A stretch of 64,000 nt of DNA from Candidatus Zixiibacteriota bacterium (GTDB lineage Bacteria; Zixibacteria; MSB-5A5; DSPP01): NCBI GenBank assembly GCA_022614805.1, contig JAKEHY010000008.1:1-64000 (forward strand), given 5' to 3'. A program made the position numbers and the translations under genes. Every line of letters begins with the position of its first letter. Position 1 is the first letter of the stretch. Shown here one piece after another: positions 1 to 64,000 of this stretch. The notes beneath the pieces were generated by a model. That model was given only the letters and a program-made list of their open reading frames with translations. It was not told the origin of the DNA and searched no databases.

Positions 1-446
1 ACACCTCACCCTGTGGTCCCTCTCCACGGAGTAGAGAGGGACGGGCGAACACCGTTCGCCCCTACGGATGCGAAAGCAAAGGCGGGCGGGTTGTTTAACC
101 TTCCCTTAGTCCCCTCCTTCGTAAGGAGGGGACATGAAAGGCAGGGATTAGAGATTGGTGATTGGTGATTAGGCCGCCCACCACCCGGGCGAGGTGACCT
201 CGCCCCTACGGATGCGAATGACAAGAACGGGCAGGCACGAGACCTGCCCCTACGAATGTGAAACGCAAAGGCGGGCGGGTTGGGGTCGTCGGGGACGACC
301 GGATAAACCCGCCCCTACGAAGACACCCCCTCCGACCCTACGGGCCTCGTCCCCCTTAAACACAGGGGGACAGAAAGTCGGGCACTCCTCGGCTATGCTC
401 GGAGCAAGCAATTGTTTTTGCCTGCGGAAAGGGTATATTATTTGGG
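1..446. repeat. Gene-free cluster of short hairpin repeats
   Basis: No convincing gene lies here. The stretch is packed with perfect short inverted repeats: 16-23/35-42, 43-50/54-61, 109-119/123-133, 187-195/197-205, 229-235/243-249, 284-290/294-300 nested in 272-281/306-314, 349-355/365-371, and 385-388/401-404. Several copies share an invariant right edge, GCCCCTACGRATG, sometimes followed by GCAAAGGCGGGCGGGTT, so they are one family rather than chance palindromes. A direct repeat of GATTGGTGATT lies near 150-172. Related elements recur at 5661-5690 and 37321-37372. The open frames in this region are low-complexity by-products of the repeats. Confidence 0.8.
412..439 (+). promoter_or_regulatory. 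Sigma70-type promoter of nfu, probably leaderless
   Basis: TTGTTT at 412-417, a 16-nt spacer, then TATATT at 434-439. The ATG at 447 follows after only 7 nt and no ribosome-binding site fits in between, so transcription would start at or next to the start codon. Confidence 0.45.
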
Positions 447-1040
447 ATGGATTCGGAGATTAAAATCACGGCGCATCCGGACCCCTACCAGCCAAACGTC
501 TGCCGGTTTGAAGTTGACCGGCCGGTTTATGCCGAGGGGTCGGCCTATTTTGACGACCGGGGAAAGGCCACAGATTCGGCGCTGGCGGAAAAACTGTTCG
601 CAATTGGAGGGATAGAAGCGGTACGGATTGCCGGAAACGATATCATCCTCACCCAGTCCGGCAGGGAGGAATGGAAAACTTTGGCTCCCAAAGCGGGGGA
701 GGCCCTACGTGCTCACATCCGCTCCGGGGAGCCTGCGGTCTCGAATGAATTTGCCGCCCGGAAGTTGCCGGATGAGGCCGTCAAAACCAAAATTCAAGAG
801 GTCTTCGACGCTCTGATTAACCCGGCCATCGCCAACCACGGCGGTTACGTCCGGTTAATTGACGTCAAGGAGGACCGGGTGTTTCTGGAGATGGGAGGGG
901 GCTGTCAAGGTTGCGCAATGTCGATGGCCACCTTGCGCTACGGCATCGAGACCGCCATCCGCCACGAAGTCCCCACCGTGGCCGAAATTTTAGACGTCAC
1001 CGACCACGCCTCCGGCACTAATCCTTATTATTCTCCGTAA
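447..1040 (+). CDS. NifU C-terminal (Nfu-type) Fe-S cluster carrier
   Basis: This 197-residue cytosolic protein resembles Nfu/NfuA scaffolds, which carry assembled Fe-S clusters to apo-enzymes. Residues 1-90 look like the Nfu N-terminal scaffold domain. Residues 112-185 are the NifU C-terminal domain, with the region around HGGYV and the cluster-binding pair Cys153-x-x-Cys156 in GGGCQGC. The length matches two-domain Nfu proteins, without the N-terminal IscU domain of full NifU. It stands alone, with no suf or isc genes beside it. The ATG at 447 sits 7 nt after a -10-like box, so the mRNA may be leaderless. Confidence 0.88.
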   Translation: MDSEIKITAHPDPYQPNVCRFEVDRPVYAEGSAYFDDRGKATDSALAEKLFAIGGIEAVRIAGNDIILTQSGREEWKTLAPKAGEALRAHIRSGEPAVSNEFAARKLPDEAVKTKIQEVFDALINPAIANHGGYVRLIDVKEDRVFLEMGGGCQGCAMSMATLRYGIETAIRHEVPTVAEILDVTDHASGTNPYYSP

Positions 1041-1191
1041 GAGTAAAACCGCATTCTTTTTTTCTAATCTCCATTCCCGCTCTTTGAAGGGAACCCTTTA
1101 AGCTCCCAAAGCGTTGAACTGAAATGATGCCGCTGAAAAATTGCAAAGCATGGTTGGTTTGCCGGTTTTATAATCCTTAGACCATATTTTG

Positions 1192-1779
1192 ATGAGTGAC
1201 AATCGGGAGCAAACCATTGACCGGCTCCTTCTGCAGTTGATAAAGGAGGGAAACCAAGCCGCCTTGGCCTCCTTCTACGACCGGCATTCCCGCCTGATTT
1301 ACTCCCTGATTTTGCGAATCGTTGGTCGTGTTCCGGACGCCGAAGAAGTGACCCAAGAGGTTTTTCTCAAAGTTTGGCGCAGCGCTGGAAGCTTCGATTC
1401 CACTCTCGGCAGTCCGCTCGCCTGGTTGACGACGGTGGCCCGCCGGTTGGCCATTGACCGCACACGCTCTAAGCATTATAAGTCGGAAAAAAGCGAAACC
1501 GGGCTGGATGCTTTGGAAATCGACGACGAAGGTGGCTTTGAAGGTCAGGTGGCGTCCAACCGGTTGGAATCGATTGGTACGGCCGAACACCGGGTCCTTT
1601 TTTCGGCCGTGGAGCGCCTTTCCGAAGAGTATCGTCTGATAGTCGAGCTTTCTTATTTTTCCGGACACTCCCATTCCGAAATCGCCGAGCGTTTGGGTTG
1701 CCCCGTGGGAACTGTCAAGACCCGCTTGCGCCAGGCCCTGGGGCAGCTTCGTAGTATACTTATGGAGGGAAAGAGCTGA
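1192..1779 (+). CDS. ECF-family RNA polymerase sigma factor
   Basis: A 195-residue sigma-70 family factor with only regions 2 and 4. Region 2 spans about residues 20-95 and includes the core-binding stretch DAEEVTQEVFLKVW. Region 4 spans about 135-190 with the helix-turn-helix HSEIAERLGCPVGTVKTR. The family recruits RNA polymerase to stress or envelope promoters. An anti-sigma gene follows after 7 nt, which indicates a SigK/RskA-like pair. ATG 1192 is preceded by a possible in-frame TTG at 1189; no strong ribosome-binding site separates them. A TATAAT at 1169-1174 may be its -10 box. Confidence 0.92.
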   Translation: MSDNREQTIDRLLLQLIKEGNQAALASFYDRHSRLIYSLILRIVGRVPDAEEVTQEVFLKVWRSAGSFDSTLGSPLAWLTTVARRLAIDRTRSKHYKSEKSETGLDALEIDDEGGFEGQVASNRLESIGTAEHRVLFSAVERLSEEYRLIVELSYFSGHSHSEIAERLGCPVGTVKTRLRQALGQLRSILMEGKS

Positions 1780-1786
1780 TCGCCCG

Positions 1787-2524
1787 ATGACGCACGAACA
1801 AATTCGATCGCTTTTGGAGGGGTATGTTTTCGGCTCTCTCGACGAAAACGAACAAAAGCAAGTGGATGCCCACCTGCAGACCGTTTGCAGGGATTGCCGG
1901 ACAGAATTGCAGGACTTATATGAGCTTAGTGTGAAACTTGCCCAATCCCTCCCCCAGTCCGACCCCTCTCCACAACTGCGGGAGAACCTGTTGGCGCAAG
2001 CAGCCCGAAAAAGCGTCAAAAGTTCCCATCGTTTTCCCCGGCGGGTCTGGCTGCCGACGTCCGTATCTGCCGCAGCGGCCGTGGCGCTTTTTTTCTGGGG
2101 ATTTTTGCTGCATAAGGAAAACCAGAAGCTGCGCCAGCGCCTCTCCGAAGCAGAGGATGTGAGTTCCCTTCTGCGTTCCCCCGGAATGCAGTTCGTGGAC
2201 TTAAAAGGGGTTGACCCCAATCCGCAGGCCTTCGGCAAAGTGGTGCTGGACCGGCAGAGGGGAAAGGCGGTGGTTTATATGTATCGACTCCCTCAAACCC
2301 CACAGGGGAAACAGTACCAGTTGTGGGTGATGCGGGAAGGAAAGCCGACCTCCGCCGGCGTTTTTACCGTGGCCCCCGACGGCAGCGCCGCCTTAAAGCT
2401 CGACCGTTTGCCGGGGACGGACGGGCTGCCTTCCTTCCTGGTAACCATAGAGCCGGAAGGGGGAGAGGCCGCACCGACTGGAATGATGTACCTCACGGGT
2501 CCGGTTCCTCCCGAAAAAAATTAG
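1787..2524 (+). CDS. Membrane anti-sigma factor, RskA family
   Basis: A 245-residue anti-sigma factor that would hold the upstream sigma factor at the inner membrane. Residues 1-45 form the cytoplasmic anti-sigma domain with a zinc-type motif, His29, Cys34 and Cys37. A single transmembrane helix spans about 88-108. The rest is a periplasmic RskA-like domain (about 150-240) with the usual YQLWVMREGKPTSAGVF core. The gene starts 7 nt after the sigma stop, so the two are co-transcribed. Release of the sigma factor by regulated proteolysis is expected from the family and is not visible here. Confidence 0.88.
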   Translation: MTHEQIRSLLEGYVFGSLDENEQKQVDAHLQTVCRDCRTELQDLYELSVKLAQSLPQSDPSPQLRENLLAQAARKSVKSSHRFPRRVWLPTSVSAAAAVALFFWGFLLHKENQKLRQRLSEAEDVSSLLRSPGMQFVDLKGVDPNPQAFGKVVLDRQRGKAVVYMYRLPQTPQGKQYQLWVMREGKPTSAGVFTVAPDGSAALKLDRLPGTDGLPSFLVTIEPEGGEAAPTGMMYLTGPVPPEKN

Positions 2525-2576
2525 CCCATCTCCAAAATCCAATTTCCAATTTTTTTCGTATTCCTTTTTAGGAAGC

Positions 2577-2598
2577 CGCCGGAGGCAATTCTCCGGCG
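2577..2598 (+). other. Hairpin in the leader of the small exported protein
   Basis: A perfect 8-bp stem, CGCCGGAG/CTCCGGCG with a 6-nt loop, lies between the anti-sigma stop and the next gene. No T-run follows it, so it is more likely an mRNA-leader structure or processing site than a terminator. Confidence 0.45.
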
Positions 2599-2630
2599 AA
2601 AGGTTAACTTTTAGGGAAAGGAGTGGGAGT

Positions 2631-3044
2631 ATGCGTAAACCGAAGCTTGCTCTAACTGCAACCTTGATAGCCTTGCTGCTGGTGGCTGGTGGCGCTCATT
2701 TTCTGAAGGCGCAAGGACCGCAGCCACGGCCGCAGACCTGGGCGGACTGTGAGCTTTTTGACGGTGTGGTTACCCGCACTGACTTCAAACCTACCGCTGG
2801 CAACTTCGACGAGCTGTATGCCGGCGGGTCCGGCTTCAAAAACGGAGTTCCGCTCATTTCGGAGTCCAAACCCGGCGATGCCGATTACAACGGCGGCCGC
2901 TGGCATATGAACGTTCTCAAAGCCGGTGTTCCCTCCAACAAGTATGCCAACGCCTGCCGGGTGGAGCATTTGGATGTAGCCGATTTCGAGTCCACCAATC
3001 AGTACTTTGAATGCCCGCTTCTGCCCCGGCAGGGAGGGAACTAA
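2631..3044 (+). CDS. Small exported protein of unknown function
   Basis: A 137-residue protein that I do not recognise. Residues 1-28 form a Sec signal peptide, with the hydrophobic core LIALLLVAGG and a likely cleavage near FLKAQG. The mature part has two or three cysteines (Cys55 in the ADCELF region, one in the ANACRVEH region, one in FECPLL) that could form a disulfide in the periplasm. A good ribosome-binding site (AAAGGAGTGGGAGT) precedes ATG 2631. It follows the sigma/anti-sigma pair and ends at a strong terminator, so it is a plausible member or target of that regulon; this is inference from position. Confidence 0.75.
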   Translation: MRKPKLALTATLIALLLVAGGAHFLKAQGPQPRPQTWADCELFDGVVTRTDFKPTAGNFDELYAGGSGFKNGVPLISESKPGDADYNGGRWHMNVLKAGVPSNKYANACRVEHLDVADFESTNQYFECPLLPRQGGN

Positions 3045-3098
3045 AGAAGTTCCGGCCGGTACCGTCGACCGAATTGCGCTCCAATATCCGTCAACATC

Positions 3099-3134
3099 AA
3101 GCCCGCTTCGATTTGTTAGAAGCGGGCTTTTTTT
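3099..3134 (+). terminator. Rho-independent terminator
   Basis: An 11-bp perfect stem (3099-3109 with 3119-3129) and a 9-nt loop, followed by a run of T. It closes the sigma/anti-sigma/small exported protein group and separates it from the DUF1028 pair. Confidence 0.92.
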
Positions 3135-3209
3135 GAGGTGGCTTCGGTCAAACTCCTACTTGCTTTTTGACCAATCTGTATGTATTTCTTGTAAGAAACA
3201 GGAGGACTT

Positions 3210-4217
3210 ATGCGCAAGATACTCGGATTCGGCTTGATTTTGAATGTATTGTTGGGCGGGGTTGTGCTTGCCTCGAGGGTGCAAAGCCCCCCGCCCGTGG
3301 CCACTTTTTCCATCGTCGCTTACGACCCGGTCAACGGGGAACTGGGAGTGGCGGTGCAGTCCAAATTCTTCGCCGTCGGCACGGTGGTTCCCTGGGCCAA
3401 GGCGGGCGTAGGCGCGGTCGCGACCCAATCCTACGCCAACACCACCTACGGCCCGCGAGGGTTGGAAATGCTGGAAGCAGGAATCTCCCCGCAGGAGGTT
3501 ATGGACAGCTTGACCCGTTCGGATGAAATGCGCGCCCGGCGGCAGGCCGGCATCATCGACGCCAAAGGAAACGCCGTCACCTACACCGGCGATTCTTGTC
3601 TGGCTTGGGCCGGAGGCAAAACCGGGAAGTATTATGCCTGTCAGGGGAATATTCTGGTCAGCCAGGCAGTGGTGGATGCAATGGCCGCCGCTTATGAAGC
3701 ATCGAGGGGTGAGTTGGCCGAGCGACTTTTAACGGCGATGGAGGCCGGACAAAGGCAGGGAGGGGATTCGCGCGGGATGCAGTCGATGGCGCTTTTAGTC
3801 GTCAAAGACCAGGGCGGGTACTCCGGCTATACCGATCGGTACATCGACTTGCGGGTGGATGACGCGCCGGACCCGTTCAAAGAAATGCGCCGCTTACTGC
3901 ATATCCAGCAAGGCATAAAGCACCTGCAAATAGCCGGACGGTATTATCGGGATAAAAATCTGGAGGCCGCCGTCAAAGAAGCCGAGCAGGCCGTTTTGGC
4001 CGACGCAACCAATGCCGATTGCCATTACGACTACGCCTGCTATCTCTCGCTTTCCGGTAAAAAGGAGGATGCCTTGGTCGCCTTGAAGAAGGCCCTCCAG
4101 CTCAACCCCAAAATGTCCGATTTGGCGAAAAAAGACGGAGACCTTTCCAACATTCGTCCGGCGGCAAGTTTCAGCAAAATGGTTGAGGAAGCAGAGGCAA
4201 AAGCGGGCAAGAAATGA
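3210..4217 (+). CDS. Exported DUF1028 protein with C-terminal TPR region
   Basis: A 335-residue protein with a signal peptide (about 1-22). It has a full DUF1028 domain (about 30-230), a family with an Ntn-hydrolase-like fold and unknown substrate, recognisable from TFSIVAYDPVNGELGVAVQSK, the GVGAVATQS segment and GGDSRGMQSMALLVV. Residues 240-325 form TPR-like helices (YDYACYLSLSGKKEDALVAL), a common C-terminal partner of DUF1028. GGAGGACTT precedes ATG 3210. Its stop overlaps the start of a paralogue by 4 nt (ATGA), so the two are translationally coupled. Confidence 0.88.
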   Translation: MRKILGFGLILNVLLGGVVLASRVQSPPPVATFSIVAYDPVNGELGVAVQSKFFAVGTVVPWAKAGVGAVATQSYANTTYGPRGLEMLEAGISPQEVMDSLTRSDEMRARRQAGIIDAKGNAVTYTGDSCLAWAGGKTGKYYACQGNILVSQAVVDAMAAAYEASRGELAERLLTAMEAGQRQGGDSRGMQSMALLVVKDQGGYSGYTDRYIDLRVDDAPDPFKEMRRLLHIQQGIKHLQIAGRYYRDKNLEAAVKEAEQAVLADATNADCHYDYACYLSLSGKKEDALVALKKALQLNPKMSDLAKKDGDLSNIRPAASFSKMVEEAEAKAGKK

Positions 4218-5218
4218 AATTCCGTTTCTTTTTACTTCCGACCCTCTTTTTTTTCGCGGGCGGCACTATCCGTGCCGTTGGGGGGGGTACGAAAACGGAT
4301 GCGAACCTTTTTAACACCTTTTCTATCGTCGCCTATGACCCAGCCAATGGTGACCTGGGAGTGGCCGTCCAGTCAAAAGCTTTTGCCGTCGGCGCCCGGG
4401 TCCCCTATGCCAAAGCAGGCGTCGGCGCTGTTGCCACACAGGCTACCACGAATCCAAGCTTTGGCCCCCGGGGCCTTGCCTTGCTTGAAAGAGGGTTTTC
4501 ACCCCGGCAGGTGGTTGATTCTCTCTTAAAAACCGATGACCGCCCTGCGGTCCGCCAACTGGCTGTCATAGACGCTCGGGGGCAGGTCGCCGTCCACACC
4601 GGCGATTCCTGCATCGACTGGAAGGGGAGCAGAACCGGTTTGCATTATTCCTGTCAGGGAAATCTTTTGGCAGGGCAAGCGGTGGTGGATTCGATGGCCG
4701 CGGCTTTTGAGGGAACTCCCGGGAAATTGGCGGAACGGTTGATGGCGGCTCTGGAGGCCGGCCAGCGGGCCGGCGGCGATTCGCGGGGGATGCAATCGGC
4801 GGCCCTTTTGGTCGTCCGCGCCGGCGGCGGTTACGGCGGCTTTAACGACCGTTACATTGACGTTCGCACGGACGATTCCAGAAATCCCATCAAAGAACTG
4901 CGCCGTTTGCTGAACAAAGTTTTGGCCTTTAACGCCATTTTGAAGGCGGAAACTTTTCGGGACGAAAAAGATTATGAAAAGATGATAGAAGAGGCCCGCC
5001 GGGCCGTGCGGCTGGACCCCGCCACCGGCTATAACAAGTATCAGCTAGGCTGCTATCTGACGATGGCCGGCCAGCTGGAAGAGGCCAAGAAGAAGTTGAA
5101 AGAGGCTTTTCTGCAGGATGACCGGTTAATTTTAACCGCCCGCTCCGATTCCGATTTGGACAATTTGGTGCACGACGAGGAATTCCGAAAAATGATAGGG
5201 ATGTTGCGCACCAAATAG
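4214..5218 (+). CDS. Exported DUF1028 protein with C-terminal TPR region (tandem paralogue)
   Basis: A 334-residue tandem copy of the upstream gene with the same order: signal peptide (1-22), DUF1028 (about 35-235, FSIVAYDPANGDLGVAVQSK and GGDSRGMQSAALLVV) and a TPR-like tail (about 245-330). The copies have clearly diverged, so the duplication is old. The ATGA overlap with the upstream copy implies equal expression and perhaps a hetero-oligomer. A hydrolase or amidase role is only suggested by the Ntn-like fold. Confidence 0.88.
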   Translation: MKFRFFLLPTLFFFAGGTIRAVGGGTKTDANLFNTFSIVAYDPANGDLGVAVQSKAFAVGARVPYAKAGVGAVATQATTNPSFGPRGLALLERGFSPRQVVDSLLKTDDRPAVRQLAVIDARGQVAVHTGDSCIDWKGSRTGLHYSCQGNLLAGQAVVDSMAAAFEGTPGKLAERLMAALEAGQRAGGDSRGMQSAALLVVRAGGGYGGFNDRYIDVRTDDSRNPIKELRRLLNKVLAFNAILKAETFRDEKDYEKMIEEARRAVRLDPATGYNKYQLGCYLTMAGQLEEAKKKLKEAFLQDDRLILTARSDSDLDNLVHDEEFRKMIGMLRTK

Positions 5219-5238
5219 GGGCCGTTGCGGGTGCCGCT

Positions 5239-5652
5239 CTATCGGCCGAAGCCCGGGCCCTTTGTTGCAATTTCAATAATCGCCCCGTCGGGGTCTTTGA
5301 AATAAATTGACTTGAAATATTTTCTATCCTTCGGCCCCATCACCTCCAGCCCGGCGACCTCCAGTTTTTCCTTCCACTTCAACAGTTCGGCCTCATTTTC
5401 CACGCCAAAGGCAAAATGCGCCACCGAGCCGCCCCCCATATATCCCGGCGGGAGGGTCGGATACTCGAAAAAGGTAACCAAAGTCCCCGGCCTTCCTTTT
5501 TCGTCCCCGAAATAGAAATGCTTGATTTTGGGGTTGTCAAAGTTGACGGTTTTCTCGACCAAAGAAAGCCCCAAAACCTCGGTATAAAATTTCACCGTCC
5601 GTTCCATATCGGAGCAGATAAGGGAGATATGGTGCAGACCTAATAATTGCAT
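5239..5652 (-). CDS. VOC-family (glyoxalase/dioxygenase-like) metalloprotein
   Basis: A 137-residue single-domain vicinal-oxygen-chelate protein. It has the two beta-alpha-beta-beta-beta modules of the family: LGLHHISLICSDMERTVKFY at the N-terminus and KSIYFKDPDGAIIEI at the C-terminus. Metal-ligand candidates are the His in LHHIS, the His in VAHFAFGV and the final Glu in IIEIA. The substrate cannot be told. I chose the ATG at 5652 because the longer upstream reading runs through a palindromic repeat at 5661-5690 and encodes no conserved residues. It may form an operon with the UbiA gene upstream, 32 nt away. Confidence 0.85.
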   Translation of the reverse strand: MQLLGLHHISLICSDMERTVKFYTEVLGLSLVEKTVNFDNPKIKHFYFGDEKGRPGTLVTFFEYPTLPPGYMGGGSVAHFAFGVENEAELLKWKEKLEVAGLEVMGPKDRKYFKSIYFKDPDGAIIEIATKGPGFGR

Positions 5653-5660
5653 AGTCGGGC

Positions 5661-5690
5661 GTAAGGGCGGTTCACGAACCGCCCCTACCA
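5661..5690. repeat. Palindromic repeat overlapping the UbiA stop codon
   Basis: Inverted repeat 5665-5673/5676-5684 (GGGCGGTTC arm) with the same CGCCCCTAC edge as the copies in 1-320. Its edge supplies the TAG stop (5685-5687, minus strand) of the UbiA gene. Confidence 0.75.
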
Positions 5691-6647
5691 CATAAATGAA
5701 TCCAAAATCAGACCAGCCGTCAACGCTAATCCGAAAAAGACATAGATTTTAAAACTTTCTGCAAGAATGGTGAATAAGGTTTCATGGTTCTCGGCTTTTC
5801 CCATTCTTTTGACCAATCCGATCCCCCACGCCGCCGTGCCCAACGGTAAGAGGGCGGTAAACGGCAGAAAGCCGAACAGCACCAACAGAGAAAGCAGACC
5901 ATAAGGAACAATCAAAAGCAGCGAAACGAGTTTTTTGCTTTTTTTTTGCCCCAAAAGCAGCACCCATCCTTTCTTCCCTGACGCTTGGTCCGCCTCGTAA
6001 TCCAGCATTTCATGCAGCAAATGGACCACCAGAATCAAACCGGAAAAGGTCAGTGAAACCAAAAGCAATTGAAAGCTGAAATTTCCCCTCTGCGACACAT
6101 ATCCCAGTTCGGCTGCCGTTGGGCCGAAGTTGATGGCAATCAAGACCTCCCCCCAACCCCGATACGCCGCCGAGAGGGGAGGGACCGTGTAAAAAATTAC
6201 GGATAGAATTCCGAACGCAGATACCCCCACCAAGGTCCAATCGGCCTTGACCACAGTCAGCTGGATGGCTAAAAAAAGGGCTATTGCGAGCGCGGCAATT
6301 CCCAAAAAAAGCATCGTTTGCGCCTTCCACTCCCCCGTTTGTAAGAGCCCGCTCCCGCCGGAAAACAAAGTCCGATTTGCAACTCTTGCGTCCACCCCGG
6401 AGCGGTGGTCGAAATAGTCGTCCAGATAGGCCGCCCCCAACAGCGCCAGGGCGGTTAGAAGTAGTACTATTAAAGCGGATACAAAATGAAACGTGCCGGT
6501 TTCCCAATAGGCGTAGGCCAGCCCTACCGAAACCGGGACGAGTCCGGCCGGTAATTGGTGCAGCCGGAGAATCAAAGCGATTTTTTTGAGCTTCACCCGG
6601 CCAATATCGGTTTCCGCATTCGGGATTACAAGTTTTTTATCCGCCAC
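5685..6647 (-). CDS. UbiA-family membrane prenyltransferase
   Basis: A 320-residue integral membrane protein with eight or nine hydrophobic segments. It carries the two Asp-rich motifs that bind Mg-prenyl diphosphate: Asp76-Asp77-x-x-Asp80 (YLDDYFD) and Asp216-x-x-x-Asp220 (DYEAD). The family transfers polyprenyl chains to aromatic acceptors; MenA (menaquinone) and chlorophyll/heme O enzymes are relatives, and a MenA-like role is a guess. The first motif lacks the usual leading Asn. The C-terminal codons and the stop run into a palindromic repeat. No other quinone gene lies nearby. Confidence 0.85.
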   Translation of the reverse strand: MADKKLVIPNAETDIGRVKLKKIALILRLHQLPAGLVPVSVGLAYAYWETGTFHFVSALIVLLLTALALLGAAYLDDYFDHRSGVDARVANRTLFSGGSGLLQTGEWKAQTMLFLGIAALAIALFLAIQLTVVKADWTLVGVSAFGILSVIFYTVPPLSAAYRGWGEVLIAINFGPTAAELGYVSQRGNFSFQLLLVSLTFSGLILVVHLLHEMLDYEADQASGKKGWVLLLGQKKSKKLVSLLLIVPYGLLSLLVLFGFLPFTALLPLGTAAWGIGLVKRMGKAENHETLFTILAESFKIYVFFGLALTAGLILDSFMW

Positions 6648-6734
6648 GAAGTTTGTCCATGGTTTCTTGCAATCGATGGGCGGTATGCTGAACCAAATTC
6701 CTTCACAAGAGGTATAAAAACCAAGGGATTTTTA

Positions 6735-6763
6735 TAGACAAATAAACGCGACTTTTGTATAGT
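6735..6763 (+). promoter_or_regulatory. Sigma70-type promoter, probably leaderless
   Basis: TAGACA at 6735-6740, a 17-nt spacer, and TATAGT at 6758-6763. The ATG at 6773 follows after exactly 9 nt with no Shine-Dalgarno sequence. Confidence 0.5.
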
Positions 6764-6772
6764 TTACACCAA

Positions 6773-7708
6773 ATGCCCGGAACAGGAATAGGCAAGTTCG
6801 CACGAATCATAATAGGGCTGGTTTTTATCCTCGCCGGGGTCGCCAAAGCGATGGATTTAAATTTTTTCTATTACGTCCTAAAGACATTTCCCTTGGGACT
6901 TTCCGACCCGGCTCTTTTGTGGCTGGCGCGCGGATTTATCGCTCTGGAAATCATTTTGGGCACGGCCCTCCTTTTCAATATCTGGCCCCGTCTGGTTTTG
7001 CCGGCAACTTTTATCGTAATGATGGTATTTCTGGCCGTCACGGCTTGGAATTTGATGGGAGGACTTTCGGAAGATTGCGGCTGCTTCGGGAAACTCGTCC
7101 GGCTCCATCCGGCGGTGGAGGTTGTTGTGGAAATGGTTTTGCTTTTCATCACCGTTGTCGCCTGGCGTTTCACCCAGCCGGGAGGAGGCACGGGAAGGTT
7201 TAAAACGGCTTTGATGGGGGCGGCTGTTGTGGTCGGCATCGGTCTGCCCTACCTTTTTCCAGAAAGCAGGCCAAAAATTTTCGCCAAGGAAGGGGTTGGC
7301 TCCTATGTCGGAGATTTGAAACCGGACCGCTTGAACGCCGATTTGGCCAAAGGGGATTACTTCCTCGCCCTGATTGAAACCGACTGTGAGCACTGCCAGG
7401 CGGCCATGCCGAAGCTGAATGAACTGGCCAAAAGCCACGCCACTCCGAAATTAGTGGCGGTATGCCCCAATACGCCGGAAGAATTGGATTGGTTAAAAGC
7501 CAAAATGAGGCTGGATTTCCCGGTTGGCTTCGTGCCGGTACGCAAATTCCTGCTCTTGCATCCCGAAATTCCGGCCTTGCTCTGGGTCAAAGCAGGGGTT
7601 GTCCGCCACAGTTGGCCGATTGATTCCACCCCCACTGTCACCGAGGCCCTGCGTGTCTTGAAGGAGGGGGGGGCCATCGAGAAAACGGCTAAACTCCCGA
7701 CGAGCTGA
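6773..7708 (+). CDS. MauE/DoxX-like membrane protein fused to a thioredoxin-like domain
   Basis: A 311-residue protein. Residues 8-135 form a four-helix MauE/DoxX-like membrane domain, with the diagnostic SEDCGCFG stretch (Cys102, Cys104) in a loop. A fifth hydrophobic helix lies at about 147-163. Residues 175-305 form a thioredoxin-like domain with a Cys205-x-x-Cys208 pair (TDCEHCQ). Relatives are thought to move electrons across the membrane to thiol-redox partners, as MauE does in methylamine dehydrogenase maturation, so a periplasmic disulfide role is likely. ATG 6773 was chosen over an upstream TTG because it lies 9 nt from a -10 box. Confidence 0.82.
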   Translation: MPGTGIGKFARIIIGLVFILAGVAKAMDLNFFYYVLKTFPLGLSDPALLWLARGFIALEIILGTALLFNIWPRLVLPATFIVMMVFLAVTAWNLMGGLSEDCGCFGKLVRLHPAVEVVVEMVLLFITVVAWRFTQPGGGTGRFKTALMGAAVVVGIGLPYLFPESRPKIFAKEGVGSYVGDLKPDRLNADLAKGDYFLALIETDCEHCQAAMPKLNELAKSHATPKLVAVCPNTPEELDWLKAKMRLDFPVGFVPVRKFLLLHPEIPALLWVKAGVVRHSWPIDSTPTVTEALRVLKEGGAIEKTAKLPTS

Positions 7709-7767
7709 AAAACGGTCCCTTTTGAATGCGGGTACTTGGCCAAATTCATTCCTGCGACCGTCCACCC

Positions 7768-7795
7768 TTGAAATAATTTAGATTTCTCCTATTTT
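7768..7795 (+). promoter_or_regulatory. Sigma70-type promoter of nfo, probably leaderless
   Basis: TTGAAA at 7768-7773, a 16-nt spacer, and TATTTT at 7790-7795; the ATG at 7805 follows after exactly 9 nt, with no ribosome-binding site. Confidence 0.5.
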
Positions 7796-7804
7796 CCGTC
7801 AGTT

Positions 7805-8662
7805 ATGGCCGAACCGCTTTTAGGCGCGCATATGTCCATCGCGGGGGGCGTTTACAACGCGTTCCTGCATGGGAAGTCTGTCGGCTGCAGCACCATTCAA
7901 ATCTTCGTCAAAAGCAACAACCAGTGGAGGGCCAAGCCGCTTTCCGATGAAGAGGTGGAAAAATACCATCAACTGCAAAAAGAAACCGGCATCCATCCGG
8001 TGGTGGCGCACGACAGCTACTTAATCAACGCCGCCTCGCAGGATAAGGCGCTTTTTGCCAAGTCGCGCGAGGCCTTGAAAATTGAGCTGGAGCGCTGCCA
8101 AACCTTGAAAATACCCCATCTGGTAATGCATCCGGGCTCTCCTCTGGGTGCCGGGGAAAAGGTGGGACTGGCCACCATCGCCCGGGCCATAAACGAAGTA
8201 TTTGACGAGTTGGAAGACAAGGGGACTAAAATCGCCCTCGAAGCCACCGCCGGGCAAGGCTCACATTTAGGGTATAAATTCGAGCATCTGGCGGACATTA
8301 TCGGGCAGGTCAAACAGCAAAACCGGATGGCGGTCTGTCTGGACACCTGCCACGTGTTCGCTGCCGGTTACGACATCCGCACGGCGGAAGGGTATAAAAA
8401 CGTGATGGCGGAATATGACCGGATCGTCGGGTTAAAACATCTGGCGGCCATTCACTTCAACGATTCCAAAAAGGGGTTGGGCAGCCGGGTGGACCGGCAC
8501 GAGCATATCGGCAAGGGGGAATTGGGAAAAGAGGCTTTCGGCTTCTTTTTGAACGATTCCCGGCTGGCCGGCATCCCCAAAATCCTGGAAACGCCCAAAG
8601 GGCCGGACTATGCCGAAGACAAAGAGAATTTGAAGGTTTTGCGGTCGTTAATCAAGAAATGA
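7805..8662 (+). CDS. nfo: Deoxyribonuclease IV (AP endonuclease)
   Basis: A 285-residue TIM-barrel enzyme that cuts the phosphodiester bond 5' of abasic sites in base-excision repair, using three zinc ions. The metal-site motifs are present in order: LGAHMSI near the N-terminus, VVAHDSYLIN, LVMHPGS, ALEATAGQG, CLDTCHVFAAGYD, IHFNDSKKGLGSRVDRHEHIG and the final LETPKG. The length matches the family. The next gene starts within its stop (ATGA at 8659), so a secreted TPR protein is co-transcribed; I see no functional link. Confidence 0.97.
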   Translation: MAEPLLGAHMSIAGGVYNAFLHGKSVGCSTIQIFVKSNNQWRAKPLSDEEVEKYHQLQKETGIHPVVAHDSYLINAASQDKALFAKSREALKIELERCQTLKIPHLVMHPGSPLGAGEKVGLATIARAINEVFDELEDKGTKIALEATAGQGSHLGYKFEHLADIIGQVKQQNRMAVCLDTCHVFAAGYDIRTAEGYKNVMAEYDRIVGLKHLAAIHFNDSKKGLGSRVDRHEHIGKGELGKEAFGFFLNDSRLAGIPKILETPKGPDYAEDKENLKVLRSLIKK

Positions 8663-10560
8663 AGAAAGTTTTTGCGGGGGTTTTGCTCCTGGCTGGTTTT
8701 TCGGCGGCCAGCGGCCAGAGCATTGAAGAACCTCCCTCCCGTCCGACGGTTTTTTACAATTTCCAAATCGACGTTTTTGAAGAATGGGACGGCCGAGTGG
8801 GGCTGGCCGATGCCCGCACGGTCGAAATTCCAGAAGGGAAGATGCGCGGGGTTTTTCTGGCCAACTTCACCCTGGATTTGACGGCCCAAAAAGAAAGGAG
8901 TGGAGCGGCCGTTGATTTTCAGCTGGTTACCCTGCCGCCTGAGGTGACCAGTCGCTCGGGAAGGGCCGTTTTAGACAGCGGAAAAATCCTTTCTATTTTG
9001 GATATTCCGGGGAAGAATAAAAACCGCTACCGAGCCGCCGTAAAATTCCAAGGCCGGGTCCGGAAGGAGGGTACCTGTTCCTTTGAAGATTTCAAGTGGC
9101 ACAGCGACCGGGCGGCCCGCTACGACTTCGGTTTTGTTCAATACACTTGGGGGGATTACCATTGGAATCTCCTGCGGGACCGGGTGGAGGAGATGACCGA
9201 TTCGCTTTCCAAGGTCTTTAATCTGGCTACTTCCCAAAGGCCGGAGTACTACTTTGCCCCCTGTTTGTTTTCCGACTGGGTCTGGGACGGCCGGTTCTTT
9301 TTTTCCCTGGAGCCCTCGCGCCGGCGGGCGGTTTCGGTTTACTGCCGGGAGGCCAACTCTTTTTCCCCCTGGGTGCCCAACCTTTTGCTTTTTTACCTAA
9401 GCTGGGGGTATGCACCCGCTCCCTTGGTTGAGGGAGCCGCCGCCTATTTTGACTATCCCCATTTTTTCGCCCGGGAGTACTGGCGGCAGGGGAAGCTGGA
9501 TTCGCTGGCCCGGCTTTTGTCCACATACCGGTATCGAGGGCTGCCGCCCGAGCGGGGGCTTTCGGAAACGGCTTCCTTCGTCCGTTTTTTGGTTGAAAGA
9601 TACGGGGCCGGGCTTTTTGAAAAGCTGTATCGGAGCGCCACCGATTTGACCCTTAAATCCGATTTGGAGGGCCTGTACGGTAAACCGGCTGACTCGCTGG
9701 AAGCGGAATGGAAACGGGAGCTGGCCGCCTTCCGGCCCGCGCCCGAACCCTTGCGGCGGCTGGCCCAGGAGGAATTCTGGAACTTTCGTTTTGAGGAAGC
9801 CCTGCGCCATTACCGCGCCGCTCTTGAGCTCGACTCCAATCCACTGCCCGAAGATTTTGCCGACATAGCCAACCAGTTCTACAACCTCGGCCGCTACGAC
9901 AGCGCGCGGGCCTACTTCGAAAAAGCCTACCGGGCCGATTCTAATTTCTGGCGGCGGCCCTATGCGGCGGCGAATTTTTCCTTGATTTTGGGGGACACGC
10001 TGAAGGCGGACCGGTACTTTCGGCGGGTATTGGCCCTGGACAGCTCCGTAAGCGACGGCTTGGTGCGCCTCGGAACCTACTTTTTCGAGGCGGGGGATTT
10101 TGCCCGGGCCGAATCCCTTTATCTTTTAGCCCTGAAGAAAAAAATCCATCCAGGTGATTTGGCCGAATTGAATATGAATTTGGGGTATCTCGCTTGGCGG
10201 GTAAAGGGGGATTTCAAAAAAGGGAACGACCTTTTGAATGCCGCCTGGGGCGCCTACCGCCGGGCCCGCAGCGATGCGCCCGGCGTTCCGGCTTCCTACT
10301 GGCGGCTGGGGGAGCTTTTTTTGTATAAAAACCTTTCCGATTCGGCGGAGGCCAATTTACAATTTGCGCTCTACCTGGAAACCCGCCCCTATTACCTGGC
10401 CAAAATCCTCATTCGAATGGGAAATTTGTATGACTTGATAAATCAGCGTAAGAAAGCCGTCGGGTACTATCGGTCGGCGCTGCGGCAGGCGGCGGCCCCG
10501 CCGGACCGCCGCCGGGCACAGGCGTATTTGACCAAGCCGTTCCGGCTCGGAGTCAATTAG
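8659..10560 (+). CDS. Exported TPR protein with a peptidase-MA-like N-terminal half
   Basis: A 633-residue protein with a signal peptide (about 1-20). Residues 140-360 resemble the gluzincin-like Peptidase_MA fold found before TPRs: a helix ending in LLFYLSWGYAPAPLVEGAAAYF lines up with the substrate helix of such peptidases, but I see no HExxH motif, so it is probably not a protease. Residues 375-610 hold about six TPR-like repeats (for example ALRHYRAALELDSNP and ARAYFEKAYRADSN). It is probably a periplasmic scaffold. It overlaps nfo by 4 nt and leads by 3 nt into the BatA-type gene. Confidence 0.75.
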   Translation: MKKVFAGVLLLAGFSAASGQSIEEPPSRPTVFYNFQIDVFEEWDGRVGLADARTVEIPEGKMRGVFLANFTLDLTAQKERSGAAVDFQLVTLPPEVTSRSGRAVLDSGKILSILDIPGKNKNRYRAAVKFQGRVRKEGTCSFEDFKWHSDRAARYDFGFVQYTWGDYHWNLLRDRVEEMTDSLSKVFNLATSQRPEYYFAPCLFSDWVWDGRFFFSLEPSRRRAVSVYCREANSFSPWVPNLLLFYLSWGYAPAPLVEGAAAYFDYPHFFAREYWRQGKLDSLARLLSTYRYRGLPPERGLSETASFVRFLVERYGAGLFEKLYRSATDLTLKSDLEGLYGKPADSLEAEWKRELAAFRPAPEPLRRLAQEEFWNFRFEEALRHYRAALELDSNPLPEDFADIANQFYNLGRYDSARAYFEKAYRADSNFWRRPYAAANFSLILGDTLKADRYFRRVLALDSSVSDGLVRLGTYFFEAGDFARAESLYLLALKKKIHPGDLAELNMNLGYLAWRVKGDFKKGNDLLNAAWGAYRRARSDAPGVPASYWRLGELFLYKNLSDSAEANLQFALYLETRPYYLAKILIRMGNLYDLINQRKKAVGYYRSALRQAAAPPDRRRAQAYLTKPFRLGVN

Positions 10561-10563
10561 CCG

Positions 10564-12636
10564 GTGTTCAGCTTTCTGAACCCCCTATTTCTCTTTTTTT
10601 TGCCCCTTTCCGCCCTTCCTTTTTTGATTCATTTTTTAAACCGCCGCCGCTCGCAAACCGTCCTTTTTTCCTCCCTCGTTTTCTTGAAAGGGCTGGAAAA
10701 AACCCGCCTGCGAAAAATTCAGCTGAAGCAGTGGCTTTTGCTTCTGGTGCGCACGCTGGTTTTCTTGTTTTCGGTTCTGGCGTTTGCCCGGCCCTCCTGG
10801 CATCCGGAGGGGCGCGCGGGCGGCGGGCGCACTTCCGCCGTTTTGGTTTTCGACGACGGCTACCGCGCCGGCCAGCTGACCAAGGACGGGGTCGTCTGGG
10901 AACGGTACCGGGCAGGCGGTGAAAAGCTTTTTGAGCTTTTTAGAAACGGGGATGAGGTTTTGGTTCGGTTTGCATCCCTTCCCGAGGACCAATCCGGGTT
11001 AAGCCACGATTTGACCGTCGAGCAGGAAAAAGTTTTTAAAAAAGAGGCGGTCTCCATCGCTTCCTCCGAGCCGGCCGCCCTTTTACAAGCGCATCAACTT
11101 TTGTCAGTTTCGCACAATCCCAACCGCGAGATTTACCTTTTTTCAGATGGCCGTTTTTCGCTTTCGTCGGTTGAACGGGCCATGGAAAGACGAAGCGTCT
11201 CCCCCACTCAAGCCACGCTTTTCTGGCTGTCGCCGGAACTGGAAGACGGCGACAACCGGGCGCTGGTCTCCTTTCGTTTTGCCGACCCGGTTTTGGCCGT
11301 TGGCCTGCCGATTCGGGTGGAGGCGGAAGTTTTCAATCAAAGAAAGTCCACTGCTGCCAGCGTTCTGGTTTCCCTGTACCTGGACGGCAAGAAGGTGAGC
11401 CAGCAAGCGGTGGATTTGGCCGCCGGAAAAAGCAAAAAAGTTTTGCTGGCGGCCCCGGTTTTCGCCTCCGGCTGGCACGGGGGGCATCTGGAGTTGCCGG
11501 ATGACGACTTGCCGGCGGACAATCGCCTCTATTTTTCGTTTTACCTGCGTCCGAAGCTGCGGTTGCTTTTGGCTTCGGATTCCCCCAGTTACTGGAGTGC
11601 GGCCGAGCTGGTGTTGGCGGCGGGGCAGAAATCGGGAAGCTGGTTGGAAATCCAGAAGGCCCGGCTTTCCGAATTTTCGCGGCTGGACTGGTCGAAAATA
11701 GACGCCGCCTTCGTGGCCCTGCCGGCGTCGTTTGACTACGGATGGTGGGAGCGGATTTTGCGCTTTGTCGGCGGCGGCGGCGGAGTTTTTTTGACGCCGG
11801 AAGGAGATTTGCGGAAGTATCCTCCCGATGTTATCAAAGAGGCCGCCGGCCTGCGGCTGGAAGGACTGACCGCTTCGGGCCCTTCGGAATTTTTCTCTTT
11901 TTGGCCGGAGGGAGCCCATCCCATTTTTTCCTTTTTGGCTCGCGAAAATCGGGTTCCTCTTTTGAAGTTTTATTCCCATCACAAAAGCCGGGCCGGCCCG
12001 GAGGCCGTCCTGGCGGCGCGGTTTTTAAAGGCCGGGGCGGCCCTGGTCGAAAGGAGGGGAAAGGCCGGGCGGTTGATATTTTCCACGGCCTCATTTGACC
12101 GCGCCAACACCGATTTGTATTTCCACGCTTTTGCCGTGCCCTTTTTTTTCCGCACGGTGCAATATCTGGCCAGCTTTTCGGCTCCGGTGGAGGATTTCAA
12201 GACCGGGGGGAGGGTTTCGTTTTCGCCGCCGGATTTTCCCAAAAAAGTTCCGCTCCGGCTGGTGGGGCCGGACGGCTCGGCCGGCGGCGTTGGGCTTGCC
12301 GGCCGGCGGGAAGGGTATCTGGACCTGGGCGTTCTGACCCAGCCCGGCGTCTATCGGCTGTACCAGGATACGTCTTTGGTGGGGATTATAGCCGTGAACG
12401 TGGATACCAAAAGCTCCTCCTTTTCGCCGGTCGAAGCCGGCCAATTGGAAAAAGCGTTGCCGGGATTCAAAGTTGTTGAAATTCCGCTGGGGGACCAAAT
12501 CGAGCCGGTCGTTCGCCAGAGCCGCTCCGGCAGGGAATTGTGGAAGCTTCTTGTTTTCGCCGTGCTTGGACTTCTGGGGCTGGAGATGGCCGTGGTGCGC
12601 TGGGGAGAAAAACCGGCACCGCCCCTGCCCGCTTAA
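10564..12636 (+). CDS. BatA-domain membrane protein
   Basis: A 690-residue protein beginning at GTG 10564. Residues 1-80 are the BatA/aerotolerance N-terminal domain: a helix, the FLNRRRSQTVLFSSLVFLK segment, then a second helix. Residues 90-250 resemble a von Willebrand factor A-like fold (SAVLVFDDGYR), although the DxSxS metal motif is not kept. Residues 270-640 are periplasmic beta-rich and GATase-like domains, and a final transmembrane helix lies near 665-685. Such proteins are common in Bacteroidetes-type and planctomycete-type genomes; their function is unclear. It is coupled to the upstream TPR gene, as BatA genes often are. Confidence 0.78.
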   Translation: MFSFLNPLFLFFLPLSALPFLIHFLNRRRSQTVLFSSLVFLKGLEKTRLRKIQLKQWLLLLVRTLVFLFSVLAFARPSWHPEGRAGGGRTSAVLVFDDGYRAGQLTKDGVVWERYRAGGEKLFELFRNGDEVLVRFASLPEDQSGLSHDLTVEQEKVFKKEAVSIASSEPAALLQAHQLLSVSHNPNREIYLFSDGRFSLSSVERAMERRSVSPTQATLFWLSPELEDGDNRALVSFRFADPVLAVGLPIRVEAEVFNQRKSTAASVLVSLYLDGKKVSQQAVDLAAGKSKKVLLAAPVFASGWHGGHLELPDDDLPADNRLYFSFYLRPKLRLLLASDSPSYWSAAELVLAAGQKSGSWLEIQKARLSEFSRLDWSKIDAAFVALPASFDYGWWERILRFVGGGGGVFLTPEGDLRKYPPDVIKEAAGLRLEGLTASGPSEFFSFWPEGAHPIFSFLARENRVPLLKFYSHHKSRAGPEAVLAARFLKAGAALVERRGKAGRLIFSTASFDRANTDLYFHAFAVPFFFRTVQYLASFSAPVEDFKTGGRVSFSPPDFPKKVPLRLVGPDGSAGGVGLAGRREGYLDLGVLTQPGVYRLYQDTSLVGIIAVNVDTKSSSFSPVEAGQLEKALPGFKVVEIPLGDQIEPVVRQSRSGRELWKLLVFAVLGLLGLEMAVVRWGEKPAPPLPA

Positions 12637-12643
12637 TTCGACA

Positions 12644-12690
12644 CAATGCCGCAGATTGTCATTCCGTGCGAAGCGCGTAATCTCTCTTTT
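12644..12690. repeat. Remnant of a dispersed intergenic repeat
   Basis: Contains GTCATTCCGTGCGAAGCGCG, a variant of a GTCATTCCGAGCGAAGCGAG-type repeat that I recall from intergenic regions of many bacteria. Only one copy is seen in this window. Confidence 0.4.
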
Positions 12691-12773
12691 CCGCTCGTTG
12701 CTTGTTGCGTTTCATATGAGAGGAACCGAAATTTGGGCCTTCCTTTTCGTTTAGCTTCACGTATTTTTCCTTT

Positions 12774-13370
12774 GTGAAAAAACCGTTGCTGCTGGCCTTG
12801 AACGGCAGTCCGGTGCCGGGGTCTTCGACGGAAATTCTTTTGAAGGAATTCTGCCGCGGGGCGGGCTCGGCCGGTTTTGCGGTCGAATGGGTCGATTTGA
12901 ACAAGAAAAAAATTATGCCCTGCCAGAGCTGCGGAGAATCGCCGGAACCGAACCTTTGCTTTTTTGACGACGATATGACCCCCATCTATGAAAAGTTTCT
13001 GGCCAGCCGGCTCGTGGCGGTGGGTTCGCCCATCTACTTTGACTCGGTTTCGGCCCAGGTGAAGCTTTTTATCGACCGGATGAACTGCGTGCGGCCGATG
13101 GCGGAAAAGAAAGACGGAGAGATTTATCTCAAAAAAAGGAAACTGGGCAACCGCGGCGGGTTCGTGATTTTGGTCGGCGGCGAAGACCCCAAGTTTCAGG
13201 GGGCGCTCTGGGTGGTGAAGGGGTTTTTCATCTGGGCGGGCACTCATCCGGAAGGGCATCTTTTGTATTCGCCCAACACGTTTGCGGCCGGCTCGGTCAG
13301 AAAAGAAAATAGGGTTTTAACCGAAGCGTTTGAAAAGGGGAGAAAACTGGCTTTGAAGTGGAAAGGTTGA
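12774..13370 (+). CDS. NADPH-dependent FMN reductase / flavodoxin-like protein
   Basis: A 198-residue flavodoxin-fold protein. The FMN phosphate loop is near the N-terminus (LALNGSPVPGSSTEIL). A CQSCGE motif around residues 45-50 plus a following Cys (NLCFFDDDM) resembles the cysteine cluster of iron-sulfur flavoproteins or their relatives. AVGSPIYFDSVSAQVKLFID is the second flavin-binding segment. It is a likely cytosolic NAD(P)H:acceptor reductase with unknown partner. Translation starts at GTG 12774. It is the last gene before a convergent zinc-ribbon gene. Confidence 0.85.
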   Translation: MKKPLLLALNGSPVPGSSTEILLKEFCRGAGSAGFAVEWVDLNKKKIMPCQSCGESPEPNLCFFDDDMTPIYEKFLASRLVAVGSPIYFDSVSAQVKLFIDRMNCVRPMAEKKDGEIYLKKRKLGNRGGFVILVGGEDPKFQGALWVVKGFFIWAGTHPEGHLLYSPNTFAAGSVRKENRVLTEAFEKGRKLALKWKG

Positions 13371-13394
13371 AGCTCGGAGAAACGGGTTGGGTTG

Positions 13395-13787
13395 CTACTC
13401 CCCTTCTTCGGGAAACTCCACGCCGGAAAGCTTGGTTTCCGGGATGACCTGCTCGGCAATCCCTTCCGCTTCGGCCAAGCGGTCTTCCGGCACCAAAACG
13501 GATGCTGGGGCGGCCGGGTTGGGCGCGGTGACGTACTGGAAGGCGAAATAGGCCGCGCCGATGCCGGATGTTTTCACCAAAGCCGGAATGCCCTCGTTGT
13601 CCAAAGCTTCGCGCAACATTTCGGCGTAAAGCTGGCTTAAATTCTGGCGCAGGGGAACGAAACGGTAGTTTGAATTTTGCTCGTGCAGTTCTTCTTCTTT
13701 GGGCGGGTGCAGTTCCAAGAGGCCGCCGCACTCCTGACATTCCTCCCGGCCTTCCGGGTATTCCGTTTTGCAACGCGGGCAGTACAT
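13395..13787 (-). CDS. Zinc-ribbon protein with DUF2007 domain
   Basis: A 130-residue protein. Residues 1-22 form a zinc ribbon, CPRC and CQEC, and residues 40-115 match DUF2007 (putative signal-transducing domain), with the typical FVPLRQNLSQLYAEMLREAL and VLVPEDRLAEAEGI pattern. The C-terminal tail is acidic. GGGAGAAGAG precedes ATG 13787. The gene is convergent with the flavodoxin-like gene and divergent from yggS. The role is unknown. Confidence 0.82.
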   Translation of the reverse strand: MYCPRCKTEYPEGREECQECGGLLELHPPKEEELHEQNSNYRFVPLRQNLSQLYAEMLREALDNEGIPALVKTSGIGAAYFAFQYVTAPNPAAPASVLVPEDRLAEAEGIAEQVIPETKLSGVEFPEEGE

Positions 13788-13871
13788 CTCTTCTCCCTTT
13801 CGCCTCCTTCCTCAATGATACGCCGGTTTTGGCCAAAAGCAACAAGTTTTGTTTTCGCTCGGAAAAAGGGG

Positions 13872-13900
13872 TTGATTTTTGAGTTTTTTGGGGCTATCCT
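13872..13900 (+). promoter_or_regulatory. Sigma70-type promoter of yggS, probably leaderless
   Basis: TTGATT at 13872-13877, a 17-nt spacer, and TATCCT at 13895-13900; ATG 13910 follows after exactly 9 nt without a ribosome-binding site. Confidence 0.5.
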
Positions 13901-13909
13901 TTTCGGCTA

Positions 13910-14662
13910 ATGAATTTCGCTTCGAGCGTGGCGGAGGCGCTGGATGCCGTCTGCCGGAACATTCTGGAAGCGCAAAAAAAATCGGGACGGAAACAAGGGG
14001 TTCAGGTCGTCGCGGTGACCAAAAACGTGGGAATGGAAAAAATGCGGGAAGCCATCGAAGCCGGGCTTTCCTCCTTTGGCGAAAACCGGGTTCAAGAGGC
14101 CCTCCCGAAAATCGAAGCTATTGGGAAGAAAGTCAGCTGGCGGATGGTCGGGCATTTGCAAAGCAACAAGGTGAAAAAAGCGGTCGAATATTTCGACGCC
14201 ATCGATTCGGTCGATTCGTTCGGGCTGGCAGCCGAAATTTCCAAAGCGGCCAAGGCTAAAAACCGTATAATGCCCGTTTTGTTGGAAGTGAACACCTCCG
14301 GCGAGCCGTCCAAATACGGCCTTTCGCCGGAAAAAACCCTTGAAGAAGCGGAAAAGATTGCCGGCCTGGAGAATCTTTCCGTGGATGGTTTGATGACCGT
14401 CGGGCCGTTGGCGAACGAAGAAAAAAAACTGCGCGCGGCTTTCGCTCGGTTGCGGCAGCTTTTTGAAGAAATTGAGCAAAAGAAAATTTTCGGCCTGTTG
14501 TTTCGCCATCTTTCGATGGGAATGTCGGCCGATTACCCCATGGCCGTGGAGGAGGGGGCAACGATGGTTCGGCTGGGAACGGCGATTTTTGGGCCGCGAA
14601 CTCAAAATATCGAAAACCCTTCGGCAAGCTCAGGGTTCATCCCTCGGCAAGCCTCGGGATGA
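13910..14662 (+). CDS. YggS/PLPBP family pyridoxal-phosphate homeostasis protein
   Basis: A 250-residue cytosolic PLP-binding TIM-barrel protein that buffers free PLP; it has no known catalysis. The PLP lysine is in VVAVTKNV (about residue 36). Other family segments are FGENRVQEAL, MVGHLQSNKVKKA, EVNTSGEPSKYGL, LSMGMSADYPMAVEEGATMVRLG and the closing GTAIFGPR. The normal family end is that FGPR; the last 20 residues are encoded by a tandem hairpin repeat (14616-14663) that also supplies the stop codon. The neighbouring DivIVA gene matches the usual yggS-divIVA linkage. Confidence 0.92.
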   Translation: MNFASSVAEALDAVCRNILEAQKKSGRKQGVQVVAVTKNVGMEKMREAIEAGLSSFGENRVQEALPKIEAIGKKVSWRMVGHLQSNKVKKAVEYFDAIDSVDSFGLAAEISKAAKAKNRIMPVLLEVNTSGEPSKYGLSPEKTLEEAEKIAGLENLSVDGLMTVGPLANEEKKLRAAFARLRQLFEEIEQKKIFGLLFRHLSMGMSADYPMAVEEGATMVRLGTAIFGPRTQNIENPSASSGFIPRQASG

Positions 14663-14663
14663 A
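14616..14663 (+). repeat. Tandem mini-hairpin repeat in the 3' end of yggS
   Basis: Two adjacent hairpins have almost the same loop: ACCCT/AGGGT around TCGGCAAGCTC (14616-14636), then TTCATCCC/GGGATGAA around TCGGCAAGCCTC (14636-14663). The element encodes the C-terminal tail and stop of yggS and ends at the divIVA ribosome-binding site. Confidence 0.8.
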
Positions 14664-14672
14664 GGAGGCTAT

Positions 14673-15230
14673 ATGACCTTAACGGCGGTGGATTTGCGCT
14701 CGATTGAGTTCCCCAAACGGTTCCGGGGGTACGACCGGGCCGAAGTCGATTCGTTTTTGAGAACGCTGTCCGACGAGTTGGAGGAAAAAGACCGCGAACT
14801 GGCGGAACTGCGCAACCGCACAACGCGCCTGGAGGCCGAGCTGGAGGAATTTCGCGGGCTGGAGGGCTCCTTGCAGGAGGTTTTGATGGCCGCCCAGAAG
14901 ACGGCCGAAGATACCCGTTTGAATTCGGTCAAGGAGGCGGAGCTGCTTTTGCGGGAGGCGCAGTTGAAGGCAGAAGAGCTGATTCACAAGACGCAGGAGA
15001 GCTTGGGGAACGTAAAGCGGGAGTTGGTGGAACTGTACCAACTCCGTTCGAACTATGTGATGCAGTTTCGGGGGATGATAGATTCGCACCGCGCGATGCT
15101 GGAAGAAATGGAAAAGTCGCAGGAAGGAGCCAGACATCTGCGTTTTGTGAAGAAGGCGGACGCCGCCGAGGCGCAGGCGCTGCGGGCCGCGGAACCGGTT
15201 GAAGAATTGAAACAACGATTGGAAGAGTAA
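14673..15230 (+). CDS. DivIVA-domain protein
   Basis: A 185-residue coiled-coil protein. Residues 1-60 hold the DivIVA membrane-curvature domain (TAVDLRSIEFPKRFRGYDRAEVDSF read in two parts), followed by long coiled coil to about residue 180. Such proteins mark poles or septa and recruit division or wall-growth factors at the inner membrane. I chose ATG 14673 because GAAGGAGG lies 5 nt upstream and the conserved domain begins there; a longer reading would run through yggS. The gene follows yggS, as in many division clusters, and leads into the PNP gene after 9 nt. Confidence 0.9.
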   Translation: MTLTAVDLRSIEFPKRFRGYDRAEVDSFLRTLSDELEEKDRELAELRNRTTRLEAELEEFRGLEGSLQEVLMAAQKTAEDTRLNSVKEAELLLREAQLKAEELIHKTQESLGNVKRELVELYQLRSNYVMQFRGMIDSHRAMLEEMEKSQEGARHLRFVKKADAAEAQALRAAEPVEELKQRLEE

Positions 15231-15239
15231 GAGAATAGA

Positions 15240-16082
15240 TTGACCAAAAAACCAGCGGATAATTTGAAAGCGCGCATTGATGAAGCAGTAAGCTACGTTC
15301 GCACCCAGACCAAGCTGGCGCCGCAAATCGGCATCGTTCTGGGCACCGGGCTGGGGGGGCTGGCGGAAAAGATTAAGGCGGAGAAATCCGTATCTTACGA
15401 AAACATCCCCCACTTTCCGGTTTCGACCGTGGAAAGCCATGCCGGGCGTTTGATTTTCGGCGAACTCGAAGGGAAAAAAGTGGTGGCAATGCAGGGACGT
15501 TTCCATTTTTACGAAGGGTACTCGATGCAGGAGGTGACTTTTCCGGTGCGGGTGATGAAGGCCTTGGGCGCCAATATCCTCATCGTTTCCAACGCCTGCG
15601 GCGGGTTGAATCCGCAATTCAGAGCCGGGGACATAATGGTCATCAGCGACCACATCAATATGCAGGGGGCCCATCCGCTTATCGGGCCGAATGACGATTC
15701 GCTTGGCGTGCGTTTTCCGGATATGTACCAGTGCTACGACCCGGCCTTGATTGCCACGGCGGAAGAGGCGGCCCTGGATCTTAAACTACGGGTCTGGAAG
15801 GGGGTTTACGTTTCGGTCACCGGGCCGACTCTGGAAACGGCGGCGGAGTATCGCTTCTTGCGCATCATCGGCGCCGACGTGGTGGGGATGTCCACCGTGC
15901 CGGAAGTCATCGTTGCCCGCCACGGCGGAATGCGCGTTCTGGGCTTTTCCATCATCACCGATATGGGGCTGCCGGATGCCTTGAAGCCCTGCTCGCTGGA
16001 AGAAATCATCCACACCGCTAACAAAACCGAGCCCTTGCTGACCGCTTTGATGAGCGAGACGGTAAAGAGGATAAAGGTTTAG
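15240..16082 (+). CDS. Purine nucleoside phosphorylase (trimeric, PNP-I)
   Basis: A 280-residue enzyme that splits guanosine/inosine-type purine nucleosides with phosphate in purine salvage. Family features are the phosphate loop GIVLGTGLGGLA, the HFPVSTVESHAGR segment, AMQGRFHFYEGY, SNACGGLNPQF, the base-site Glu region TGPTLETAAEYRF, MSTVPEVIVARH and FSIITDMG. The length suits the high-molecular-weight-independent trimeric class. Translation starts at TTG 15240, preceded by GAAGAGTAAGAGA. It is the last gene of the yggS-divIVA run, and an AT-rich insert follows directly. Confidence 0.93.
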   Translation: MTKKPADNLKARIDEAVSYVRTQTKLAPQIGIVLGTGLGGLAEKIKAEKSVSYENIPHFPVSTVESHAGRLIFGELEGKKVVAMQGRFHFYEGYSMQEVTFPVRVMKALGANILIVSNACGGLNPQFRAGDIMVISDHINMQGAHPLIGPNDDSLGVRFPDMYQCYDPALIATAEEAALDLKLRVWKGVYVSVTGPTLETAAEYRFLRIIGADVVGMSTVPEVIVARHGGMRVLGFSIITDMGLPDALKPCSLEEIIHTANKTEPLLTALMSETVKRIKV

Positions 16083-16088
16083 TATCAA

Positions 16089-17132
16089 ATGGGTGAGTTA
16101 AGCGTTCGTGAATCTCAGGTTGAAGATGTTTTGGCAATCTACCCAGATATTGCCCGAGAAATTTTGGATTTCAGGGATGAATTAACTCTTTTGAGTCGAC
16201 AAAAAATCCTTCCTTCGGGAAACAAGCTTGATTTACTATTTGCGTCAGGGAGAAAATTAGTTTTGCTGGAATTAAAAGTGGAAAATTTTCAAACACAATT
16301 TTTGAATCAAACTATAAATTATAGAGAAGAGCTTATCGGTCTCCAGAAAAAAGGTAAGTTGTTAGACGGCCCTATAGAAGCCTACCTTTTGTGCCCTTTC
16401 TTTAGTTCAGGCAACATATCTACTTGTGAAAAGGAAAGCGTAATTCCTGTAAGATATCTTCCAGAGAAGGTTTTAATGCACTTTTTTGCCCGTTTGAGAG
16501 AACTTGCGAATTTCATTACTTTGAAACCTTCCAATCATGGCTTATGGAATCTGAAATTATTAAACCGACTCTTATATTTGTTAATCTCTCCTCGCCATAC
16601 TGCCTATCTCGTAGAACACACCAGACTTTCCAGAAGCACTGTAGGAAGTTATTTGCGCCTTGCAAACGAACTAAAATTGGTACAGGAATACAAAGACGGA
16701 ACGTTTGTGCTTACCGATTTAGGTCAAAGCTATTTTCGTCTTCGCGATAAGGATGCCGATGATGACAATATCTCAGATGAACAGGCCAAAGTTCTACAAG
16801 AGTTCATAATTAAAGATCCGTTCGCAAGCCCTGCCATTTTTGGAATTTACTCAATCGTGGATGTTGTGTTTACATTATCAAAAAATACTTATCCGGTTTC
16901 TCAAAAGCTGGTTGTCAATTATTTCCGGGATACCGTCGGCAAAAACTTTGAATGGTCGCATAAGGCGGCCTCCGACGCAGCGCGGATGTATTCAAACTAT
17001 GCTGCGGAACTGGGGTTAGTCGGAAGAATTGGAGGCAGCTTTTTCATAACCCCGAACGGAACGAGATTTATTATTCTGCTACAATTGCACAAATCCATAA
17101 AGGTTGTTGATGCACTTCAAACCATCCATTAG
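16089..17132 (+). CDS. PD-(D/E)XK-like nuclease with winged-helix domains
   Basis: A 347-residue protein, AT-rich compared with its neighbours. Residues 1-120 match a restriction-type nuclease core: an acidic N-terminal helix, then GNKLDLLFASGRKLVLLELK with Asp49 and a Glu-x-Lys, followed by an aligned Gln/Tyr helix. This is close to the NucS/DUF91 pattern. Residues 155-220 look like a winged helix (TRLSRSTVGSYLRLANELKL), and a second wing-like unit lies near 295-340. No methyltransferase accompanies it, so it is not a classic restriction-modification pair. It sits 6 nt after the PNP gene and 14 nt before a small partner gene. Confidence 0.6.
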   Translation: MGELSVRESQVEDVLAIYPDIAREILDFRDELTLLSRQKILPSGNKLDLLFASGRKLVLLELKVENFQTQFLNQTINYREELIGLQKKGKLLDGPIEAYLLCPFFSSGNISTCEKESVIPVRYLPEKVLMHFFARLRELANFITLKPSNHGLWNLKLLNRLLYLLISPRHTAYLVEHTRLSRSTVGSYLRLANELKLVQEYKDGTFVLTDLGQSYFRLRDKDADDDNISDEQAKVLQEFIIKDPFASPAIFGIYSIVDVVFTLSKNTYPVSQKLVVNYFRDTVGKNFEWSHKAASDAARMYSNYAAELGLVGRIGGSFFITPNGTRFIILLQLHKSIKVVDALQTIH

Positions 17133-17146
17133 TTTGCGGAGGCAAT

Positions 17147-17404
17147 ATGGACGAATGGCATGAAAGAAAAGAGGCAATTCGGGAAGAGCTTGAGGGTTTA
17201 ATTTCTTGTAAACAAGCGGAATTAGACTTTCTGCATGCTATTTCTGAAAAACTTGACGGGATAAAGTCATCAGAAGAGTTCGAGAATTTTGTAGAGGGTC
17301 ACATATCGCAAAATTTCGACTCATTTGTCCGTGATGAATTGCAAAGCATTGTTGACAACTTGGGATATAGCGGACTTACGGAATTGAGTGGAAGGGAAGA
17401 GTAA
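17147..17404 (+). CDS. Small helical protein partnered with the nuclease-like gene
   Basis: An 85-residue acidic, helix-rich protein that I do not recognise. It starts at ATG 17147 after GCGGAGGCAAT, and its base composition is AT-rich like the upstream nuclease gene. Being next to that gene, without a promoter between, suggests co-transcription. It could be an inhibitor, immunity factor or regulator of the nuclease, but nothing in the sequence proves it. IleS starts 8 nt after its stop. Confidence 0.65.
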   Translation: MDEWHERKEAIREELEGLISCKQAELDFLHAISEKLDGIKSSEEFENFVEGHISQNFDSFVRDELQSIVDNLGYSGLTELSGREE

Positions 17405-17412
17405 TTCTAACG

Positions 17413-20400
17413 GTGTTTGACGAACTGAAAGAAGGGTTTTCATTTCCGAAAATCGAAGCCGAGGTTCTGGAGTTCTGGCGGAAGAACAAGGTTTTTGAAA
17501 AAACGCTGGAGCTTGGCGCCGGGAGGCCGGAGTTTGTTTTTTACGAAGGGCCGCCGACGGCCAACGGGCGGCCGGGAATTCACCACGTCATCTCCCGCAC
17601 CATCAAGGACTTGGTCTGCCGCTACAAGACGATGCAGGGGTACCGGGTCGAGCGCAAGGCGGGTTGGGATACGCACGGGCTGCCGGTGGAGTTGGAAGTC
17701 GAGAAAGAGCTGGGGCTGAACTCAAAGCCCAAAATCGAAGAATACGGCATCGAGAAGTTCAATGCCAAGTGCCGCGAGTCGGTCTTTCGCTACAAGAAGG
17801 AATGGGACGAGTTGACCGAGCGGATTGGTTACTGGCTCGATTTGGAAAACCCGTATATCACTTTCAAAAACGAGTATATCGAATCGGTCTGGTGGATTTT
17901 AACGCAGTTTTTCAAGAAAGGTTTGATTTACCGCGGCTTCAAAGTGGTTCCTTACTGCCCGCGCTGCGGCACGGGTTTATCCTCGCACGAGGTGGCGCAG
18001 GGGTACGAAGAGGTCACCGAGACCTCGATTTATGTCAAATTTCGTCTGAAGGGCCAGGAGGATACTTTCATCCTTTCCTGGACGACCACCCCCTGGACTT
18101 TGCCGGGGAATGTGGCTTTGGCGGTCGGCGAGAGTATCGACTACGTCAAGGTCAAGCAGGGCTCGGAGTTTTATTGGCTGGCGGAAGCGCGGCTGGGAAT
18201 TTTAAAAGGAGAATATGAAATCGTTGAGCGCAAGAAGGGAAAAGAATTAGCCGGTCTCACTTACGAGCCGCTTTTTGCCTATATCAATCCGGAAGGAAAA
18301 CCGGCGTTTTTGGTCGCCACGGCCGATTTCGTAACCACCGAAGAAGGGACCGGCGTGGTGCATACGGCGGTGATGTACGGCGCGGATGATTATACGTTAG
18401 GCGAAAAACTGGGACTGCCAAAGGTACACACGGTGGATGACGCCGGGCACTTCAAGGATTTCGTCAGCGATTTTGCCGGGAAATTCGTCAAGGAAGCCGA
18501 GCCGGATATCATCAAGAATTTGAAAACGCACGGGCTTTTGTACAAGCCGGAAAAATACACTCACTCCTATCCTTTCTGCTGGCGGTGCGATTCGCCCCTT
18601 CTCTATTACGCCCGACCATCCTGGTATATCAAAACCTCGCAGTTCCGGGAAAATTTGTTGCGCGCCAACGGAAGCGTGAAATGGTACCCGCCGGAAATCG
18701 GCTCCGGCCGGTTTGGAGAATGGCTGGTGGGGAACGTGGACTGGGCGCTTTCGCGCGAACGGTACTGGGGAACACCTTTGAACATCTGGGTTTGCCACGG
18801 GTGCAAGAAAGAGATTTCGGTCGAGTCGCTTTCCGAATTGCGGAAATTGTCCGACCAGAAACTGGAAAACCTGGACCTGCACCGGCCGTATGTGGATGCC
18901 GTTCTTCTTCCCTGCGCGGATTGCAAAAAGCCGATGCGGCGGACGCCGGAGGTGATTGACGTCTGGTTTGACTCCGGGGCGATGCCGGTGGCGCAGTGGC
19001 ATTATCCGTTCGAGAATAAAGAAAAGTTCGAAAAATTTTTCCCGGCTGATTTTATTTCTGAAGGGATGGACCAGACCCGCGGCTGGTTTTACTCCCTTCT
19101 GGCGATTTCGGTCTTGCTCTTCGACCGAACTCCTTACAAAAGCGTGGTGGTAACCGAGTTCATTTTGGACAAACAAGGGCAAAAAATGTCCAAGCACAAA
19201 GGGAATGTGGTGGACCCGTGGGAGGTCATCAATAAATATGGCGCCGACCCCTTACGCTGGTATCTCATTTCGGTCTCCGCTCCCTGGCTGCCGACCCGTT
19301 TTGACGTCGCCGGCGTGGTCGATACCGTCCGCAATTTTTTCGACACCCTGCGCAACATCTATTCTTTTTTCGCTCTCTATGCCAACATTGACGGCTGGAT
19401 GCCGGAAAAGCTGTCCGGACCGCAAAACCCATCTGAATTGGACCGCTGGATTATCTCACGGCTTAATTCCCTGGTCAAAGAAGCGACCGCCGACTATGAG
19501 ACGTACGAGATTACCAACGCAGCCCGCAAAATTGAACGCTTTACGGTGGAAGAGCTTTCCAACTGGTACGTGCGGCGCAACCGCAAACGCTTCTGGCGTG
19601 GCGGTTGGGACGCCGACAAGGCGGCGGCCTATGCCACTTTGCATCAAGCGCTGGTCACCGCGATCAAACTGGCTGCGCCGATTGCGCCGTTTATTTCAGA
19701 AAAGCTATATCAGGAGCTGACGGCCAGGTTCAAAACCGAAACGGACAGCATCCACTGGGCGGCTTTTCCGATATTCGATGAAAAGAAAATCGACGCCGCC
19801 CTGGAGCGGAAGATGGGGGATTTGATTCAGCTCGTGGTTCTGGGACGGGCGGCGCGCAACAAGAGCAAAATCAAGGTGCGCCAGCCCCTGCCGGAGCTTT
19901 TTGCCGTCGTCCCGGGCGGGCAGTTGGAGGTGGCGCTGGTCGAACTGGCCCCCATTATGGCCGAGGAACTGAACGTCAAAAAAGTCTCTTTCCTTTCCTC
20001 CTCGGAAAAGTTATTTTCCCTCTCCGCCAAACCGGTCTTTTCGGCCTTGGGGCCGAAACTGGGTAAAAAAATCCGGACGGCGGCCGAGAAAATCAAAAGC
20101 CTGGAAACGGCTGAACTTTTGCGTTTGAAGCAAAAAGGGGAACTGGAGTTGGTTATAGACGGTGAGGTGGTTACGGTCACCCAGGGGGAAGTTGAAATCG
20201 TGGAAAAAAGCCCGGAAGGATTGGTGGGGGAAACTTCCGGCGGATATGCGGTGGCCTTGGATACCCGGCTTTCGGAAGAGTTAAAACTTGAGGGGTTGGC
20301 ACGGGAGTTGGTGAACAAAATCCAGAATTTGCGCAAGGAGTCCGGGTTTCTTGTGACCGACCGCATCCAACTTTCGGTCGCCGGAACGCCGGCGGTGGCA

Positions 20401-20565
20401 AAGGCCCTCGAACGGTTCGGCAGCTACATTCAAAAGGAAACCCTCACCGAGCGCATCGCCGACCGGTTGTCGAAGGCGGAGGCATCCGCCGAAGTGAATG
20501 TGAACGGAGAAAAAGTGAAACTTTCTGTGGCCCGGGTCGGTATGGCTGAAAACGTGACATCGTAA
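17413..20565 (+). CDS. ileS: Isoleucyl-tRNA synthetase
   Basis: A 1050-residue class I synthetase that charges tRNA-Ile and edits valine. The nucleotide motif of the HIGH class is in the PTANGRPGIHHV stretch, as in Bacteroidetes-like and eukaryote-like IleRS. The CP1 editing domain spans about 190-410 with TTTPWTLPGN. The KMSKHKGN loop lies about residue 590, followed by the helical anticodon domain (690-850) and a long C-terminal domain. Translation starts at GTG 17413. It begins the ileS-dksA-lspA-rluD-carAB run and sits just behind the AT-rich insert, so its promoter may lie inside or upstream of that insert. Confidence 0.97.
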   Translation: MFDELKEGFSFPKIEAEVLEFWRKNKVFEKTLELGAGRPEFVFYEGPPTANGRPGIHHVISRTIKDLVCRYKTMQGYRVERKAGWDTHGLPVELEVEKELGLNSKPKIEEYGIEKFNAKCRESVFRYKKEWDELTERIGYWLDLENPYITFKNEYIESVWWILTQFFKKGLIYRGFKVVPYCPRCGTGLSSHEVAQGYEEVTETSIYVKFRLKGQEDTFILSWTTTPWTLPGNVALAVGESIDYVKVKQGSEFYWLAEARLGILKGEYEIVERKKGKELAGLTYEPLFAYINPEGKPAFLVATADFVTTEEGTGVVHTAVMYGADDYTLGEKLGLPKVHTVDDAGHFKDFVSDFAGKFVKEAEPDIIKNLKTHGLLYKPEKYTHSYPFCWRCDSPLLYYARPSWYIKTSQFRENLLRANGSVKWYPPEIGSGRFGEWLVGNVDWALSRERYWGTPLNIWVCHGCKKEISVESLSELRKLSDQKLENLDLHRPYVDAVLLPCADCKKPMRRTPEVIDVWFDSGAMPVAQWHYPFENKEKFEKFFPADFISEGMDQTRGWFYSLLAISVLLFDRTPYKSVVVTEFILDKQGQKMSKHKGNVVDPWEVINKYGADPLRWYLISVSAPWLPTRFDVAGVVDTVRNFFDTLRNIYSFFALYANIDGWMPEKLSGPQNPSELDRWIISRLNSLVKEATADYETYEITNAARKIERFTVEELSNWYVRRNRKRFWRGGWDADKAAAYATLHQALVTAIKLAAPIAPFISEKLYQELTARFKTETDSIHWAAFPIFDEKKIDAALERKMGDLIQLVVLGRAARNKSKIKVRQPLPELFAVVPGGQLEVALVELAPIMAEELNVKKVSFLSSSEKLFSLSAKPVFSALGPKLGKKIRTAAEKIKSLETAELLRLKQKGELELVIDGEVVTVTQGEVEIVEKSPEGLVGETSGGYAVALDTRLSEELKLEGLARELVNKIQNLRKESGFLVTDRIQLSVAGTPAVAKALERFGSYIQKETLTERIADRLSKAEASAEVNVNGEKVKLSVARVGMAENVTS

Positions 20566-20588
20566 ATTTCTTAGAAAGAGGAAAACGG

Positions 20589-20978
20589 ATGAAAAAGAAG
20601 GATTTGGAAAAATACGAGAAGCTGCTTTTGGCCAGACGGGCCGAGCTGGTGGAGGAGATGGGGCTTTTGAAAAAAGCGGCTTTGGAGACGACCATCAAAG
20701 ACTCCTCCGGCGATTTGTCCTCCTATTCCTACCATATGGCCGACCAGGGGACCGACGCAATGGAACGGGAAAAAGCCTTTTTGATGGCCTCGAAGTCGGG
20801 GCGATTGCTCTACCATATCGACGAAGCCCTGCGCCGGATTAAGGACGGAACGTTTGGAAAATGCCAGGAATGCGGCGACGAGATTTCGGCCGCCCGGCTG
20901 GAGGCCGTGCCGCACGCCCGCTTGTGCATCGCCTGCAAGGAAAAGGAAGAGCAGGCCAAGCTGAAAGAAAATATGTAG
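20589..20978 (+). CDS. DksA/TraR-type zinc-finger protein
   Basis: A 129-residue protein with a coiled-coil N-terminal half and a C4 zinc finger (Cys92, Cys95, Cys113, Cys116) in KCQECGDEI...LCIACK. DksA-like proteins insert into the RNA polymerase secondary channel and, with ppGpp, tune ribosomal and amino-acid promoters. The coiled-coil tip has ADQGTDAME, a pattern of the shorter DksA group common in deltaproteobacteria and FCB bacteria. GAAAGAGGAAAACGG precedes ATG 20589. It abuts lspA with no gap. Confidence 0.92.
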   Translation: MKKKDLEKYEKLLLARRAELVEEMGLLKKAALETTIKDSSGDLSSYSYHMADQGTDAMEREKAFLMASKSGRLLYHIDEALRRIKDGTFGKCQECGDEISAARLEAVPHARLCIACKEKEEQAKLKENM

Positions 20979-21539
20979 ATGGCGGCCGGATTCGCTCGCC
21001 TGGCGTCCTACCGAGCGTATTTCTTCATCGTTTTATCCATCTGGATTTTGGACCGGCTGACCAAATGGCTGGTCAAAAAAAACTTCGAGCTGGGGGAATC
21101 GGCTTCGGTTTTAGGCAATTTCTTTCTGCTCACCTACGTTGAAAACAAGGGAGGGGCTTTCGGAATACAGTTGGGGGGGAGCACGTTTTACTTTGTGGCT
21201 TCGGTGGTCGTGGTCGGCTACATTCTGGCCTATCTCTGGCGCCATCCGGAGGATGGCCGGCTTTCTCGAATCTCTCTGGCCTTGATTTTGGGAGGGGCCT
21301 TCGGCAACCTGTACGACCGGGCATTATACGGTTCGGTCACCGATTTTTTTGATTTTGAGTTCCTTGACATTCCCCCCTTCCATTTAGGCCCCTTGCACTT
21401 TTCCGGTCTGGAGCGCTGGCCGGTTTTCAACATCGCCGACTCGGCGGTAACAATGGGGATAATTTTGCTTCTTGCATCCTCCGTTTTCTCGAAAAAGGAA
21501 GTTTCTTCACCGGCAGCGGTTGCCGATGCAAAGCTTTAA
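20979..21539 (+). CDS. lspA: Lipoprotein signal peptidase (signal peptidase II)
   Basis: A 186-residue inner-membrane aspartyl protease that removes signal peptides from prolipoproteins. It has four transmembrane helices. The catalytic Asp pair corresponds to Asp122 (SVTDFFDF) and Asp154 (FNIADSAV), with conserved NLYDR at about 110-114. It begins at the base after the dksA stop. Its end overlaps the start of rluD by 14 nt, the common lspA-rluD arrangement. Confidence 0.96.
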   Translation: MAAGFARLASYRAYFFIVLSIWILDRLTKWLVKKNFELGESASVLGNFFLLTYVENKGGAFGIQLGGSTFYFVASVVVVGYILAYLWRHPEDGRLSRISLALILGGAFGNLYDRALYGSVTDFFDFEFLDIPPFHLGPLHFSGLERWPVFNIADSAVTMGIILLLASSVFSKKEVSSPAAVADAKL

Positions 21540-22491
21540 AGTCGGCCCCAAAGAAGCGAATCTTCGTTTAGATAAATTTCTGGCATTGGAACTGGAGCAG
21601 GTGCTCTCCCGCTCGGCCGTGCAACGTTTAATTGACGAAGGAAAAGTTACGGTCGGCGGCAGAGTTCAGAAAGCCTCCTACAAGGTTCAGGCCGGGGATT
21701 CAATCGAAGTGGAGATTCCCCCCCGGCCGGTGTATGAGATTACGGCGGAAAAACTTCCACTCACCATTTATTACGAGGATGAGGAGCTTCTGGTTCTGGA
21801 AAAGCCGGCCGGGATGGTTTCCCATCCGGCCGTCGGCCACTGGACGGGGACTCTGGTCAACGCTCTTTTGTATCATTTCGGGCTGGAGAAAACAGACGAA
21901 GCGAATTTTCGGCTGGGGTTGGTGCACCGGCTGGATAAGGATACCTCCGGACTTCTGCTGGTGGCCAAAACGATGACCGCGCACGCCCAAATGCAGAAAC
22001 AGTTGAAAGACCGAACGATAAAAAGACAGTATAAAGCGGTTTGCTGGGGACACCTGAAAGGAAAAAAAGGGCTCATCGATTTGCCCTTAGGGCGCTCGAT
22101 TTCCGACCGGAAGAAAGTGGTGGTGACCAAAGAGCATTCGCGGCCGGCTTTGACCGAATACGAGGTTTTGGAAAATTTTGATTTTACCCAGCTTTTACGG
22201 GTTGCCTTGCGCACCGGCCGGACCCATCAAATCCGGGCCCATCTTTCGCATTTGGGCCATCCGGTCTTCGGCGACCCGGAATACGGGGGGCGGGAGAAAG
22301 CCCAAGCGGGAATAAAGGGGGAATATCGTCAGCAGGCCGCCCAAGCGCTGGAGTTGATAAACCGCCAGGCCTTGCACGCCTTTTACCTTTCCTTTGTGCA
22401 TCCGGTAACGAAAGAAAAAAAAGATTTTTTTTCGGAATTACCGGGTGACTTTCAGGCACTTTTGGGTTATCTTAAAACTTTGGAAAAATGA
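21526..22491 (+). CDS. rluD: 23S rRNA pseudouridine synthase, RluD family
   Basis: A 321-residue enzyme that isomerises uridines in helix 69 of 23S rRNA. Residues 1-60 form an S4 RNA-binding domain ([18 protein letters not shown]). The catalytic domain has the nucleophilic Asp in [15 protein letters not shown] and the [19 protein letters not shown] segment. I prefer ATG 21526, where the S4 domain begins, over a longer reading inside lspA. It ends with ATGA overlapping carA. RluA/RluC are alternatives, but the S4 domain and lspA linkage favour RluD. Confidence 0.92.
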
Positions 22492-23624
22492 AGGCCCCTT
22501 TTTGGAAGAAAGAGAAAACCAAAGGGGTTTTGGTTTTGGCTTCCGGCGAAGTTTTTTCCGGGTGTCTCTTCGGGCATATTCAGGAAGCTTTCGGCGAGGT
22601 TGTTTTCAACACCTCCATGATGGGGTACCAGGAAATTTTGACCGACCCCTCGTACGAGGGGCAGATGGTGGCGATGACCTACCCCTTGGTCGGCAATTAC
22701 GGCCTAAACTCCCAGGATTTTGAATCGCGTAAAAGCTGGGTGCGGGGATTTATCATTCGGGAGGGCTGCCGTTTTCCATCCAACTGGCGCTCGGAGTTTT
22801 CACTGGATGAATTCTTAAAGGCACAGCAAGTGGTCGGCATCGAGGGGGTAGACACCCGTGCGTTGACGTTGAGCCTGCGCGAGCGCGGCGCGGCGATGGG
22901 GATTATTTCGCCGGAGGTTTCCCGCCTCAAGGAGCTGAAAGAGAAAGCGGCCCGCCTGCCCGGAATGGAAGGGCAGGATTTGGCCAAGAAAGTTTCGGTC
23001 GAAAAGCCCTACTTTTGGGAGGAGAAAACTTTCGCCGAATCCAATGGCCGCCCTTGGAAAGTGGTAGCGTTCGACTTTGGAATTAAACATAACATTTTGA
23101 GAAAATTAGCGGCGGTCGGCTGCCGGGTGCGGGTCGTTCCGGCGGGAACGAGCGCGGAAGAAGTCCTGGCTTACCGGCCGGACGGGATTTTTTTGTCCAA
23201 CGGCCCGGGCGACCCGGCGGCCTGCCGCTACGCCGTTCACAGCGTTGAACGTCTAATCGGTTTAAAGCCGATTTTTGGCATCTGTTTGGGGCATCAGATT
23301 CTCGGGCTGGCGCTGGGGGCGAAAACTTTCAAGCTGAAGTTTGGCCATCACGGGGGGAACCATCCGGTCAAAAATCTTATTTCCGGAAAAGTTGAAATTA
23401 CGGCCCAAAATCACGGTTTTGCCGTGGACCCGGCCTCGCTTAAGAGCACGGGGCTCGCGGTCACACACATCAATCTGAACGACCAGACGGTGGAGGGAAC
23501 AAGGCACTCCGATTATCCCATCTTTTCGGTGCAGTACCATCCGGAAGCCTCCCCCGGGCCGCACGACGCCGATTATTTGTTCGATGAGTTTATCGTTTTA
23601 ATGAGAAAGTGGCGGGAATATTGA
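22488..23624 (+). CDS. carA: Carbamoyl-phosphate synthase small subunit
   Basis: A 378-residue glutamine amidotransferase subunit that releases ammonia for carbamoyl phosphate, the precursor of pyrimidines and arginine. The N-terminal CPSase_sm domain (about 12-145) has [20 protein letters not shown]. The class I amidotransferase domain has Cys266 (GICLGHQ) and His351/Glu353 (QYHPEAS), so the catalytic triad is complete. It is translationally coupled to rluD (ATGA) and lies 1 nt upstream of carB. Confidence 0.97.
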
Positions 23625-23625
23625 A

Positions 23626-26600
23626 ATGCCAAAACGAACAGATATAAGCTCAATCCTCATAATCGGCTCCGGGCCGATTGTCATCGGCCAGGCCTGCGAG
23701 TTTGACTACTCCGGCACGCAAGCCTGCCGGGCCTTGCGGGAGGAAGGGTATCGGGTGATTTTAGTCAACTCCAATCCGGCCACGATTATGACCGACCCGG
23801 AAATGGCGGACGCGACTTACGTAGAGCCGTTGGTGACCGAAGTCGTGGCCAAGATCATCGAGAAGGAACGGCCGGATGCGCTTTTGCCAACTTTGGGCGG
23901 TCAGACCGGCCTCAATTTGGCGATGGAGCTTTTTAACTCCGGCGTTCTGGAGCGTTTCGGCGTGGAGATGATTGGGGCCAAACCGGAGGCGATAAAGACC
24001 GCCGAGGATAGAAGGCTTTTCAAAGAGGCGATGCGCCAAATCGGAGTGGATGTGCCCAAAAGCGAGCTGGCCACCTCGGTGAAAGAGACGCAGGGGATTG
24101 CCAAAAAACTGGGTTATCCGGTGGTTCTTCGCCCCAGCTTTACTCTGGGTGGCACAGGCGGTGGGATTGTCTACAATCCGGAAGAGCTGAAGGCCATCGT
24201 TTCGCTTGGGCTGGAACTTTCCCCAGTGCACTCCGTTCTAATCGAGGAATCGGTCATCGGCTGGAAGGAGTTTGAACTGGAGGTGATGCGGGATAAAAAA
24301 GATAACGTGGTCATCGTCTGCTCCATCGAGAATCTGGACCCGATGGGGGTGCATACGGGGGATTCGATTACGGTCGCCCCCGCTCAAACCCTGACCGACA
24401 AGGAATATCAAAAAATGCGGGACTGGTCTTTGGCCATCATCCGCAAAATCGGGGTGGAGACGGGCGGGTCAAACATACAGTTTGCCGTAGACGGGCATTC
24501 CGGACGGATGGTGGCGATTGAAGCCAATCCGCGCGTTTCCCGCTCCTCGGCTCTGGCCTCCAAAGCGACCGGTTTTCCCATCGCCAAAATCGCCGCCAAG
24601 CTGGCCTGCGGGTACACGCTGGACGAACTGCCGAACGACATCACAAAGAAAACTCCGGCCTCTTTTGAGCCGGCCATCGACTATGTGGTCGTCAAGGTTC
24701 CCCGTTTTAATTTCGAGAAGTTTCCGGACGCCGCGCCGGAGCTGACCACGTCGATGAAATCGGTCGGAGAGGCCCTCGCCTTTGGGCGGAATTTCAAGGA
24801 AGCGTTGGGAAAGGGATTTTTCTCCACGGAAGCGGGTTATGCCGGGTTTGTTTGGAATAAGAAAGAAAAGTTTACGCTTGAGAAAATCAGGCAGGTGCTG
24901 GCGGGTTCCCATCCGGAACGGTTTTTCTATCTCAAGGCCGGCTTTGAACAGGGTCTTTCCATCGATGAAGCGTACGAGTTGACCAAAATTGACCCCTGGT
25001 TTTTGCATCATATCGAAGAATTGGCCCGACTCGAGGCTGAAATTAGAACCCACGCCCGCCAGGAGCCGGAGCTTTTTGCTAAAAACAATTTTGACGCACT
25101 TCCCGACGAACTCTTGCGGATGGCCAAGGAGTGGGGGTTCACTGACCCGCACTTGGCCAAACTGCTGAACACGTCAGAGGAAAGTGTTGCCCGCTTGCGG
25201 CAGAGAAGGTCGGTTCTCCCGGTTTTCAAGTCGGTGGATACCTGTGCGGGGGAGTTTGAGGCGGCCACCCCCTACTTTTATTCTACGTACGATTTTGTCG
25301 GTGACCCTGTGAAAAGGTCGGGGAAAAAATCGGTCGTTGTTCTGGGTTCCGGGCCGAACCGCATCGGGCAGGGGATTGAGTTCGACTACGCCTGCGTGCA
25401 TGCGGTCTGGGCCATCCGGGAGGAGGGCTACGATGCCGTTATGATTAACTCCAATCCGGAAACGGTTTCCACCGATTACGACACCGCCGACCGGTTGTAT
25501 TTTGAACCGATAACCCGCGAGAACGTCTGGGCCATTTTGGAACGGGAAAGCCCCTTGGGGGTTTTCGTCGGCTTCGGCGGCCAGACCCCGCTCAAGCTGG
25601 CCAAAGCACTGTCGAAGTCCCGCTGGAAAATTCTGGGAACACCTTACGAAGCCATAGACATCGCCGAAGACCGCAAGCGGTTTGCCCGGCTTTTGTCGGA
25701 ACTGGGGATTCCGCAGCCGCCGGGCGGCACGGCGGTAACCTTTGCGCGGGCCATCAAAACCGCGGCCTTACTCGGCTATCCGGTTTTGGCTCGTCCTTCG
25801 TATGTGTTGGGCGGACAGGCAATGAAGCTGGCCTACTCCTCGCGCGAGCTGGCGGATTATTTGCAGAGCGCCTTGGAAGTGACGCCGGAACGGCCGGTTT
25901 TAATCGACAAGTTTTTGGAGGATGCCATCGAACTGGATTTGGATTTGGTCTCGGACGGCAGGGAGGTTTTCATCGGCGGAATTATGGAGCATATCGAGGA
26001 GGCCGGCATTCATTCCGGCGATTCGATTGCCGTTCTGCCGCCGTTTTCGGTTTCAGATTCGATTCTGAAAAAAGTGGAAGATTACGCCGTCAAAATTGCC
26101 CGGGCGTTGAAGGTGGTCGGGCATTTGAACATTCAGTTTGCGGTCAAGGATGACACGATTTACGTTTTGGAAGCCAATCTCCGCTCCAGCCGCACGGTGC
26201 CTTTCGTTTCCAAAGCCATCGGCGTTCCATTGGCGAGGCTTGCCGCCAAGGTCGGACTTGGGCGTCGGCTCAAGGAATTTGATTTACCGGCCAGCTATCA
26301 GAAGCTGCATTACGCCGTCAAGTTTCCGGTTTTCCCTTTTTCCCGCTTTCCCGGAGCCGAGGTTTCTTTTGGGCCGCAGATGAAATCGACCGGGGAAGTG
26401 ATGGGGATGGACTTGGATTTGGGGATTGCTTTCTTGAAAGGCCAGTTAAGTTTAGCCGGGGGATTGCCCTACAAAGGGCAGATTTTCATTTCCGTGCGCA
26501 ACCGGGATAAGCGGGCCTCCGTTTTTCTGGCAAAGCATTTGGTCGAGCTCGGGTTTGCTCTTTGCGCCACCTCCGGCACGGCGAAAGCTCTGACGGCCTC

Positions 26601-26898
26601 CGGCATTCCGGTCAAGCCGGTCAAAAAGGTTTCCGAAGGGCGGCCGCATATCGTCGATTCCATCAAGGCGGGTGAAATCGCCTGGGTCATCAACACGCCG
26701 GAAGGGGAAACGTCGCAAAAAGACTCGCAGGCCATCCGCCGGGCGGCGGTGGAGCACGGCGTCACCCTGATTACCACCCTGGCCGGCGCCCAGGCGGCCG
26801 TAAACGCCGTGCAGTCGCTCAAAAGAGGGAAACTGGAAGTCCGTTCCCTGCAGGAGTACTTCCCGGCCAAGCCGGTTGAGGTCTTGCAGTCGGTTTAG
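23626..26898 (+). CDS. carB: Carbamoyl-phosphate synthase large subunit
   Basis: A 1090-residue enzyme with two ATP-grasp halves. The first half (about 1-400) makes and consumes carboxyphosphate; the second (about 550-940) phosphorylates carbamate. The helical oligomerisation domain lies between them, and the MGS-like allosteric domain is at about 945-1085. Halves begin with [16 protein letters not shown] and [16 protein letters not shown]. The length is the family norm. Its stop codon overlaps the stop codon of the convergent dockerin reading frame on the opposite strand (26895-26898). Confidence 0.98.
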
Positions 26899-27082
26899 TT
26901 ACACGGCAGCGGCCGGTCGTCAAAGATATTCACCAAAAACCAAACTATATCGGCTGCCGAAGGTCGTCCGTCGCAGTTCATATCAGCTTCGGAAGCGTCG
27001 AAGATTTCAAACTGTCGCTCCAGAAAGACCCAATTTAAAAGCTCAATTACATCTTCAACCCTGCGGAGACCATCTCGGTCTA
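26895..27082 (-). other. Out-of-frame dockerin module of the upstream secreted protein
   Basis: In the -1 frame relative to the large protein encoded at 27080-29875, this stretch encodes a complete two-repeat dockerin: GDLDRDGLRRVEDVIELLN, then DMNCDGRPSAADIVWFLVN, ending RPLPCN. The two intact paralogues have the same module in frame directly after FPKG. The reading frame is lost in the AAGGGGATT stretch near 27083-27091, where one base is missing, so the upstream gene stops at TAG just before the module. Confidence 0.85.
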
Positions 27083-29875
27083 AATCCCCTTGGGAAAATT
27101 TTCCTGAACCCCCAAATCGGTCAACGCTTGACGGAAAGCCTTTTTGGAGGAATCTTCGTTCATATAATACAGCGGGAAGTTGAACCATACAAAACCGCCG
27201 CCAGTGGCTGGGTCTAAATGCTTTTTGGCCACCGTTTGGCCGTGCTTGGGGTCGGAGCCGCCTAAAATTGAACCGAACGTGTAAAGGTCTTCCAAAGGAT
27301 AGCGGTTAGTCAGGTAATTGATATTCGGCACGGTGGGATATTGGTAGTGCCGGTCCGAAGGGATGCTCCGTACAAAAAGGTTCACTTTGAGCGATTCGGC
27401 AAACATTACTGGATAGGGAGGCTGGTTGGGTGCTGCAAATAGAAAGCTATTGGCAAGCAAGGAACTGTCGATAGGATAAACCGGGGAAAAGAAAAGGCAA
27501 TCAAAGCCAAATACATTTCTCGTCGTATCCCAGATGGGCTGTGTGATGCCAAGCAAAAAGCTTGAGTAATCACACAGGGAAAAACTTGAATTCACATTGA
27601 CGGGTGCCCAGTGACCATCTATTATCAGTTTTCCTCCCGCTTTCAAGTAATCGACAAACAACGAGAGAAAAGAGGGATTATCGGCAATAGGGGTTACTAA
27701 TTCAGAGGAATGTGCTACAATAACTGGATTGCGGGAAACAAAGGCCGGGTCGACATTAAGTCCGAAATAATAATCCTCGCTCAAATTCAGCATATCAAAA
27801 TCAAAGCGTCGCAGCAACCGAGAGTGAAAACGGAGCAAGGAGTCACGGGCTGCAACTTCTGAACCAAATCGCATTATTATGTAACTGGTACGATCCACCA
27901 AGAGTGCTTTATTCCCGAAGACAAACCGCATGGCTCGAACGGTGTCAGAAAATGAGCTTTCTAGGCCAAAGGTATCCACGGCCGTTACCAGATACCAAAA
28001 TCGCTGGCCGGCTATGAAACCCGGATCTACATAAACGGTATCGCTTGTATTGACAGAATCTAATAGCGAAAAGACGAAGGGGCCAGGGATTGGAGCGCTG
28101 TAAATTCTAAAACGCAAAAGGTCTCCTTCCAGCGGATGTTTCCAGGAAAGATAAATATTGCCGAATTTGTCCGACCAGTCGGTCAGGTTGGTGGGTGCTC
28201 TTGGACGGCCGGGGATGGCCGGGCCAATTCTTCCGCCTAAGGGTCCGTCAATATCAGAGATAGATACGGTAGAAAATTTGTACCAATAATTTTGGTTTTC
28301 TACCAACGGAGAATCATCATAGATAGTGTCTATGACTGGAGTTGCGTTTACTATAACATAGGTTCCGTTGGAATCGGTGGAGCGGTAAATGTTAAAGCCA
28401 TTTTCCAGGTCCGAGAGTTGGGGAAAAAAGAGGCGGAGGGTGGAACTGTCAAATTCGGTGAATCGAACGTTAACGGGTGGGCCCAGCACCAGATTTTGAA
28501 ATCCGGTATTCCACAGGCTTTCAGCCAACAGAACATTATGAATTAAGCTGCCAAAGCGAAGTCCGCGCAAGTACTGGTTGATTCTTGCAGAATCGAGATA
28601 ATTGGAAGACGTAAAGCCCAGATTGTTAGCGAAATTGGCTGGGCTAATGTGTAAATTTATTCCCGGTGCAGCGGCAAAGACCAAAACCAGAGTATCGCCG
28701 GGCGGCAAGTCAAATGAGCCATACGAGAAAAGATAGCGGGCATCAAAGCCATTGGCTATATCAATGGCTGCAGACTGTGGTGAAAGTGGAGGCAGCCAGC
28801 CCTCGGAAGACTGGTTTATTACGCTCCTTACTTGTGGGTAGTCGATTTCCCCGTTGGAAAGGTAATAATACTTCATTGCGTCCCCTTCTGGCTGACCGCG
28901 GCCTCCGGATTGATTTAAGCGTCCTGGTGCTTTTTGTGGCCCCCAATCCAGTGCTACTGTCCCATTCGGCGTCCACCAGTTGAAACTCTTTTTTGTGACT
29001 GGTTGAGAAGAGCCGATGAGTTTGACTCCGGTCACAGCAGTAGCGCTGGTGGAGCGAAAAGAGCCAGCCGAAGGGTCACCATCGTTATCCCAGACAAAAG
29101 CAATGTCCCCTTGGAGTGGGGTGCCCGGTATCAAGCTGGAATCTACAAAACCTGCCAAGTCATCAACGAAGTAGCTTGAGGTATTGAAGTGTCCGACGTC
29201 CGCATCCATAAAGAGCCCGAAGTAAAGGCTTTCAATTGCATTCGTACCGATGTTTTGCATTTGGAGGTAAATGATTGCAAAAGAATCGGCTCCGGCGGCG
29301 GGGCGGAAGACAAAGCTTTTCTGCAGAAAAGAAAAATTCAGCGGTCGGTGAAGGCGGGCATCGTCCGGATCTCCGTCAACGAATGCCGGGTCGGTCAGAG
29401 TATCGGTATAGTTGAAAATGATTTCCTGTGCTCCGCCTCCGATTTTTTTAGCCGTGATTTCAGCCGGGTTTGAAGAAGGATTGATCTCGTAAAGACCAAG
29501 CCAGCCATCGGTGCCTGTGGAAACCAAAGTATCTCCCGCAACAATACCACCCACCCAGAAAGCGCCTTGAAATAGATATTCAATTTTTGAGTTCAATGGA
29601 AATTCGAAAGAAACCGTAAGAAGGCTGTCGAAGGAATCGCGGAGATATAGATTGCCTTGGTTTCCGAGAAGCCCATAGTTCGTTACAGTAAGCCCGAATG
29701 TATTGTTGCGATGGGTGCCTTGTTTGGTGATGGGAACGCCCGATGACGATATTGCAGATGAATGGCTTCGGGATGGGTCCCTTTTAGAAGGGACAGCAAG
29801 GGCTTGAGAAAAAGAAAGAAGACAAGCGCTTAAAATTGCGGCCCAACGCTTGTGCAGCCTCTCATAGAAGAACAT
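27080..29875 (-). CDS. Large secreted modular protein, dockerin frameshifted off
   Basis: A 931-residue protein with a signal peptide (about 1-27) after GGAGAATTTT. Residues 30-470 are a beta-rich module unlike the other two paralogues: it resembles the exported T9SS-type N-terminal regions with NNTFGLTVTNYGLLG. Residues 470-655 hold two fibronectin III-like units (LEDNGF to PRAPTNLTDW). Residues 660-925 match the C-terminal domain of both paralogues, with LLVDRTSY, AGGKLIIDGHW and GGGFVWFNFPLYYM. It ends at FPKGI through a one-base deletion; the dockerin lies out of frame downstream. The defect could be a sequencing error, a real mutation or, less likely, frameshifting. Confidence 0.8.
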   Translation of the reverse strand: MFFYERLHKRWAAILSACLLSFSQALAVPSKRDPSRSHSSAISSSGVPITKQGTHRNNTFGLTVTNYGLLGNQGNLYLRDSFDSLLTVSFEFPLNSKIEYLFQGAFWVGGIVAGDTLVSTGTDGWLGLYEINPSSNPAEITAKKIGGGAQEIIFNYTDTLTDPAFVDGDPDDARLHRPLNFSFLQKSFVFRPAAGADSFAIIYLQMQNIGTNAIESLYFGLFMDADVGHFNTSSYFVDDLAGFVDSSLIPGTPLQGDIAFVWDNDGDPSAGSFRSTSATAVTGVKLIGSSQPVTKKSFNWWTPNGTVALDWGPQKAPGRLNQSGGRGQPEGDAMKYYYLSNGEIDYPQVRSVINQSSEGWLPPLSPQSAAIDIANGFDARYLFSYGSFDLPPGDTLVLVFAAAPGINLHISPANFANNLGFTSSNYLDSARINQYLRGLRFGSLIHNVLLAESLWNTGFQNLVLGPPVNVRFTEFDSSTLRLFFPQLSDLENGFNIYRSTDSNGTYVIVNATPVIDTIYDDSPLVENQNYWYKFSTVSISDIDGPLGGRIGPAIPGRPRAPTNLTDWSDKFGNIYLSWKHPLEGDLLRFRIYSAPIPGPFVFSLLDSVNTSDTVYVDPGFIAGQRFWYLVTAVDTFGLESSFSDTVRAMRFVFGNKALLVDRTSYIIMRFGSEVAARDSLLRFHSRLLRRFDFDMLNLSEDYYFGLNVDPAFVSRNPVIVAHSSELVTPIADNPSFLSLFVDYLKAGGKLIIDGHWAPVNVNSSFSLCDYSSFLLGITQPIWDTTRNVFGFDCLFFSPVYPIDSSLLANSFLFAAPNQPPYPVMFAESLKVNLFVRSIPSDRHYQYPTVPNINYLTNRYPLEDLYTFGSILGGSDPKHGQTVAKKHLDPATGGGFVWFNFPLYYMNEDSSKKAFRQALTDLGVQENFPKGI

Positions 29876-29975
29876 AAAATTCTCCTTTCCCGCCGAGCGA
29901 GCCCTGCCTCCCTTGCCTCCGAGAGAGTACGTGTCCTTAAATTAGCCCTTCTGGTTTTGGGTTGTCAAGTCCTGT

Positions 29976-32633
29976 TTAGTTGCACGGCAGCGGCCGGTCG
30001 TCAAAGTAATTCGCCAAAAACCAAACTATATCGGCCCCCGAAGGTCGCCCATCGCAGTTCAAATCTGCCTCCGCGGCGTCGAAGACCGGGAAAGGGATTC
30101 CCACAAAGATATAATTTATGAGGTAGGCAATGTCCGGAAAATCCCTGCTTCCGTTATGGTTCAGGTCTCCTTTCGGGAAGCTCTCCGGAATTATCTCCAG
30201 AACGCCCAAATCGGTCAGCGCTTGGCGAAAGGCTTTTTTGGCGGAGTCCTCCCGCATAAAAAACAGCGGAAAGTGAAACCAGACAAAGCCGCCGCCGTTG
30301 GGGTCGATATGTTTTTTTGCCACCGGTTGTCCATCTTTTGGGTCAAAGTTGCCTAAAATTGAGCCAAAAGCGTAAAGGTCTTCGGCGGAATTCCGGTTGT
30401 CCAAATAGCCCACATTGGGAACGGTGGGGTACTGGTACTGGGTGCGGCCGCCGGTTGTATAGGCAAACCGGACCACCCGAAGGGAGTCGGCAGAAAGATT
30501 GGGATAGGAGGAATTCAAAGACCGGGCGGAAAGAAAGCTGTGGGCCTCCAGGCTGCTGTCATAGGGATACAGTATCCGGGGATAGGTCAGACAGTCGAAA
30601 CCGAAAGCGCTGCGGACGCTGTCCCAAATAGCGGTGGTGGCGTTGGGCAAAAAAGTTGAATTGAAGGCGCAGAGGTGGTCGGTCGTGCCGTTGAAAAGGG
30701 GCCAGTGTCCCTCCATCACCAGCTTCCCCCCGGCTTTCAGGTAATCGATAAAAAAGGATAAAAAAGAGGGGTTGTCGTCCCGGGCGGTGGTGATAAGCTC
30801 GGAGGAGTGCAAAACGATGGCCGGATGGCGGGATACAAAAGCCGGGCCGACGGCAAATCGCACCTCGCAGTCGTTCAGTTCGAGCGTATCGAAATCCCAG
30901 CGGCGCAAAAGCCGGCTGTGGAAAGCCAAAAGCGAATCCTGGGCCGCAAAAAAATTTTTGAGGTGGGGCAGGCAGTAGGCAGTCCGGTCCACCAGCAGGA
31001 TTTTGGAGCCGAAAACCATGCGCATCGTTTTCACCGCGGGAGACAAAGGGCTGGAATAACCCAGCGAATTTACGGCCGCAACACGGTAGGAAAAGCGTTC
31101 CCCCGGATTGGAGCCGAGATCCACATAAGTACTTTCGTCGGGGCCCACGGAAGCTATAAGCGAAAAGTTGACCGTGTCAGTCAAGGAGGTGCGGTACACG
31201 CGGAAGCCGGTGAGGTTGGCGTCTGGCGGGTGCTGCCAGGAAAGATGGATGTTGCCGAGTCCGTCCGGGCGGGCATTTAAGTTCTGCGGCGTGCCGGGCA
31301 GAAAAGAAGTGGGCTTCAGCCGGATGGTGCCCAGGTCGATGGTGTCGTTGAAGACAGCCGCCACGCTTACGGTTTCCGGAATGAAGCTGGGAAGGAAAAA
31401 TTCCAGGTCATACGACCCGGAATCGGTGTGGAGTAAAAAATTTCCAGACGGGTCGGTCTTGGTCCGGAAGGAAGTTCCGAGCAGGCGAAGGGTGACATCC
31501 GAGAGTAGTTGGCCGGAAAGAGAGTCCGTCACCGTCCCAATAAGCCGGCCGGCGCGGGCGCCGTTGAAGTGCAAAAGAGACATTCCGGCCGGACCGGAGT
31601 AGTTGGAGGCCAGAAGGTTTCCGGAAGGGAAGTAGGGGAAAAAATCCCAGCAGCCGGCGTAGCCGATAGAACTATCGTTGGGGCTTGTGTCATAATGCCC
31701 TACTTCCACCGGTTGAACGGGATCTTCGATGTCCAGAATAACGACACCATCCGCATAGTAAGCGACATATAGGAAATTTCCTTTGACTTGTACGTTGTGG
31801 ATGATGGAAGGCCGTCCGGGCGGCATCCATTCCGCCACCTGCAAGGGATTGGCGGGGTCGTGGATGTCCCAAACGCGCAGGTGGCCGCTGCCCGGTATTT
31901 CGTCGGTCGTGAAAAGATATTTTCCATCCTCGCTGATCCAGCAGTTGTGGGTGAAGGCGTTGGGATAGAGGATGTCGGCAATTCTTATGGGGAGACTTTT
32001 GTCGCGAATATCCACGATGGAAAAACCGCTGGACAAGAAGGCGATGTAGGCCGTGTCCCCATTCACGTAGCTATCGTGGGATTGCCAGTAGTTTTGACTG
32101 GGTCTGGAGGTCATATACTCTCCCACTTGAATGGGATTGAGCGGCTCGGCAATGTCAATGATGCGCCAACTGTAGGGAGAGTTTCCGTTCATCCCCAGAT
32201 AGGCATAGTGGCCGTCGATATGAACGGTGTGGGCGCCTCCCAGATTGCTCGTGGTCACATACTCCAAAACGGTAAAGGCGCTGTCCGGATTGGTCATATC
32301 GATTATTTGCAAGCCCACACCGCCTTGGTTGACAGCCAGCGCATAGTGCGAATAAGGGCGAACCTGCTTCAAGTCGGTGCCGCGGGCCAGTACGCTCGGT
32401 TTGCGCACCGGATTGCGGGGGTCGGTAACGTCCCAGATTTCGAGTCGGTTGCCGGCACAAATTAAAGCGTATTCATTTCCGTTTGCATCCACATATCCCC
32501 AGCAACCACGGGTGCCGGAAATCGCCGTATCCGAGAGTAATCCGATGTTGAAATTTGGGCGGGCCAAAACGTCCGAAGCCGTTAAAAAGAGGAAAAACGT
32601 CAGAAGCAGAAATTTTGATTTTCGAGCTGGCAT
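29976..32633 (-). CDS. Choice-of-anchor-B-type secreted protein with dockerin
   Basis: An 885-residue exported protein. The signal peptide (about 1-25) starts at ATG 32633; a longer reading adds 23 residues with no conserved content. Residues 30-355 are the LVIVD/choice-of-anchor-B beta-propeller (repeats such as RIIDIAEPLNPIQVGEY and RVWDIHDPANPLQVAEW, with AHTVHIDGHYAYLGMNG). Then come a carboxypeptidase-regulatory-like unit (about 360-440), a fibronectin III unit (450-545), the shared GGKLVMEGHW domain (555-810) and a C-terminal dockerin (about 825-885, GDLNHNGSRD and DLNCDGRPSG). It is probably surface-bound or secreted; ligands are unknown. Confidence 0.85.
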   Translation of the reverse strand: MPARKSKFLLLTFFLFLTASDVLARPNFNIGLLSDTAISGTRGCWGYVDANGNEYALICAGNRLEIWDVTDPRNPVRKPSVLARGTDLKQVRPYSHYALAVNQGGVGLQIIDMTNPDSAFTVLEYVTTSNLGGAHTVHIDGHYAYLGMNGNSPYSWRIIDIAEPLNPIQVGEYMTSRPSQNYWQSHDSYVNGDTAYIAFLSSGFSIVDIRDKSLPIRIADILYPNAFTHNCWISEDGKYLFTTDEIPGSGHLRVWDIHDPANPLQVAEWMPPGRPSIIHNVQVKGNFLYVAYYADGVVILDIEDPVQPVEVGHYDTSPNDSSIGYAGCWDFFPYFPSGNLLASNYSGPAGMSLLHFNGARAGRLIGTVTDSLSGQLLSDVTLRLLGTSFRTKTDPSGNFLLHTDSGSYDLEFFLPSFIPETVSVAAVFNDTIDLGTIRLKPTSFLPGTPQNLNARPDGLGNIHLSWQHPPDANLTGFRVYRTSLTDTVNFSLIASVGPDESTYVDLGSNPGERFSYRVAAVNSLGYSSPLSPAVKTMRMVFGSKILLVDRTAYCLPHLKNFFAAQDSLLAFHSRLLRRWDFDTLELNDCEVRFAVGPAFVSRHPAIVLHSSELITTARDDNPSFLSFFIDYLKAGGKLVMEGHWPLFNGTTDHLCAFNSTFLPNATTAIWDSVRSAFGFDCLTYPRILYPYDSSLEAHSFLSARSLNSSYPNLSADSLRVVRFAYTTGGRTQYQYPTVPNVGYLDNRNSAEDLYAFGSILGNFDPKDGQPVAKKHIDPNGGGFVWFHFPLFFMREDSAKKAFRQALTDLGVLEIIPESFPKGDLNHNGSRDFPDIAYLINYIFVGIPFPVFDAAEADLNCDGRPSGADIVWFLANYFDDRPLPCN

Positions 32634-32692
32634 TGCATGGCACCTGTCAGATGGTGGTTTTGGTTTAAATGGGCACGCCCGCCTGGGAACGG

Positions 32693-35383
32693 TTAATCGC
32701 ATGGAAGGGGTTGACCGTGATAAATGGCGTATAATAAGGTCACCACGTCGGCCGCGGAGGCTCGGCTGTCACAGTTAAAGTCGGCTTCGTCGGCGTCAAA
32801 GAAAGGGAATTGCTGCCCCAGAAAGACCCAGTTTAGAAGCACAATGACATCCTTCACCCAAGGGATTCCATCCCGGTCCAAGTCTCCTTTCGGAAAGTCT
32901 TCTGCCACCCCCAAATCGGCCAAGGCCCGGCGGATGGCGACCTTGGCGGAGTCCTCCTGCATATAGTAAAGGGGGAAGTTGAACCAGACGAAGCCGCCGC
33001 CGGAGGCAGGGTTAAGATGTTTTTTGGCCACCGTTTGTCCCTCTTTCGGGTCGTTTCCGGGGGAGAAGGAGCCGAAGCTGTATAAATCTTCGGCCGGGTT
33101 TCGATTGGCGAGGTATCCGATAACTGGAACGGTAGGGTAGCCGTAGGAGATGTTATTGGAAATAAATGCTTTTACCCCGGCGGCGGCACGGCTGGAATCA
33201 GCCGTCAGCAGCGGATAACCGGCTTGTTCGGGTTGGGCAAAAAGAAAGGAGCGGTTGACCAAGCTGTCGTCGAACGGCAAATAACGCGGGAAAAAGATGC
33301 AGTCGAAGCCAAATACGCTGCGCAGAGTGTCCCAGATTTCCGAACTTGCCAAAAAAGGGGGGTCGCTTGGGGCACATTTCAAGAAAGAAGAGGTGTTTGT
33401 TCCCTTGACCCAGTGGCCATCCATCACCAGTTTTCCGCCGGCTTTGAAAAAGTCCGTGAAGTAAGAAAGAAAAGTCGGATTGTCGTTGCTGTTGAAGGGG
33501 CGCAGTTCGGCGGAATGAACGAAAACAGCCCGGTTTTGCGCCATAAAGTTTGGGGGGATTCCAGTAGGAAGCGAGAATGATTCGTCTTTCAGATTCAGCG
33601 TATCGAAGTCGTAGCGGCGCAAGGCCCGAAAGTAGAAGTCTTGAATGGTATCCCGGAAAAAGGGATAGACCGTCGTAACCGGCTGGCCGGTGCGATTGAC
33701 CAAAAGCAGCTTTGGCCCAAACACAAAGCGCATCGATTTTACAACAGGGGAAAGGAAGCTTTCAAACAACGGATTGACGCTGGCGACCCGGTAGAAGTGC
33801 CGCTCCCCGGCTATTGCTCCGAGGTCCGTATAACTGGTTTCAGCCACACTCACCGAATCGAACAGTGAAAACGTGATGGTATCCGTAAGCGGGGTTCGGT
33901 AAATGCGGAAGGACACCAAGTCGGCGTCGGGCGGTCTCTGCCAGAAAAGCTGAATGTTGCCGCCGTCGGCGGGAATGGCCGTAAAGCCTTGGGGAGTGGT
34001 AGGGAGGAAGGAAGTTGGAATTAATTTCACCGTGTCAACTTCAGTTGTGTCATTAAATACCGCCGCTACGCTTACGGTTTCCGGGCGGAAATTGGGCAGG
34101 GAAAACTCCAATTGAACGGTTCCCCCTTCCGTTCGAATGACATAGTTCCCGGAGGAATCGGTTTTGGTTTGACGGGGGAGGCCGACGAAACGGACGTTGA
34201 CGTCCGGCAGCGAGTCGCCGGTTTCCCAGTTTACCACCTTTCCCGAGAGCTTGCCAGCCTTCGTTTGATTGAAGCGCAGAAGCGACATCCCGGCCGGGCC
34301 GGAAACGTTGGAAGCCAGCAAAGTTCCCGAGGGAAAGTAGGGAAAAAAGTCCCAACAGCCGGCGTAACTGCCGCTGGGGGGCGCATCAGGAGCGGTATCG
34401 TAGTGGCCCACCTCGACCGGCTGGGTCGGGTCTTCGATGTCCAAAATCACGACCCCATCGGCGTAATAGGAAGCATAAAGAAAATCCCCTTTGACCTGCA
34501 CGTTGTGGATGATGGAGGCGATACCCGGCGGAGACCATTCGGCAACCTGCACGGGGCTGGAGGGGTTGCGGATATCCCAGACCCGCAGGTGGCCGCCAGG
34601 CTCTTCGTCAGTCGTGAAAAGATATTGGTGGTCTTCGGTCGGCCAGCAGTTGTGGGTGAAAGCGCCCGGATAGCAGACGTCCGCTATTTTCACAGGCACT
34701 GGTTGTTCTCTCAAATCAACGATGGAAAACCCCAACCCGAGGAAAGCAATGTAGCCGGTATCGTTTTTAACGTAGCTGTCGTGGGATTGGGGTGTGGACC
34801 CACCGCAGCCAGACGTGCTCAAATAATCTCCCACCTTTACGGGCAAAAGCGGGTCTACCAGCGATATAACGTACCATTCGTTATCCCAGCCGTTCATTCC
34901 CAAATAGGCGGAATCCCCTTCGATATGAATGGTGTGGGCGCCATTAGGAAGGGTGCGGCCGACGGGCGTCGTATCCGGCCAGACGGCCACGGTTTTGGCT
35001 GATTCGGGCTTGGAGACATCGATAATTTGCATGGCGGCCCGGCGAGCGCCCCCGTTCTGGTTTACGGCTATGACGTAGTTTTTATACGGACGGACCTGTT
35101 TTAAGTCGGCTGGAAATCCGTCTCCCGCGGTCGGCACGGGATTTTTCCGTTGGGGATTGGCCGGGTTGGTGACATCCCAAATCTCCAGATGGTCAAATGC
35201 ACAGATTAGGGCATATTCGTTTCCAAAGGAATCGACGTAGCCCCAGCAGCCGCGGGTATTGGCAATGTTCCGGAAGAAAAGCAAATCAACGTTGAAGTTC
35301 GGACGGGATAGGACGGGGGAAGCGGAAAAGAGGATTGTTGCAAGAAAGAAAAAACTACCGGCGAGGCGGCCAAGAATAATCAC
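32693..35383 (-). CDS. Choice-of-anchor-B-type secreted protein with dockerin (paralogue)
   Basis: An 896-residue paralogue of the downstream gene with the same order: signal peptide, anchor-B propeller (about 30-360), carboxypeptidase-regulatory-like unit (about 370-450), fibronectin III (455-550), the GGKLVMDGHW domain (560-825) and dockerin (about 835-896, GDLDRDGIPW and DFNCDSRASA). I chose GTG 35383 because AAAGGA lies 7 nt upstream and it gives a clean signal peptide (IILGRLAGSFFFLATILF). The gene is followed 59 nt later by the next paralogue, giving a three-gene tandem family. Confidence 0.85.
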   Translation of the reverse strand: MIILGRLAGSFFFLATILFSASPVLSRPNFNVDLLFFRNIANTRGCWGYVDSFGNEYALICAFDHLEIWDVTNPANPQRKNPVPTAGDGFPADLKQVRPYKNYVIAVNQNGGARRAAMQIIDVSKPESAKTVAVWPDTTPVGRTLPNGAHTIHIEGDSAYLGMNGWDNEWYVISLVDPLLPVKVGDYLSTSGCGGSTPQSHDSYVKNDTGYIAFLGLGFSIVDLREQPVPVKIADVCYPGAFTHNCWPTEDHQYLFTTDEEPGGHLRVWDIRNPSSPVQVAEWSPPGIASIIHNVQVKGDFLYASYYADGVVILDIEDPTQPVEVGHYDTAPDAPPSGSYAGCWDFFPYFPSGTLLASNVSGPAGMSLLRFNQTKAGKLSGKVVNWETGDSLPDVNVRFVGLPRQTKTDSSGNYVIRTEGGTVQLEFSLPNFRPETVSVAAVFNDTTEVDTVKLIPTSFLPTTPQGFTAIPADGGNIQLFWQRPPDADLVSFRIYRTPLTDTITFSLFDSVSVAETSYTDLGAIAGERHFYRVASVNPLFESFLSPVVKSMRFVFGPKLLLVNRTGQPVTTVYPFFRDTIQDFYFRALRRYDFDTLNLKDESFSLPTGIPPNFMAQNRAVFVHSAELRPFNSNDNPTFLSYFTDFFKAGGKLVMDGHWVKGTNTSSFLKCAPSDPPFLASSEIWDTLRSVFGFDCIFFPRYLPFDDSLVNRSFLFAQPEQAGYPLLTADSSRAAAGVKAFISNNISYGYPTVPVIGYLANRNPAEDLYSFGSFSPGNDPKEGQTVAKKHLNPASGGGFVWFNFPLYYMQEDSAKVAIRRALADLGVAEDFPKGDLDRDGIPWVKDVIVLLNWVFLGQQFPFFDADEADFNCDSRASAADVVTLLYAIYHGQPLPCD

Positions 35384-35492
35384 AGCTGTCCTTTCATCCT
35401 TTTTGGCGAGAATCCGAACGAACCCTACCAACCGCCTCTGGAAACAAAGTTAAGCGTTTTACGGCCCCCGTCAAGCCTTTAATTTTCCAGTC

Positions 35493-35521
35493 TTGACAGA
35501 GGGGGAAATAAAGGATAGATT
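35493..35521 (+). promoter_or_regulatory. Sigma70-type promoter of rplU
   Basis: TTGACA at 35493-35498, a 17-nt spacer and TAGATT at 35516-35521. The start codon is 24 nt further on behind an ACGGAGGA ribosome-binding site, so this mRNA has a leader, unlike several others here. Confidence 0.65.
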
Positions 35522-35545
35522 GAGGGGCTTCAAAACGGAGGATTT

Positions 35546-35860
35546 GTGTACGCATTAGTGGAAATTGGCGGGTTGCAGTTCCGGCTGGAAGAAGGGGAAA
35601 AAATCAAAGTCCCCAAGCTGGAAGCCGCCCCGCAGGATACAATTGAAATAGACAAGGTGATGCTCCTTTCGGGCGAGAAGGGAGTTGTAGTCGGGCGGCC
35701 TTACGTGGAGGGGGCTAAAGTCAAAGCGACAGTCACCGATGTGGGGAAAGACCCGAAAGTCATCGTTTTCAAGTTCAAACGTCGCACCAAATACCGCCGC
35801 AAACGGGGCCACCGGCAGGATTTCACCCAGTTGGCCATCGACAAGATTGTTTGGCCGTAG
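35546..35860 (+). CDS. rplU: 50S ribosomal protein L21
   Basis: A 104-residue ribosomal protein that binds 23S rRNA domain I. The full family pattern is present from YALVEIGGLQFRLEEG through KFKRRTKYRRKRGHRQ. Translation starts at GTG 35546 after ACGGAGGA. The usual partner rpmA (L27) is missing: a terminator follows directly and the next gene is an E2 acyltransferase. Confidence 0.97.
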   Translation: MYALVEIGGLQFRLEEGEKIKVPKLEAAPQDTIEIDKVMLLSGEKGVVVGRPYVEGAKVKATVTDVGKDPKVIVFKFKRRTKYRRKRGHRQDFTQLAIDKIVWP

Positions 35861-35883
35861 TGGATTAGACCTTCGCACGCGTG

Positions 35884-35909
35884 AAAGGCCGGGAATCCCC
35901 GGCCTTTTT
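35884..35909 (+). terminator. Rho-independent terminator after rplU
   Basis: An AAAGGCCGGG/CCCGGCCTTT stem with a 4-nt loop and T-rich end, 23 nt after the rplU stop. Confidence 0.88.
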
Positions 35910-35983
35910 ACTATTGCCTTGCCCGTTCGAATCTTTATCTTTGGATGACAAAGTTTAAGCGTGCGTAGAAAGGAAGGAATTTA

Positions 35984-37297
35984 ATGGCGACCAACATTGT
36001 AATCCCGCAGATGGGAGAAAGCGTGGTCGAGGCGACCATCGGCAAATGGCTGAAAAAAGAGGGCGACCCGGTCAAAAAAGATGAGCCGGTGGTGGAGATA
36101 ATGACCGACAAGATTAACGCCGAAATCCCGGCCCACAAATCGGGCGTTTTAGGCAAAATTTTAATCGGCGAAGGGACGGTAGTACCCATTGGGACGGAAA
36201 TCGGCGTTTTGCTGGAATCCGCCAACGAACCGATTCCGGAAAAATACTTGAAAGGAAACGGCGGCGGCGTGTCCTCCGTCCATTCCAGTGCTTCCAGTTC
36301 AGTTTCCCCCTCGCCTTCTGCTCCGGCGGTAGTACCTGCGGTAGAGGAAGAGGATTTGAAAGGAGTTAAGACCTCCCCGGCGGTGCGGCGGCTGGCCCGC
36401 GAACACGGAATCGATTTGACCCAAATCAAAGGGACCGGCGGCGGGGGACGGATTACCAAAGAAGATGTGGAGGCCTTTGTCGCTTCCGGCAAGGCGGCGC
36501 CGGCGATGGCCCCCTCGGCTCCAACGAAGACTCCGGCATCACCTTCAGGTCCAAAACAGCCGATTCCGGCTGCGCCTTCCACCCGTCCATCCGGCCCGCG
36601 CGAAGAAGTGGTTCCCTATGCCGGGGTGCGCAAGGTTATCGGCGACCATATGGTTCGCTCCAAGCAGACGGCGATGCACTACACCACTTTCGATGAGTGC
36701 GATTTTAACTCGCTGGTGGAACTGCGCGCCCGTCTCAAGCCGCAAGTTCAGGAAAAATACGGCGTCAGTTTGACCTATTTGCCCTTTATCATCAAGGCCG
36801 CCTGCTTCGCCTTGAAGGAATTTCCGGTCGTCAACGCCTCCATTGCCGGGGACAAAATCGTTTACAAGAAATACTGCAACATCGGCGTGGCGGTGGGGCG
36901 GGATTCCGGCTTAATCGTGCCGGTCATCAAGGACGCCGATGCGAAAAATGTTTTGCAATTGGCGGCGGCGATAGCCGAACTTTCCAAAAAGGCGCATTCC
37001 GACAAACTGACTTTGGATGATATTCAGGGGGGCACCTTTACCGTCACCAACGCCGGGATGTTCGGGGCTTTGGCTTCTGCGCCGATTATCAACTATCCCG
37101 AAGTGGCGATTCTGGGGGTGCATATGATTCAAAAGCGGCCGGTCGTTCGTAATGACCAGATTGTCATACGGGATATGATGACTTTCTCGCTCTCCCTCGA
37201 CCACCGGCTCGTGGACGGGCACGTGGGGGTTCAGTTTTTGCGCCGGCTCATCAATTACCTCGAAAACCCCTGGGAATGGATGATGACCAATGTTTAA
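35984..37297 (+). CDS. 2-oxoacid dehydrogenase E2 (dihydrolipoamide acyltransferase)
   Basis: A 437-residue E2 core. Residues 1-78 form the lipoyl domain with the attachment lysine Lys43 (EIMTDKINAE). An Ala/Pro/Ser-rich linker follows, then the E1/E3-binding domain (about 127-165, SPAVRRLAREHGIDL), a second linker, and the acyltransferase domain with His407 in the DHRLVDG motif. Which acyl group (acetyl, succinyl or branched-chain) cannot be told; BkdB/branched-chain or mixed PDH types fit. Neither E1 nor E3 lies nearby, but lipB follows, which would make the lipoyl group this enzyme needs. Confidence 0.93.
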   Translation: MATNIVIPQMGESVVEATIGKWLKKEGDPVKKDEPVVEIMTDKINAEIPAHKSGVLGKILIGEGTVVPIGTEIGVLLESANEPIPEKYLKGNGGGVSSVHSSASSSVSPSPSAPAVVPAVEEEDLKGVKTSPAVRRLAREHGIDLTQIKGTGGGGRITKEDVEAFVASGKAAPAMAPSAPTKTPASPSGPKQPIPAAPSTRPSGPREEVVPYAGVRKVIGDHMVRSKQTAMHYTTFDECDFNSLVELRARLKPQVQEKYGVSLTYLPFIIKAACFALKEFPVVNASIAGDKIVYKKYCNIGVAVGRDSGLIVPVIKDADAKNVLQLAAAIAELSKKAHSDKLTLDDIQGGTFTVTNAGMFGALASAPIINYPEVAILGVHMIQKRPVVRNDQIVIRDMMTFSLSLDHRLVDGHVGVQFLRRLINYLENPWEWMMTNV

Positions 37298-37320
37298 GGG
37301 GTTTAATTTGGTTTGATTTT

Positions 37321-37372
37321 GTAGGAGTTGAATCCCTCGACTACGCTCGGGACAAGTATATTCAACCCCTAC
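37321..37372. repeat. Nested hairpin repeat upstream of lipB
   Basis: An outer inverted repeat, GTAGGAGTTGAA (37321-37332) with TTCAACCCCTAC (37361-37372), encloses a mini-hairpin TCCC/GGGA (37333-37336/37349-37352) with loop TCGACTACGCTC. The outer edge CCCCTAC matches the 1-320 family; the inner loop matches the yggS hairpins. Confidence 0.78.
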
Positions 37373-37389
37373 AGTTTTTACATGGTCTT

Positions 37390-38094
37390 ATGTCTGACGA
37401 ATTGACAGTTGTTGATTGGGGGCATCTGGCCTACGGAGCCGCCCTTGCCCGACAAGAGGAAGCGGTGCGGCTCCGCTTGGAAGGAAAAATCGGTGACCGG
37501 TTGTTTTTGGTCGAACATCCGCCCGTAATCACCTTTGGCCGGGGGGGTAAAGCGGAGCATCTTTTGGCTTCCAAGGAAGAATTGGCCCGGCGGGGGGTTG
37601 AACTTTTTCATATCACCCGCGGGGGGGACGTGACCTTTCACGGGCCGGGGCAACTGGTGGCGTATTTAATAGCTGATTTGACCGCGCGCGGGCGGGATTT
37701 GCACCGTTTTTTGCGCGAATTGGAAAACGCAGTCATCGATTTTCTGGCCAAATATCATCTTAAAGGGGAGCGAATTGCCGGAAAGACGGGCGTTTGGGTG
37801 GAGGGTCGAAAGATTTGCGCAATGGGGTTGGCCGTGCGCAACTGGGTTACCTTTCACGGGCTGGCGTTAAACGTGGCAACCTCGCTGGACTATTTTTCCC
37901 TCATCCTCCCCTGCGGGCTGGCCGACCCGGTTACCAATATGGAGTTGGAGTTGAAAGAGAAAGTGGACTTCGAAAAGGCAAAAGGGTGGTTGGGGGTGTC
38001 GATGGCTTCTGTTTTCGGTTATGAGCTGGTACGGGGTGCGAACGCCTCTTTCCCCCTATCAAACCCTGTTTCTAAAGAAAGTATATGGCGTTGA
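37390..38094 (+). CDS. lipB: Octanoyltransferase LipB
   Basis: A 234-residue enzyme that moves octanoyl from acyl carrier protein to lipoyl domains, the first step of lipoate synthesis. The active-site pair is Lys141 (GRKICAMG) and Cys175 (LPCG); other signatures are [30 protein letters not shown] and [11 protein letters not shown] 37390 is preferred, because earlier in-frame codons lie in a hairpin repeat. The stop overlaps the peroxiredoxin start by 10 nt. Placement next to an E2 gene makes sense, since E2 is its substrate. Confidence 0.95.
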
Positions 38095-38549
38095 AAATTG
38101 GCGACCCTGCGCCGGATTTTTCGCTCCCGGCGACGGCCGGCGGGAAAATTTCGCTTTCCGATTATCGGGGAAAACGAAACGTTCTTCTGGCCTTCTACGC
38201 CCTCTCTTGGACCGGGGTTTGAACGGCGGAGATGTCCGCCTTCCGGGACGGGCTTTCCCGGTTTGACGGGCTGACTACCCAGGTCCTGGGTATTTCGGTT
38301 GACCCTTCTCCCAGCCAGCGAGCTTGGGCCCGGCATTTGGGGATTGCCAACTATCCGTTCCTTTCCGATTTCTGGCCGCACGGTGAGGTGGCGCAAAAGT
38401 ACGGGCTTCTCCGTGCCGACGGGTTTTCGGAAAGGGCGATTGTAATAATCGACAAGCTGGGCATTATCCGTTATTTCAAGGTTCACGAGTTGGAAACGGT
38501 TCCTTTGGTTGACGAGTTGATAAAAGAAGTGGAAAAGCTCCCGCGGTAG
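38085..38549 (+). CDS. AhpE-type peroxiredoxin, probable selenoprotein (UGA at codon 46)
   Basis: Reading from ATG 38085 gives a 154-residue peroxiredoxin with one in-frame TGA at 38220-38222 (codon 46). The N-part ([10 protein letters not shown], then [14 protein letters not shown]) leads to TGA, then [11 protein letters not shown]. The TGA is exactly at the peroxidatic Cys of TGxC in AhpE/Bcp-like peroxiredoxins. The C-part has [14 protein letters not shown] and the Arg-containing ERAIVIID typical of the family. The whole protein contains no cysteine, so selenocysteine would be the only redox residue and any resolving thiol must come from a partner. Hairpins follow the UGA. The gene overlaps lipB by 10 nt. 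A plain TGT/TGC-to-TGA error is the alternative. Confidence 0.8.
38220..38222 (+). other. In-frame UGA, putative selenocysteine codon
   Basis: TGA at codon 46 of the peroxiredoxin frame, at the peroxidatic-residue position. The frame stays open and conserved for 109 codons after it. Confidence 0.78.
38225..38261 (+). promoter_or_regulatory. Candidate bacterial SECIS hairpins
   Basis: Two perfect 6-bp stems lie directly after the UGA: GGCGGA/TCCGCC (38225-38240, 4-nt loop) and CCGGGA/TCCCGG (38243-38261, 7-nt loop CGGGCTT). The second loop starts 26 nt after the UGA, within the usual distance of bacterial SECIS apical loops, and has G near its 5' side. SelB binding is inference. Confidence 0.55.
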
Positions 38550-38667
38550 TCTGCTTTATTCTTGACTTCGTTTTGGTTATCTTTGAAATTGTTTGACTTT
38601 TTCTCCGTCCAGAAGGCTTTGAAAATGCCGGCTGTGAGGAAGTGGATGGAGGAACGGAATAAAATTT

Positions 38668-38741
38668 GGCGGAGTAGCTCAGTTGGTTAGAGCAGCGGAA
38701 TCATAATCCGCGTGTCGGGGGTTCGAATCCCTCCTCCGCTA
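38668..38741 (+). tRNA. tRNA-Met (CAT anticodon)
   Basis: A complete cloverleaf: acceptor GGCGGAG/CTCCGCT with a final G-U pair, D-loop AGCTCAGTTGGTTAGAGC, anticodon stem GCGGA/TCCGC around ATCATAA (CAT), and T-arm GGGGGTTCGAATCCC. The terminal CCA is not encoded. It looks like an elongator tRNA-Met; a lysidine-modified tRNA-Ile cannot be fully excluded. Confidence 0.95.
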
Positions 38742-38757
38742 TTAAAAACCGGCGGGT

Positions 38758-39456
38758 TTATTCCGTTAATTTCGTCAAACGGGGCAGGTCTAAAATAAAA
38801 ATATGTTTGGATTCGGTGGCAAGAATTTTCTGCTTCTGAAAGCGGGAAAGCGTCCGGATGGTGGTTTCCACCGTGGCGCCGACCGCATCGCCAATGTCCT
38901 TGCGGGTCAAGGGGATATTGATGCGGACCCCTTTGGGCGTTTGGCTGCCGTGATGTTCGGCCAGTTTCACCAGGACCGAGGCGATGCGGGTTTCCACTTT
39001 GGAGGTGACCAGACCGGTAATGGTATCGTGGGCCGATTTCAAGCGGCTGCCGAGATATTGGATGACCGCCTTGGCCATCTGGGGCGTGCCGTAAACGAAC
39101 TTTTCCAGTTCGCTCCGGCGCAGGCCGAAGGCCGTGGTGGAACTTTCCGCCACGGCGGAGGAAAGATGGGTTGGTGAATAGATGACCGCCGTGCCGCAAA
39201 CCTGACCGGGCGGCACCATTTCCAAAACCATTTCCTTGCCGTTTGGGCCGGATTTTATCAGTTTGATTTTTCCCTCTTTGACGACGTAAAGCCAGTCGGC
39301 CGGGTCCCCCTCCCAAAACAGATATTCTCCCCGTTTGACTGTTCGTTCCACCAACAAATCGGCGATTTTTTTGGCGTCGGCGCCGGAAAGGGAGGCGAAA
39401 AAGGGGATTTTGCGAACCAACTCGGTTTTGTCCACAAGCGGAACCGCCGTTTTCAT
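38758..39456 (-). CDS. Crp/Fnr-family transcription regulator
   Basis: A 232-residue regulator. The cyclic-nucleotide-binding fold spans about residues 15-130 (KRGEYLFWEGDPADWLYVV and the VCGTAVIYSP region). The winged helix (about 160-225) has PLTRKDIGDAVGATVETTIRTLSRF, the Crp recognition helix. No N-terminal Cys set is present, so it is not an oxygen-sensing Fnr; the ligand is unknown. I chose ATG 39456 because conserved sequence begins there. It ends 16 nt from the tRNA on the opposite strand. Confidence 0.92.
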   Translation of the reverse strand: MKTAVPLVDKTELVRKIPFFASLSGADAKKIADLLVERTVKRGEYLFWEGDPADWLYVVKEGKIKLIKSGPNGKEMVLEMVPPGQVCGTAVIYSPTHLSSAVAESSTTAFGLRRSELEKFVYGTPQMAKAVIQYLGSRLKSAHDTITGLVTSKVETRIASVLVKLAEHHGSQTPKGVRINIPLTRKDIGDAVGATVETTIRTLSRFQKQKILATESKHIFILDLPRLTKLTE

Positions 39457-39569
39457 AGCGAAGTTAGATACCGAAACGAGCCTTGATTTGTCAATAGCCG
39501 GGCGCATATGCGCCGATAAAAAAAGGGGTTGGACGAGCATCAAAACGGCCATACCTTCTGACAAACTTT

Positions 39570-40562
39570 ATGGATGGACAAAGAGTTAAAAAGATTTGGG
39601 TTTGGCGGTTCTTCAAAATCGTCTGGATGGCCGTCTTAATTTATCTTTTGCTAAGTCTGGTGCTGGCGGTCCCCTTTTCCAACCTGCTTTTCAAACCTCC
39701 GGCCCTTCCGGGGGGCGTACCTTCTCTGGTGATGCCAGGAGCCAACAAGGTCCGAGAGGTCTGGATGGGAGCTTACAACCTTCAGGTTGATATTTTAACG
39801 ATATCATCTACTGCCGGGCCGAATCCGATACAGCTCTCCGCCTGGTGGGTGTATCGGGATTCCAGCTCGGGAAAGCCGACCGTGGCGTTTCTGGCCGGCA
39901 ATGGGGGGCTCGACCCGGTCGCTTTTGACGACGAGGTTCGGCTTTGCAGCCGTATGGGTTTCAACTGTCTTCTCTTAGACCAGCGGGGCTACGGTGCCTC
40001 GGCGGGGGAGCTTTTGAGTCACGGTTGGTACGAGCGAGGGGATTTTGCGGCAGTGCTCGACACTATCGCTGGCCGTTACTGCATTGATACCGGCCGAATC
40101 GGCGTCTGGGGGTATTCAATGGGGGCCTCAAATGTGGTCTGCCTTGCCGCCCGGCGGCCGGGGATAAAGCGGATTCTACTTTATGCTCCCTGGTCTGATC
40201 CCCTCCCGATGGCCGTGCATTACGTTTGGAGAAGCTATTCCGTGCCGAGGTTTTTACTTTATTTTCCCGTGTGGATGGCCATCCAAATTGGAACCTGGCG
40301 GAACGAGGGTGGAATTTTGGACCCGGCGGAGGAGGCGGGAAAAGTTCGGTGTCCGGCGCTGGTGGTATATGGCGAAGCGGACGATATTGTCCCGCCGGAG
40401 CTGGCCGAGGGACTATACCGTTCCTTGGCCGGGCCCAAAGAACGGGTGGTCGTTCCGGGGGCCCAGCACAACGATTTGTTTGCGGTTATGGGACGAGAAA
40501 GGTATCTGGAGCAATTAAGAGATTTTTTCAGTCCACTGCTGGCCGCCGAGCCCGGTCGATAG
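39570..40562 (+). CDS. Membrane-anchored alpha/beta hydrolase
   Basis: A 330-residue protein. A transmembrane helix at about 15-35 anchors it, and residues 90-320 form the alpha/beta hydrolase fold: FLAGNGG oxyanion loop, nucleophile elbow GYSMGAS, acid in VYGEADDIVP, and the His in GAQHNDLF. It is similar to the BEM46/ABHD-like serine hydrolases (lipase or peptidase substrates). The gene leads by 7 nt into a GT-C-like membrane gene, so they may be co-expressed in envelope chemistry. Confidence 0.82.
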   Translation: MDGQRVKKIWVWRFFKIVWMAVLIYLLLSLVLAVPFSNLLFKPPALPGGVPSLVMPGANKVREVWMGAYNLQVDILTISSTAGPNPIQLSAWWVYRDSSSGKPTVAFLAGNGGLDPVAFDDEVRLCSRMGFNCLLLDQRGYGASAGELLSHGWYERGDFAAVLDTIAGRYCIDTGRIGVWGYSMGASNVVCLAARRPGIKRILLYAPWSDPLPMAVHYVWRSYSVPRFLLYFPVWMAIQIGTWRNEGGILDPAEEAGKVRCPALVVYGEADDIVPPELAEGLYRSLAGPKERVVVPGAQHNDLFAVMGRERYLEQLRDFFSPLLAAEPGR

Positions 40563-40569
40563 CCGCCAG

Positions 40570-42249
40570 ATGGACGAGAAAACAGCGGCCAAAAAGATTT
40601 TTTACCGGTTTTTCTCTTCCTGGCACGGTCTTTTGCTTCTTCTGTCCGTTTCTTTTCTCTACTTTCTTTTCGGCATCACCGGCGTGGTGGATGTGTACGA
40701 CGAGGGGATCCCTGTTTACGGGGCGGAAAGAATATTGAACGGAGAGGTTCCCTATCGGGACTTTTGGACCATCTATGCCCCGGGACAGTTTTATGTTTTG
40801 GCGGGTCTTTTTAAGATTTTTGGTTCGTCTCTTTTGGCGGAGCGATTGTATGATACGGCCGTTCGCGCACTCGTTTCAGGAACGGTCTATTTAATCGCTT
40901 TACGGCTCGCCTCGCCGGGTTGGGGGCTTCTTTTCTGGGTGGTCGTCACGGCCTGGCTCAAGTTTTTCGGCTATCATGCTTCTTCCACCTTTCCGGCGAT
41001 TCTTTTTGTCCTCGTTAGTTTATGGGCTGTTTCCGGCCTGCCGGCGCAAGAAAAGCCGAAAAGATGGATTTTTATCTCGGGCCTCTTGGCCGGACTCGCC
41101 ACCCTTTTCCGGCACGACTTCGGATTTTACACTTTTTTATCGGAAATTTCGGCAATCCTTTTTTTCCCCTTTTGGCACCGGAAGCTAACGCGTGGAGGAA
41201 AGGTCTCTTCCAACTGGGCCAGCGTCCTGATCGCCTCTCTTTGGCCCTATCTTCTGGGTTTTGGGGCCGTTCTTTTTTTTCCGCTGGCCTTTTTTTTGAG
41301 CGCCGTGCCCGTGAAAGACCTCTGGTACGACTTGGTGACCTTTCCGGCAACAATTTTTCCGCTCGTGCGGGACCTCCCGTATCCCGCCCCCCTGCCTGAC
41401 CCGGCTCGGATTTTCCGGGGGGAACTCTCTTTTTTCCGCGCCTTCACGGACCTCTCGCACCGTTGGGCTTTTTATGTCGTTCCGCTGACGTTCGCCGCCG
41501 TTTTCTTTTTCCTTCTTTTCGGGAACCGTCGAAAGCCTCACCCAAAGGGAGGCGGCGACGGGGATGCGGCTTGGGAGTGGGGAGTGGGAGTATTTTTGGT
41601 TTTTGGCATTTTGTCGTTCAATAACGTCCGGGTCCGCTCCGACCTGCCGCACCTGTTTCCCTCCTTTGTTGCGGCCGGCCTGCTTTTTCCCGCTTTGGTT
41701 GCAAAGATTTTGGAACTGCGGTTGTTTCGCAGGGGGTTGGTTTTCGGCGTGGGGCTGGCGGCCGCTCTTCTTCTCTTCCCTCATCCCCTACAAGAGCTGC
41801 AAAAACCGGGGGTTGACGAGCGCTACCGGCATCTCCTTTACGTTCACAATCTTAGGCGGGCCGGCCTCGTCGGGGTAAATCCCTTTCAAGCCCAAACCGT
41901 CCATTACGTTCAGAGCGTCACTTTCCCCTGGGAACGCATCTTTGTGGGAAGCCACCGGCACGACCAGATATACAACAGCGACGTTATTTTCTACTTCCTT
42001 TCCGAAAGGAATTGCGCCACCCGTTACCACGAGCTTTCCCCCGGCTCGGCCACTTCCCGGGAAGTCCAAGCCGCCATCATCGACGACCTGCAGAGAAATC
42101 ACGTCCGCTATATCGTGATACTATCCCGGATTCCCATCCGCGGGGTGACCAACGAACCGGTGCCGGTGCGGCTCTTGGATGAATTCATAAAAGTGAATTA
42201 CCAGCAAGTTGAGAAATTTGGAGACTGGTTCGTGTTAAAGAGAAGGTAG
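40570..42249 (+). CDS. Polytopic membrane protein, GT-C glycosyltransferase-like
   Basis: A 559-residue protein with about ten transmembrane helices. The first external loop has VYDEGIPVYGAERILNGEVPYRDFW (split here as VYDEGIPVYG and GEVPYRDFW), the Asp-Glu motif of GT-C enzymes that use polyprenyl-phosphate sugars (ArnT/PMT-like). A roughly 130-residue soluble C-terminal part follows. Substrates are unknown. It is likely to add sugars to lipids or proteins at the outer face of the inner membrane. It probably shares an operon with the upstream hydrolase. Confidence 0.7.
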   Translation: MDEKTAAKKIFYRFFSSWHGLLLLLSVSFLYFLFGITGVVDVYDEGIPVYGAERILNGEVPYRDFWTIYAPGQFYVLAGLFKIFGSSLLAERLYDTAVRALVSGTVYLIALRLASPGWGLLFWVVVTAWLKFFGYHASSTFPAILFVLVSLWAVSGLPAQEKPKRWIFISGLLAGLATLFRHDFGFYTFLSEISAILFFPFWHRKLTRGGKVSSNWASVLIASLWPYLLGFGAVLFFPLAFFLSAVPVKDLWYDLVTFPATIFPLVRDLPYPAPLPDPARIFRGELSFFRAFTDLSHRWAFYVVPLTFAAVFFFLLFGNRRKPHPKGGGDGDAAWEWGVGVFLVFGILSFNNVRVRSDLPHLFPSFVAAGLLFPALVAKILELRLFRRGLVFGVGLAAALLLFPHPLQELQKPGVDERYRHLLYVHNLRRAGLVGVNPFQAQTVHYVQSVTFPWERIFVGSHRHDQIYNSDVIFYFLSERNCATRYHELSPGSATSREVQAAIIDDLQRNHVRYIVILSRIPIRGVTNEPVPVRLLDEFIKVNYQQVEKFGDWFVLKRR

Positions 42250-42323
42250 GCTCCTGCGCTGCTAAGATACCGAAAAATATTCGTGAAAGTTTTGCTGTAA
42301 TTTACTATTTTCTTTTCCTGTGT

Positions 42324-42352
42324 TTGACACTGGTTCGCCCGGCGGGTATGCG
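42324..42352 (+). promoter_or_regulatory. Sigma70-type promoter of the prolyl oligopeptidase gene
   Basis: TTGACA at 42324-42329, a 17-nt spacer and TATGCG at 42347-42352. It leaves a leader of about 130 nt before ATG 42487. The -10 is weak. Confidence 0.4.
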
Positions 42353-42486
42353 GTTTTGAAAAAATGCGTTTTTTCGCCATATTCAGATACAATGGAAGGG
42401 ATTTCAAAGCGAAGGGGGAGGGACCAAATGAGGGGTGGCCCTCGAGCGGAACTTGGAAAAAAACAGAGCGAGATAAGGAGGAGGCT

Positions 42487-44730
42487 ATGAAGGTCAAGCG
42501 CGCAACGCACAGGGAAGCGGAGGTTTCCATAAACCAGTTTGGACCCCATCGTTTTGGGGTTTTAGCGGCACTTGTTTTCAGCCAAGTCGTTTTTTGGGTT
42601 TCATTGGGCCGTTCGACGGAGGCGCCGCCGGCTCCGGCAACCCCCAAAAAACCGGTCACGGATACCTATCAAGGTGTTTTGGTTGCCGAGGATTATCGCT
42701 GGCTGGAGGATTACAAAAATCCGGAGGTGCGCAATTGGAGCGAAGCGCAAAACCAGCTCACCCGGGCTTTCCTGGACAAGCTGCCCGGACGGGAGCAGAT
42801 TCAAAAACGTTTGAAAGGCATCTACGGCGCCCAGTCCGCCAGCTATTTTGGCCTGCAGTACCGCCGGGGAACGCTTTTTGCCCTGAAATTTCAGCCCCCC
42901 AAAGAGCAGCCCTTTCTGGTCACGCTGGCGTCGGCCGATGACCCGGCCTCCGAGCAGGTGGTGGTGAACCCGAATACCTTGAATCCCAAGGGAACCACGG
43001 CGATTGACTTTTACTCCCCATCCCTCGACGGCAAGCTGGTGGCCGTGTCGCTTTCGGAAGGGGGGAGCGAGGACGGCACCGTTCACGTGTACGAAGTTTC
43101 CTCCGGCAAGGAGCTTTCGGACATCATCCCGCGGGTCAATTATCCCACCGCGGGTGGAGACGTGGCTTGGAATCCGGACGGCAGCGGCTTTTATTATACC
43201 CGCTACCCCCAAGGAAGCGAACGTTCCAAGGAAGATATAAATTTCTATCAGCAGGTGTGGTTTCACAAGCTGGGCACCCCGGCTGGCGAGGACGTTTACG
43301 TCATCGGCAAAGAGTTTCCGCGCATCGCCGAAATTCAGCTGGAAACCACGGACGACGGGGGCTACCTCTTGGTCACCGTGTCAAACGGGGATGGCGGGGA
43401 GTACGCCCACTATCTTTTGGACCCTTCCGGCAAATGGACCGAAATTACCCGATTTGCCGACTGGATTACCCGGGCCAGCCTGGGACCGGACGGCGCTCTG
43501 TCTATGCTTTCTTTGAAAGATTCCCCCCGCGGCAAGATTTTGCGCCTGCCTCTGGAAAATCCGGTTTTGGAAAAGGCCTCCGTTTTCATAGCGGAAGATG
43601 CGGAATTGGTCATCGAGCACTTCGTTCCCACCGCCAACCGGCTGTACGTGATTGACCAGGTGGGCGGGCCTTCAGAGATACGGGTTTTCGACCATGAGGG
43701 CAAGCTTTTGTCTCCGGTGGAACTTGCGCCGGTTTCTTCAGTCGGCCAGGTTCTGCGGATGGGAGGGGACGAAGTTTTGATTTCCAGTTCCACCTATCTC
43801 ACCCCGACGGCCTGGTACCAGTTCAACCCTCCCACGGCAGTGGCCCGGCGCACCGCGCTTTTTGAAACCTCGCCAGCCGATTTTTCGGACTGCGAAGTGG
43901 TGCGGGAGTTCGCCACTTCCAAAGACGGCGCCAAAGTTCCGGTAAACATCATCCGTTTGAAAGGAACCAAGCTGAACGGCAAAAATCCGACTTTGTTGAC
44001 CGGCTACGGCGGCTACGGCATCAGCCTGCGCCCGAACTTTAGCAACGCGCGGCGGGTCTGGCTGGAGCAGGGAGGAGTTTGGGTGATTGCCAACCTGCGC
44101 GGGGGAGGCGAATATGGGGAAGCGTGGCATAAAGCCGGAAATTTGACCAAAAAGCAGAACGTCTTTGACGATTTTGCCGCCTGCGCCCAGTATTTAATAA
44201 AAGCCGGCTATACCAATCCTGCCAAACTGGTCATCGAAGGGGGGAGCAACGGCGGGCTTTTGATGGGAGCCGCGCTGACCCAGCATCCGGACCTTTTTGC
44301 CGCCGTGGTCTCCCACGTGGGGGTTTACGATATGCTGCGGGTGGAGCTGGACCCCAACGGGGCCTTCAACGTCACCGAGTTCGGCACGGTCAAAGACCCT
44401 GAACAGTTCAAAGCGCTCTATGCCTATTCCCCCTACCACCACGTAAAGGACAAAACGGCCTATCCGGCGGTTTTTCTTTTGACCGGCGAGAACGACGGAC
44501 GGGTGAACCCGGCCAATTCCCGCAAGATGGCGGCCCGCTTACAGGCGGCCACCGGCTCCAAACATCCGATTCTGCTCTGGACTTCCCGCTCCGGCCACGG
44601 TATCGGCAGTTCCCTTTCGGAAAAGATTTCGCGGAGTGCGGATGTTTTTGCCTTTATGTTCGACCAGTTGGGTGTTCCCTATCTGGACCGCAAGACGCAT
44701 CTTCAGTCAACCGAGGTTGAACTGAAGTGA
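42487..44730 (+). CDS. Prolyl oligopeptidase (S9A family)
   Basis: A 747-residue serine peptidase cutting short peptides after proline. The N-terminal seven-blade propeller spans about 60-430; the hydrolase domain (about 440-740) has nucleophile GGSNGG, acid in ENDGRVNPANS and the His in SGHGIGSS. The GGYGGYGI segment of family enzymes is present. An uncleaved or cleaved signal helix at about 20-38 suggests export to the periplasm. GATAAGGAGGAGGCT precedes ATG 42487; a longer reading upstream has no conserved content. Confidence 0.95.
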   Translation: MKVKRATHREAEVSINQFGPHRFGVLAALVFSQVVFWVSLGRSTEAPPAPATPKKPVTDTYQGVLVAEDYRWLEDYKNPEVRNWSEAQNQLTRAFLDKLPGREQIQKRLKGIYGAQSASYFGLQYRRGTLFALKFQPPKEQPFLVTLASADDPASEQVVVNPNTLNPKGTTAIDFYSPSLDGKLVAVSLSEGGSEDGTVHVYEVSSGKELSDIIPRVNYPTAGGDVAWNPDGSGFYYTRYPQGSERSKEDINFYQQVWFHKLGTPAGEDVYVIGKEFPRIAEIQLETTDDGGYLLVTVSNGDGGEYAHYLLDPSGKWTEITRFADWITRASLGPDGALSMLSLKDSPRGKILRLPLENPVLEKASVFIAEDAELVIEHFVPTANRLYVIDQVGGPSEIRVFDHEGKLLSPVELAPVSSVGQVLRMGGDEVLISSSTYLTPTAWYQFNPPTAVARRTALFETSPADFSDCEVVREFATSKDGAKVPVNIIRLKGTKLNGKNPTLLTGYGGYGISLRPNFSNARRVWLEQGGVWVIANLRGGGEYGEAWHKAGNLTKKQNVFDDFAACAQYLIKAGYTNPAKLVIEGGSNGGLLMGAALTQHPDLFAAVVSHVGVYDMLRVELDPNGAFNVTEFGTVKDPEQFKALYAYSPYHHVKDKTAYPAVFLLTGENDGRVNPANSRKMAARLQAATGSKHPILLWTSRSGHGIGSSLSEKISRSADVFAFMFDQLGVPYLDRKTHLQSTEVELK

Positions 44731-44884
44731 CACCCTCGAGCGGGTAGGAAGAAAAATGGCGGCTGAAAGGCCGCCCTCACCACCGCCGGAGTGGCCAGTG
44801 TCTGCTTTGGCCTTTTTCTGGCCTACCAGATTGGATTTATCGAGGGGTTGTTTTGTAAGTCCGAAAGGATAACTACAGTTTGTT

Positions 44885-45442
44885 CTAACCAGCAATCAGC
44901 GGTATTTCTTTTAGTTCTTCTAAGGGCTTATTATGCCACATTACCAGGATTTTATCTTCATAGTTTTTTAATATATCTTTTGAAGTTTTCAGAATTTCTA
45001 CCCGCAAAGTTTCTTCATTATTATTACCGTAGATAAGCATAACCCCGCGATAGTAATTCGCATTTTCAACAAATCCCTTCAGTTTTTTTAGATCCTCCCC
45101 CAATTCTTTAAGTTCAACATCGGCGGGTTTTACCTCAATTATTGCTAAGTTTTGAGCCATACATCCAGACTTGTGAACAACGAAATCCGGTTTTCTATCT
45201 CCCTTAATTATCTCATGTCCACGTTTATCAAGTTCTCCATCTAATTCAAAAGAAAACTCATCGGTTAGAGCTTCACGAAGCTGATGATAAAGTTCGTAGC
45301 AGTAGACCCTTTCTCGGAAAATTTGTTTTTCGGAGCCTGCAACGTGTATCCTAAAATAATGAGCCCCTATTTTTGTTGTAGCCAGTCTCAGATGCCGGAT
45401 AAATTCTTGAAAGACCTTTTCTTTTTGAGCTTGATTATCCAC
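44885..45442 (-). CDS. PD-(D/E)XK-like nuclease-fold protein
   Basis: A 185-residue, AT-rich gene product. The stretch KPDFVVHKSGCMAQNLAIIEVKP has the Asp and Glu-x-Lys of the PD-(D/E)XK fold; a helix-rich N-terminal part precedes it (HLRLATTKIGAHYFRI). This resembles the N-terminal part of type I restriction R subunits and standalone restriction-like proteins. The C-terminus reads as a Rossmann-like strand pattern. No methyltransferase is nearby. With the next gene, it forms an AT-rich patch next to gyrB, suggestive of transfer. Confidence 0.55.
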   Translation of the reverse strand: MDNQAQKEKVFQEFIRHLRLATTKIGAHYFRIHVAGSEKQIFRERVYCYELYHQLREALTDEFSFELDGELDKRGHEIIKGDRKPDFVVHKSGCMAQNLAIIEVKPADVELKELGEDLKKLKGFVENANYYRGVMLIYGNNNEETLRVEILKTSKDILKNYEDKILVMWHNKPLEELKEIPLIAG

Positions 45443-45514
45443 GGAACACGCAGCAAATCAATTTTAAATATCCAAGCGCAGCCAATTTAGAACAGCGTAT
45501 CTCTTTTCGACTTC

Positions 45515-46123
45515 CTATTTTTCCTTGGTGCGTACTTTTGTTTTATCCCATTGCCTGAAAATTTGTCTATTTTTTCTTTCTTCCTTTAAAACTTTATTAT
45601 CAAAGTTTATGACAATATTTTCACATTGCCTCTCTATATCCGAACCTATTGATAGCCATTGGTCTTTAAATCGTTCTATTAGAACCGACGAGCCTGTTTC
45701 TTTGGGTTCGAATATTTCATCAATTGATTTATCACAATGGGTCTGTAAGCTATCCCAATTGCAGGATGCCATTAGTTGTTGTTTTTTTACTCTGATTGCA
45801 ATCCGCAAAACTTCTAACTGGTCGATAACCCTTAGTGCAGTGGCTGAAATAGCGTATCCGAGAGATTTTGTTTCTTCAACCTTTGCCGGAACTACCATTA
45901 CTGACAATTTCCATTCAGGACTAATGTCTGTGACAATTACATCTCCAATTTTTCGTAGGTGCCTTGAAATGTAGCTTTGAGCGCGGTCTCTTGCGTCGGC
46001 ATCGAACTCTCCGCTTACCTCGACTTGCACTTTAATATTCGAATTTTCATCTTTTTCTTGGCAAAGCAGATTATGGAGGGGGGTAAGAAAACTTAAAAAA
46101 ATGACGGAGGCAACCAATCGCAT
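45515..46123 (-). CDS. Exported protein of unknown function
   Basis: A 202-residue protein that I do not recognise. The signal peptide (about 1-21, LVASVIFLSFLTPLHNLLC) could be a lipobox-like end, but there is no clear [LVI][AS][GA]C. The mature part resembles no family I know; it has a YISRHLRKIGDVIVTDI region suggestive of a small alpha/beta unit. AAGGAGAATCCAT precedes ATG 46123. It is AT-rich, like its downstream neighbour, and lies 32 nt downstream of the end of gyrB (on the same strand). Confidence 0.65.
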   Translation of the reverse strand: MRLVASVIFLSFLTPLHNLLCQEKDENSNIKVQVEVSGEFDADARDRAQSYISRHLRKIGDVIVTDISPEWKLSVMVVPAKVEETKSLGYAISATALRVIDQLEVLRIAIRVKKQQLMASCNWDSLQTHCDKSIDEIFEPKETGSSVLIERFKDQWLSIGSDIERQCENIVINFDNKVLKEERKNRQIFRQWDKTKVRTKEK

Positions 46124-46155
46124 ATGGATTCTCCTTTTAAGGTATTTTGTAAAAT

Positions 46156-48464
<2,309 letters not shown>

Positions 48465-48637
48465 GCTTTTCCAAGTTAATAAAAATCAAGGGGATTGGCA
48501 AGGGAAATGAAGCAGAGACCGGCCCTTTGATTATATATTAAGCCGTTGTATCACAACATCTTATGGCCAATCTCTGGTTTTTGGTTGGATTTTTGGAGCG
48601 GTTCGATTGGAAACAGTGTAAGTTGTGTTTGGAGCAA

Positions 48638-49243
48638 TCAAAAATCGACTTTTATTTTGACCAGAAAACTCTTTTTTTCCGCGTCCGATTCAAAGAAAAT
48701 GTTTCCGATTTTTGGCACCCCTTCCCCCGTATCCTGCGACAGGTGGGCATCCACATAGGCGTCCAGCATCGAAACCGCCGTGGCGGCGGCATAGAGCCAT
48801 AAAAACAGATTACGGTTGTTGGTATGGACCCGGTAACCCTCCAAGTCCAAATCATCTTTGGCATCCGAAGCCCGCTTCCACTCCACAACCGCCGTTCCCA
48901 GCAAGGTCCCCTGCCCCCCGGCGATGATTACGGCCTTGAAATATTTTTTGTTGTAGAGCTGTCCCCAACCGGGGATGGCCAAAGAGCGCAAAAGCGCTCC
49001 GGAAGGGGAAGGGAAATTTGTTTTTTTCTCCGGCACCAAAGTTTTTTTCCCGGAAGTGTCGGTTGCCGAAGGAAGGGCGAGTGTGTCGGCTCCCCGGGAG
49101 GAAGTGTCCCTCCCTTGAACAAGAACCGTGTCGGTTGGCGGTTTTGGTTGCAGGGAATCGGCGCCGGTCGTATCCGGTGCGGCAACTTGAGCGGATGCGT
49201 CCGCGGCCAGTCCGAAAATCAACCCCAATAAAAATCTTCTCAT
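48638..49243 (-). CDS. DUF5683 membrane protein
   Basis: A 201-residue protein with a signal peptide (about 1-18), a Ser/Thr/Asp-rich linker (20-80) and a DUF5683 region (about 85-185). The conserved LAIPGWGQLYNKKYFKA motif opens the domain and two transmembrane helices follow. The function is not known; the family is common in Bacteroidetes and other FCB genomes. It overlaps the lipid kinase gene upstream by 4 nt. Confidence 0.82.
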   Translation of the reverse strand: MRRFLLGLIFGLAADASAQVAAPDTTGADSLQPKPPTDTVLVQGRDTSSRGADTLALPSATDTSGKKTLVPEKKTNFPSPSGALLRSLAIPGWGQLYNKKYFKAVIIAGGQGTLLGTAVVEWKRASDAKDDLDLEGYRVHTNNRNLFLWLYAAATAVSMLDAYVDAHLSQDTGEGVPKIGNIFFESDAEKKSFLVKIKVDF

Positions 49244-50124
49244 TGCCGCACCAGAAAGGTGAGTTTTTGGGGGGCCAAACCGATGGTTATCGGGAAACTG
49301 ATTTGCACGGGGTCGCCGTCAATGTGCACGGGCGTTCCGGCCGGGGCGTTGATGGCGATGTTTTTGGCCCGGTAGATTTTGGTGAACTCCAGCCGGGTAT
49401 GGCGGCCTTTGAAAAGCCGGGGAAAGTTCCAAAGGATTTGCCTTTTGCTCACCGCCTCCACCAAACAAAGGTCCAAAATGCCGTCATCCGGGACGGCGTC
49501 CGGCGTCAGGAAAAATCCCCCTCCCACCCGGGGGCCGTTGCCGACCGACAGAGAAGTGGCTTTGACCGTGCGGGCAAGGGATTCGAATTTCAGTTCGAGG
49601 TCGAAAGGGGTTAAATTTTTGGTCTGGGATAGGAGGGCCCGGACGTAGCGCAGCTTGCCCGGCCAGTTTTTGAACGTGCCGCTGGCGGCGGCCACCTGGG
49701 CATCGAAACCTACACCGAAAGAATTAAAAAAGTAATGGCCGTTGGCGGTTCCCACGTCCAATTTTTTTTCCCGGGCGCGCAGGTATTCAAAAGTGAACCT
49801 TTTGGGGTTGGTCGGAAAACGGGAAAGATGACAAATGTCGTTTCCGGCGCCGGCGGGATACAGATTGACCGGGATGTTTTTCCCCAAAAAGTACGGGGCG
49901 ACTTTGGCAAAGGCGCCGTCGCCGCCGACCACCAAAACCCGGCTCCAGCGCAGCTCGGCGCTTTTCCACCAGCGGTTGAAATCCTCTAAATTGGGGCAAA
50001 GGTAACTTCCCACTTCAAAGTTTTCGCTCAAAGTCCTTGTCAAGACCGGGAGCAAGTCTTTGACCTTGCCGCTCCCGGCGGCGGGGTTGCCCCACAAAAG
50101 CAGTTTCGGTTTCAACGCTGCCAT
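49240..50124 (-). CDS. Diacylglycerol-kinase-family lipid kinase
   Basis: A 294-residue kinase of the DAGK/YegS/LCB5 family, which phosphorylates diacylglycerol or other lipid alcohols at the inner membrane. The nucleotide motif is GGDGAFAK, where most relatives have GGDGT; PAGAGNDICHLS and the metal-binding LDVGTANGHYFFNSFGVGFDAQV follow. The C-terminal beta-sandwich is present. The substrate cannot be told. It has a probable leaderless promoter (-10 8 nt from the ATG). Confidence 0.88.
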   Translation of the reverse strand: MAALKPKLLLWGNPAAGSGKVKDLLPVLTRTLSENFEVGSYLCPNLEDFNRWWKSAELRWSRVLVVGGDGAFAKVAPYFLGKNIPVNLYPAGAGNDICHLSRFPTNPKRFTFEYLRAREKKLDVGTANGHYFFNSFGVGFDAQVAAASGTFKNWPGKLRYVRALLSQTKNLTPFDLELKFESLARTVKATSLSVGNGPRVGGGFFLTPDAVPDDGILDLCLVEAVSKRQILWNFPRLFKGRHTRLEFTKIYRAKNIAINAPAGTPVHIDGDPVQISFPITIGLAPQKLTFLVRQ

Positions 50125-50132
50125 AGCCGGCT

Positions 50133-50161
50133 ATAATATCGAAAAAAGACGAAGCCGCCAA
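50133..50161 (-). promoter_or_regulatory. Sigma70-type promoter of the lipid kinase gene, probably leaderless
   Basis: On the minus strand: TTGGCG (50161-50156), a 17-nt spacer and TATTAT (50138-50133), then the ATG at 50124 after 8 nt with no ribosome-binding site. Confidence 0.45.
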
Positions 50162-50251
50162 GTTTTTTGTCGGGGTGGTAATCAAATTTCGAAAAGAGCT
50201 TGATTTCTTAATTTTTTGCTCTACCTTACCAATCGCAAGGAGATATCTTCA

Positions 50252-51484
50252 ATGTCGGTAAAGAAATCTGCGACAGCCATCACCTTAGGCGTAATATTAC
50301 TTCTTTCCGGGGTCGCTTTTTCCAAATCCGCCTGGCGGCGGGTGGACAGCGGCACGCAATACTTTATGAAATCCATTTCCGCCCCGGACTCCTTGCACGT
50401 CTGGGTGACGGGAAGCGGACGCGTTTTACGTTCCACGGATGGGGGATTAAGTTGGAGCATTCAATTCAATTCGCCAAGTGTGGGGTTCGATATAGTCAGA
50501 TTTGTTGACTCTTTGCACGGCTGGGGTTTGGGGGCTTTTTGTTGCTATGTTTCGGTTGTCTATAGAACGGTTGATGGCGGCAGTACTTGGAATCAGGTCA
50601 ACTTTCCACCTACGATACAACCAATACGTGCGGCCAGTTTCGTAGATACCCTTAACGGCTGGGCGGCCGCCGATGGAGATACAATATATCGTACTACAAA
50701 CGGAGGTTTAAGTTGGACCCCTCATTTCGTGGGAGAAAGTTCCTTTATCCCCTTTCAAATTCAGTTTGTGGACAGTTTGAGAGGATGGGTGGCAGGGTCA
50801 AAGTTCACCGGCAATGAATACCCCCGAATTTTTCACAGTTCGGATGGGGGGAGAAATTGGGTGATGCAGAGTTTGAATCTGGCCGATACGGGTGGTTACG
50901 TCAAAGATATTGACTTCATTGACGGCAATATCGGCTGGCTTTTGACGGCGGTGGCAGGAGAGAGAATTTATCGTACTACGGATGGGGGTGTCACTTGGGC
51001 AGTTATGTATGGGGAAGCCGGCGGGCCCATCAGAAAAGCATTGGATTTTATTGACGATTCGAGAGGATGGATGGCTGGAACAACATTCTTTGGCGGCTTC
51101 GTTTCAACCATCGGCCACAGCATTGACAGCGGCAAAAGTTTTGTTGATACGGTGATTCAGGAAGGCGGTGATGCTCAAAAAATCAAGATGTTCAATGAAA
51201 ACATCGGGTGGGCTGTCGATGATGCAGGAGGTGTCCTGCTATATGCGCCGCCGACACTGGGGGACGTGAACTGGGACGGGAATTTTACCAGCGCTGATGT
51301 CGTGCTTGAAATAAATAAGGTATTTCTGGAAGAACCTTTTCCCGCTCCGGCGGAGGCAGGCGACGTTAATTGCGACAGCCGGTTTAGTGCTGCGGATGTA
51401 GTTTGGCTGTTGCAAGCGATATTTATGGAAAGACCGTTTCCTTGTAGTATTGCTTCACAGACCGATTTGGCAAACTTAAGTTAG
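50252..51484 (+). CDS. BNR/YCF48-like secreted protein with dockerin
   Basis: A 410-residue protein with a signal peptide (about 1-25). Residues 35-330 are BNR/YCF48-like beta-propeller repeats (repeating units such as RSTDGGLSW, YRTTNGGLSW, YRTTDGGVTW with SLHGWGLGA/SRGWMAGT between). Residues 345-400 form a dockerin (GDVNWDGNFTSADVV and DVNCDSRFSAADVV), the fourth dockerin in the window. GCAAGGAGATATC precedes ATG 50252. It is probably surface or secreted; BNR domains often bind sugars or proteins, but the ligand is unknown. Confidence 0.85.
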   Translation: MSVKKSATAITLGVILLLSGVAFSKSAWRRVDSGTQYFMKSISAPDSLHVWVTGSGRVLRSTDGGLSWSIQFNSPSVGFDIVRFVDSLHGWGLGAFCCYVSVVYRTVDGGSTWNQVNFPPTIQPIRAASFVDTLNGWAAADGDTIYRTTNGGLSWTPHFVGESSFIPFQIQFVDSLRGWVAGSKFTGNEYPRIFHSSDGGRNWVMQSLNLADTGGYVKDIDFIDGNIGWLLTAVAGERIYRTTDGGVTWAVMYGEAGGPIRKALDFIDDSRGWMAGTTFFGGFVSTIGHSIDSGKSFVDTVIQEGGDAQKIKMFNENIGWAVDDAGGVLLYAPPTLGDVNWDGNFTSADVVLEINKVFLEEPFPAPAEAGDVNCDSRFSAADVVWLLQAIFMERPFPCSIASQTDLANLS

Positions 51485-51599
51485 TTTGAAAGAACCATTG
51501 CCGTCCTTGCGGTCGGAATTTATCTCTACAAAATCCGAGCGGGAAGTTATGTGGAAACGAAGAAGATGCAGCTGGTGAAATAGAAATTCACTTAGTCAG

Positions 51600-51626
51600 A
51601 AAAGCCGCTCGCAAGGGCGGCTTTTT
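51600..51626 (+). terminator. Rho-independent terminator
   Basis: An AAAAGCCGC stem (51600-51608) pairs with GCGGCTTTTT (51617-51626), with a T-run inside the 3' arm. It ends the BNR/dockerin transcript upstream of the SRP RNA. Confidence 0.85.
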
Positions 51627-51666
51627 GTTTGTTGCGAACTTTCCGCTTTCCGGCTATCTTCCTTTC

Positions 51667-51766
51667 GGCCAGGTCCGGCGCACAGAAGGAGTGTCAAACC
51701 CCGCCAGGGCCGGAAGGCAGCAACGGTAGATAACGACTTTTGGTGCCGCCGGGTAGCCTGGCCTTT
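51667..51766 (+). ncRNA. ffs: Signal recognition particle RNA (4.5S type)
   Basis: About 100 nt with complementary ends (GGCCAGG/CCTGGCC) and the SRP core: GTCAAACCCCGCCAGGGCCGG read in parts, then GGAAGGCAGCAACGGTA, which contains the GGAA tetraloop-like and Ffh-binding internal loop. It lies directly upstream of dnaX, a usual place. A poly-T follows. Confidence 0.93.
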
Positions 51767-51866
51767 TAAATACAGAGATTAGAGACTGGAGATTGGAGAT
51801 TGGTTAAAGACGGGTCCAGGTTTGGTGCCCGAACCGGAAGTCGGTTATGCCGCTGAAAGGCCTTGA

Positions 51867-53618
51867 ATGTCCTATCTGGTTTTAGCGCGAAAGTACCGCC
51901 CGGCTGCCTTTGACGAGGTGGTGGCGCAGGATTTGGTTGTTTCCACCCTAAAAAACGCCATCGAAAGAGGAAAAGTCTCCCACGCCTATTTGTTCACCGG
52001 GCCGCGCGGTTCGGGAAAGACCACCGTCGCCCGCATTTTAGCCAAGGCCTTAAACTGCGAAAAGGGGCCGACCGCCAAACCCTGCAACGTCTGCCCCCGC
52101 TGCCGGGACATAACCGCCGGGGTCAGTTTGGACGTCATCGAAATCGACGGCGCCTCCCACAACTCGGTCGATGACGTGCGCGAGTTGAACGAAAACGTCC
52201 GCTATGCCACCGCCGGCGGGCGCCGGATTTACATCATCGACGAGGTGCATATGCTTTCGGGGGCGGCCTTCAATGCCCTTTTGAAAACGTTGGAAGAGCC
52301 GCCCCCCCACGCCGTTTTCGTTTTGGCCACCACCGAAGTCTCCAAAATCCCCGCCACCATCCTTTCCCGCTGCCAGCGTTTCGATTTCCGCCGCATCCCG
52401 CCGCCCGCCCTCACCTCCACCTTGCAAAATATCTGTGCTAAGGAGGGCATTGAAGTGGAGCCGGAGGCCCTGGCCATCCTCGTCCGCAAGGCGGACGGCT
52501 CCCTGCGGGACGGGCTTTCGCTTTTGGACCAGGTCTGGACTCTTTCCGGGGGAAGGATAACCAAAGAGAAAGTCGAGCAGGCCCTGGGTCTTTTGGGATT
52601 GGAGGTTTTTTTTGAATTAACCGACGCCCTTGCCCAAAAGGATGCCGCCCGGACCCTTTCGGTTTTTGACCGAGTAATGGAAAAGGGGGCGGACGTCGAG
52701 GATTTTTTGGACCAGTTGCTTTACCATCTGCGCAATTTGTTGGTGGCCCGCTTGAAAGAGCATTCGGAAGAGCTTTTGCCGTTTTCGGAAACGGAACGGC
52801 AGGAGTACGCCGGGCGGGCCAGGCAGTTTGCCGAAGGGGATGTTCTGCGAATGATGAAGGCGGTTTCCGATTTGAAGCTGAATTTGAGCCGCTTGGCCGA
52901 CCCCAAGATTCTGGTGGAAGCGGAGCTGGTCAAACTGGCCTGGCTGGATTCGACCGTTGAGTTGAAAGAGGTTCTGGAAAACTTGGAAGAAGGCGGCGGT
53001 TTGTCTTCGTCCGGTTCGGCACCAAAGAGGAGTTTTTCGGGCAACCCACCCGGGTCGTTTCCCACGGCCGGAGGGGCATCGGCCGAATCTTCTGTCCGCG
53101 CATCCGGCTCCGGCGGCAGACCCTCGGTTTCACGGGGTCCGCAAAGTTTTGGAAGTGGCGAACCTTCCCCGAAAACCGCGCCTCCGGCGGTTTTTACCCC
53201 GCCCGGCAAGGCGGTGGAAGGCACGGTTTGGAGGCAGGTTTTGGACCGGATGCGCAAGGAAAACCCGGGTGACGTTATCTTCTTGGAACAATCACAACCG
53301 TACTTCTCCGAAAAGGATGAATTGATTTTACCGTTCGGCCGGTCTTACGAAGCAATAGTAAAAAAGAAATTCGGCGGGGTTGGCAACGGCCGGAAGATTC
53401 TGGACGAAGTGTTGTCGGATGTTTTGGGGCGGAGGGTTGTCTTGAAAATCGAATTCGTTGCCAATGGGCCGGCCGCCGCACCCGTTGCTCCGGCAGCCGC
53501 TTCCGCCCGCATTTCAGTCGCTGACTGGCTGGAAAAACACCCCGACTGGAAGGAGATTTGGGATAAGCTGCAATTGGAAGCGATAGAAAGAAAGCCGAAT
53601 ACGTCCGGGGCCAACTGA
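51867..53618 (+). CDS. dnaX: DNA polymerase III subunit gamma/tau
   Basis: A 583-residue clamp-loader ATPase. The Walker A loop is GPRGSGKT (45-52); the zinc-binding cysteines are Cys64, Cys73, Cys76 and Cys79; Walker B is in YIIDEVHML; the SRC motif LSRCQRFDFR follows. Domain III and a long Pro/Ser-rich linker (about 375-450) lead to a tau-type C-terminal domain (about 455-583). Frameshift production of gamma cannot be judged. It lies between the SRP RNA and ybaB; recR, which often follows, is absent. Confidence 0.97.
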   Translation: MSYLVLARKYRPAAFDEVVAQDLVVSTLKNAIERGKVSHAYLFTGPRGSGKTTVARILAKALNCEKGPTAKPCNVCPRCRDITAGVSLDVIEIDGASHNSVDDVRELNENVRYATAGGRRIYIIDEVHMLSGAAFNALLKTLEEPPPHAVFVLATTEVSKIPATILSRCQRFDFRRIPPPALTSTLQNICAKEGIEVEPEALAILVRKADGSLRDGLSLLDQVWTLSGGRITKEKVEQALGLLGLEVFFELTDALAQKDAARTLSVFDRVMEKGADVEDFLDQLLYHLRNLLVARLKEHSEELLPFSETERQEYAGRARQFAEGDVLRMMKAVSDLKLNLSRLADPKILVEAELVKLAWLDSTVELKEVLENLEEGGGLSSSGSAPKRSFSGNPPGSFPTAGGASAESSVRASGSGGRPSVSRGPQSFGSGEPSPKTAPPAVFTPPGKAVEGTVWRQVLDRMRKENPGDVIFLEQSQPYFSEKDELILPFGRSYEAIVKKKFGGVGNGRKILDEVLSDVLGRRVVLKIEFVANGPAAAPVAPAAASARISVADWLEKHPDWKEIWDKLQLEAIERKPNTSGAN

Positions 53619-53657
53619 TTTTCTTTCAATTTCGATGGGGTTTTCTATGGAGATTCG

Positions 53658-53981
53658 ATGAAAGGTTTTGGTGACATCTTTAAGCAGGCCCAGCAGTTTC
53701 AGCAAAAATTGGAGCAAATTCAGGCCGAACTTGCCCAGACCCGGGTGGAAGGCACGGCCGGGGGAGGAATGGTTCGGGTGATCGCCAACGGCAAACAGGA
53801 AATCGTGGAGCTCAAAATTGAACGGGAAGTGGTTAACCCGGAGGAAGTGGAGATGTTGCAGGACTTAATCTTGGCCGCTTTGGCCCAAGCCCGCGAAAAA
53901 GCGGCCGCCTTGGCGCAGGAAAAGATGATGGCTTTGACCGGCGGGTTGAAAATCCCCGGCCTGCCCGGATTTGGAATGTAA
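53658..53981 (+). CDS. YbaB/EbfC nucleoid-associated protein
   Basis: A 107-residue protein of the YbaB/EbfC family, which binds DNA as a dimer. The N-terminal QAQQFQQKLEQIQAELAQTRVEGTAGG (read as QAQQFQQKLEQI then VEGTAGGGMV) and the C-terminal helix match the family. It lies 39 nt after dnaX, as usual; recR is not downstream. Confidence 0.93.
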   Translation: MKGFGDIFKQAQQFQQKLEQIQAELAQTRVEGTAGGGMVRVIANGKQEIVELKIEREVVNPEEVEMLQDLILAALAQAREKAAALAQEKMMALTGGLKIPGLPGFGM

Positions 53982-54053
53982 GTGGTTGTTAGAGAAATAA
54001 TTAACAAATTTCACCTTCCCCCTATCAGAATCCGTTTGGAAGCAAGATTTCCC

Positions 54054-54082
54054 TTGACACTAAAGTACTTCCCCGCTAAATT
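54054..54082 (+). promoter_or_regulatory. Sigma70-type promoter
   Basis: TTGACA at 54054-54059, a 17-nt spacer and TAAATT at 54077-54082. The leader to ATG 54170 is about 80 nt with AGGGGAGGC before the start. Confidence 0.6.
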
Positions 54083-54169
54083 TGGTTTGCTACTACAGTT
54101 TCGGAGAGGAGCTTTTGGAGGCTTAAAGCGAGTTTTTAAAACTTCACATATTTCTTAAGGGGAGGCTTT

Positions 54170-57100
54170 ATGAAACAGGTGTGGCTTTGGCTCACCGTGG
54201 GGTTTGTTTTTTTTTCCGTTGGGGGGGGATTCGCAGAGGAAAGCTTTTTGCCGCAGGATTTGGCGGCATTGCCATCCGGAGTCATAAAATACGACTCGTA
54301 CGACCCGGATAGCACCCCATTTGGGAGGTCTATTAAGAATTTTAGCAACTATTGGGTGGGGGTGAAATTTGTTCTCCCTTCCGATGAATGTATTTGCTTC
54401 GGTTTCACCCTTACTCATTTAGCCTTTAAAATCGATAATTCCTCCTTAAATACGGACGATACCGCTTATTTCTATGTCGTCAGACACGATGCCAATTCAG
54501 GTTTGCCGGACTTTCAAAACGGAGTTTTGGAAAGTCTAAAGATAGTTGCCCCCTTGGACCGGCTCCAGGGAGTTCCCTTAATTTCCGAGCATAGCTTCGG
54601 AAATGAACCTTTCTGGATTGTCTTGGGGCCGGTACCCGGAGGACCCGATAACGAGCAGCGGGGTGAGGGTTGGTGGGCTTTTACCGACACGACTCCTAAC
54701 GAGAATAGCTTCTATTCATCCAATAGATTAATTTGGACCCAAGATTTTATGACCAATCCGGGAAATTTTGTCATCCGTGCTCACGGAAATTTTAGCGCGA
54801 CTCCGCAGGTTGTCGTCAACGAGGTGATGTTCAACGCCGACCCATCTTCTGCCGATCCTGCGCGTGACCACGAATGGGTGGAGCTTTATAATCCCGCGGA
54901 AATACAAACATTGGCAGACTGGTCTATAATAGATGGCTATCGCAGTACTTCAGAGCGCGATTCTTTTAAACTACCATCGGTCGATATGCCCACCGGCAGT
55001 TATTTGGTCGTACATTTTGACACCAGCACCACCGGCACCGACCTTGACCTAACGGACGGTGTCGGCCATATTTACACGGGCACTACCCACGGAGTTTTTC
55101 ACGACAGCAAAGATGCCTGTGCGCTTTTGCTGCCGGAGCTTGCCGGCAGTAGAACCTACCGCGACGTGGTTGGCTGGAATGTGGAAAATTTAAGATTAGG
55201 AGAGGAAGGCACAGCGGCCCTGACGCCTACCGAGCAACACGCGCGCTTTTCAATTGAGCTAGATACGGTGAGGAGAGTAATGCCAGTGGGCACGGTGGGG
55301 CCTCTTTTTTCTTCCGGGATTGGTTTAAGCGTTGGGCGAAATGGTGCAGGAACGGATGATACGACAGGAACGACACAAGACATAGCTTTTGTGGGAGGAA
55401 CAACGGCGGCTGGTCCAACGTTGGGACGGAGCAATGTTTTACCAATGATTGTTGACAATTCCAATGTCCAGACTCCTGCAGCTTCGAATGCTCTGTGGAC
55501 ACTTATGTTTTATATCGCGGCGGATAACGGCAGTGGCATTTTCACTCAAAGCCGGTGGTGCTACGACCTTTTGAACCAAGTCGAAAGAGTACTCCCCGCC
55601 AGTCCGGAAAACATAAATGTGGTTGTACTGTTTGACTCTTGGGGTGTCTCTCCGCAGGTCGGTTCACCAGCGGGGCCAAGCGCAACCTATAGGGGGGTAT
55701 TGCGGCGTGACCTATCTGACACGGTACGCAATCTGGGCTTTATTTCTTCAAGCTTTAACACCGGAGACCCGGATTCGCTGGCCGGTTTTATAACGTGGGC
55801 GAAAGGTTTGTTTCCCGCCAGCAACTATGCCTTAGTGCTTAAAGGAGACGGTGCTGGTTGGCAGGGTTTATGCGGCGATGCCAGCAGTATAGACCGAATA
55901 GAGATGGGCGAGTTGAAATCCGCGCTGGGAGCGGGTTTGGGAACAGACAGTTTGGGCCTTCTTATCTTTGATGCTCCTTTTATGAGCCAGTTGGAAGTGG
56001 CCACGCAGGTAAAGAATTTTGCCCACTTTATGGTGGCTTCTCCGGAAATGACCGGACCGGCCGATTTTGATTATGCCCATTTGGTGAGCAAGCTTAATAG
56101 CCAACCTTCAATATCCAGAACGGATTTGGCCGGTTTTGCCGTTGACAGCATTTTAGACAGACGGTTACGATTAGATCCTTTTTCAGTATGGACGGCTATT
56201 CGCCTGGACGGTTTGGGTCCCCTTTTGGCTTGGGTGGATTCGCTGGCTCGCCATTCGGAAGCCGGTGTTAAGGACGCCTGTGGGTCCGATAATTTTTCCG
56301 ATAATTATCAGCTGAGAATACGGAGTTTTTTACGGAGGATTAGCACCGACCATTACGGCATACAAGCTCAAGGAATGGCCGACTTTGTAGATTTGAAGCG
56401 GCTGGCCCAATCTTTGAAAGAACTCATTCCCTCGACCTGCACTCAAGGCCAGCATAACAAAGGAGCTATTGAAGTAGAAAACCTCCTGATACCCGAAGGC
56501 CCCATAATCACGGCCCTTGGGGGGGGCGGAACGGAACTGGGGGGATACCACTACGGGGTGGGTCCCGCCGGAGGACTGTCAATTTATTTTCCTTCCGCGA
56601 GGCAAAGGGACATTCCCATTGCCCCCAAGGGTTTTAGACTTCGACCCTACACATCCCGCAGCGACCATCCCTTTGACTCGGCGGGTTTGGAAACAGAGGG
56701 AGGTATTTCTCAAGGCCGCAGGATATACGCCGCGGATTTAACTGCTTGCTATCCGCACGCAGGCGACACCTGCTCAACGAGCGATTCCAGCGACGCACGA
56801 AATCATCCCTTTCAACCGGTTGCCGACTTTGATTTTGTTCGGGACTATCATTGGGACGAGTTTTTAATTCGTTATTACAAACCTGTGGCGGATGCAGGCC
56901 CTGGGATTCCGATAGACAGACAACTAAATGAAGTGTTTTCTCTGGATGCCTCTGGAACATCCGACCCTGACGATAGCCTCTCAACTCTTTCTTATTATTG
57001 GGATCTTTTCGCCGCCGATGATCCTTCTACCTCATGTTCGGATTATCGGCTTGATGACCTTGACAAAGACTGCGTTAACAACGGCAACGATGATGCTGAT

Positions 57101-58126
57101 TCAAATAGCCAAATAATTTCTCTTAAATACACGACCAGCGGAACACACTGGGTTTGGCTCCATGTATGGGACCCGACGGATAATAACTTGGACGATTCTC
57201 GCCGCCGGTTCCAAACTTCGAAAGACAGCGTAGAAATTCAAATTCAGTTCAGAGGGATACACCTCGTTTATGAAGACGCCGTAGTAAGACCTGTTTATAC
57301 AGGTTCATTTCCTGATGTTCCGTCGACTAGGCAGCTTAACGCCACCAGTACCTCCACGAGAAACGGTTTACCCGAGGATACATTTATTGTTTATGTTCCC
57401 TCCGCCACCACGGGCGAACCCCATGTTATCTGGGCCACAGGAAGCGCTTCTCCCCCGCTTTTTCCCTCTGCCTGCCAAAAGGCTATTAACAAATCCTTGG
57501 CGCACGAAGGAATGGGCTTTTTAATATTTGGGCCTGGGGTGGCAGGTGACCCGGAAGCTAAGCGGTATTTCGACTCGCTCGGATTTGCAATCGATCCAAC
57601 ACCTACTCCATCGGCAAACTTTATTGTACCGGACTCCACTTATCCCCAGCATTTTCTTTTCGAACTTGATTCGCTTCACCTTTCTCCTCCGGGGGTGCAA
57701 CTTGGCTTAGATGCAGCAAGTTTGGATTCTTGTGTTTTTCCCATCTTGAAAACAGATGCCGGCAAAATAGTAGCAGCCGCAAAAGTTACAGACAGCGGTA
57801 AACATGCGGTTGTCTACTTCGCCTTCGATCTGGGCCAGTTAGGGAACTCTTCCGATAGAATCGCTCTTTTGGCCAAGGCCTTGGGTTGGCTGGCTTCACC
57901 CGTTCCGCCTCAAAATGTGCCGGTTTGCTGCGTGAAGGGAGATGTAAATCAGGATGGTACTCTAAGCGCTGCTGATGTGATAAAATTAGTTAATTGTAGT
58001 TTCTCACAAACCGAAAGTTGCCTCCTTTGTGCCGCCGATGTGAATTGTTCTGGCGATTTGTCGGGAGGTGATATTGTGATTTTGCTTCAAATGGCATTCA
58101 ATAATGCCAACGACGAATGTCCGTAG
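54170..58126 (+). CDS. Giant exported protein: lamin-tail domain, inactive clostripain-like domain, dockerin
   Basis: A 1318-residue protein with a signal peptide (about 1-22). A lamin-tail domain lies around 218-345 (VVVNEVMFNA, WVELYNPA). Residues about 440-640 match clostripain (peptidase C11): WTLMFYIAADN, YALVLKGDGAGW and LLIFDAPFMSQLEVATQ. The catalytic His is Asp560 (GDGAGW) and the catalytic Cys is Pro603 (FDAPFM), so the domain must be inactive as a cysteine protease. A PKD-like unit lies near 900-1010, an alpha/beta unit near 1020-1240, and a dockerin (about 1255-1318, GDVNQDGTLSAADV). AAGGGGAGGC precedes the ATG. Confidence 0.82.
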   Translation: MKQVWLWLTVGFVFFSVGGGFAEESFLPQDLAALPSGVIKYDSYDPDSTPFGRSIKNFSNYWVGVKFVLPSDECICFGFTLTHLAFKIDNSSLNTDDTAYFYVVRHDANSGLPDFQNGVLESLKIVAPLDRLQGVPLISEHSFGNEPFWIVLGPVPGGPDNEQRGEGWWAFTDTTPNENSFYSSNRLIWTQDFMTNPGNFVIRAHGNFSATPQVVVNEVMFNADPSSADPARDHEWVELYNPAEIQTLADWSIIDGYRSTSERDSFKLPSVDMPTGSYLVVHFDTSTTGTDLDLTDGVGHIYTGTTHGVFHDSKDACALLLPELAGSRTYRDVVGWNVENLRLGEEGTAALTPTEQHARFSIELDTVRRVMPVGTVGPLFSSGIGLSVGRNGAGTDDTTGTTQDIAFVGGTTAAGPTLGRSNVLPMIVDNSNVQTPAASNALWTLMFYIAADNGSGIFTQSRWCYDLLNQVERVLPASPENINVVVLFDSWGVSPQVGSPAGPSATYRGVLRRDLSDTVRNLGFISSSFNTGDPDSLAGFITWAKGLFPASNYALVLKGDGAGWQGLCGDASSIDRIEMGELKSALGAGLGTDSLGLLIFDAPFMSQLEVATQVKNFAHFMVASPEMTGPADFDYAHLVSKLNSQPSISRTDLAGFAVDSILDRRLRLDPFSVWTAIRLDGLGPLLAWVDSLARHSEAGVKDACGSDNFSDNYQLRIRSFLRRISTDHYGIQAQGMADFVDLKRLAQSLKELIPSTCTQGQHNKGAIEVENLLIPEGPIITALGGGGTELGGYHYGVGPAGGLSIYFPSARQRDIPIAPKGFRLRPYTSRSDHPFDSAGLETEGGISQGRRIYAADLTACYPHAGDTCSTSDSSDARNHPFQPVADFDFVRDYHWDEFLIRYYKPVADAGPGIPIDRQLNEVFSLDASGTSDPDDSLSTLSYYWDLFAADDPSTSCSDYRLDDLDKDCVNNGNDDADSNSQIISLKYTTSGTHWVWLHVWDPTDNNLDDSRRRFQTSKDSVEIQIQFRGIHLVYEDAVVRPVYTGSFPDVPSTRQLNATSTSTRNGLPEDTFIVYVPSATTGEPHVIWATGSASPPLFPSACQKAINKSLAHEGMGFLIFGPGVAGDPEAKRYFDSLGFAIDPTPTPSANFIVPDSTYPQHFLFELDSLHLSPPGVQLGLDAASLDSCVFPILKTDAGKIVAAAKVTDSGKHAVVYFAFDLGQLGNSSDRIALLAKALGWLASPVPPQNVPVCCVKGDVNQDGTLSAADVIKLVNCSFSQTESCLLCAADVNCSGDLSGGDIVILLQMAFNNANDECP

Positions 58127-58576
58127 CCGTAAGTGGCTCGGATGTCTTGGGTTAGGGGACAGGAGTATAGGGTCGAGTAAGAGGCTAAAAAAAGACGATG
58201 GCTAAGTTAATTTGGTTGGTGTAGAGCTAAAAAGCTCTTCCGAAAGGCCGATAGATAGAAGGGGGGCTTTTGGAGTGTGTGGGGGGATTGGGTCATGGGT
58301 TTTGGAGCGAAACTGGGTTGGGGGCAGGGGGATAGCCTCAGGCTTGGGAGGGCAAAAAAACCCTTGACAAAATGGCATTTGGATGCGTATTTATGGATGT
58401 AGAAACGGAGTTCCCCACACTGAGCCGAAGGAACACCGACTACCAACTGGTGGTATGATGGGATGGGGGTGGAAAAAAGTTGTTAGGAACGCCCGGACCA
58501 ACCTTTTGCGAAAAAGGGGATGGGTCAAAAAAGTTAGGTTTGTAAAAATGTTAACCCAAACGATGGGAGGTTTATA
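58127..58576 (+). other. Intergenic region with a promoter and a hairpin
   Basis: No credible gene. It carries a TTGACA/TATTTA promoter (58364-58393), a hairpin GTTCC/GGAAC (58410-58414/58430-58434) whose inner sequence is the reverse complement of the TTCGGCTCAG-type repeat, and a second short stem, TACCA/TGGTA, at about 58441-58455. GGGAGGTTTATA is the ribosome-binding site for the next gene. The first 230 nt are G-rich and I see nothing in them. Confidence 0.55.
58364..58393 (+). promoter_or_regulatory. Sigma70-type promoter
   Basis: TTGACA at 58364-58369, an 18-nt spacer and TATTTA at 58388-58393. The leader to ATG 58577 is about 175 nt and includes two hairpins. Confidence 0.5.
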
Positions 58577-59452
58577 ATGAAGCGCACACTGACGCTTGCC
58601 GTCTTAGTGGCCTTCTTAGTGCCGGCTTTTGTATTTGCGGCCATGGCTCCCGGTTCAAGACCCGACCCAGGAAACCCGGATAAGGTTTACTTTGGTGAAC
58701 CCAGTTTTCCGGCCGATAATAAGGTCGTGGTGGCCATCAACGTAAAGAACGACGAGCCGGTAACGGCCCTCGATATCCCCTTGAAGTACGGGAATCCCGA
58801 CGAAGGCGTCATTCTGGAGAAAGTGGACTTTGAATTCCCGGATAACCGGGTAGGCAATTTCCAGTTCAAATTCTCCAAAATAAACGATAAGGCCAAAACG
58901 GTCTTGATCGGTCTGGTCTCCTCCGCTATGAGTTTGGAGGAAGATATGCAGCCCGGCTCCGGCCCGGTTGCTTACCTCCATTTCACGGTTACGGATGACC
59001 GGATGACCGAATTTACGCTGGATCTCGACAATTCCAAGGCCCCCTCACACACCCTGACGCTTATTGAGAACCGGGTGGTTGGGGAGAATGGCCGGGATGT
59101 TATCGACTTCAAGCCGGGCTTTACCCCGACACCTATAAAGCTGGATAGGGCGGGGAGTGGAGCAACCCTGCCGAAGGAATATTCCTTGCGGGGTAACTAC
59201 CCGAATCCATTCAATGCCAAAACCGTCATCTCCTTCGCTCTGCCGAAGGAATCCAGAGTCTCCTTGGATATCTACAATATCCTCGGTCAGAAAGTGAAGA
59301 CTTTGGTGAATGGAATGATGCCGGCCGGGTATCAGAAAATAGAATGGGACGGCACGGACCACAACGGTCTGGGGGTTTCTTCCGGCGTTTATCTCTATAA
59401 GCTGAAAGCCGACGAATTCTCGCGGGTCAATCGAATGACCCTCTTGAAGTAG
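58577..59452 (+). CDS. Exported cohesin-like protein with FlgD/T9SS-like C-terminal domain
   Basis: A 291-residue protein with a signal peptide (about 1-22). Residues 30-190 look like a cohesin-like beta-sandwich: VVVAINVKNDEPVTALDIPLKYG and VAYLHFTVTDD match the strand pattern of cohesins that bind dockerins; this is suggestive, not proven. Residues 205-290 are the FlgD-Ig/T9SS-like sorting domain (YSLRGNYPNPFNAKTVISFAL, LGQKVKTLV, SGVYLYKL). GGGAGGTTTATA precedes ATG 58577. Several dockerin proteins lie in this window, so it might be a docking partner. Confidence 0.72.
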   Translation: MKRTLTLAVLVAFLVPAFVFAAMAPGSRPDPGNPDKVYFGEPSFPADNKVVVAINVKNDEPVTALDIPLKYGNPDEGVILEKVDFEFPDNRVGNFQFKFSKINDKAKTVLIGLVSSAMSLEEDMQPGSGPVAYLHFTVTDDRMTEFTLDLDNSKAPSHTLTLIENRVVGENGRDVIDFKPGFTPTPIKLDRAGSGATLPKEYSLRGNYPNPFNAKTVISFALPKESRVSLDIYNILGQKVKTLVNGMMPAGYQKIEWDGTDHNGLGVSSGVYLYKLKADEFSRVNRMTLLK

Positions 59453-59470
59453 CCGGTCCGGCTTTAGAAA

Positions 59471-59496
59471 AAGCCCCGCGCAAGCGGGGCTTTTTT
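59471..59496 (+). terminator. Rho-independent terminator
   Basis: A 9-bp stem AAGCCCCGC/GCGGGGCTT with a GCAA tetraloop, followed by T6. It closes the FlgD-tailed gene. Confidence 0.93.
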
Positions 59497-59573
59497 ATTA
59501 CCCGGCTTCCCCCCAATGCTTGGGCCGACCTTGGGAGTTTGACTTTTTCTGTCGATTTCGGGAATTTGGGTGT

Positions 59574-60008
59574 ATGAAGGAAATCGTCAAATATTCCGGC
59601 TGTTTTGTCTGCGGGGATAAAAACCCAATCGGGCTGGCTGTACGGTTTTACGAAAAGGACGGCGGCGCAGCGGCGGAATTTGTTCCAAAGGAAATGGTAG
59701 AAGGCTACAAGGGTCTGCTACACGGCGGTATTCTGGCTTCCCTTCTCGATGAGGTTATGATAAAAGCGGTACTGGTCAAAAACGTCTATTGCGTCACCGC
59801 GGAGCTTTTGGTCCGCTACAAAAAGCCGGTAAAAATTTCGGAGCCGCTTTCCCTCTTCGGCTGCGTTGAAGTGGAAAACGGCCGGATTTACACCACCAAA
59901 GGGTGGGTCAAAAACCAAAAGGGGGAGAAGGTGGCCGAAGGGAAAGGAAAGTACCTCATCCCAAAATCACAAGAAGTGGAAAAGCTCAAAGAGAGCTTGG
60001 AGGTCTGA
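59574..60008 (+). CDS. PaaI-like hotdog thioesterase
   Basis: A 144-residue hotdog-fold thioesterase. The catalytic signature is HGGILASLLDEVM, with HGG at about 50-52 and Glu in LLDE. YSGCFVCGDKNPIGL opens the domain. It hydrolyses acyl-CoA or similar thioesters in the cytosol. I chose ATG 59574, where the domain starts; no ribosome-binding site lies upstream, and a poor TTGACT/GAATTT pair suggests a leaderless mRNA. Confidence 0.85.
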   Translation: MKEIVKYSGCFVCGDKNPIGLAVRFYEKDGGAAAEFVPKEMVEGYKGLLHGGILASLLDEVMIKAVLVKNVYCVTAELLVRYKKPVKISEPLSLFGCVEVENGRIYTTKGWVKNQKGEKVAEGKGKYLIPKSQEVEKLKESLEV

Positions 60009-60204
60009 TATCCCCCTCCACGAGAGAGGATCGTTTTCTTCCGGAGTGAATTCTCCTGCCTAATCTATAATTCATGCTGTATCAGAACCTGTTGGCTGTT
60101 TCATGGCATAGCAAAACGCTTCGCCAACCCCTTGTCATACAGGCGGTTGCTTTTTGTTCTTTCGGGCAGGGGTGGAGGCATAACGCTTGCTTGAATGAAT
60201 CGAA

Positions 60205-60735
60205 GTGAAATTATATTTTTATGGAACCAGCCGGCGGGAAAACCGGGAGGAAACCGGCTCGGGGGTAATCTCCTTTGCCGTTCCGGACATCGGTTTTGTT
60301 TTTCGTTCGGCACACAGAGGGACCTCCTCGGAATGCGAGTATCAGGCCCTTTTATCCCTCTGTTTGTTTGTAGAGGCCAACGCCGGGGTGTTCAAGGGGC
60401 AAAATTTGGAGTTTCTCGGGGATTCCGCTACGGTGGTCTATCAGGTCGGCCGGACGGCCGTTTCAACCCATCTTTCCGGCCGGGCCCTCCGGGGCCTTTC
60501 GACCGATGGCGGCGTTCCATCCCGGCCGGCCGGCGTTCTGGAAAGAATTCGGGCTTTCAAAAAAAAACTCGGTTTTTCCGTCCACTGGGTGCCGGTTTTG
60601 GAAAACCGCGCCGCCGAACAGGCGGCGTTGCATCCCACCGTCAAGAACTTCCCCCTGTCGGAAAAGCTCGACACCTCCTTTCTGGAAGCGTTTAAGCTGA
60701 AAAAAAGCTCCGATTCCGGTCTCTCCTCTTTTTAG
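60205..60735 (+). CDS. Degenerate RNase H-like protein
   Basis: A 176-residue RNase H-fold protein. The catalytic set of RNase HI is only partly kept: Tyr6 stands in the first Asp place (LYFYGTS where FDGAS is usual), Glu45 (SECEYQALL) and Asp73 (FLGDS) are in place, and Glu138 (ENRAAEQA) replaces the fourth Asp. So cleavage is doubtful, although the fold and the Glu/Asp core remain. Translation starts at GTG 60205. It sits between a thioesterase and the subtilase. It may act as a nucleic-acid-binding protein. Confidence 0.65.
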   Translation: MKLYFYGTSRRENREETGSGVISFAVPDIGFVFRSAHRGTSSECEYQALLSLCLFVEANAGVFKGQNLEFLGDSATVVYQVGRTAVSTHLSGRALRGLSTDGGVPSRPAGVLERIRAFKKKLGFSVHWVPVLENRAAEQAALHPTVKNFPLSEKLDTSFLEAFKLKKSSDSGLSSF

Positions 60736-60764
60736 TTGCCTTTTCTTCTTTATGGTCGTATAAT
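60736..60764 (+). promoter_or_regulatory. Sigma70-type promoter of the subtilase gene, probably leaderless
   Basis: TTGCCT at 60736-60741, a 17-nt spacer and TATAAT at 60759-60764. ATG 60774 follows after exactly 9 nt with no ribosome-binding site. Confidence 0.55.
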
Positions 60765-60773
60765 TTAGCGGTT

Positions 60774-63170
60774 ATGCGGGGTTTAATTGGACTCCTTCTT
60801 TTTTCTCTTGCCACCTCGACTACCTTTGCCGTTCCCCGTCCCAAGCTGTTCGGAGCCGGTCAGCTCTCCCAATCCAGCAGGGACAGCATAAAAGTCTGGA
60901 TTTTCTTTCGGGATAAAGGAACCCCCCGCACTTTTCAGGCGATTTCTCAAAAAGCGACTGCGCGGACGGCCCGGAAGGGGAATGTTTCCGTCTCGACCGA
61001 AGCTGAAAGGCCCGTTTCTTCAGCTTACTTGCGGGCCGTTGAACGTTTAGGCGGCCGGGTCTGGCACACCAGCCGCTGGCTGAATGCCGCTTCGGTCTGG
61101 ATTACGCCCCAAATGCTCTCGGCCATTGAGCAGCTGCCTTTTGTAGCCGGCTTTAGGCCGGTGGCAAGATATATTCGCCGGCCCGACCCGGAACCGTCCG
61201 AGCCAGCCGGATTGGTCCTACAGAAACCGCTGGAGGCGACTTATGCCGATTCGTATGGTCCAACCATCACACAACTCGATTCCCTTAACATTCCCATCGT
61301 GCACACCCTCGGGTACCGCGGGGACAGCGTTTTGGTGGCGATGCTGGACGATGGGTACCGAAAGAACCATACAGTGTTCAGCGCTCTATACGCTAACAAT
61401 CAGGTGTTGGCGGAATATGATTTCATTCAGAAGGATTCTGATACGGCCCCGGGAGCGGGCGATTCTCCCACCCAGGGAAATCACGGCACCTCGACCTGGT
61501 CGGTGGTGGGCGGCACGGTACCGGGAAGTTTTCTGGGGGGCGCTTATAAAGCCAACTTTATTCTGGCCAAAACCGAGTACATCCCCGCCGAGAATCGGGT
61601 GGAGGAAGACAACTGGGTAGCGGCTCTGGAATGGGCCGACAGCATCGGCGCCGATGTGGTATCCAGTTCCTTGGCCTATCTCGACTTTGACGACACGTGC
61701 GGTTGCGATTACTCTTTTGCCGATTTGGACGGAATGACAACCATCGTTTCTTCCGCCGCTTCCACGGCCGCTGATTTAGGGATACTGGTCTGCAACGCCG
61801 CTGGCAACAATGGCCCTCCCGACAGCTCAATATGGGCCCCGGCGGATGCGTTCGACGTACTGGCCTGTGGAGCAATCGATAGCAATGGCAATCTGGCTTC
61901 CTTTTCCTCCACAGGGCCGATAGCGGACGAGCGGATCAAGCCAGAGGTGGTGGCGCAGGGTGTCAGAACGTATTTAGCCAACCCACTTAATTTATCGGGT
62001 TACGCACGCGGCGACGGCACCTCATTTTCCACCCCTTTAATCGCTTCCGCTTCCGCCGTATTGATGTCCGTCCATCCGGACTGGCCCCCCCGGCAAATCC
62101 GCGAGGCGTTAATGCTGACCGCCAGCAACGTAGGTTCGCCAAACATACAGAGGGGCTGGGGTGTTCCCGATGTGTATAAAGCGGCCGTTTTCCGGCCCGA
62201 CAGTACCATCACTTTGGAAGTTGTCAGAGAAGGTCCGGTAGTCAACGTACCGCCCGGAACTTCCTCTTATCCGGTAAAGGTTGTGGTGCATAATCCGCGG
62301 GCTTTTCCGGTTACCTCGCCCCAGCTATTTTTTAAGGAAATTTCCGGTTCCGGCTTCTCTTCCGTGCCTTTGACCCCGGCGACCGGCGACACCTTTACCG
62401 CCAGCCTTACCATCGGTTCGGGAGACCGGGAAATTGTTTTTTACGCCTCGGCCAACGGCGGGGTGGTTAAAGACCCTGTTTTTGCTCCCGCCTGGCTGTA
62501 TCGCCTTCCCGCCCGCCCCTGGTTCAAGAGCGAGGCCGATTTGGGACCTTTCGATTGGAATACTTCCGGCACCAGTTTAACCTGGGGGCCTTCGGGGCGG
62601 CAGTCCTATTCCGGCTATTTATCCTTCGGAGATTCCCCCCGCGGGAGCTACCGCAACAACGCGGATGAGCGCTGGGAGATGCGAAGCGGGGTGAACTTCA
62701 ACCCCGCCACCAACTACTTTCTGCGATATTTCGAGCGCCATGCGCTCGCCACAGCGGGAGATTCGGTTTGGGTAGAGGCCTCCACCGATGGCGGTTTGAA
62801 CTGGACCCCCCTGCCGGGAACGAGGAGAACGGGCAACCTTTCCACCTGGACGGAGAGAATCGTGTCTTTGGGCACGTATGTCCAGTCCCCCGATTTTAGA
62901 ATCCGCTTTCGCCTGAAAAGCGACGCCTCCGGCGTGGCGGATGGGTGGTTTGTGGACGACATCTCCATTTTGCCTCGCGGCGACCTGAACGGAGACGGTC
63001 TTTTTTCGGCTGCCGATGTGGTTGCCCTGGTCAACTTTATTTTCAACGACGTAGCTCCTCCCGTGCCCTTGGCCGCCGCCGACGTGAACGGAAACTTGGC
63101 CTACTCTGGGGCGGATATCGTTTGCTTGGTGCAGTCTGTTTTTAACGCCGTTCCCTGTCCGGCTCCGTAA
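60774..63170 (+). CDS. Subtilisin-like serine protease with dockerin
   Basis: A 798-residue exported protease. Signal peptide about 1-19; propeptide about 25-130. The S8 catalytic domain spans about 165-470 with Asp192 (MLDDGY), His237 (QGNHGTS), Asn345 (oxyanion, AAGNNG) and Ser417 (DGTSFSTP), so the triad is complete. A beta-rich linker (470-580) and an Ig-like/MAM-like region (about 585-730) follow, then a dockerin (about 740-798, GDLNGDGLFSAADVV and DVNGNLAYSGADIV). It is the only clearly active enzyme among the dockerin proteins here. Confidence 0.92.
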   Translation: MRGLIGLLLFSLATSTTFAVPRPKLFGAGQLSQSSRDSIKVWIFFRDKGTPRTFQAISQKATARTARKGNVSVSTEAERPVSSAYLRAVERLGGRVWHTSRWLNAASVWITPQMLSAIEQLPFVAGFRPVARYIRRPDPEPSEPAGLVLQKPLEATYADSYGPTITQLDSLNIPIVHTLGYRGDSVLVAMLDDGYRKNHTVFSALYANNQVLAEYDFIQKDSDTAPGAGDSPTQGNHGTSTWSVVGGTVPGSFLGGAYKANFILAKTEYIPAENRVEEDNWVAALEWADSIGADVVSSSLAYLDFDDTCGCDYSFADLDGMTTIVSSAASTAADLGILVCNAAGNNGPPDSSIWAPADAFDVLACGAIDSNGNLASFSSTGPIADERIKPEVVAQGVRTYLANPLNLSGYARGDGTSFSTPLIASASAVLMSVHPDWPPRQIREALMLTASNVGSPNIQRGWGVPDVYKAAVFRPDSTITLEVVREGPVVNVPPGTSSYPVKVVVHNPRAFPVTSPQLFFKEISGSGFSSVPLTPATGDTFTASLTIGSGDREIVFYASANGGVVKDPVFAPAWLYRLPARPWFKSEADLGPFDWNTSGTSLTWGPSGRQSYSGYLSFGDSPRGSYRNNADERWEMRSGVNFNPATNYFLRYFERHALATAGDSVWVEASTDGGLNWTPLPGTRRTGNLSTWTERIVSLGTYVQSPDFRIRFRLKSDASGVADGWFVDDISILPRGDLNGDGLFSAADVVALVNFIFNDVAPPVPLAAADVNGNLAYSGADIVCLVQSVFNAVPCPAP

Positions 63171-63213
63171 CCCCCGTTTTCTTTGAACGAAAAGACCGCC
63201 TTCTTATTATGGC

Positions 63214-63242
63214 TTGACATTTATCGGCTTCGAGAATAGCTT
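63214..63242 (+). promoter_or_regulatory. Sigma70-type promoter of yceD-rpmF, probably leaderless
   Basis: TTGACA at 63214-63219, a 17-nt spacer and TAGCTT at 63237-63242; ATG 63252 follows after exactly 9 nt with no ribosome-binding site. Confidence 0.6.
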
Positions 63243-63251
63243 ACCCTTCCT

Positions 63252-63758
63252 ATGAAAATCGAACTTTTTCCCGGGCGGCGGGAAATTGAAGAGCAGTACT
63301 GGAGCTTTGAATACAGCGAGATTGACTTGGGGGCTTTCTTGACCGATTTTTACCAAAAAGGCCGGGTCCGTCTCTCTACGCAGGTAGTGGGTAAGGATTA
63401 CCACATAACCGGCGAGGCGTTTGCCCCGCTAATTTTGGAATGCAGCCGTTGCCTGGAACCCTCTCGTCATCCCCTGCGTCTGGCTTTAAGTTGGGTGGTG
63501 CGGCGGGTTGAGATGTTGACGCCGGAGGAGGAGCTGTCGGGAGAAGAGTTCGAGATTTTGCCGGAAACCCAGGAGCTGGATTTTACCGCCCGAATCCGGG
63601 AAGCGATTATTTTCAACCTTCCGGCCAAGCCCCTCTGCCGCTTTGACTGCAAGGGGCTTTGCCCGGTATGCGGGCAGAATTTGAACGTCCGGCCTTGCAG
63701 CTGTCGCCGGGAGGCGGACGACCCCCGCTGGGATGGGCTTCGGCGGCTGTTACAGTAA
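63252..63758 (+). CDS. DUF177/YceD family protein
   Basis: A 168-residue YceD protein. The N-terminal part is a beta-rich unit (LILECSRCLEPSRHPL) with CSRC, and the C-terminal part has CRFDCKGLCPVCGQNLN, the zinc-like knuckle of the family. YceD is involved in 23S rRNA metabolism and is almost always just upstream of rpmF, as here (51 nt). A leaderless promoter lies directly in front. Confidence 0.92.
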   Translation: MKIELFPGRREIEEQYWSFEYSEIDLGAFLTDFYQKGRVRLSTQVVGKDYHITGEAFAPLILECSRCLEPSRHPLRLALSWVVRRVEMLTPEEELSGEEFEILPETQELDFTARIREAIIFNLPAKPLCRFDCKGLCPVCGQNLNVRPCSCRREADDPRWDGLRRLLQ

Positions 63759-63809
63759 AACGGGTCTATTGGGAAACTGTCCGTGAACGTATAAGAAAGA
63801 GAGGATATT

Positions 63810-63992
63810 GTGCCGTTACCTAAACGAAGACATTCCAAAACGCGGGGCAAAAAACGCCGCACCCACTGGAAACTGGCCCTGCCGGCGTTGGTGGAATGCA
63901 GCCAGTGCCATCAAAAACACCGGGCTCACCATGTTTGTCCCCATTGCGGGTATTACGCCGGCAAGCCGGTCGCCGAGCCGGAGGAAGTTTAA
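63810..63992 (+). CDS. rpmF: 50S ribosomal protein L32
   Basis: A 60-residue ribosomal protein. It has the N-terminal PLPKRRHSKTRGKKRRTHWK and the zinc-binding pairs CSQC and CPHC at about 30-48. Translation starts at GTG 63810 after AGAGAGGATATT. It follows yceD; plsX and fabH, its usual next genes, would lie beyond the window. Confidence 0.96.
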   Translation: MPLPKRRHSKTRGKKRRTHWKLALPALVECSQCHQKHRAHHVCPHCGYYAGKPVAEPEEV

Positions 63993-64000
63993 GGTTTGAA

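Follow-up and report, generated by a model that had tools for sequence, protein, structure and literature searches.

The window, the whole stretch of 64,000 nucleotides from a Candidatus Zixiibacteriota bacterium that was analysed here (source genome G000, 2.56 Mb on 38 contigs), contains a gene at positions 54170 to 58126 encoding a protein of 1318 amino acids (P0001, the pseudo-C11 protein), as indicated by its open frame and by a full-length ortholog in the same genus. This gene, the features within it and its two neighbours at 58577–59452 and 60774–63170 lie on the plus strand. By eye, the translation begins with a signal-peptide-like stretch of about residues 1–22 (54170–54235). Residues 209–322 (54794–55135) form a Lamin Tail Domain-like region (Pfam LTD 33.3 bits, cut-off 34.3), for which the ortholog from the second species of the genus (L003, genome G001) and a relative from outside the genus (L004) gave sub-threshold matches of 21.7 and 28.0 bits, respectively. 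The central part of the protein, residues 448–756 (55511–56437), is matched by Peptidase_C11 (PF03415) with 82.6 bits against a cut-off of 25.8 (E 5e-23). At residues 761–905 (56450–56884) alignment with L003, L004 and other C11 proteins revealed the C-terminal C11 motifs GLSIYFPSA and WDEFLxRYY, conserved in L003 and L004 and partly in the others. Residues 906–1027 (56885–57250) were assigned as PKD-like by alignment to a sub-threshold Pfam match in L004, and PKD was not matched by Pfam in the window protein. The protein ends in a dockerin-like tail at residues 1256–1305 (57935–58084), which scored 18.2 bits with Dockerin_1 in the protein scan and 24.0 bits in a whole-genome search (cut-off 22.9). 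The Pfam scan of the protein at E up to 1 returned C11, LTD and Dockerin_1 only.

Dockerin-like matches are frequent in the source genome (35 at E up to 0.01, four of them inside the window), while no cohesin was found there above the Pfam cut-off (best 21.1 against 24.1 bits). One further protein of the window, encoded at 50216–51484, is weakly Ycf48-like (67 bits, cut-off 326) and carries a dockerin-like tail. In L003 the tail aligns with that of the window protein, yet Pfam detected no dockerin in it at E up to 0.1. Because of this missing match and the lack of an above-cut-off cohesin in its own genome, a possible tethering of the protein through its tail is weakly supported.

The order of the genes around the pseudo-C11 gene is shared by G001, the sole genome of the same genus among the 58 relatives compared. 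Along this syntenic block, the blastp identities between the two species are 78% (dnaX), 86% (ybaB), 43% (the pseudo-C11 protein), 65% (a protein whose tail is of the T9SS sorting type), 67% (a hotdog thioesterase), 58% (an open reading frame assigned to no family), about 72–73% (a subtilase) and 73% (yceD); dnaX and ybaB were named by reading of the translations. In both species the gene of the sorting-tail protein (58577–59452; FlgD_ig, Por_Secre_tail) immediately follows the pseudo-C11 gene. The N-terminal domain of this protein was matched by no Pfam family at E up to 1 and by no PDB sequence convincingly, and the single-sequence model of the protein was unusably poor (pLDDT 33.5). A by-eye likeness of this protein to a cohesin was unsupported by the Pfam and PDB sequence searches. 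The subtilase (60774–63170; S8 138.2 bits, Dockerin_1 26.2 bits) lies further downstream in both species and has a dockerin-like tail and Asp, His and Ser motifs that are intact in both. Should there be a partner protease, this subtilase would be the obvious candidate, but the presence of dnaX, ybaB and yceD in the same block makes gene order weak evidence of a shared function. Elsewhere in the source genome, a single C25 (gingipain-type) match was found (L060), in which intact His and Cys motifs and a C-terminal sorting-like tail are recognizable by eye.

Both defining catalytic features of family C11 are missing from the window protein. In alignments to C11 enzymes, the catalytic His of the HG motif is replaced by Asp560 (55847–55849) and the catalytic Cys of the DAC motif by Pro603 (55976–55978). 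Of four phmmer alignments with the solved C11 structures 6n9j, 6mzo, 9cip and 3uws, three covered the first of these positions and each put Asp560 on the catalytic His, while every one put Pro603 on the catalytic Cys; MAFFT alignments agreed with both placements. The score against the clostripain equivalog TIGR02806 was 15.8 bits, compared with the 550 needed. By eye, the loop after the His position, where a C11 peptidase would carry its Lys/Arg autoprocessing site, is short and retains Arg576, and two Lys residues of the corresponding loop in L004 are Gln and Gly in both proteins with the Asp/Pro pair. Since both catalytic features fail, the protein is, judged from its sequence, a C11 homolog and not a C11 peptidase, and we infer that the domain is catalytically inactive. 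The preliminary description of the locus had placed a C11-like domain with a double catalytic loss in this open reading frame, flanked by the motifs YALVL, IFDA, QLEVA and HFMVASPE; the domain, its coordinates, the motifs and the alignment to active family members all bear it out.

An AlphaFold model of residues 442–905, computed from an alignment of 19 rows, had a pLDDT of 68.0 and a pTM of 0.78, with confidence below 50 for residues 809–887. It superimposed on clostripain (9cip_B) with a Z score of 31.0 over 371 residues at 2.9 Å, and on 9cip, 6n9j, 6nag and 6mzo with Z scores of 28–31 across 317–371 residues. The modelled domain is accordingly of the C11 fold. Chains of Raptor were also among the structural matches, with Z scores of about 10. 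The two dead positions come after well-predicted strands (block pLDDT 89 and 86).

PmC11 has His133 and Cys179 as its catalytic pair, and Asp177, conserved in C11, is regarded as its chief S1 residue; Asn50, Thr204, Met205, Gly134 and Asp207 are given as further pocket residues (PMC4850288). In the ungapped alignment to 3uws_B, counted by hand, Asp601 of the window protein (55970–55972) corresponds to Asp177 and Thr628 (56051–56053) to Thr204. The S1-pocket Asp is kept in both species with the Asp/Pro pair. The position of Asp207 is occupied by Ala631, which adjoins Asp632, so the acidic pocket is kept in part and not in full. The preliminary suggestion that the domain binds a substrate peptide is thus compatible with the retained S1 Asp, binding itself being inferred.

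The ortholog L003 is full length and 47% identical to the window protein and has the identical Asp/Pro pair, encoded by GAC in both species at the Asp position and by CCT and CCC at the Pro position. An identical pair in a full-length frame at this level of divergence places the loss of the dyad beyond chance. Counted per residue of the window protein, identity to G001 is 45% over the whole protein and 75% in the core around the dead site (residues 550–640, 55817–56089), compared with 36–59% in the other nine segments measured. Among 1231 windows of 88 amino acids, the top identity of 76% was reached in only three, starting at residues 549, 552 and 553, the last of which corresponds to residues 553–640 around the dead site. 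With windows of 60 amino acids, residues 830–890, which lie outside the catalytic core, tied with residues 552–613 at 77%, so that the dead site is not the sole constrained stretch.

At the DNA level, 212 codons for Ala, Gly, Pro, Thr or Val are conserved over the whole gene, and 143 of them have a different third base in the two species; in residues 550–640 this holds for 14 of 26. For this core, dN was 0.20 and dS 2.4 between G000 and G001, whereas over the whole gene dS was not computable and synonymous sites are near saturation. Amino acids that are held while the DNA has drifted are contrary to decay and support purifying selection on the surroundings of the dead pocket, a conclusion that depends on a single comparison with near-saturated synonymous sites, as the pair occurs in two species only. 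The earlier proposal of a non-catalytic role for which the domain is retained finds support in three observations, namely the Asp/Pro pair shared with a syntenic ortholog, the conserved region around the dead site and the diverged synonymous sites.

A search of 132 genomes of the phylum for C11 matches at E up to 1e-5 detected the family in 19 of them. The 21 match rows correspond to 20 genes, as the two rows of G039 belong to one gene. At the position of the catalytic Cys, 13 genes have Cys, six have Pro, and in one (G118) the sequence ends before it. Two of the 13 Cys genes, L048 in G033 and L049 in G128, are very divergent C11-like genes whose motifs were recognized by eye and whose matches are limited to about 135–145 profile positions. 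Another C11 gene with an intact dyad (L041, G043) contains an internal TAA and may be a pseudogene or an assembly error. The six Pro genes have Asp at the His position in G000 and G001, Gln in G131, and a retained His in G052, G130 and G042-C59, the last of which is truncated by a contig end.

The closest relative outside the genus, SM23_73_3 (G042), keeps both His and Cys in its protein L004, which is 35% identical to the window protein over residues 211–1025 and has LTD, C11, PKD and dockerin matches, three of the four below the Pfam threshold. The translation is identical to that of the protein on LJUX01000008.1 (SM23_73_3), and L052 is the same protein. A scan of genome contigs with the full-length Asp/Pro pair as query returned zero relatives, and a second scan gave five loci (L052–L056); the His/Cys dyad is intact in L053, L054 and L055, and L056 matches in its C-terminal part only.

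In a tree of 17 of the 20 phylum genes and three outside loci, the window pair grouped with the intact-dyad G042-C13 protein (99/97), while the other four Pro genes formed one clade (99/98) beside two Cys genes. Forcing all Pro genes together was rejected (AU p 0.003), and again with masked motif columns and only one of the three outside rows retained (AU p 1.2e-8), in a tree with long branches for L053, L054, L043 and L055, an unusual letter make-up of the G001 row and unresolved deeper forks. A single origin of the Cys-to-Pro replacement is thereby rejected, and the replacement occurred at least twice. Since SM23_73_3 keeps both residues, the dyad was lost within the window lineage, after this had split from an ancestor that resembled G042-C13 and had a similar architecture.

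The second pseudo-C11 lineage (L008:850-2367, L044:1042-2526, L045:1132-2700, L050:1300-1995) has Pro at the same Cys position as the window protein but differs from it in its separate origin, in the His, which is kept in three of the four proteins, and in the S1 Asp, which is replaced by Tyr or Asn, so that the two dead lineages are unlike each other. A PEGA tail is present in the three members examined, and the N-terminus is lipoprotein-like by eye. G042 carries both a Pro gene of this second lineage and the intact-dyad C11 gene, on separate contigs.

The window protein shares its fold, the motifs near the catalytic site and the S1 Asp with the enzymes of family C11 (clostripain, 9cip; PmC11, 3uws; iotapain, 6nag; 6n9j), but differs from them in the Asp/Pro pair and in being joined to LTD-like, PKD-like and dockerin-like regions. 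By analogy, it would work most like the pseudo-orthocaspases of family C14. According to the work describing them (PMC6426788), these are likewise bacterial clan-CD proteins in which both dyad residues are replaced, and their pocket Asp residues and catalytic-site surroundings are the most conserved, which resembles the conservation of the acidic pocket and the site surroundings in the window protein. They differ in having a p20 domain, which Pfam did not detect in the window protein even at E up to 1, in their Tyr/Ser or Tyr/Asn replacements and in occurring in photosynthetic bacteria (PMC6426788).

The caspase-like domain of Raptor is a second relative of the clan-CD fold. It has no measured protease activity and is proposed to recruit substrates through a short motif (PMC5205667). 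Raptor is eukaryotic and intracellular, and its inactivity does not stem from loss of both residues, because His153 and Cys196 are described as conserved (PMC5205667). NCBIfam NF052323 (T9SS-dependent M6-like inactivated metalloprotease) is, by its name, an inactivated secreted protease family. It differs in being a metalloprotease family, and its far-below-cut-off match was to the sorting tail of the 58577–59452 protein only and not to the pseudo-C11 protein. In the literature searched, of which coverage was partial, no report of a C11 pseudopeptidase was found, and this is not proof of absence.

Other explanations of the locus have to be weighed against a maintained binding protein. The dead domain may be an assembly or structural module that lends rigidity to a protein of the surface or matrix, with the old cleft free of ligand, a possibility that we consider unlikely though worth keeping in view. 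It would suit the large multi-domain architecture, the many tagged proteins suggested by the 35 dockerin-like matches, and the conservation of residues 830–890, which equals that of the dead site at the 60-residue scale; yet a scaffold alone leaves unexplained why the pocket region is so much better conserved than the other segments. A role as regulator, chaperone or substrate presenter of another protease seems to us somewhat less likely still. The triad-intact, dockerin-tailed subtilase in the block shared by both species and the C25 protein of the same genome, with its intact motifs, would be available as partners, but the subtilase shares the block with dnaX, ybaB and yceD, and gene order need not imply a common function. 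An active C11 is an improbable partner: one C11 each was detected in G000 and G001 (93% and 99% complete, E-limit of 1e-5 for G001), which argues against regulation of a C11 enzyme in the same cell and makes the maturation partner proposed at the outset unlikely.

We regard it as very improbable that the protein is an active enzyme that has rebuilt its catalytic site, with Cys568, just past the old His, as one conceivable nucleophile. This Cys is common to both species, but several dyad-intact C11 proteins (e.g. L036, L007, L006, L053 and L055) have a Cys there too, which marks it as an old residue of the family and an unlikely migrated nucleophile; in addition, His619, the sole His in residues 550–640, is absent from G001. 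For the two genomes compared, it is scarcely credible that the gene is decaying into a pseudogene or that a sequencing artefact lies behind it. An intact-dyad relative does exist in L004, an observation that the preliminary description would have taken as a sign of decay, and the gene is 43–47% identical between the species compared with 58–86% for the neighbours compared. The window copy is nevertheless without signs of decay, its frame being full length and its Asp/Pro pair shared in two genomes and the dead site highly conserved.

Taken together, our results suggest that the protein is probably, if by no means certainly, a maintained pseudopeptidase with a dockerin-like tag, binding a basic peptide or protein and leaving it uncut. 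Its ancestor would have been an active LTD-C11-PKD-dockerin protease of Zixibacteria, in which His and Cys were both lost before the split of the two species of the genus. Purifying selection would then have held the region around the dead pocket. Export would most likely proceed through the signal peptide and tethering most likely through the dockerin-like tail, and the clan-CD cleft, with Asp601 kept and Asp560 added, may hold a basic Arg/Lys partner uncut. A bolder proposal, which we consider doubtful, is that C11 domains became non-cutting receptors at least twice in one phylum, each time through the same replacement of Cys by Pro. Because the acidic S1 residue is kept in this genus, such a receptor would capture protein ends bearing Arg or Lys at the cell surface and perhaps present them to the dockerin-tagged subtilase downstream.

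Most peptidase families can be expected to include inactive members, and the effect of the present case is therefore modest. Clan-CD pseudoproteases are already known among the caspase homologs, whereas a case in the clostripain family is apparently unreported in the literature searched. A dead C11 domain with its pocket region among the best-conserved parts of a large secreted protein would mean that the cleft can be of use through binding alone, and the repeated Cys-to-Pro replacement offers a simple sequence mark by which further cases may be found.
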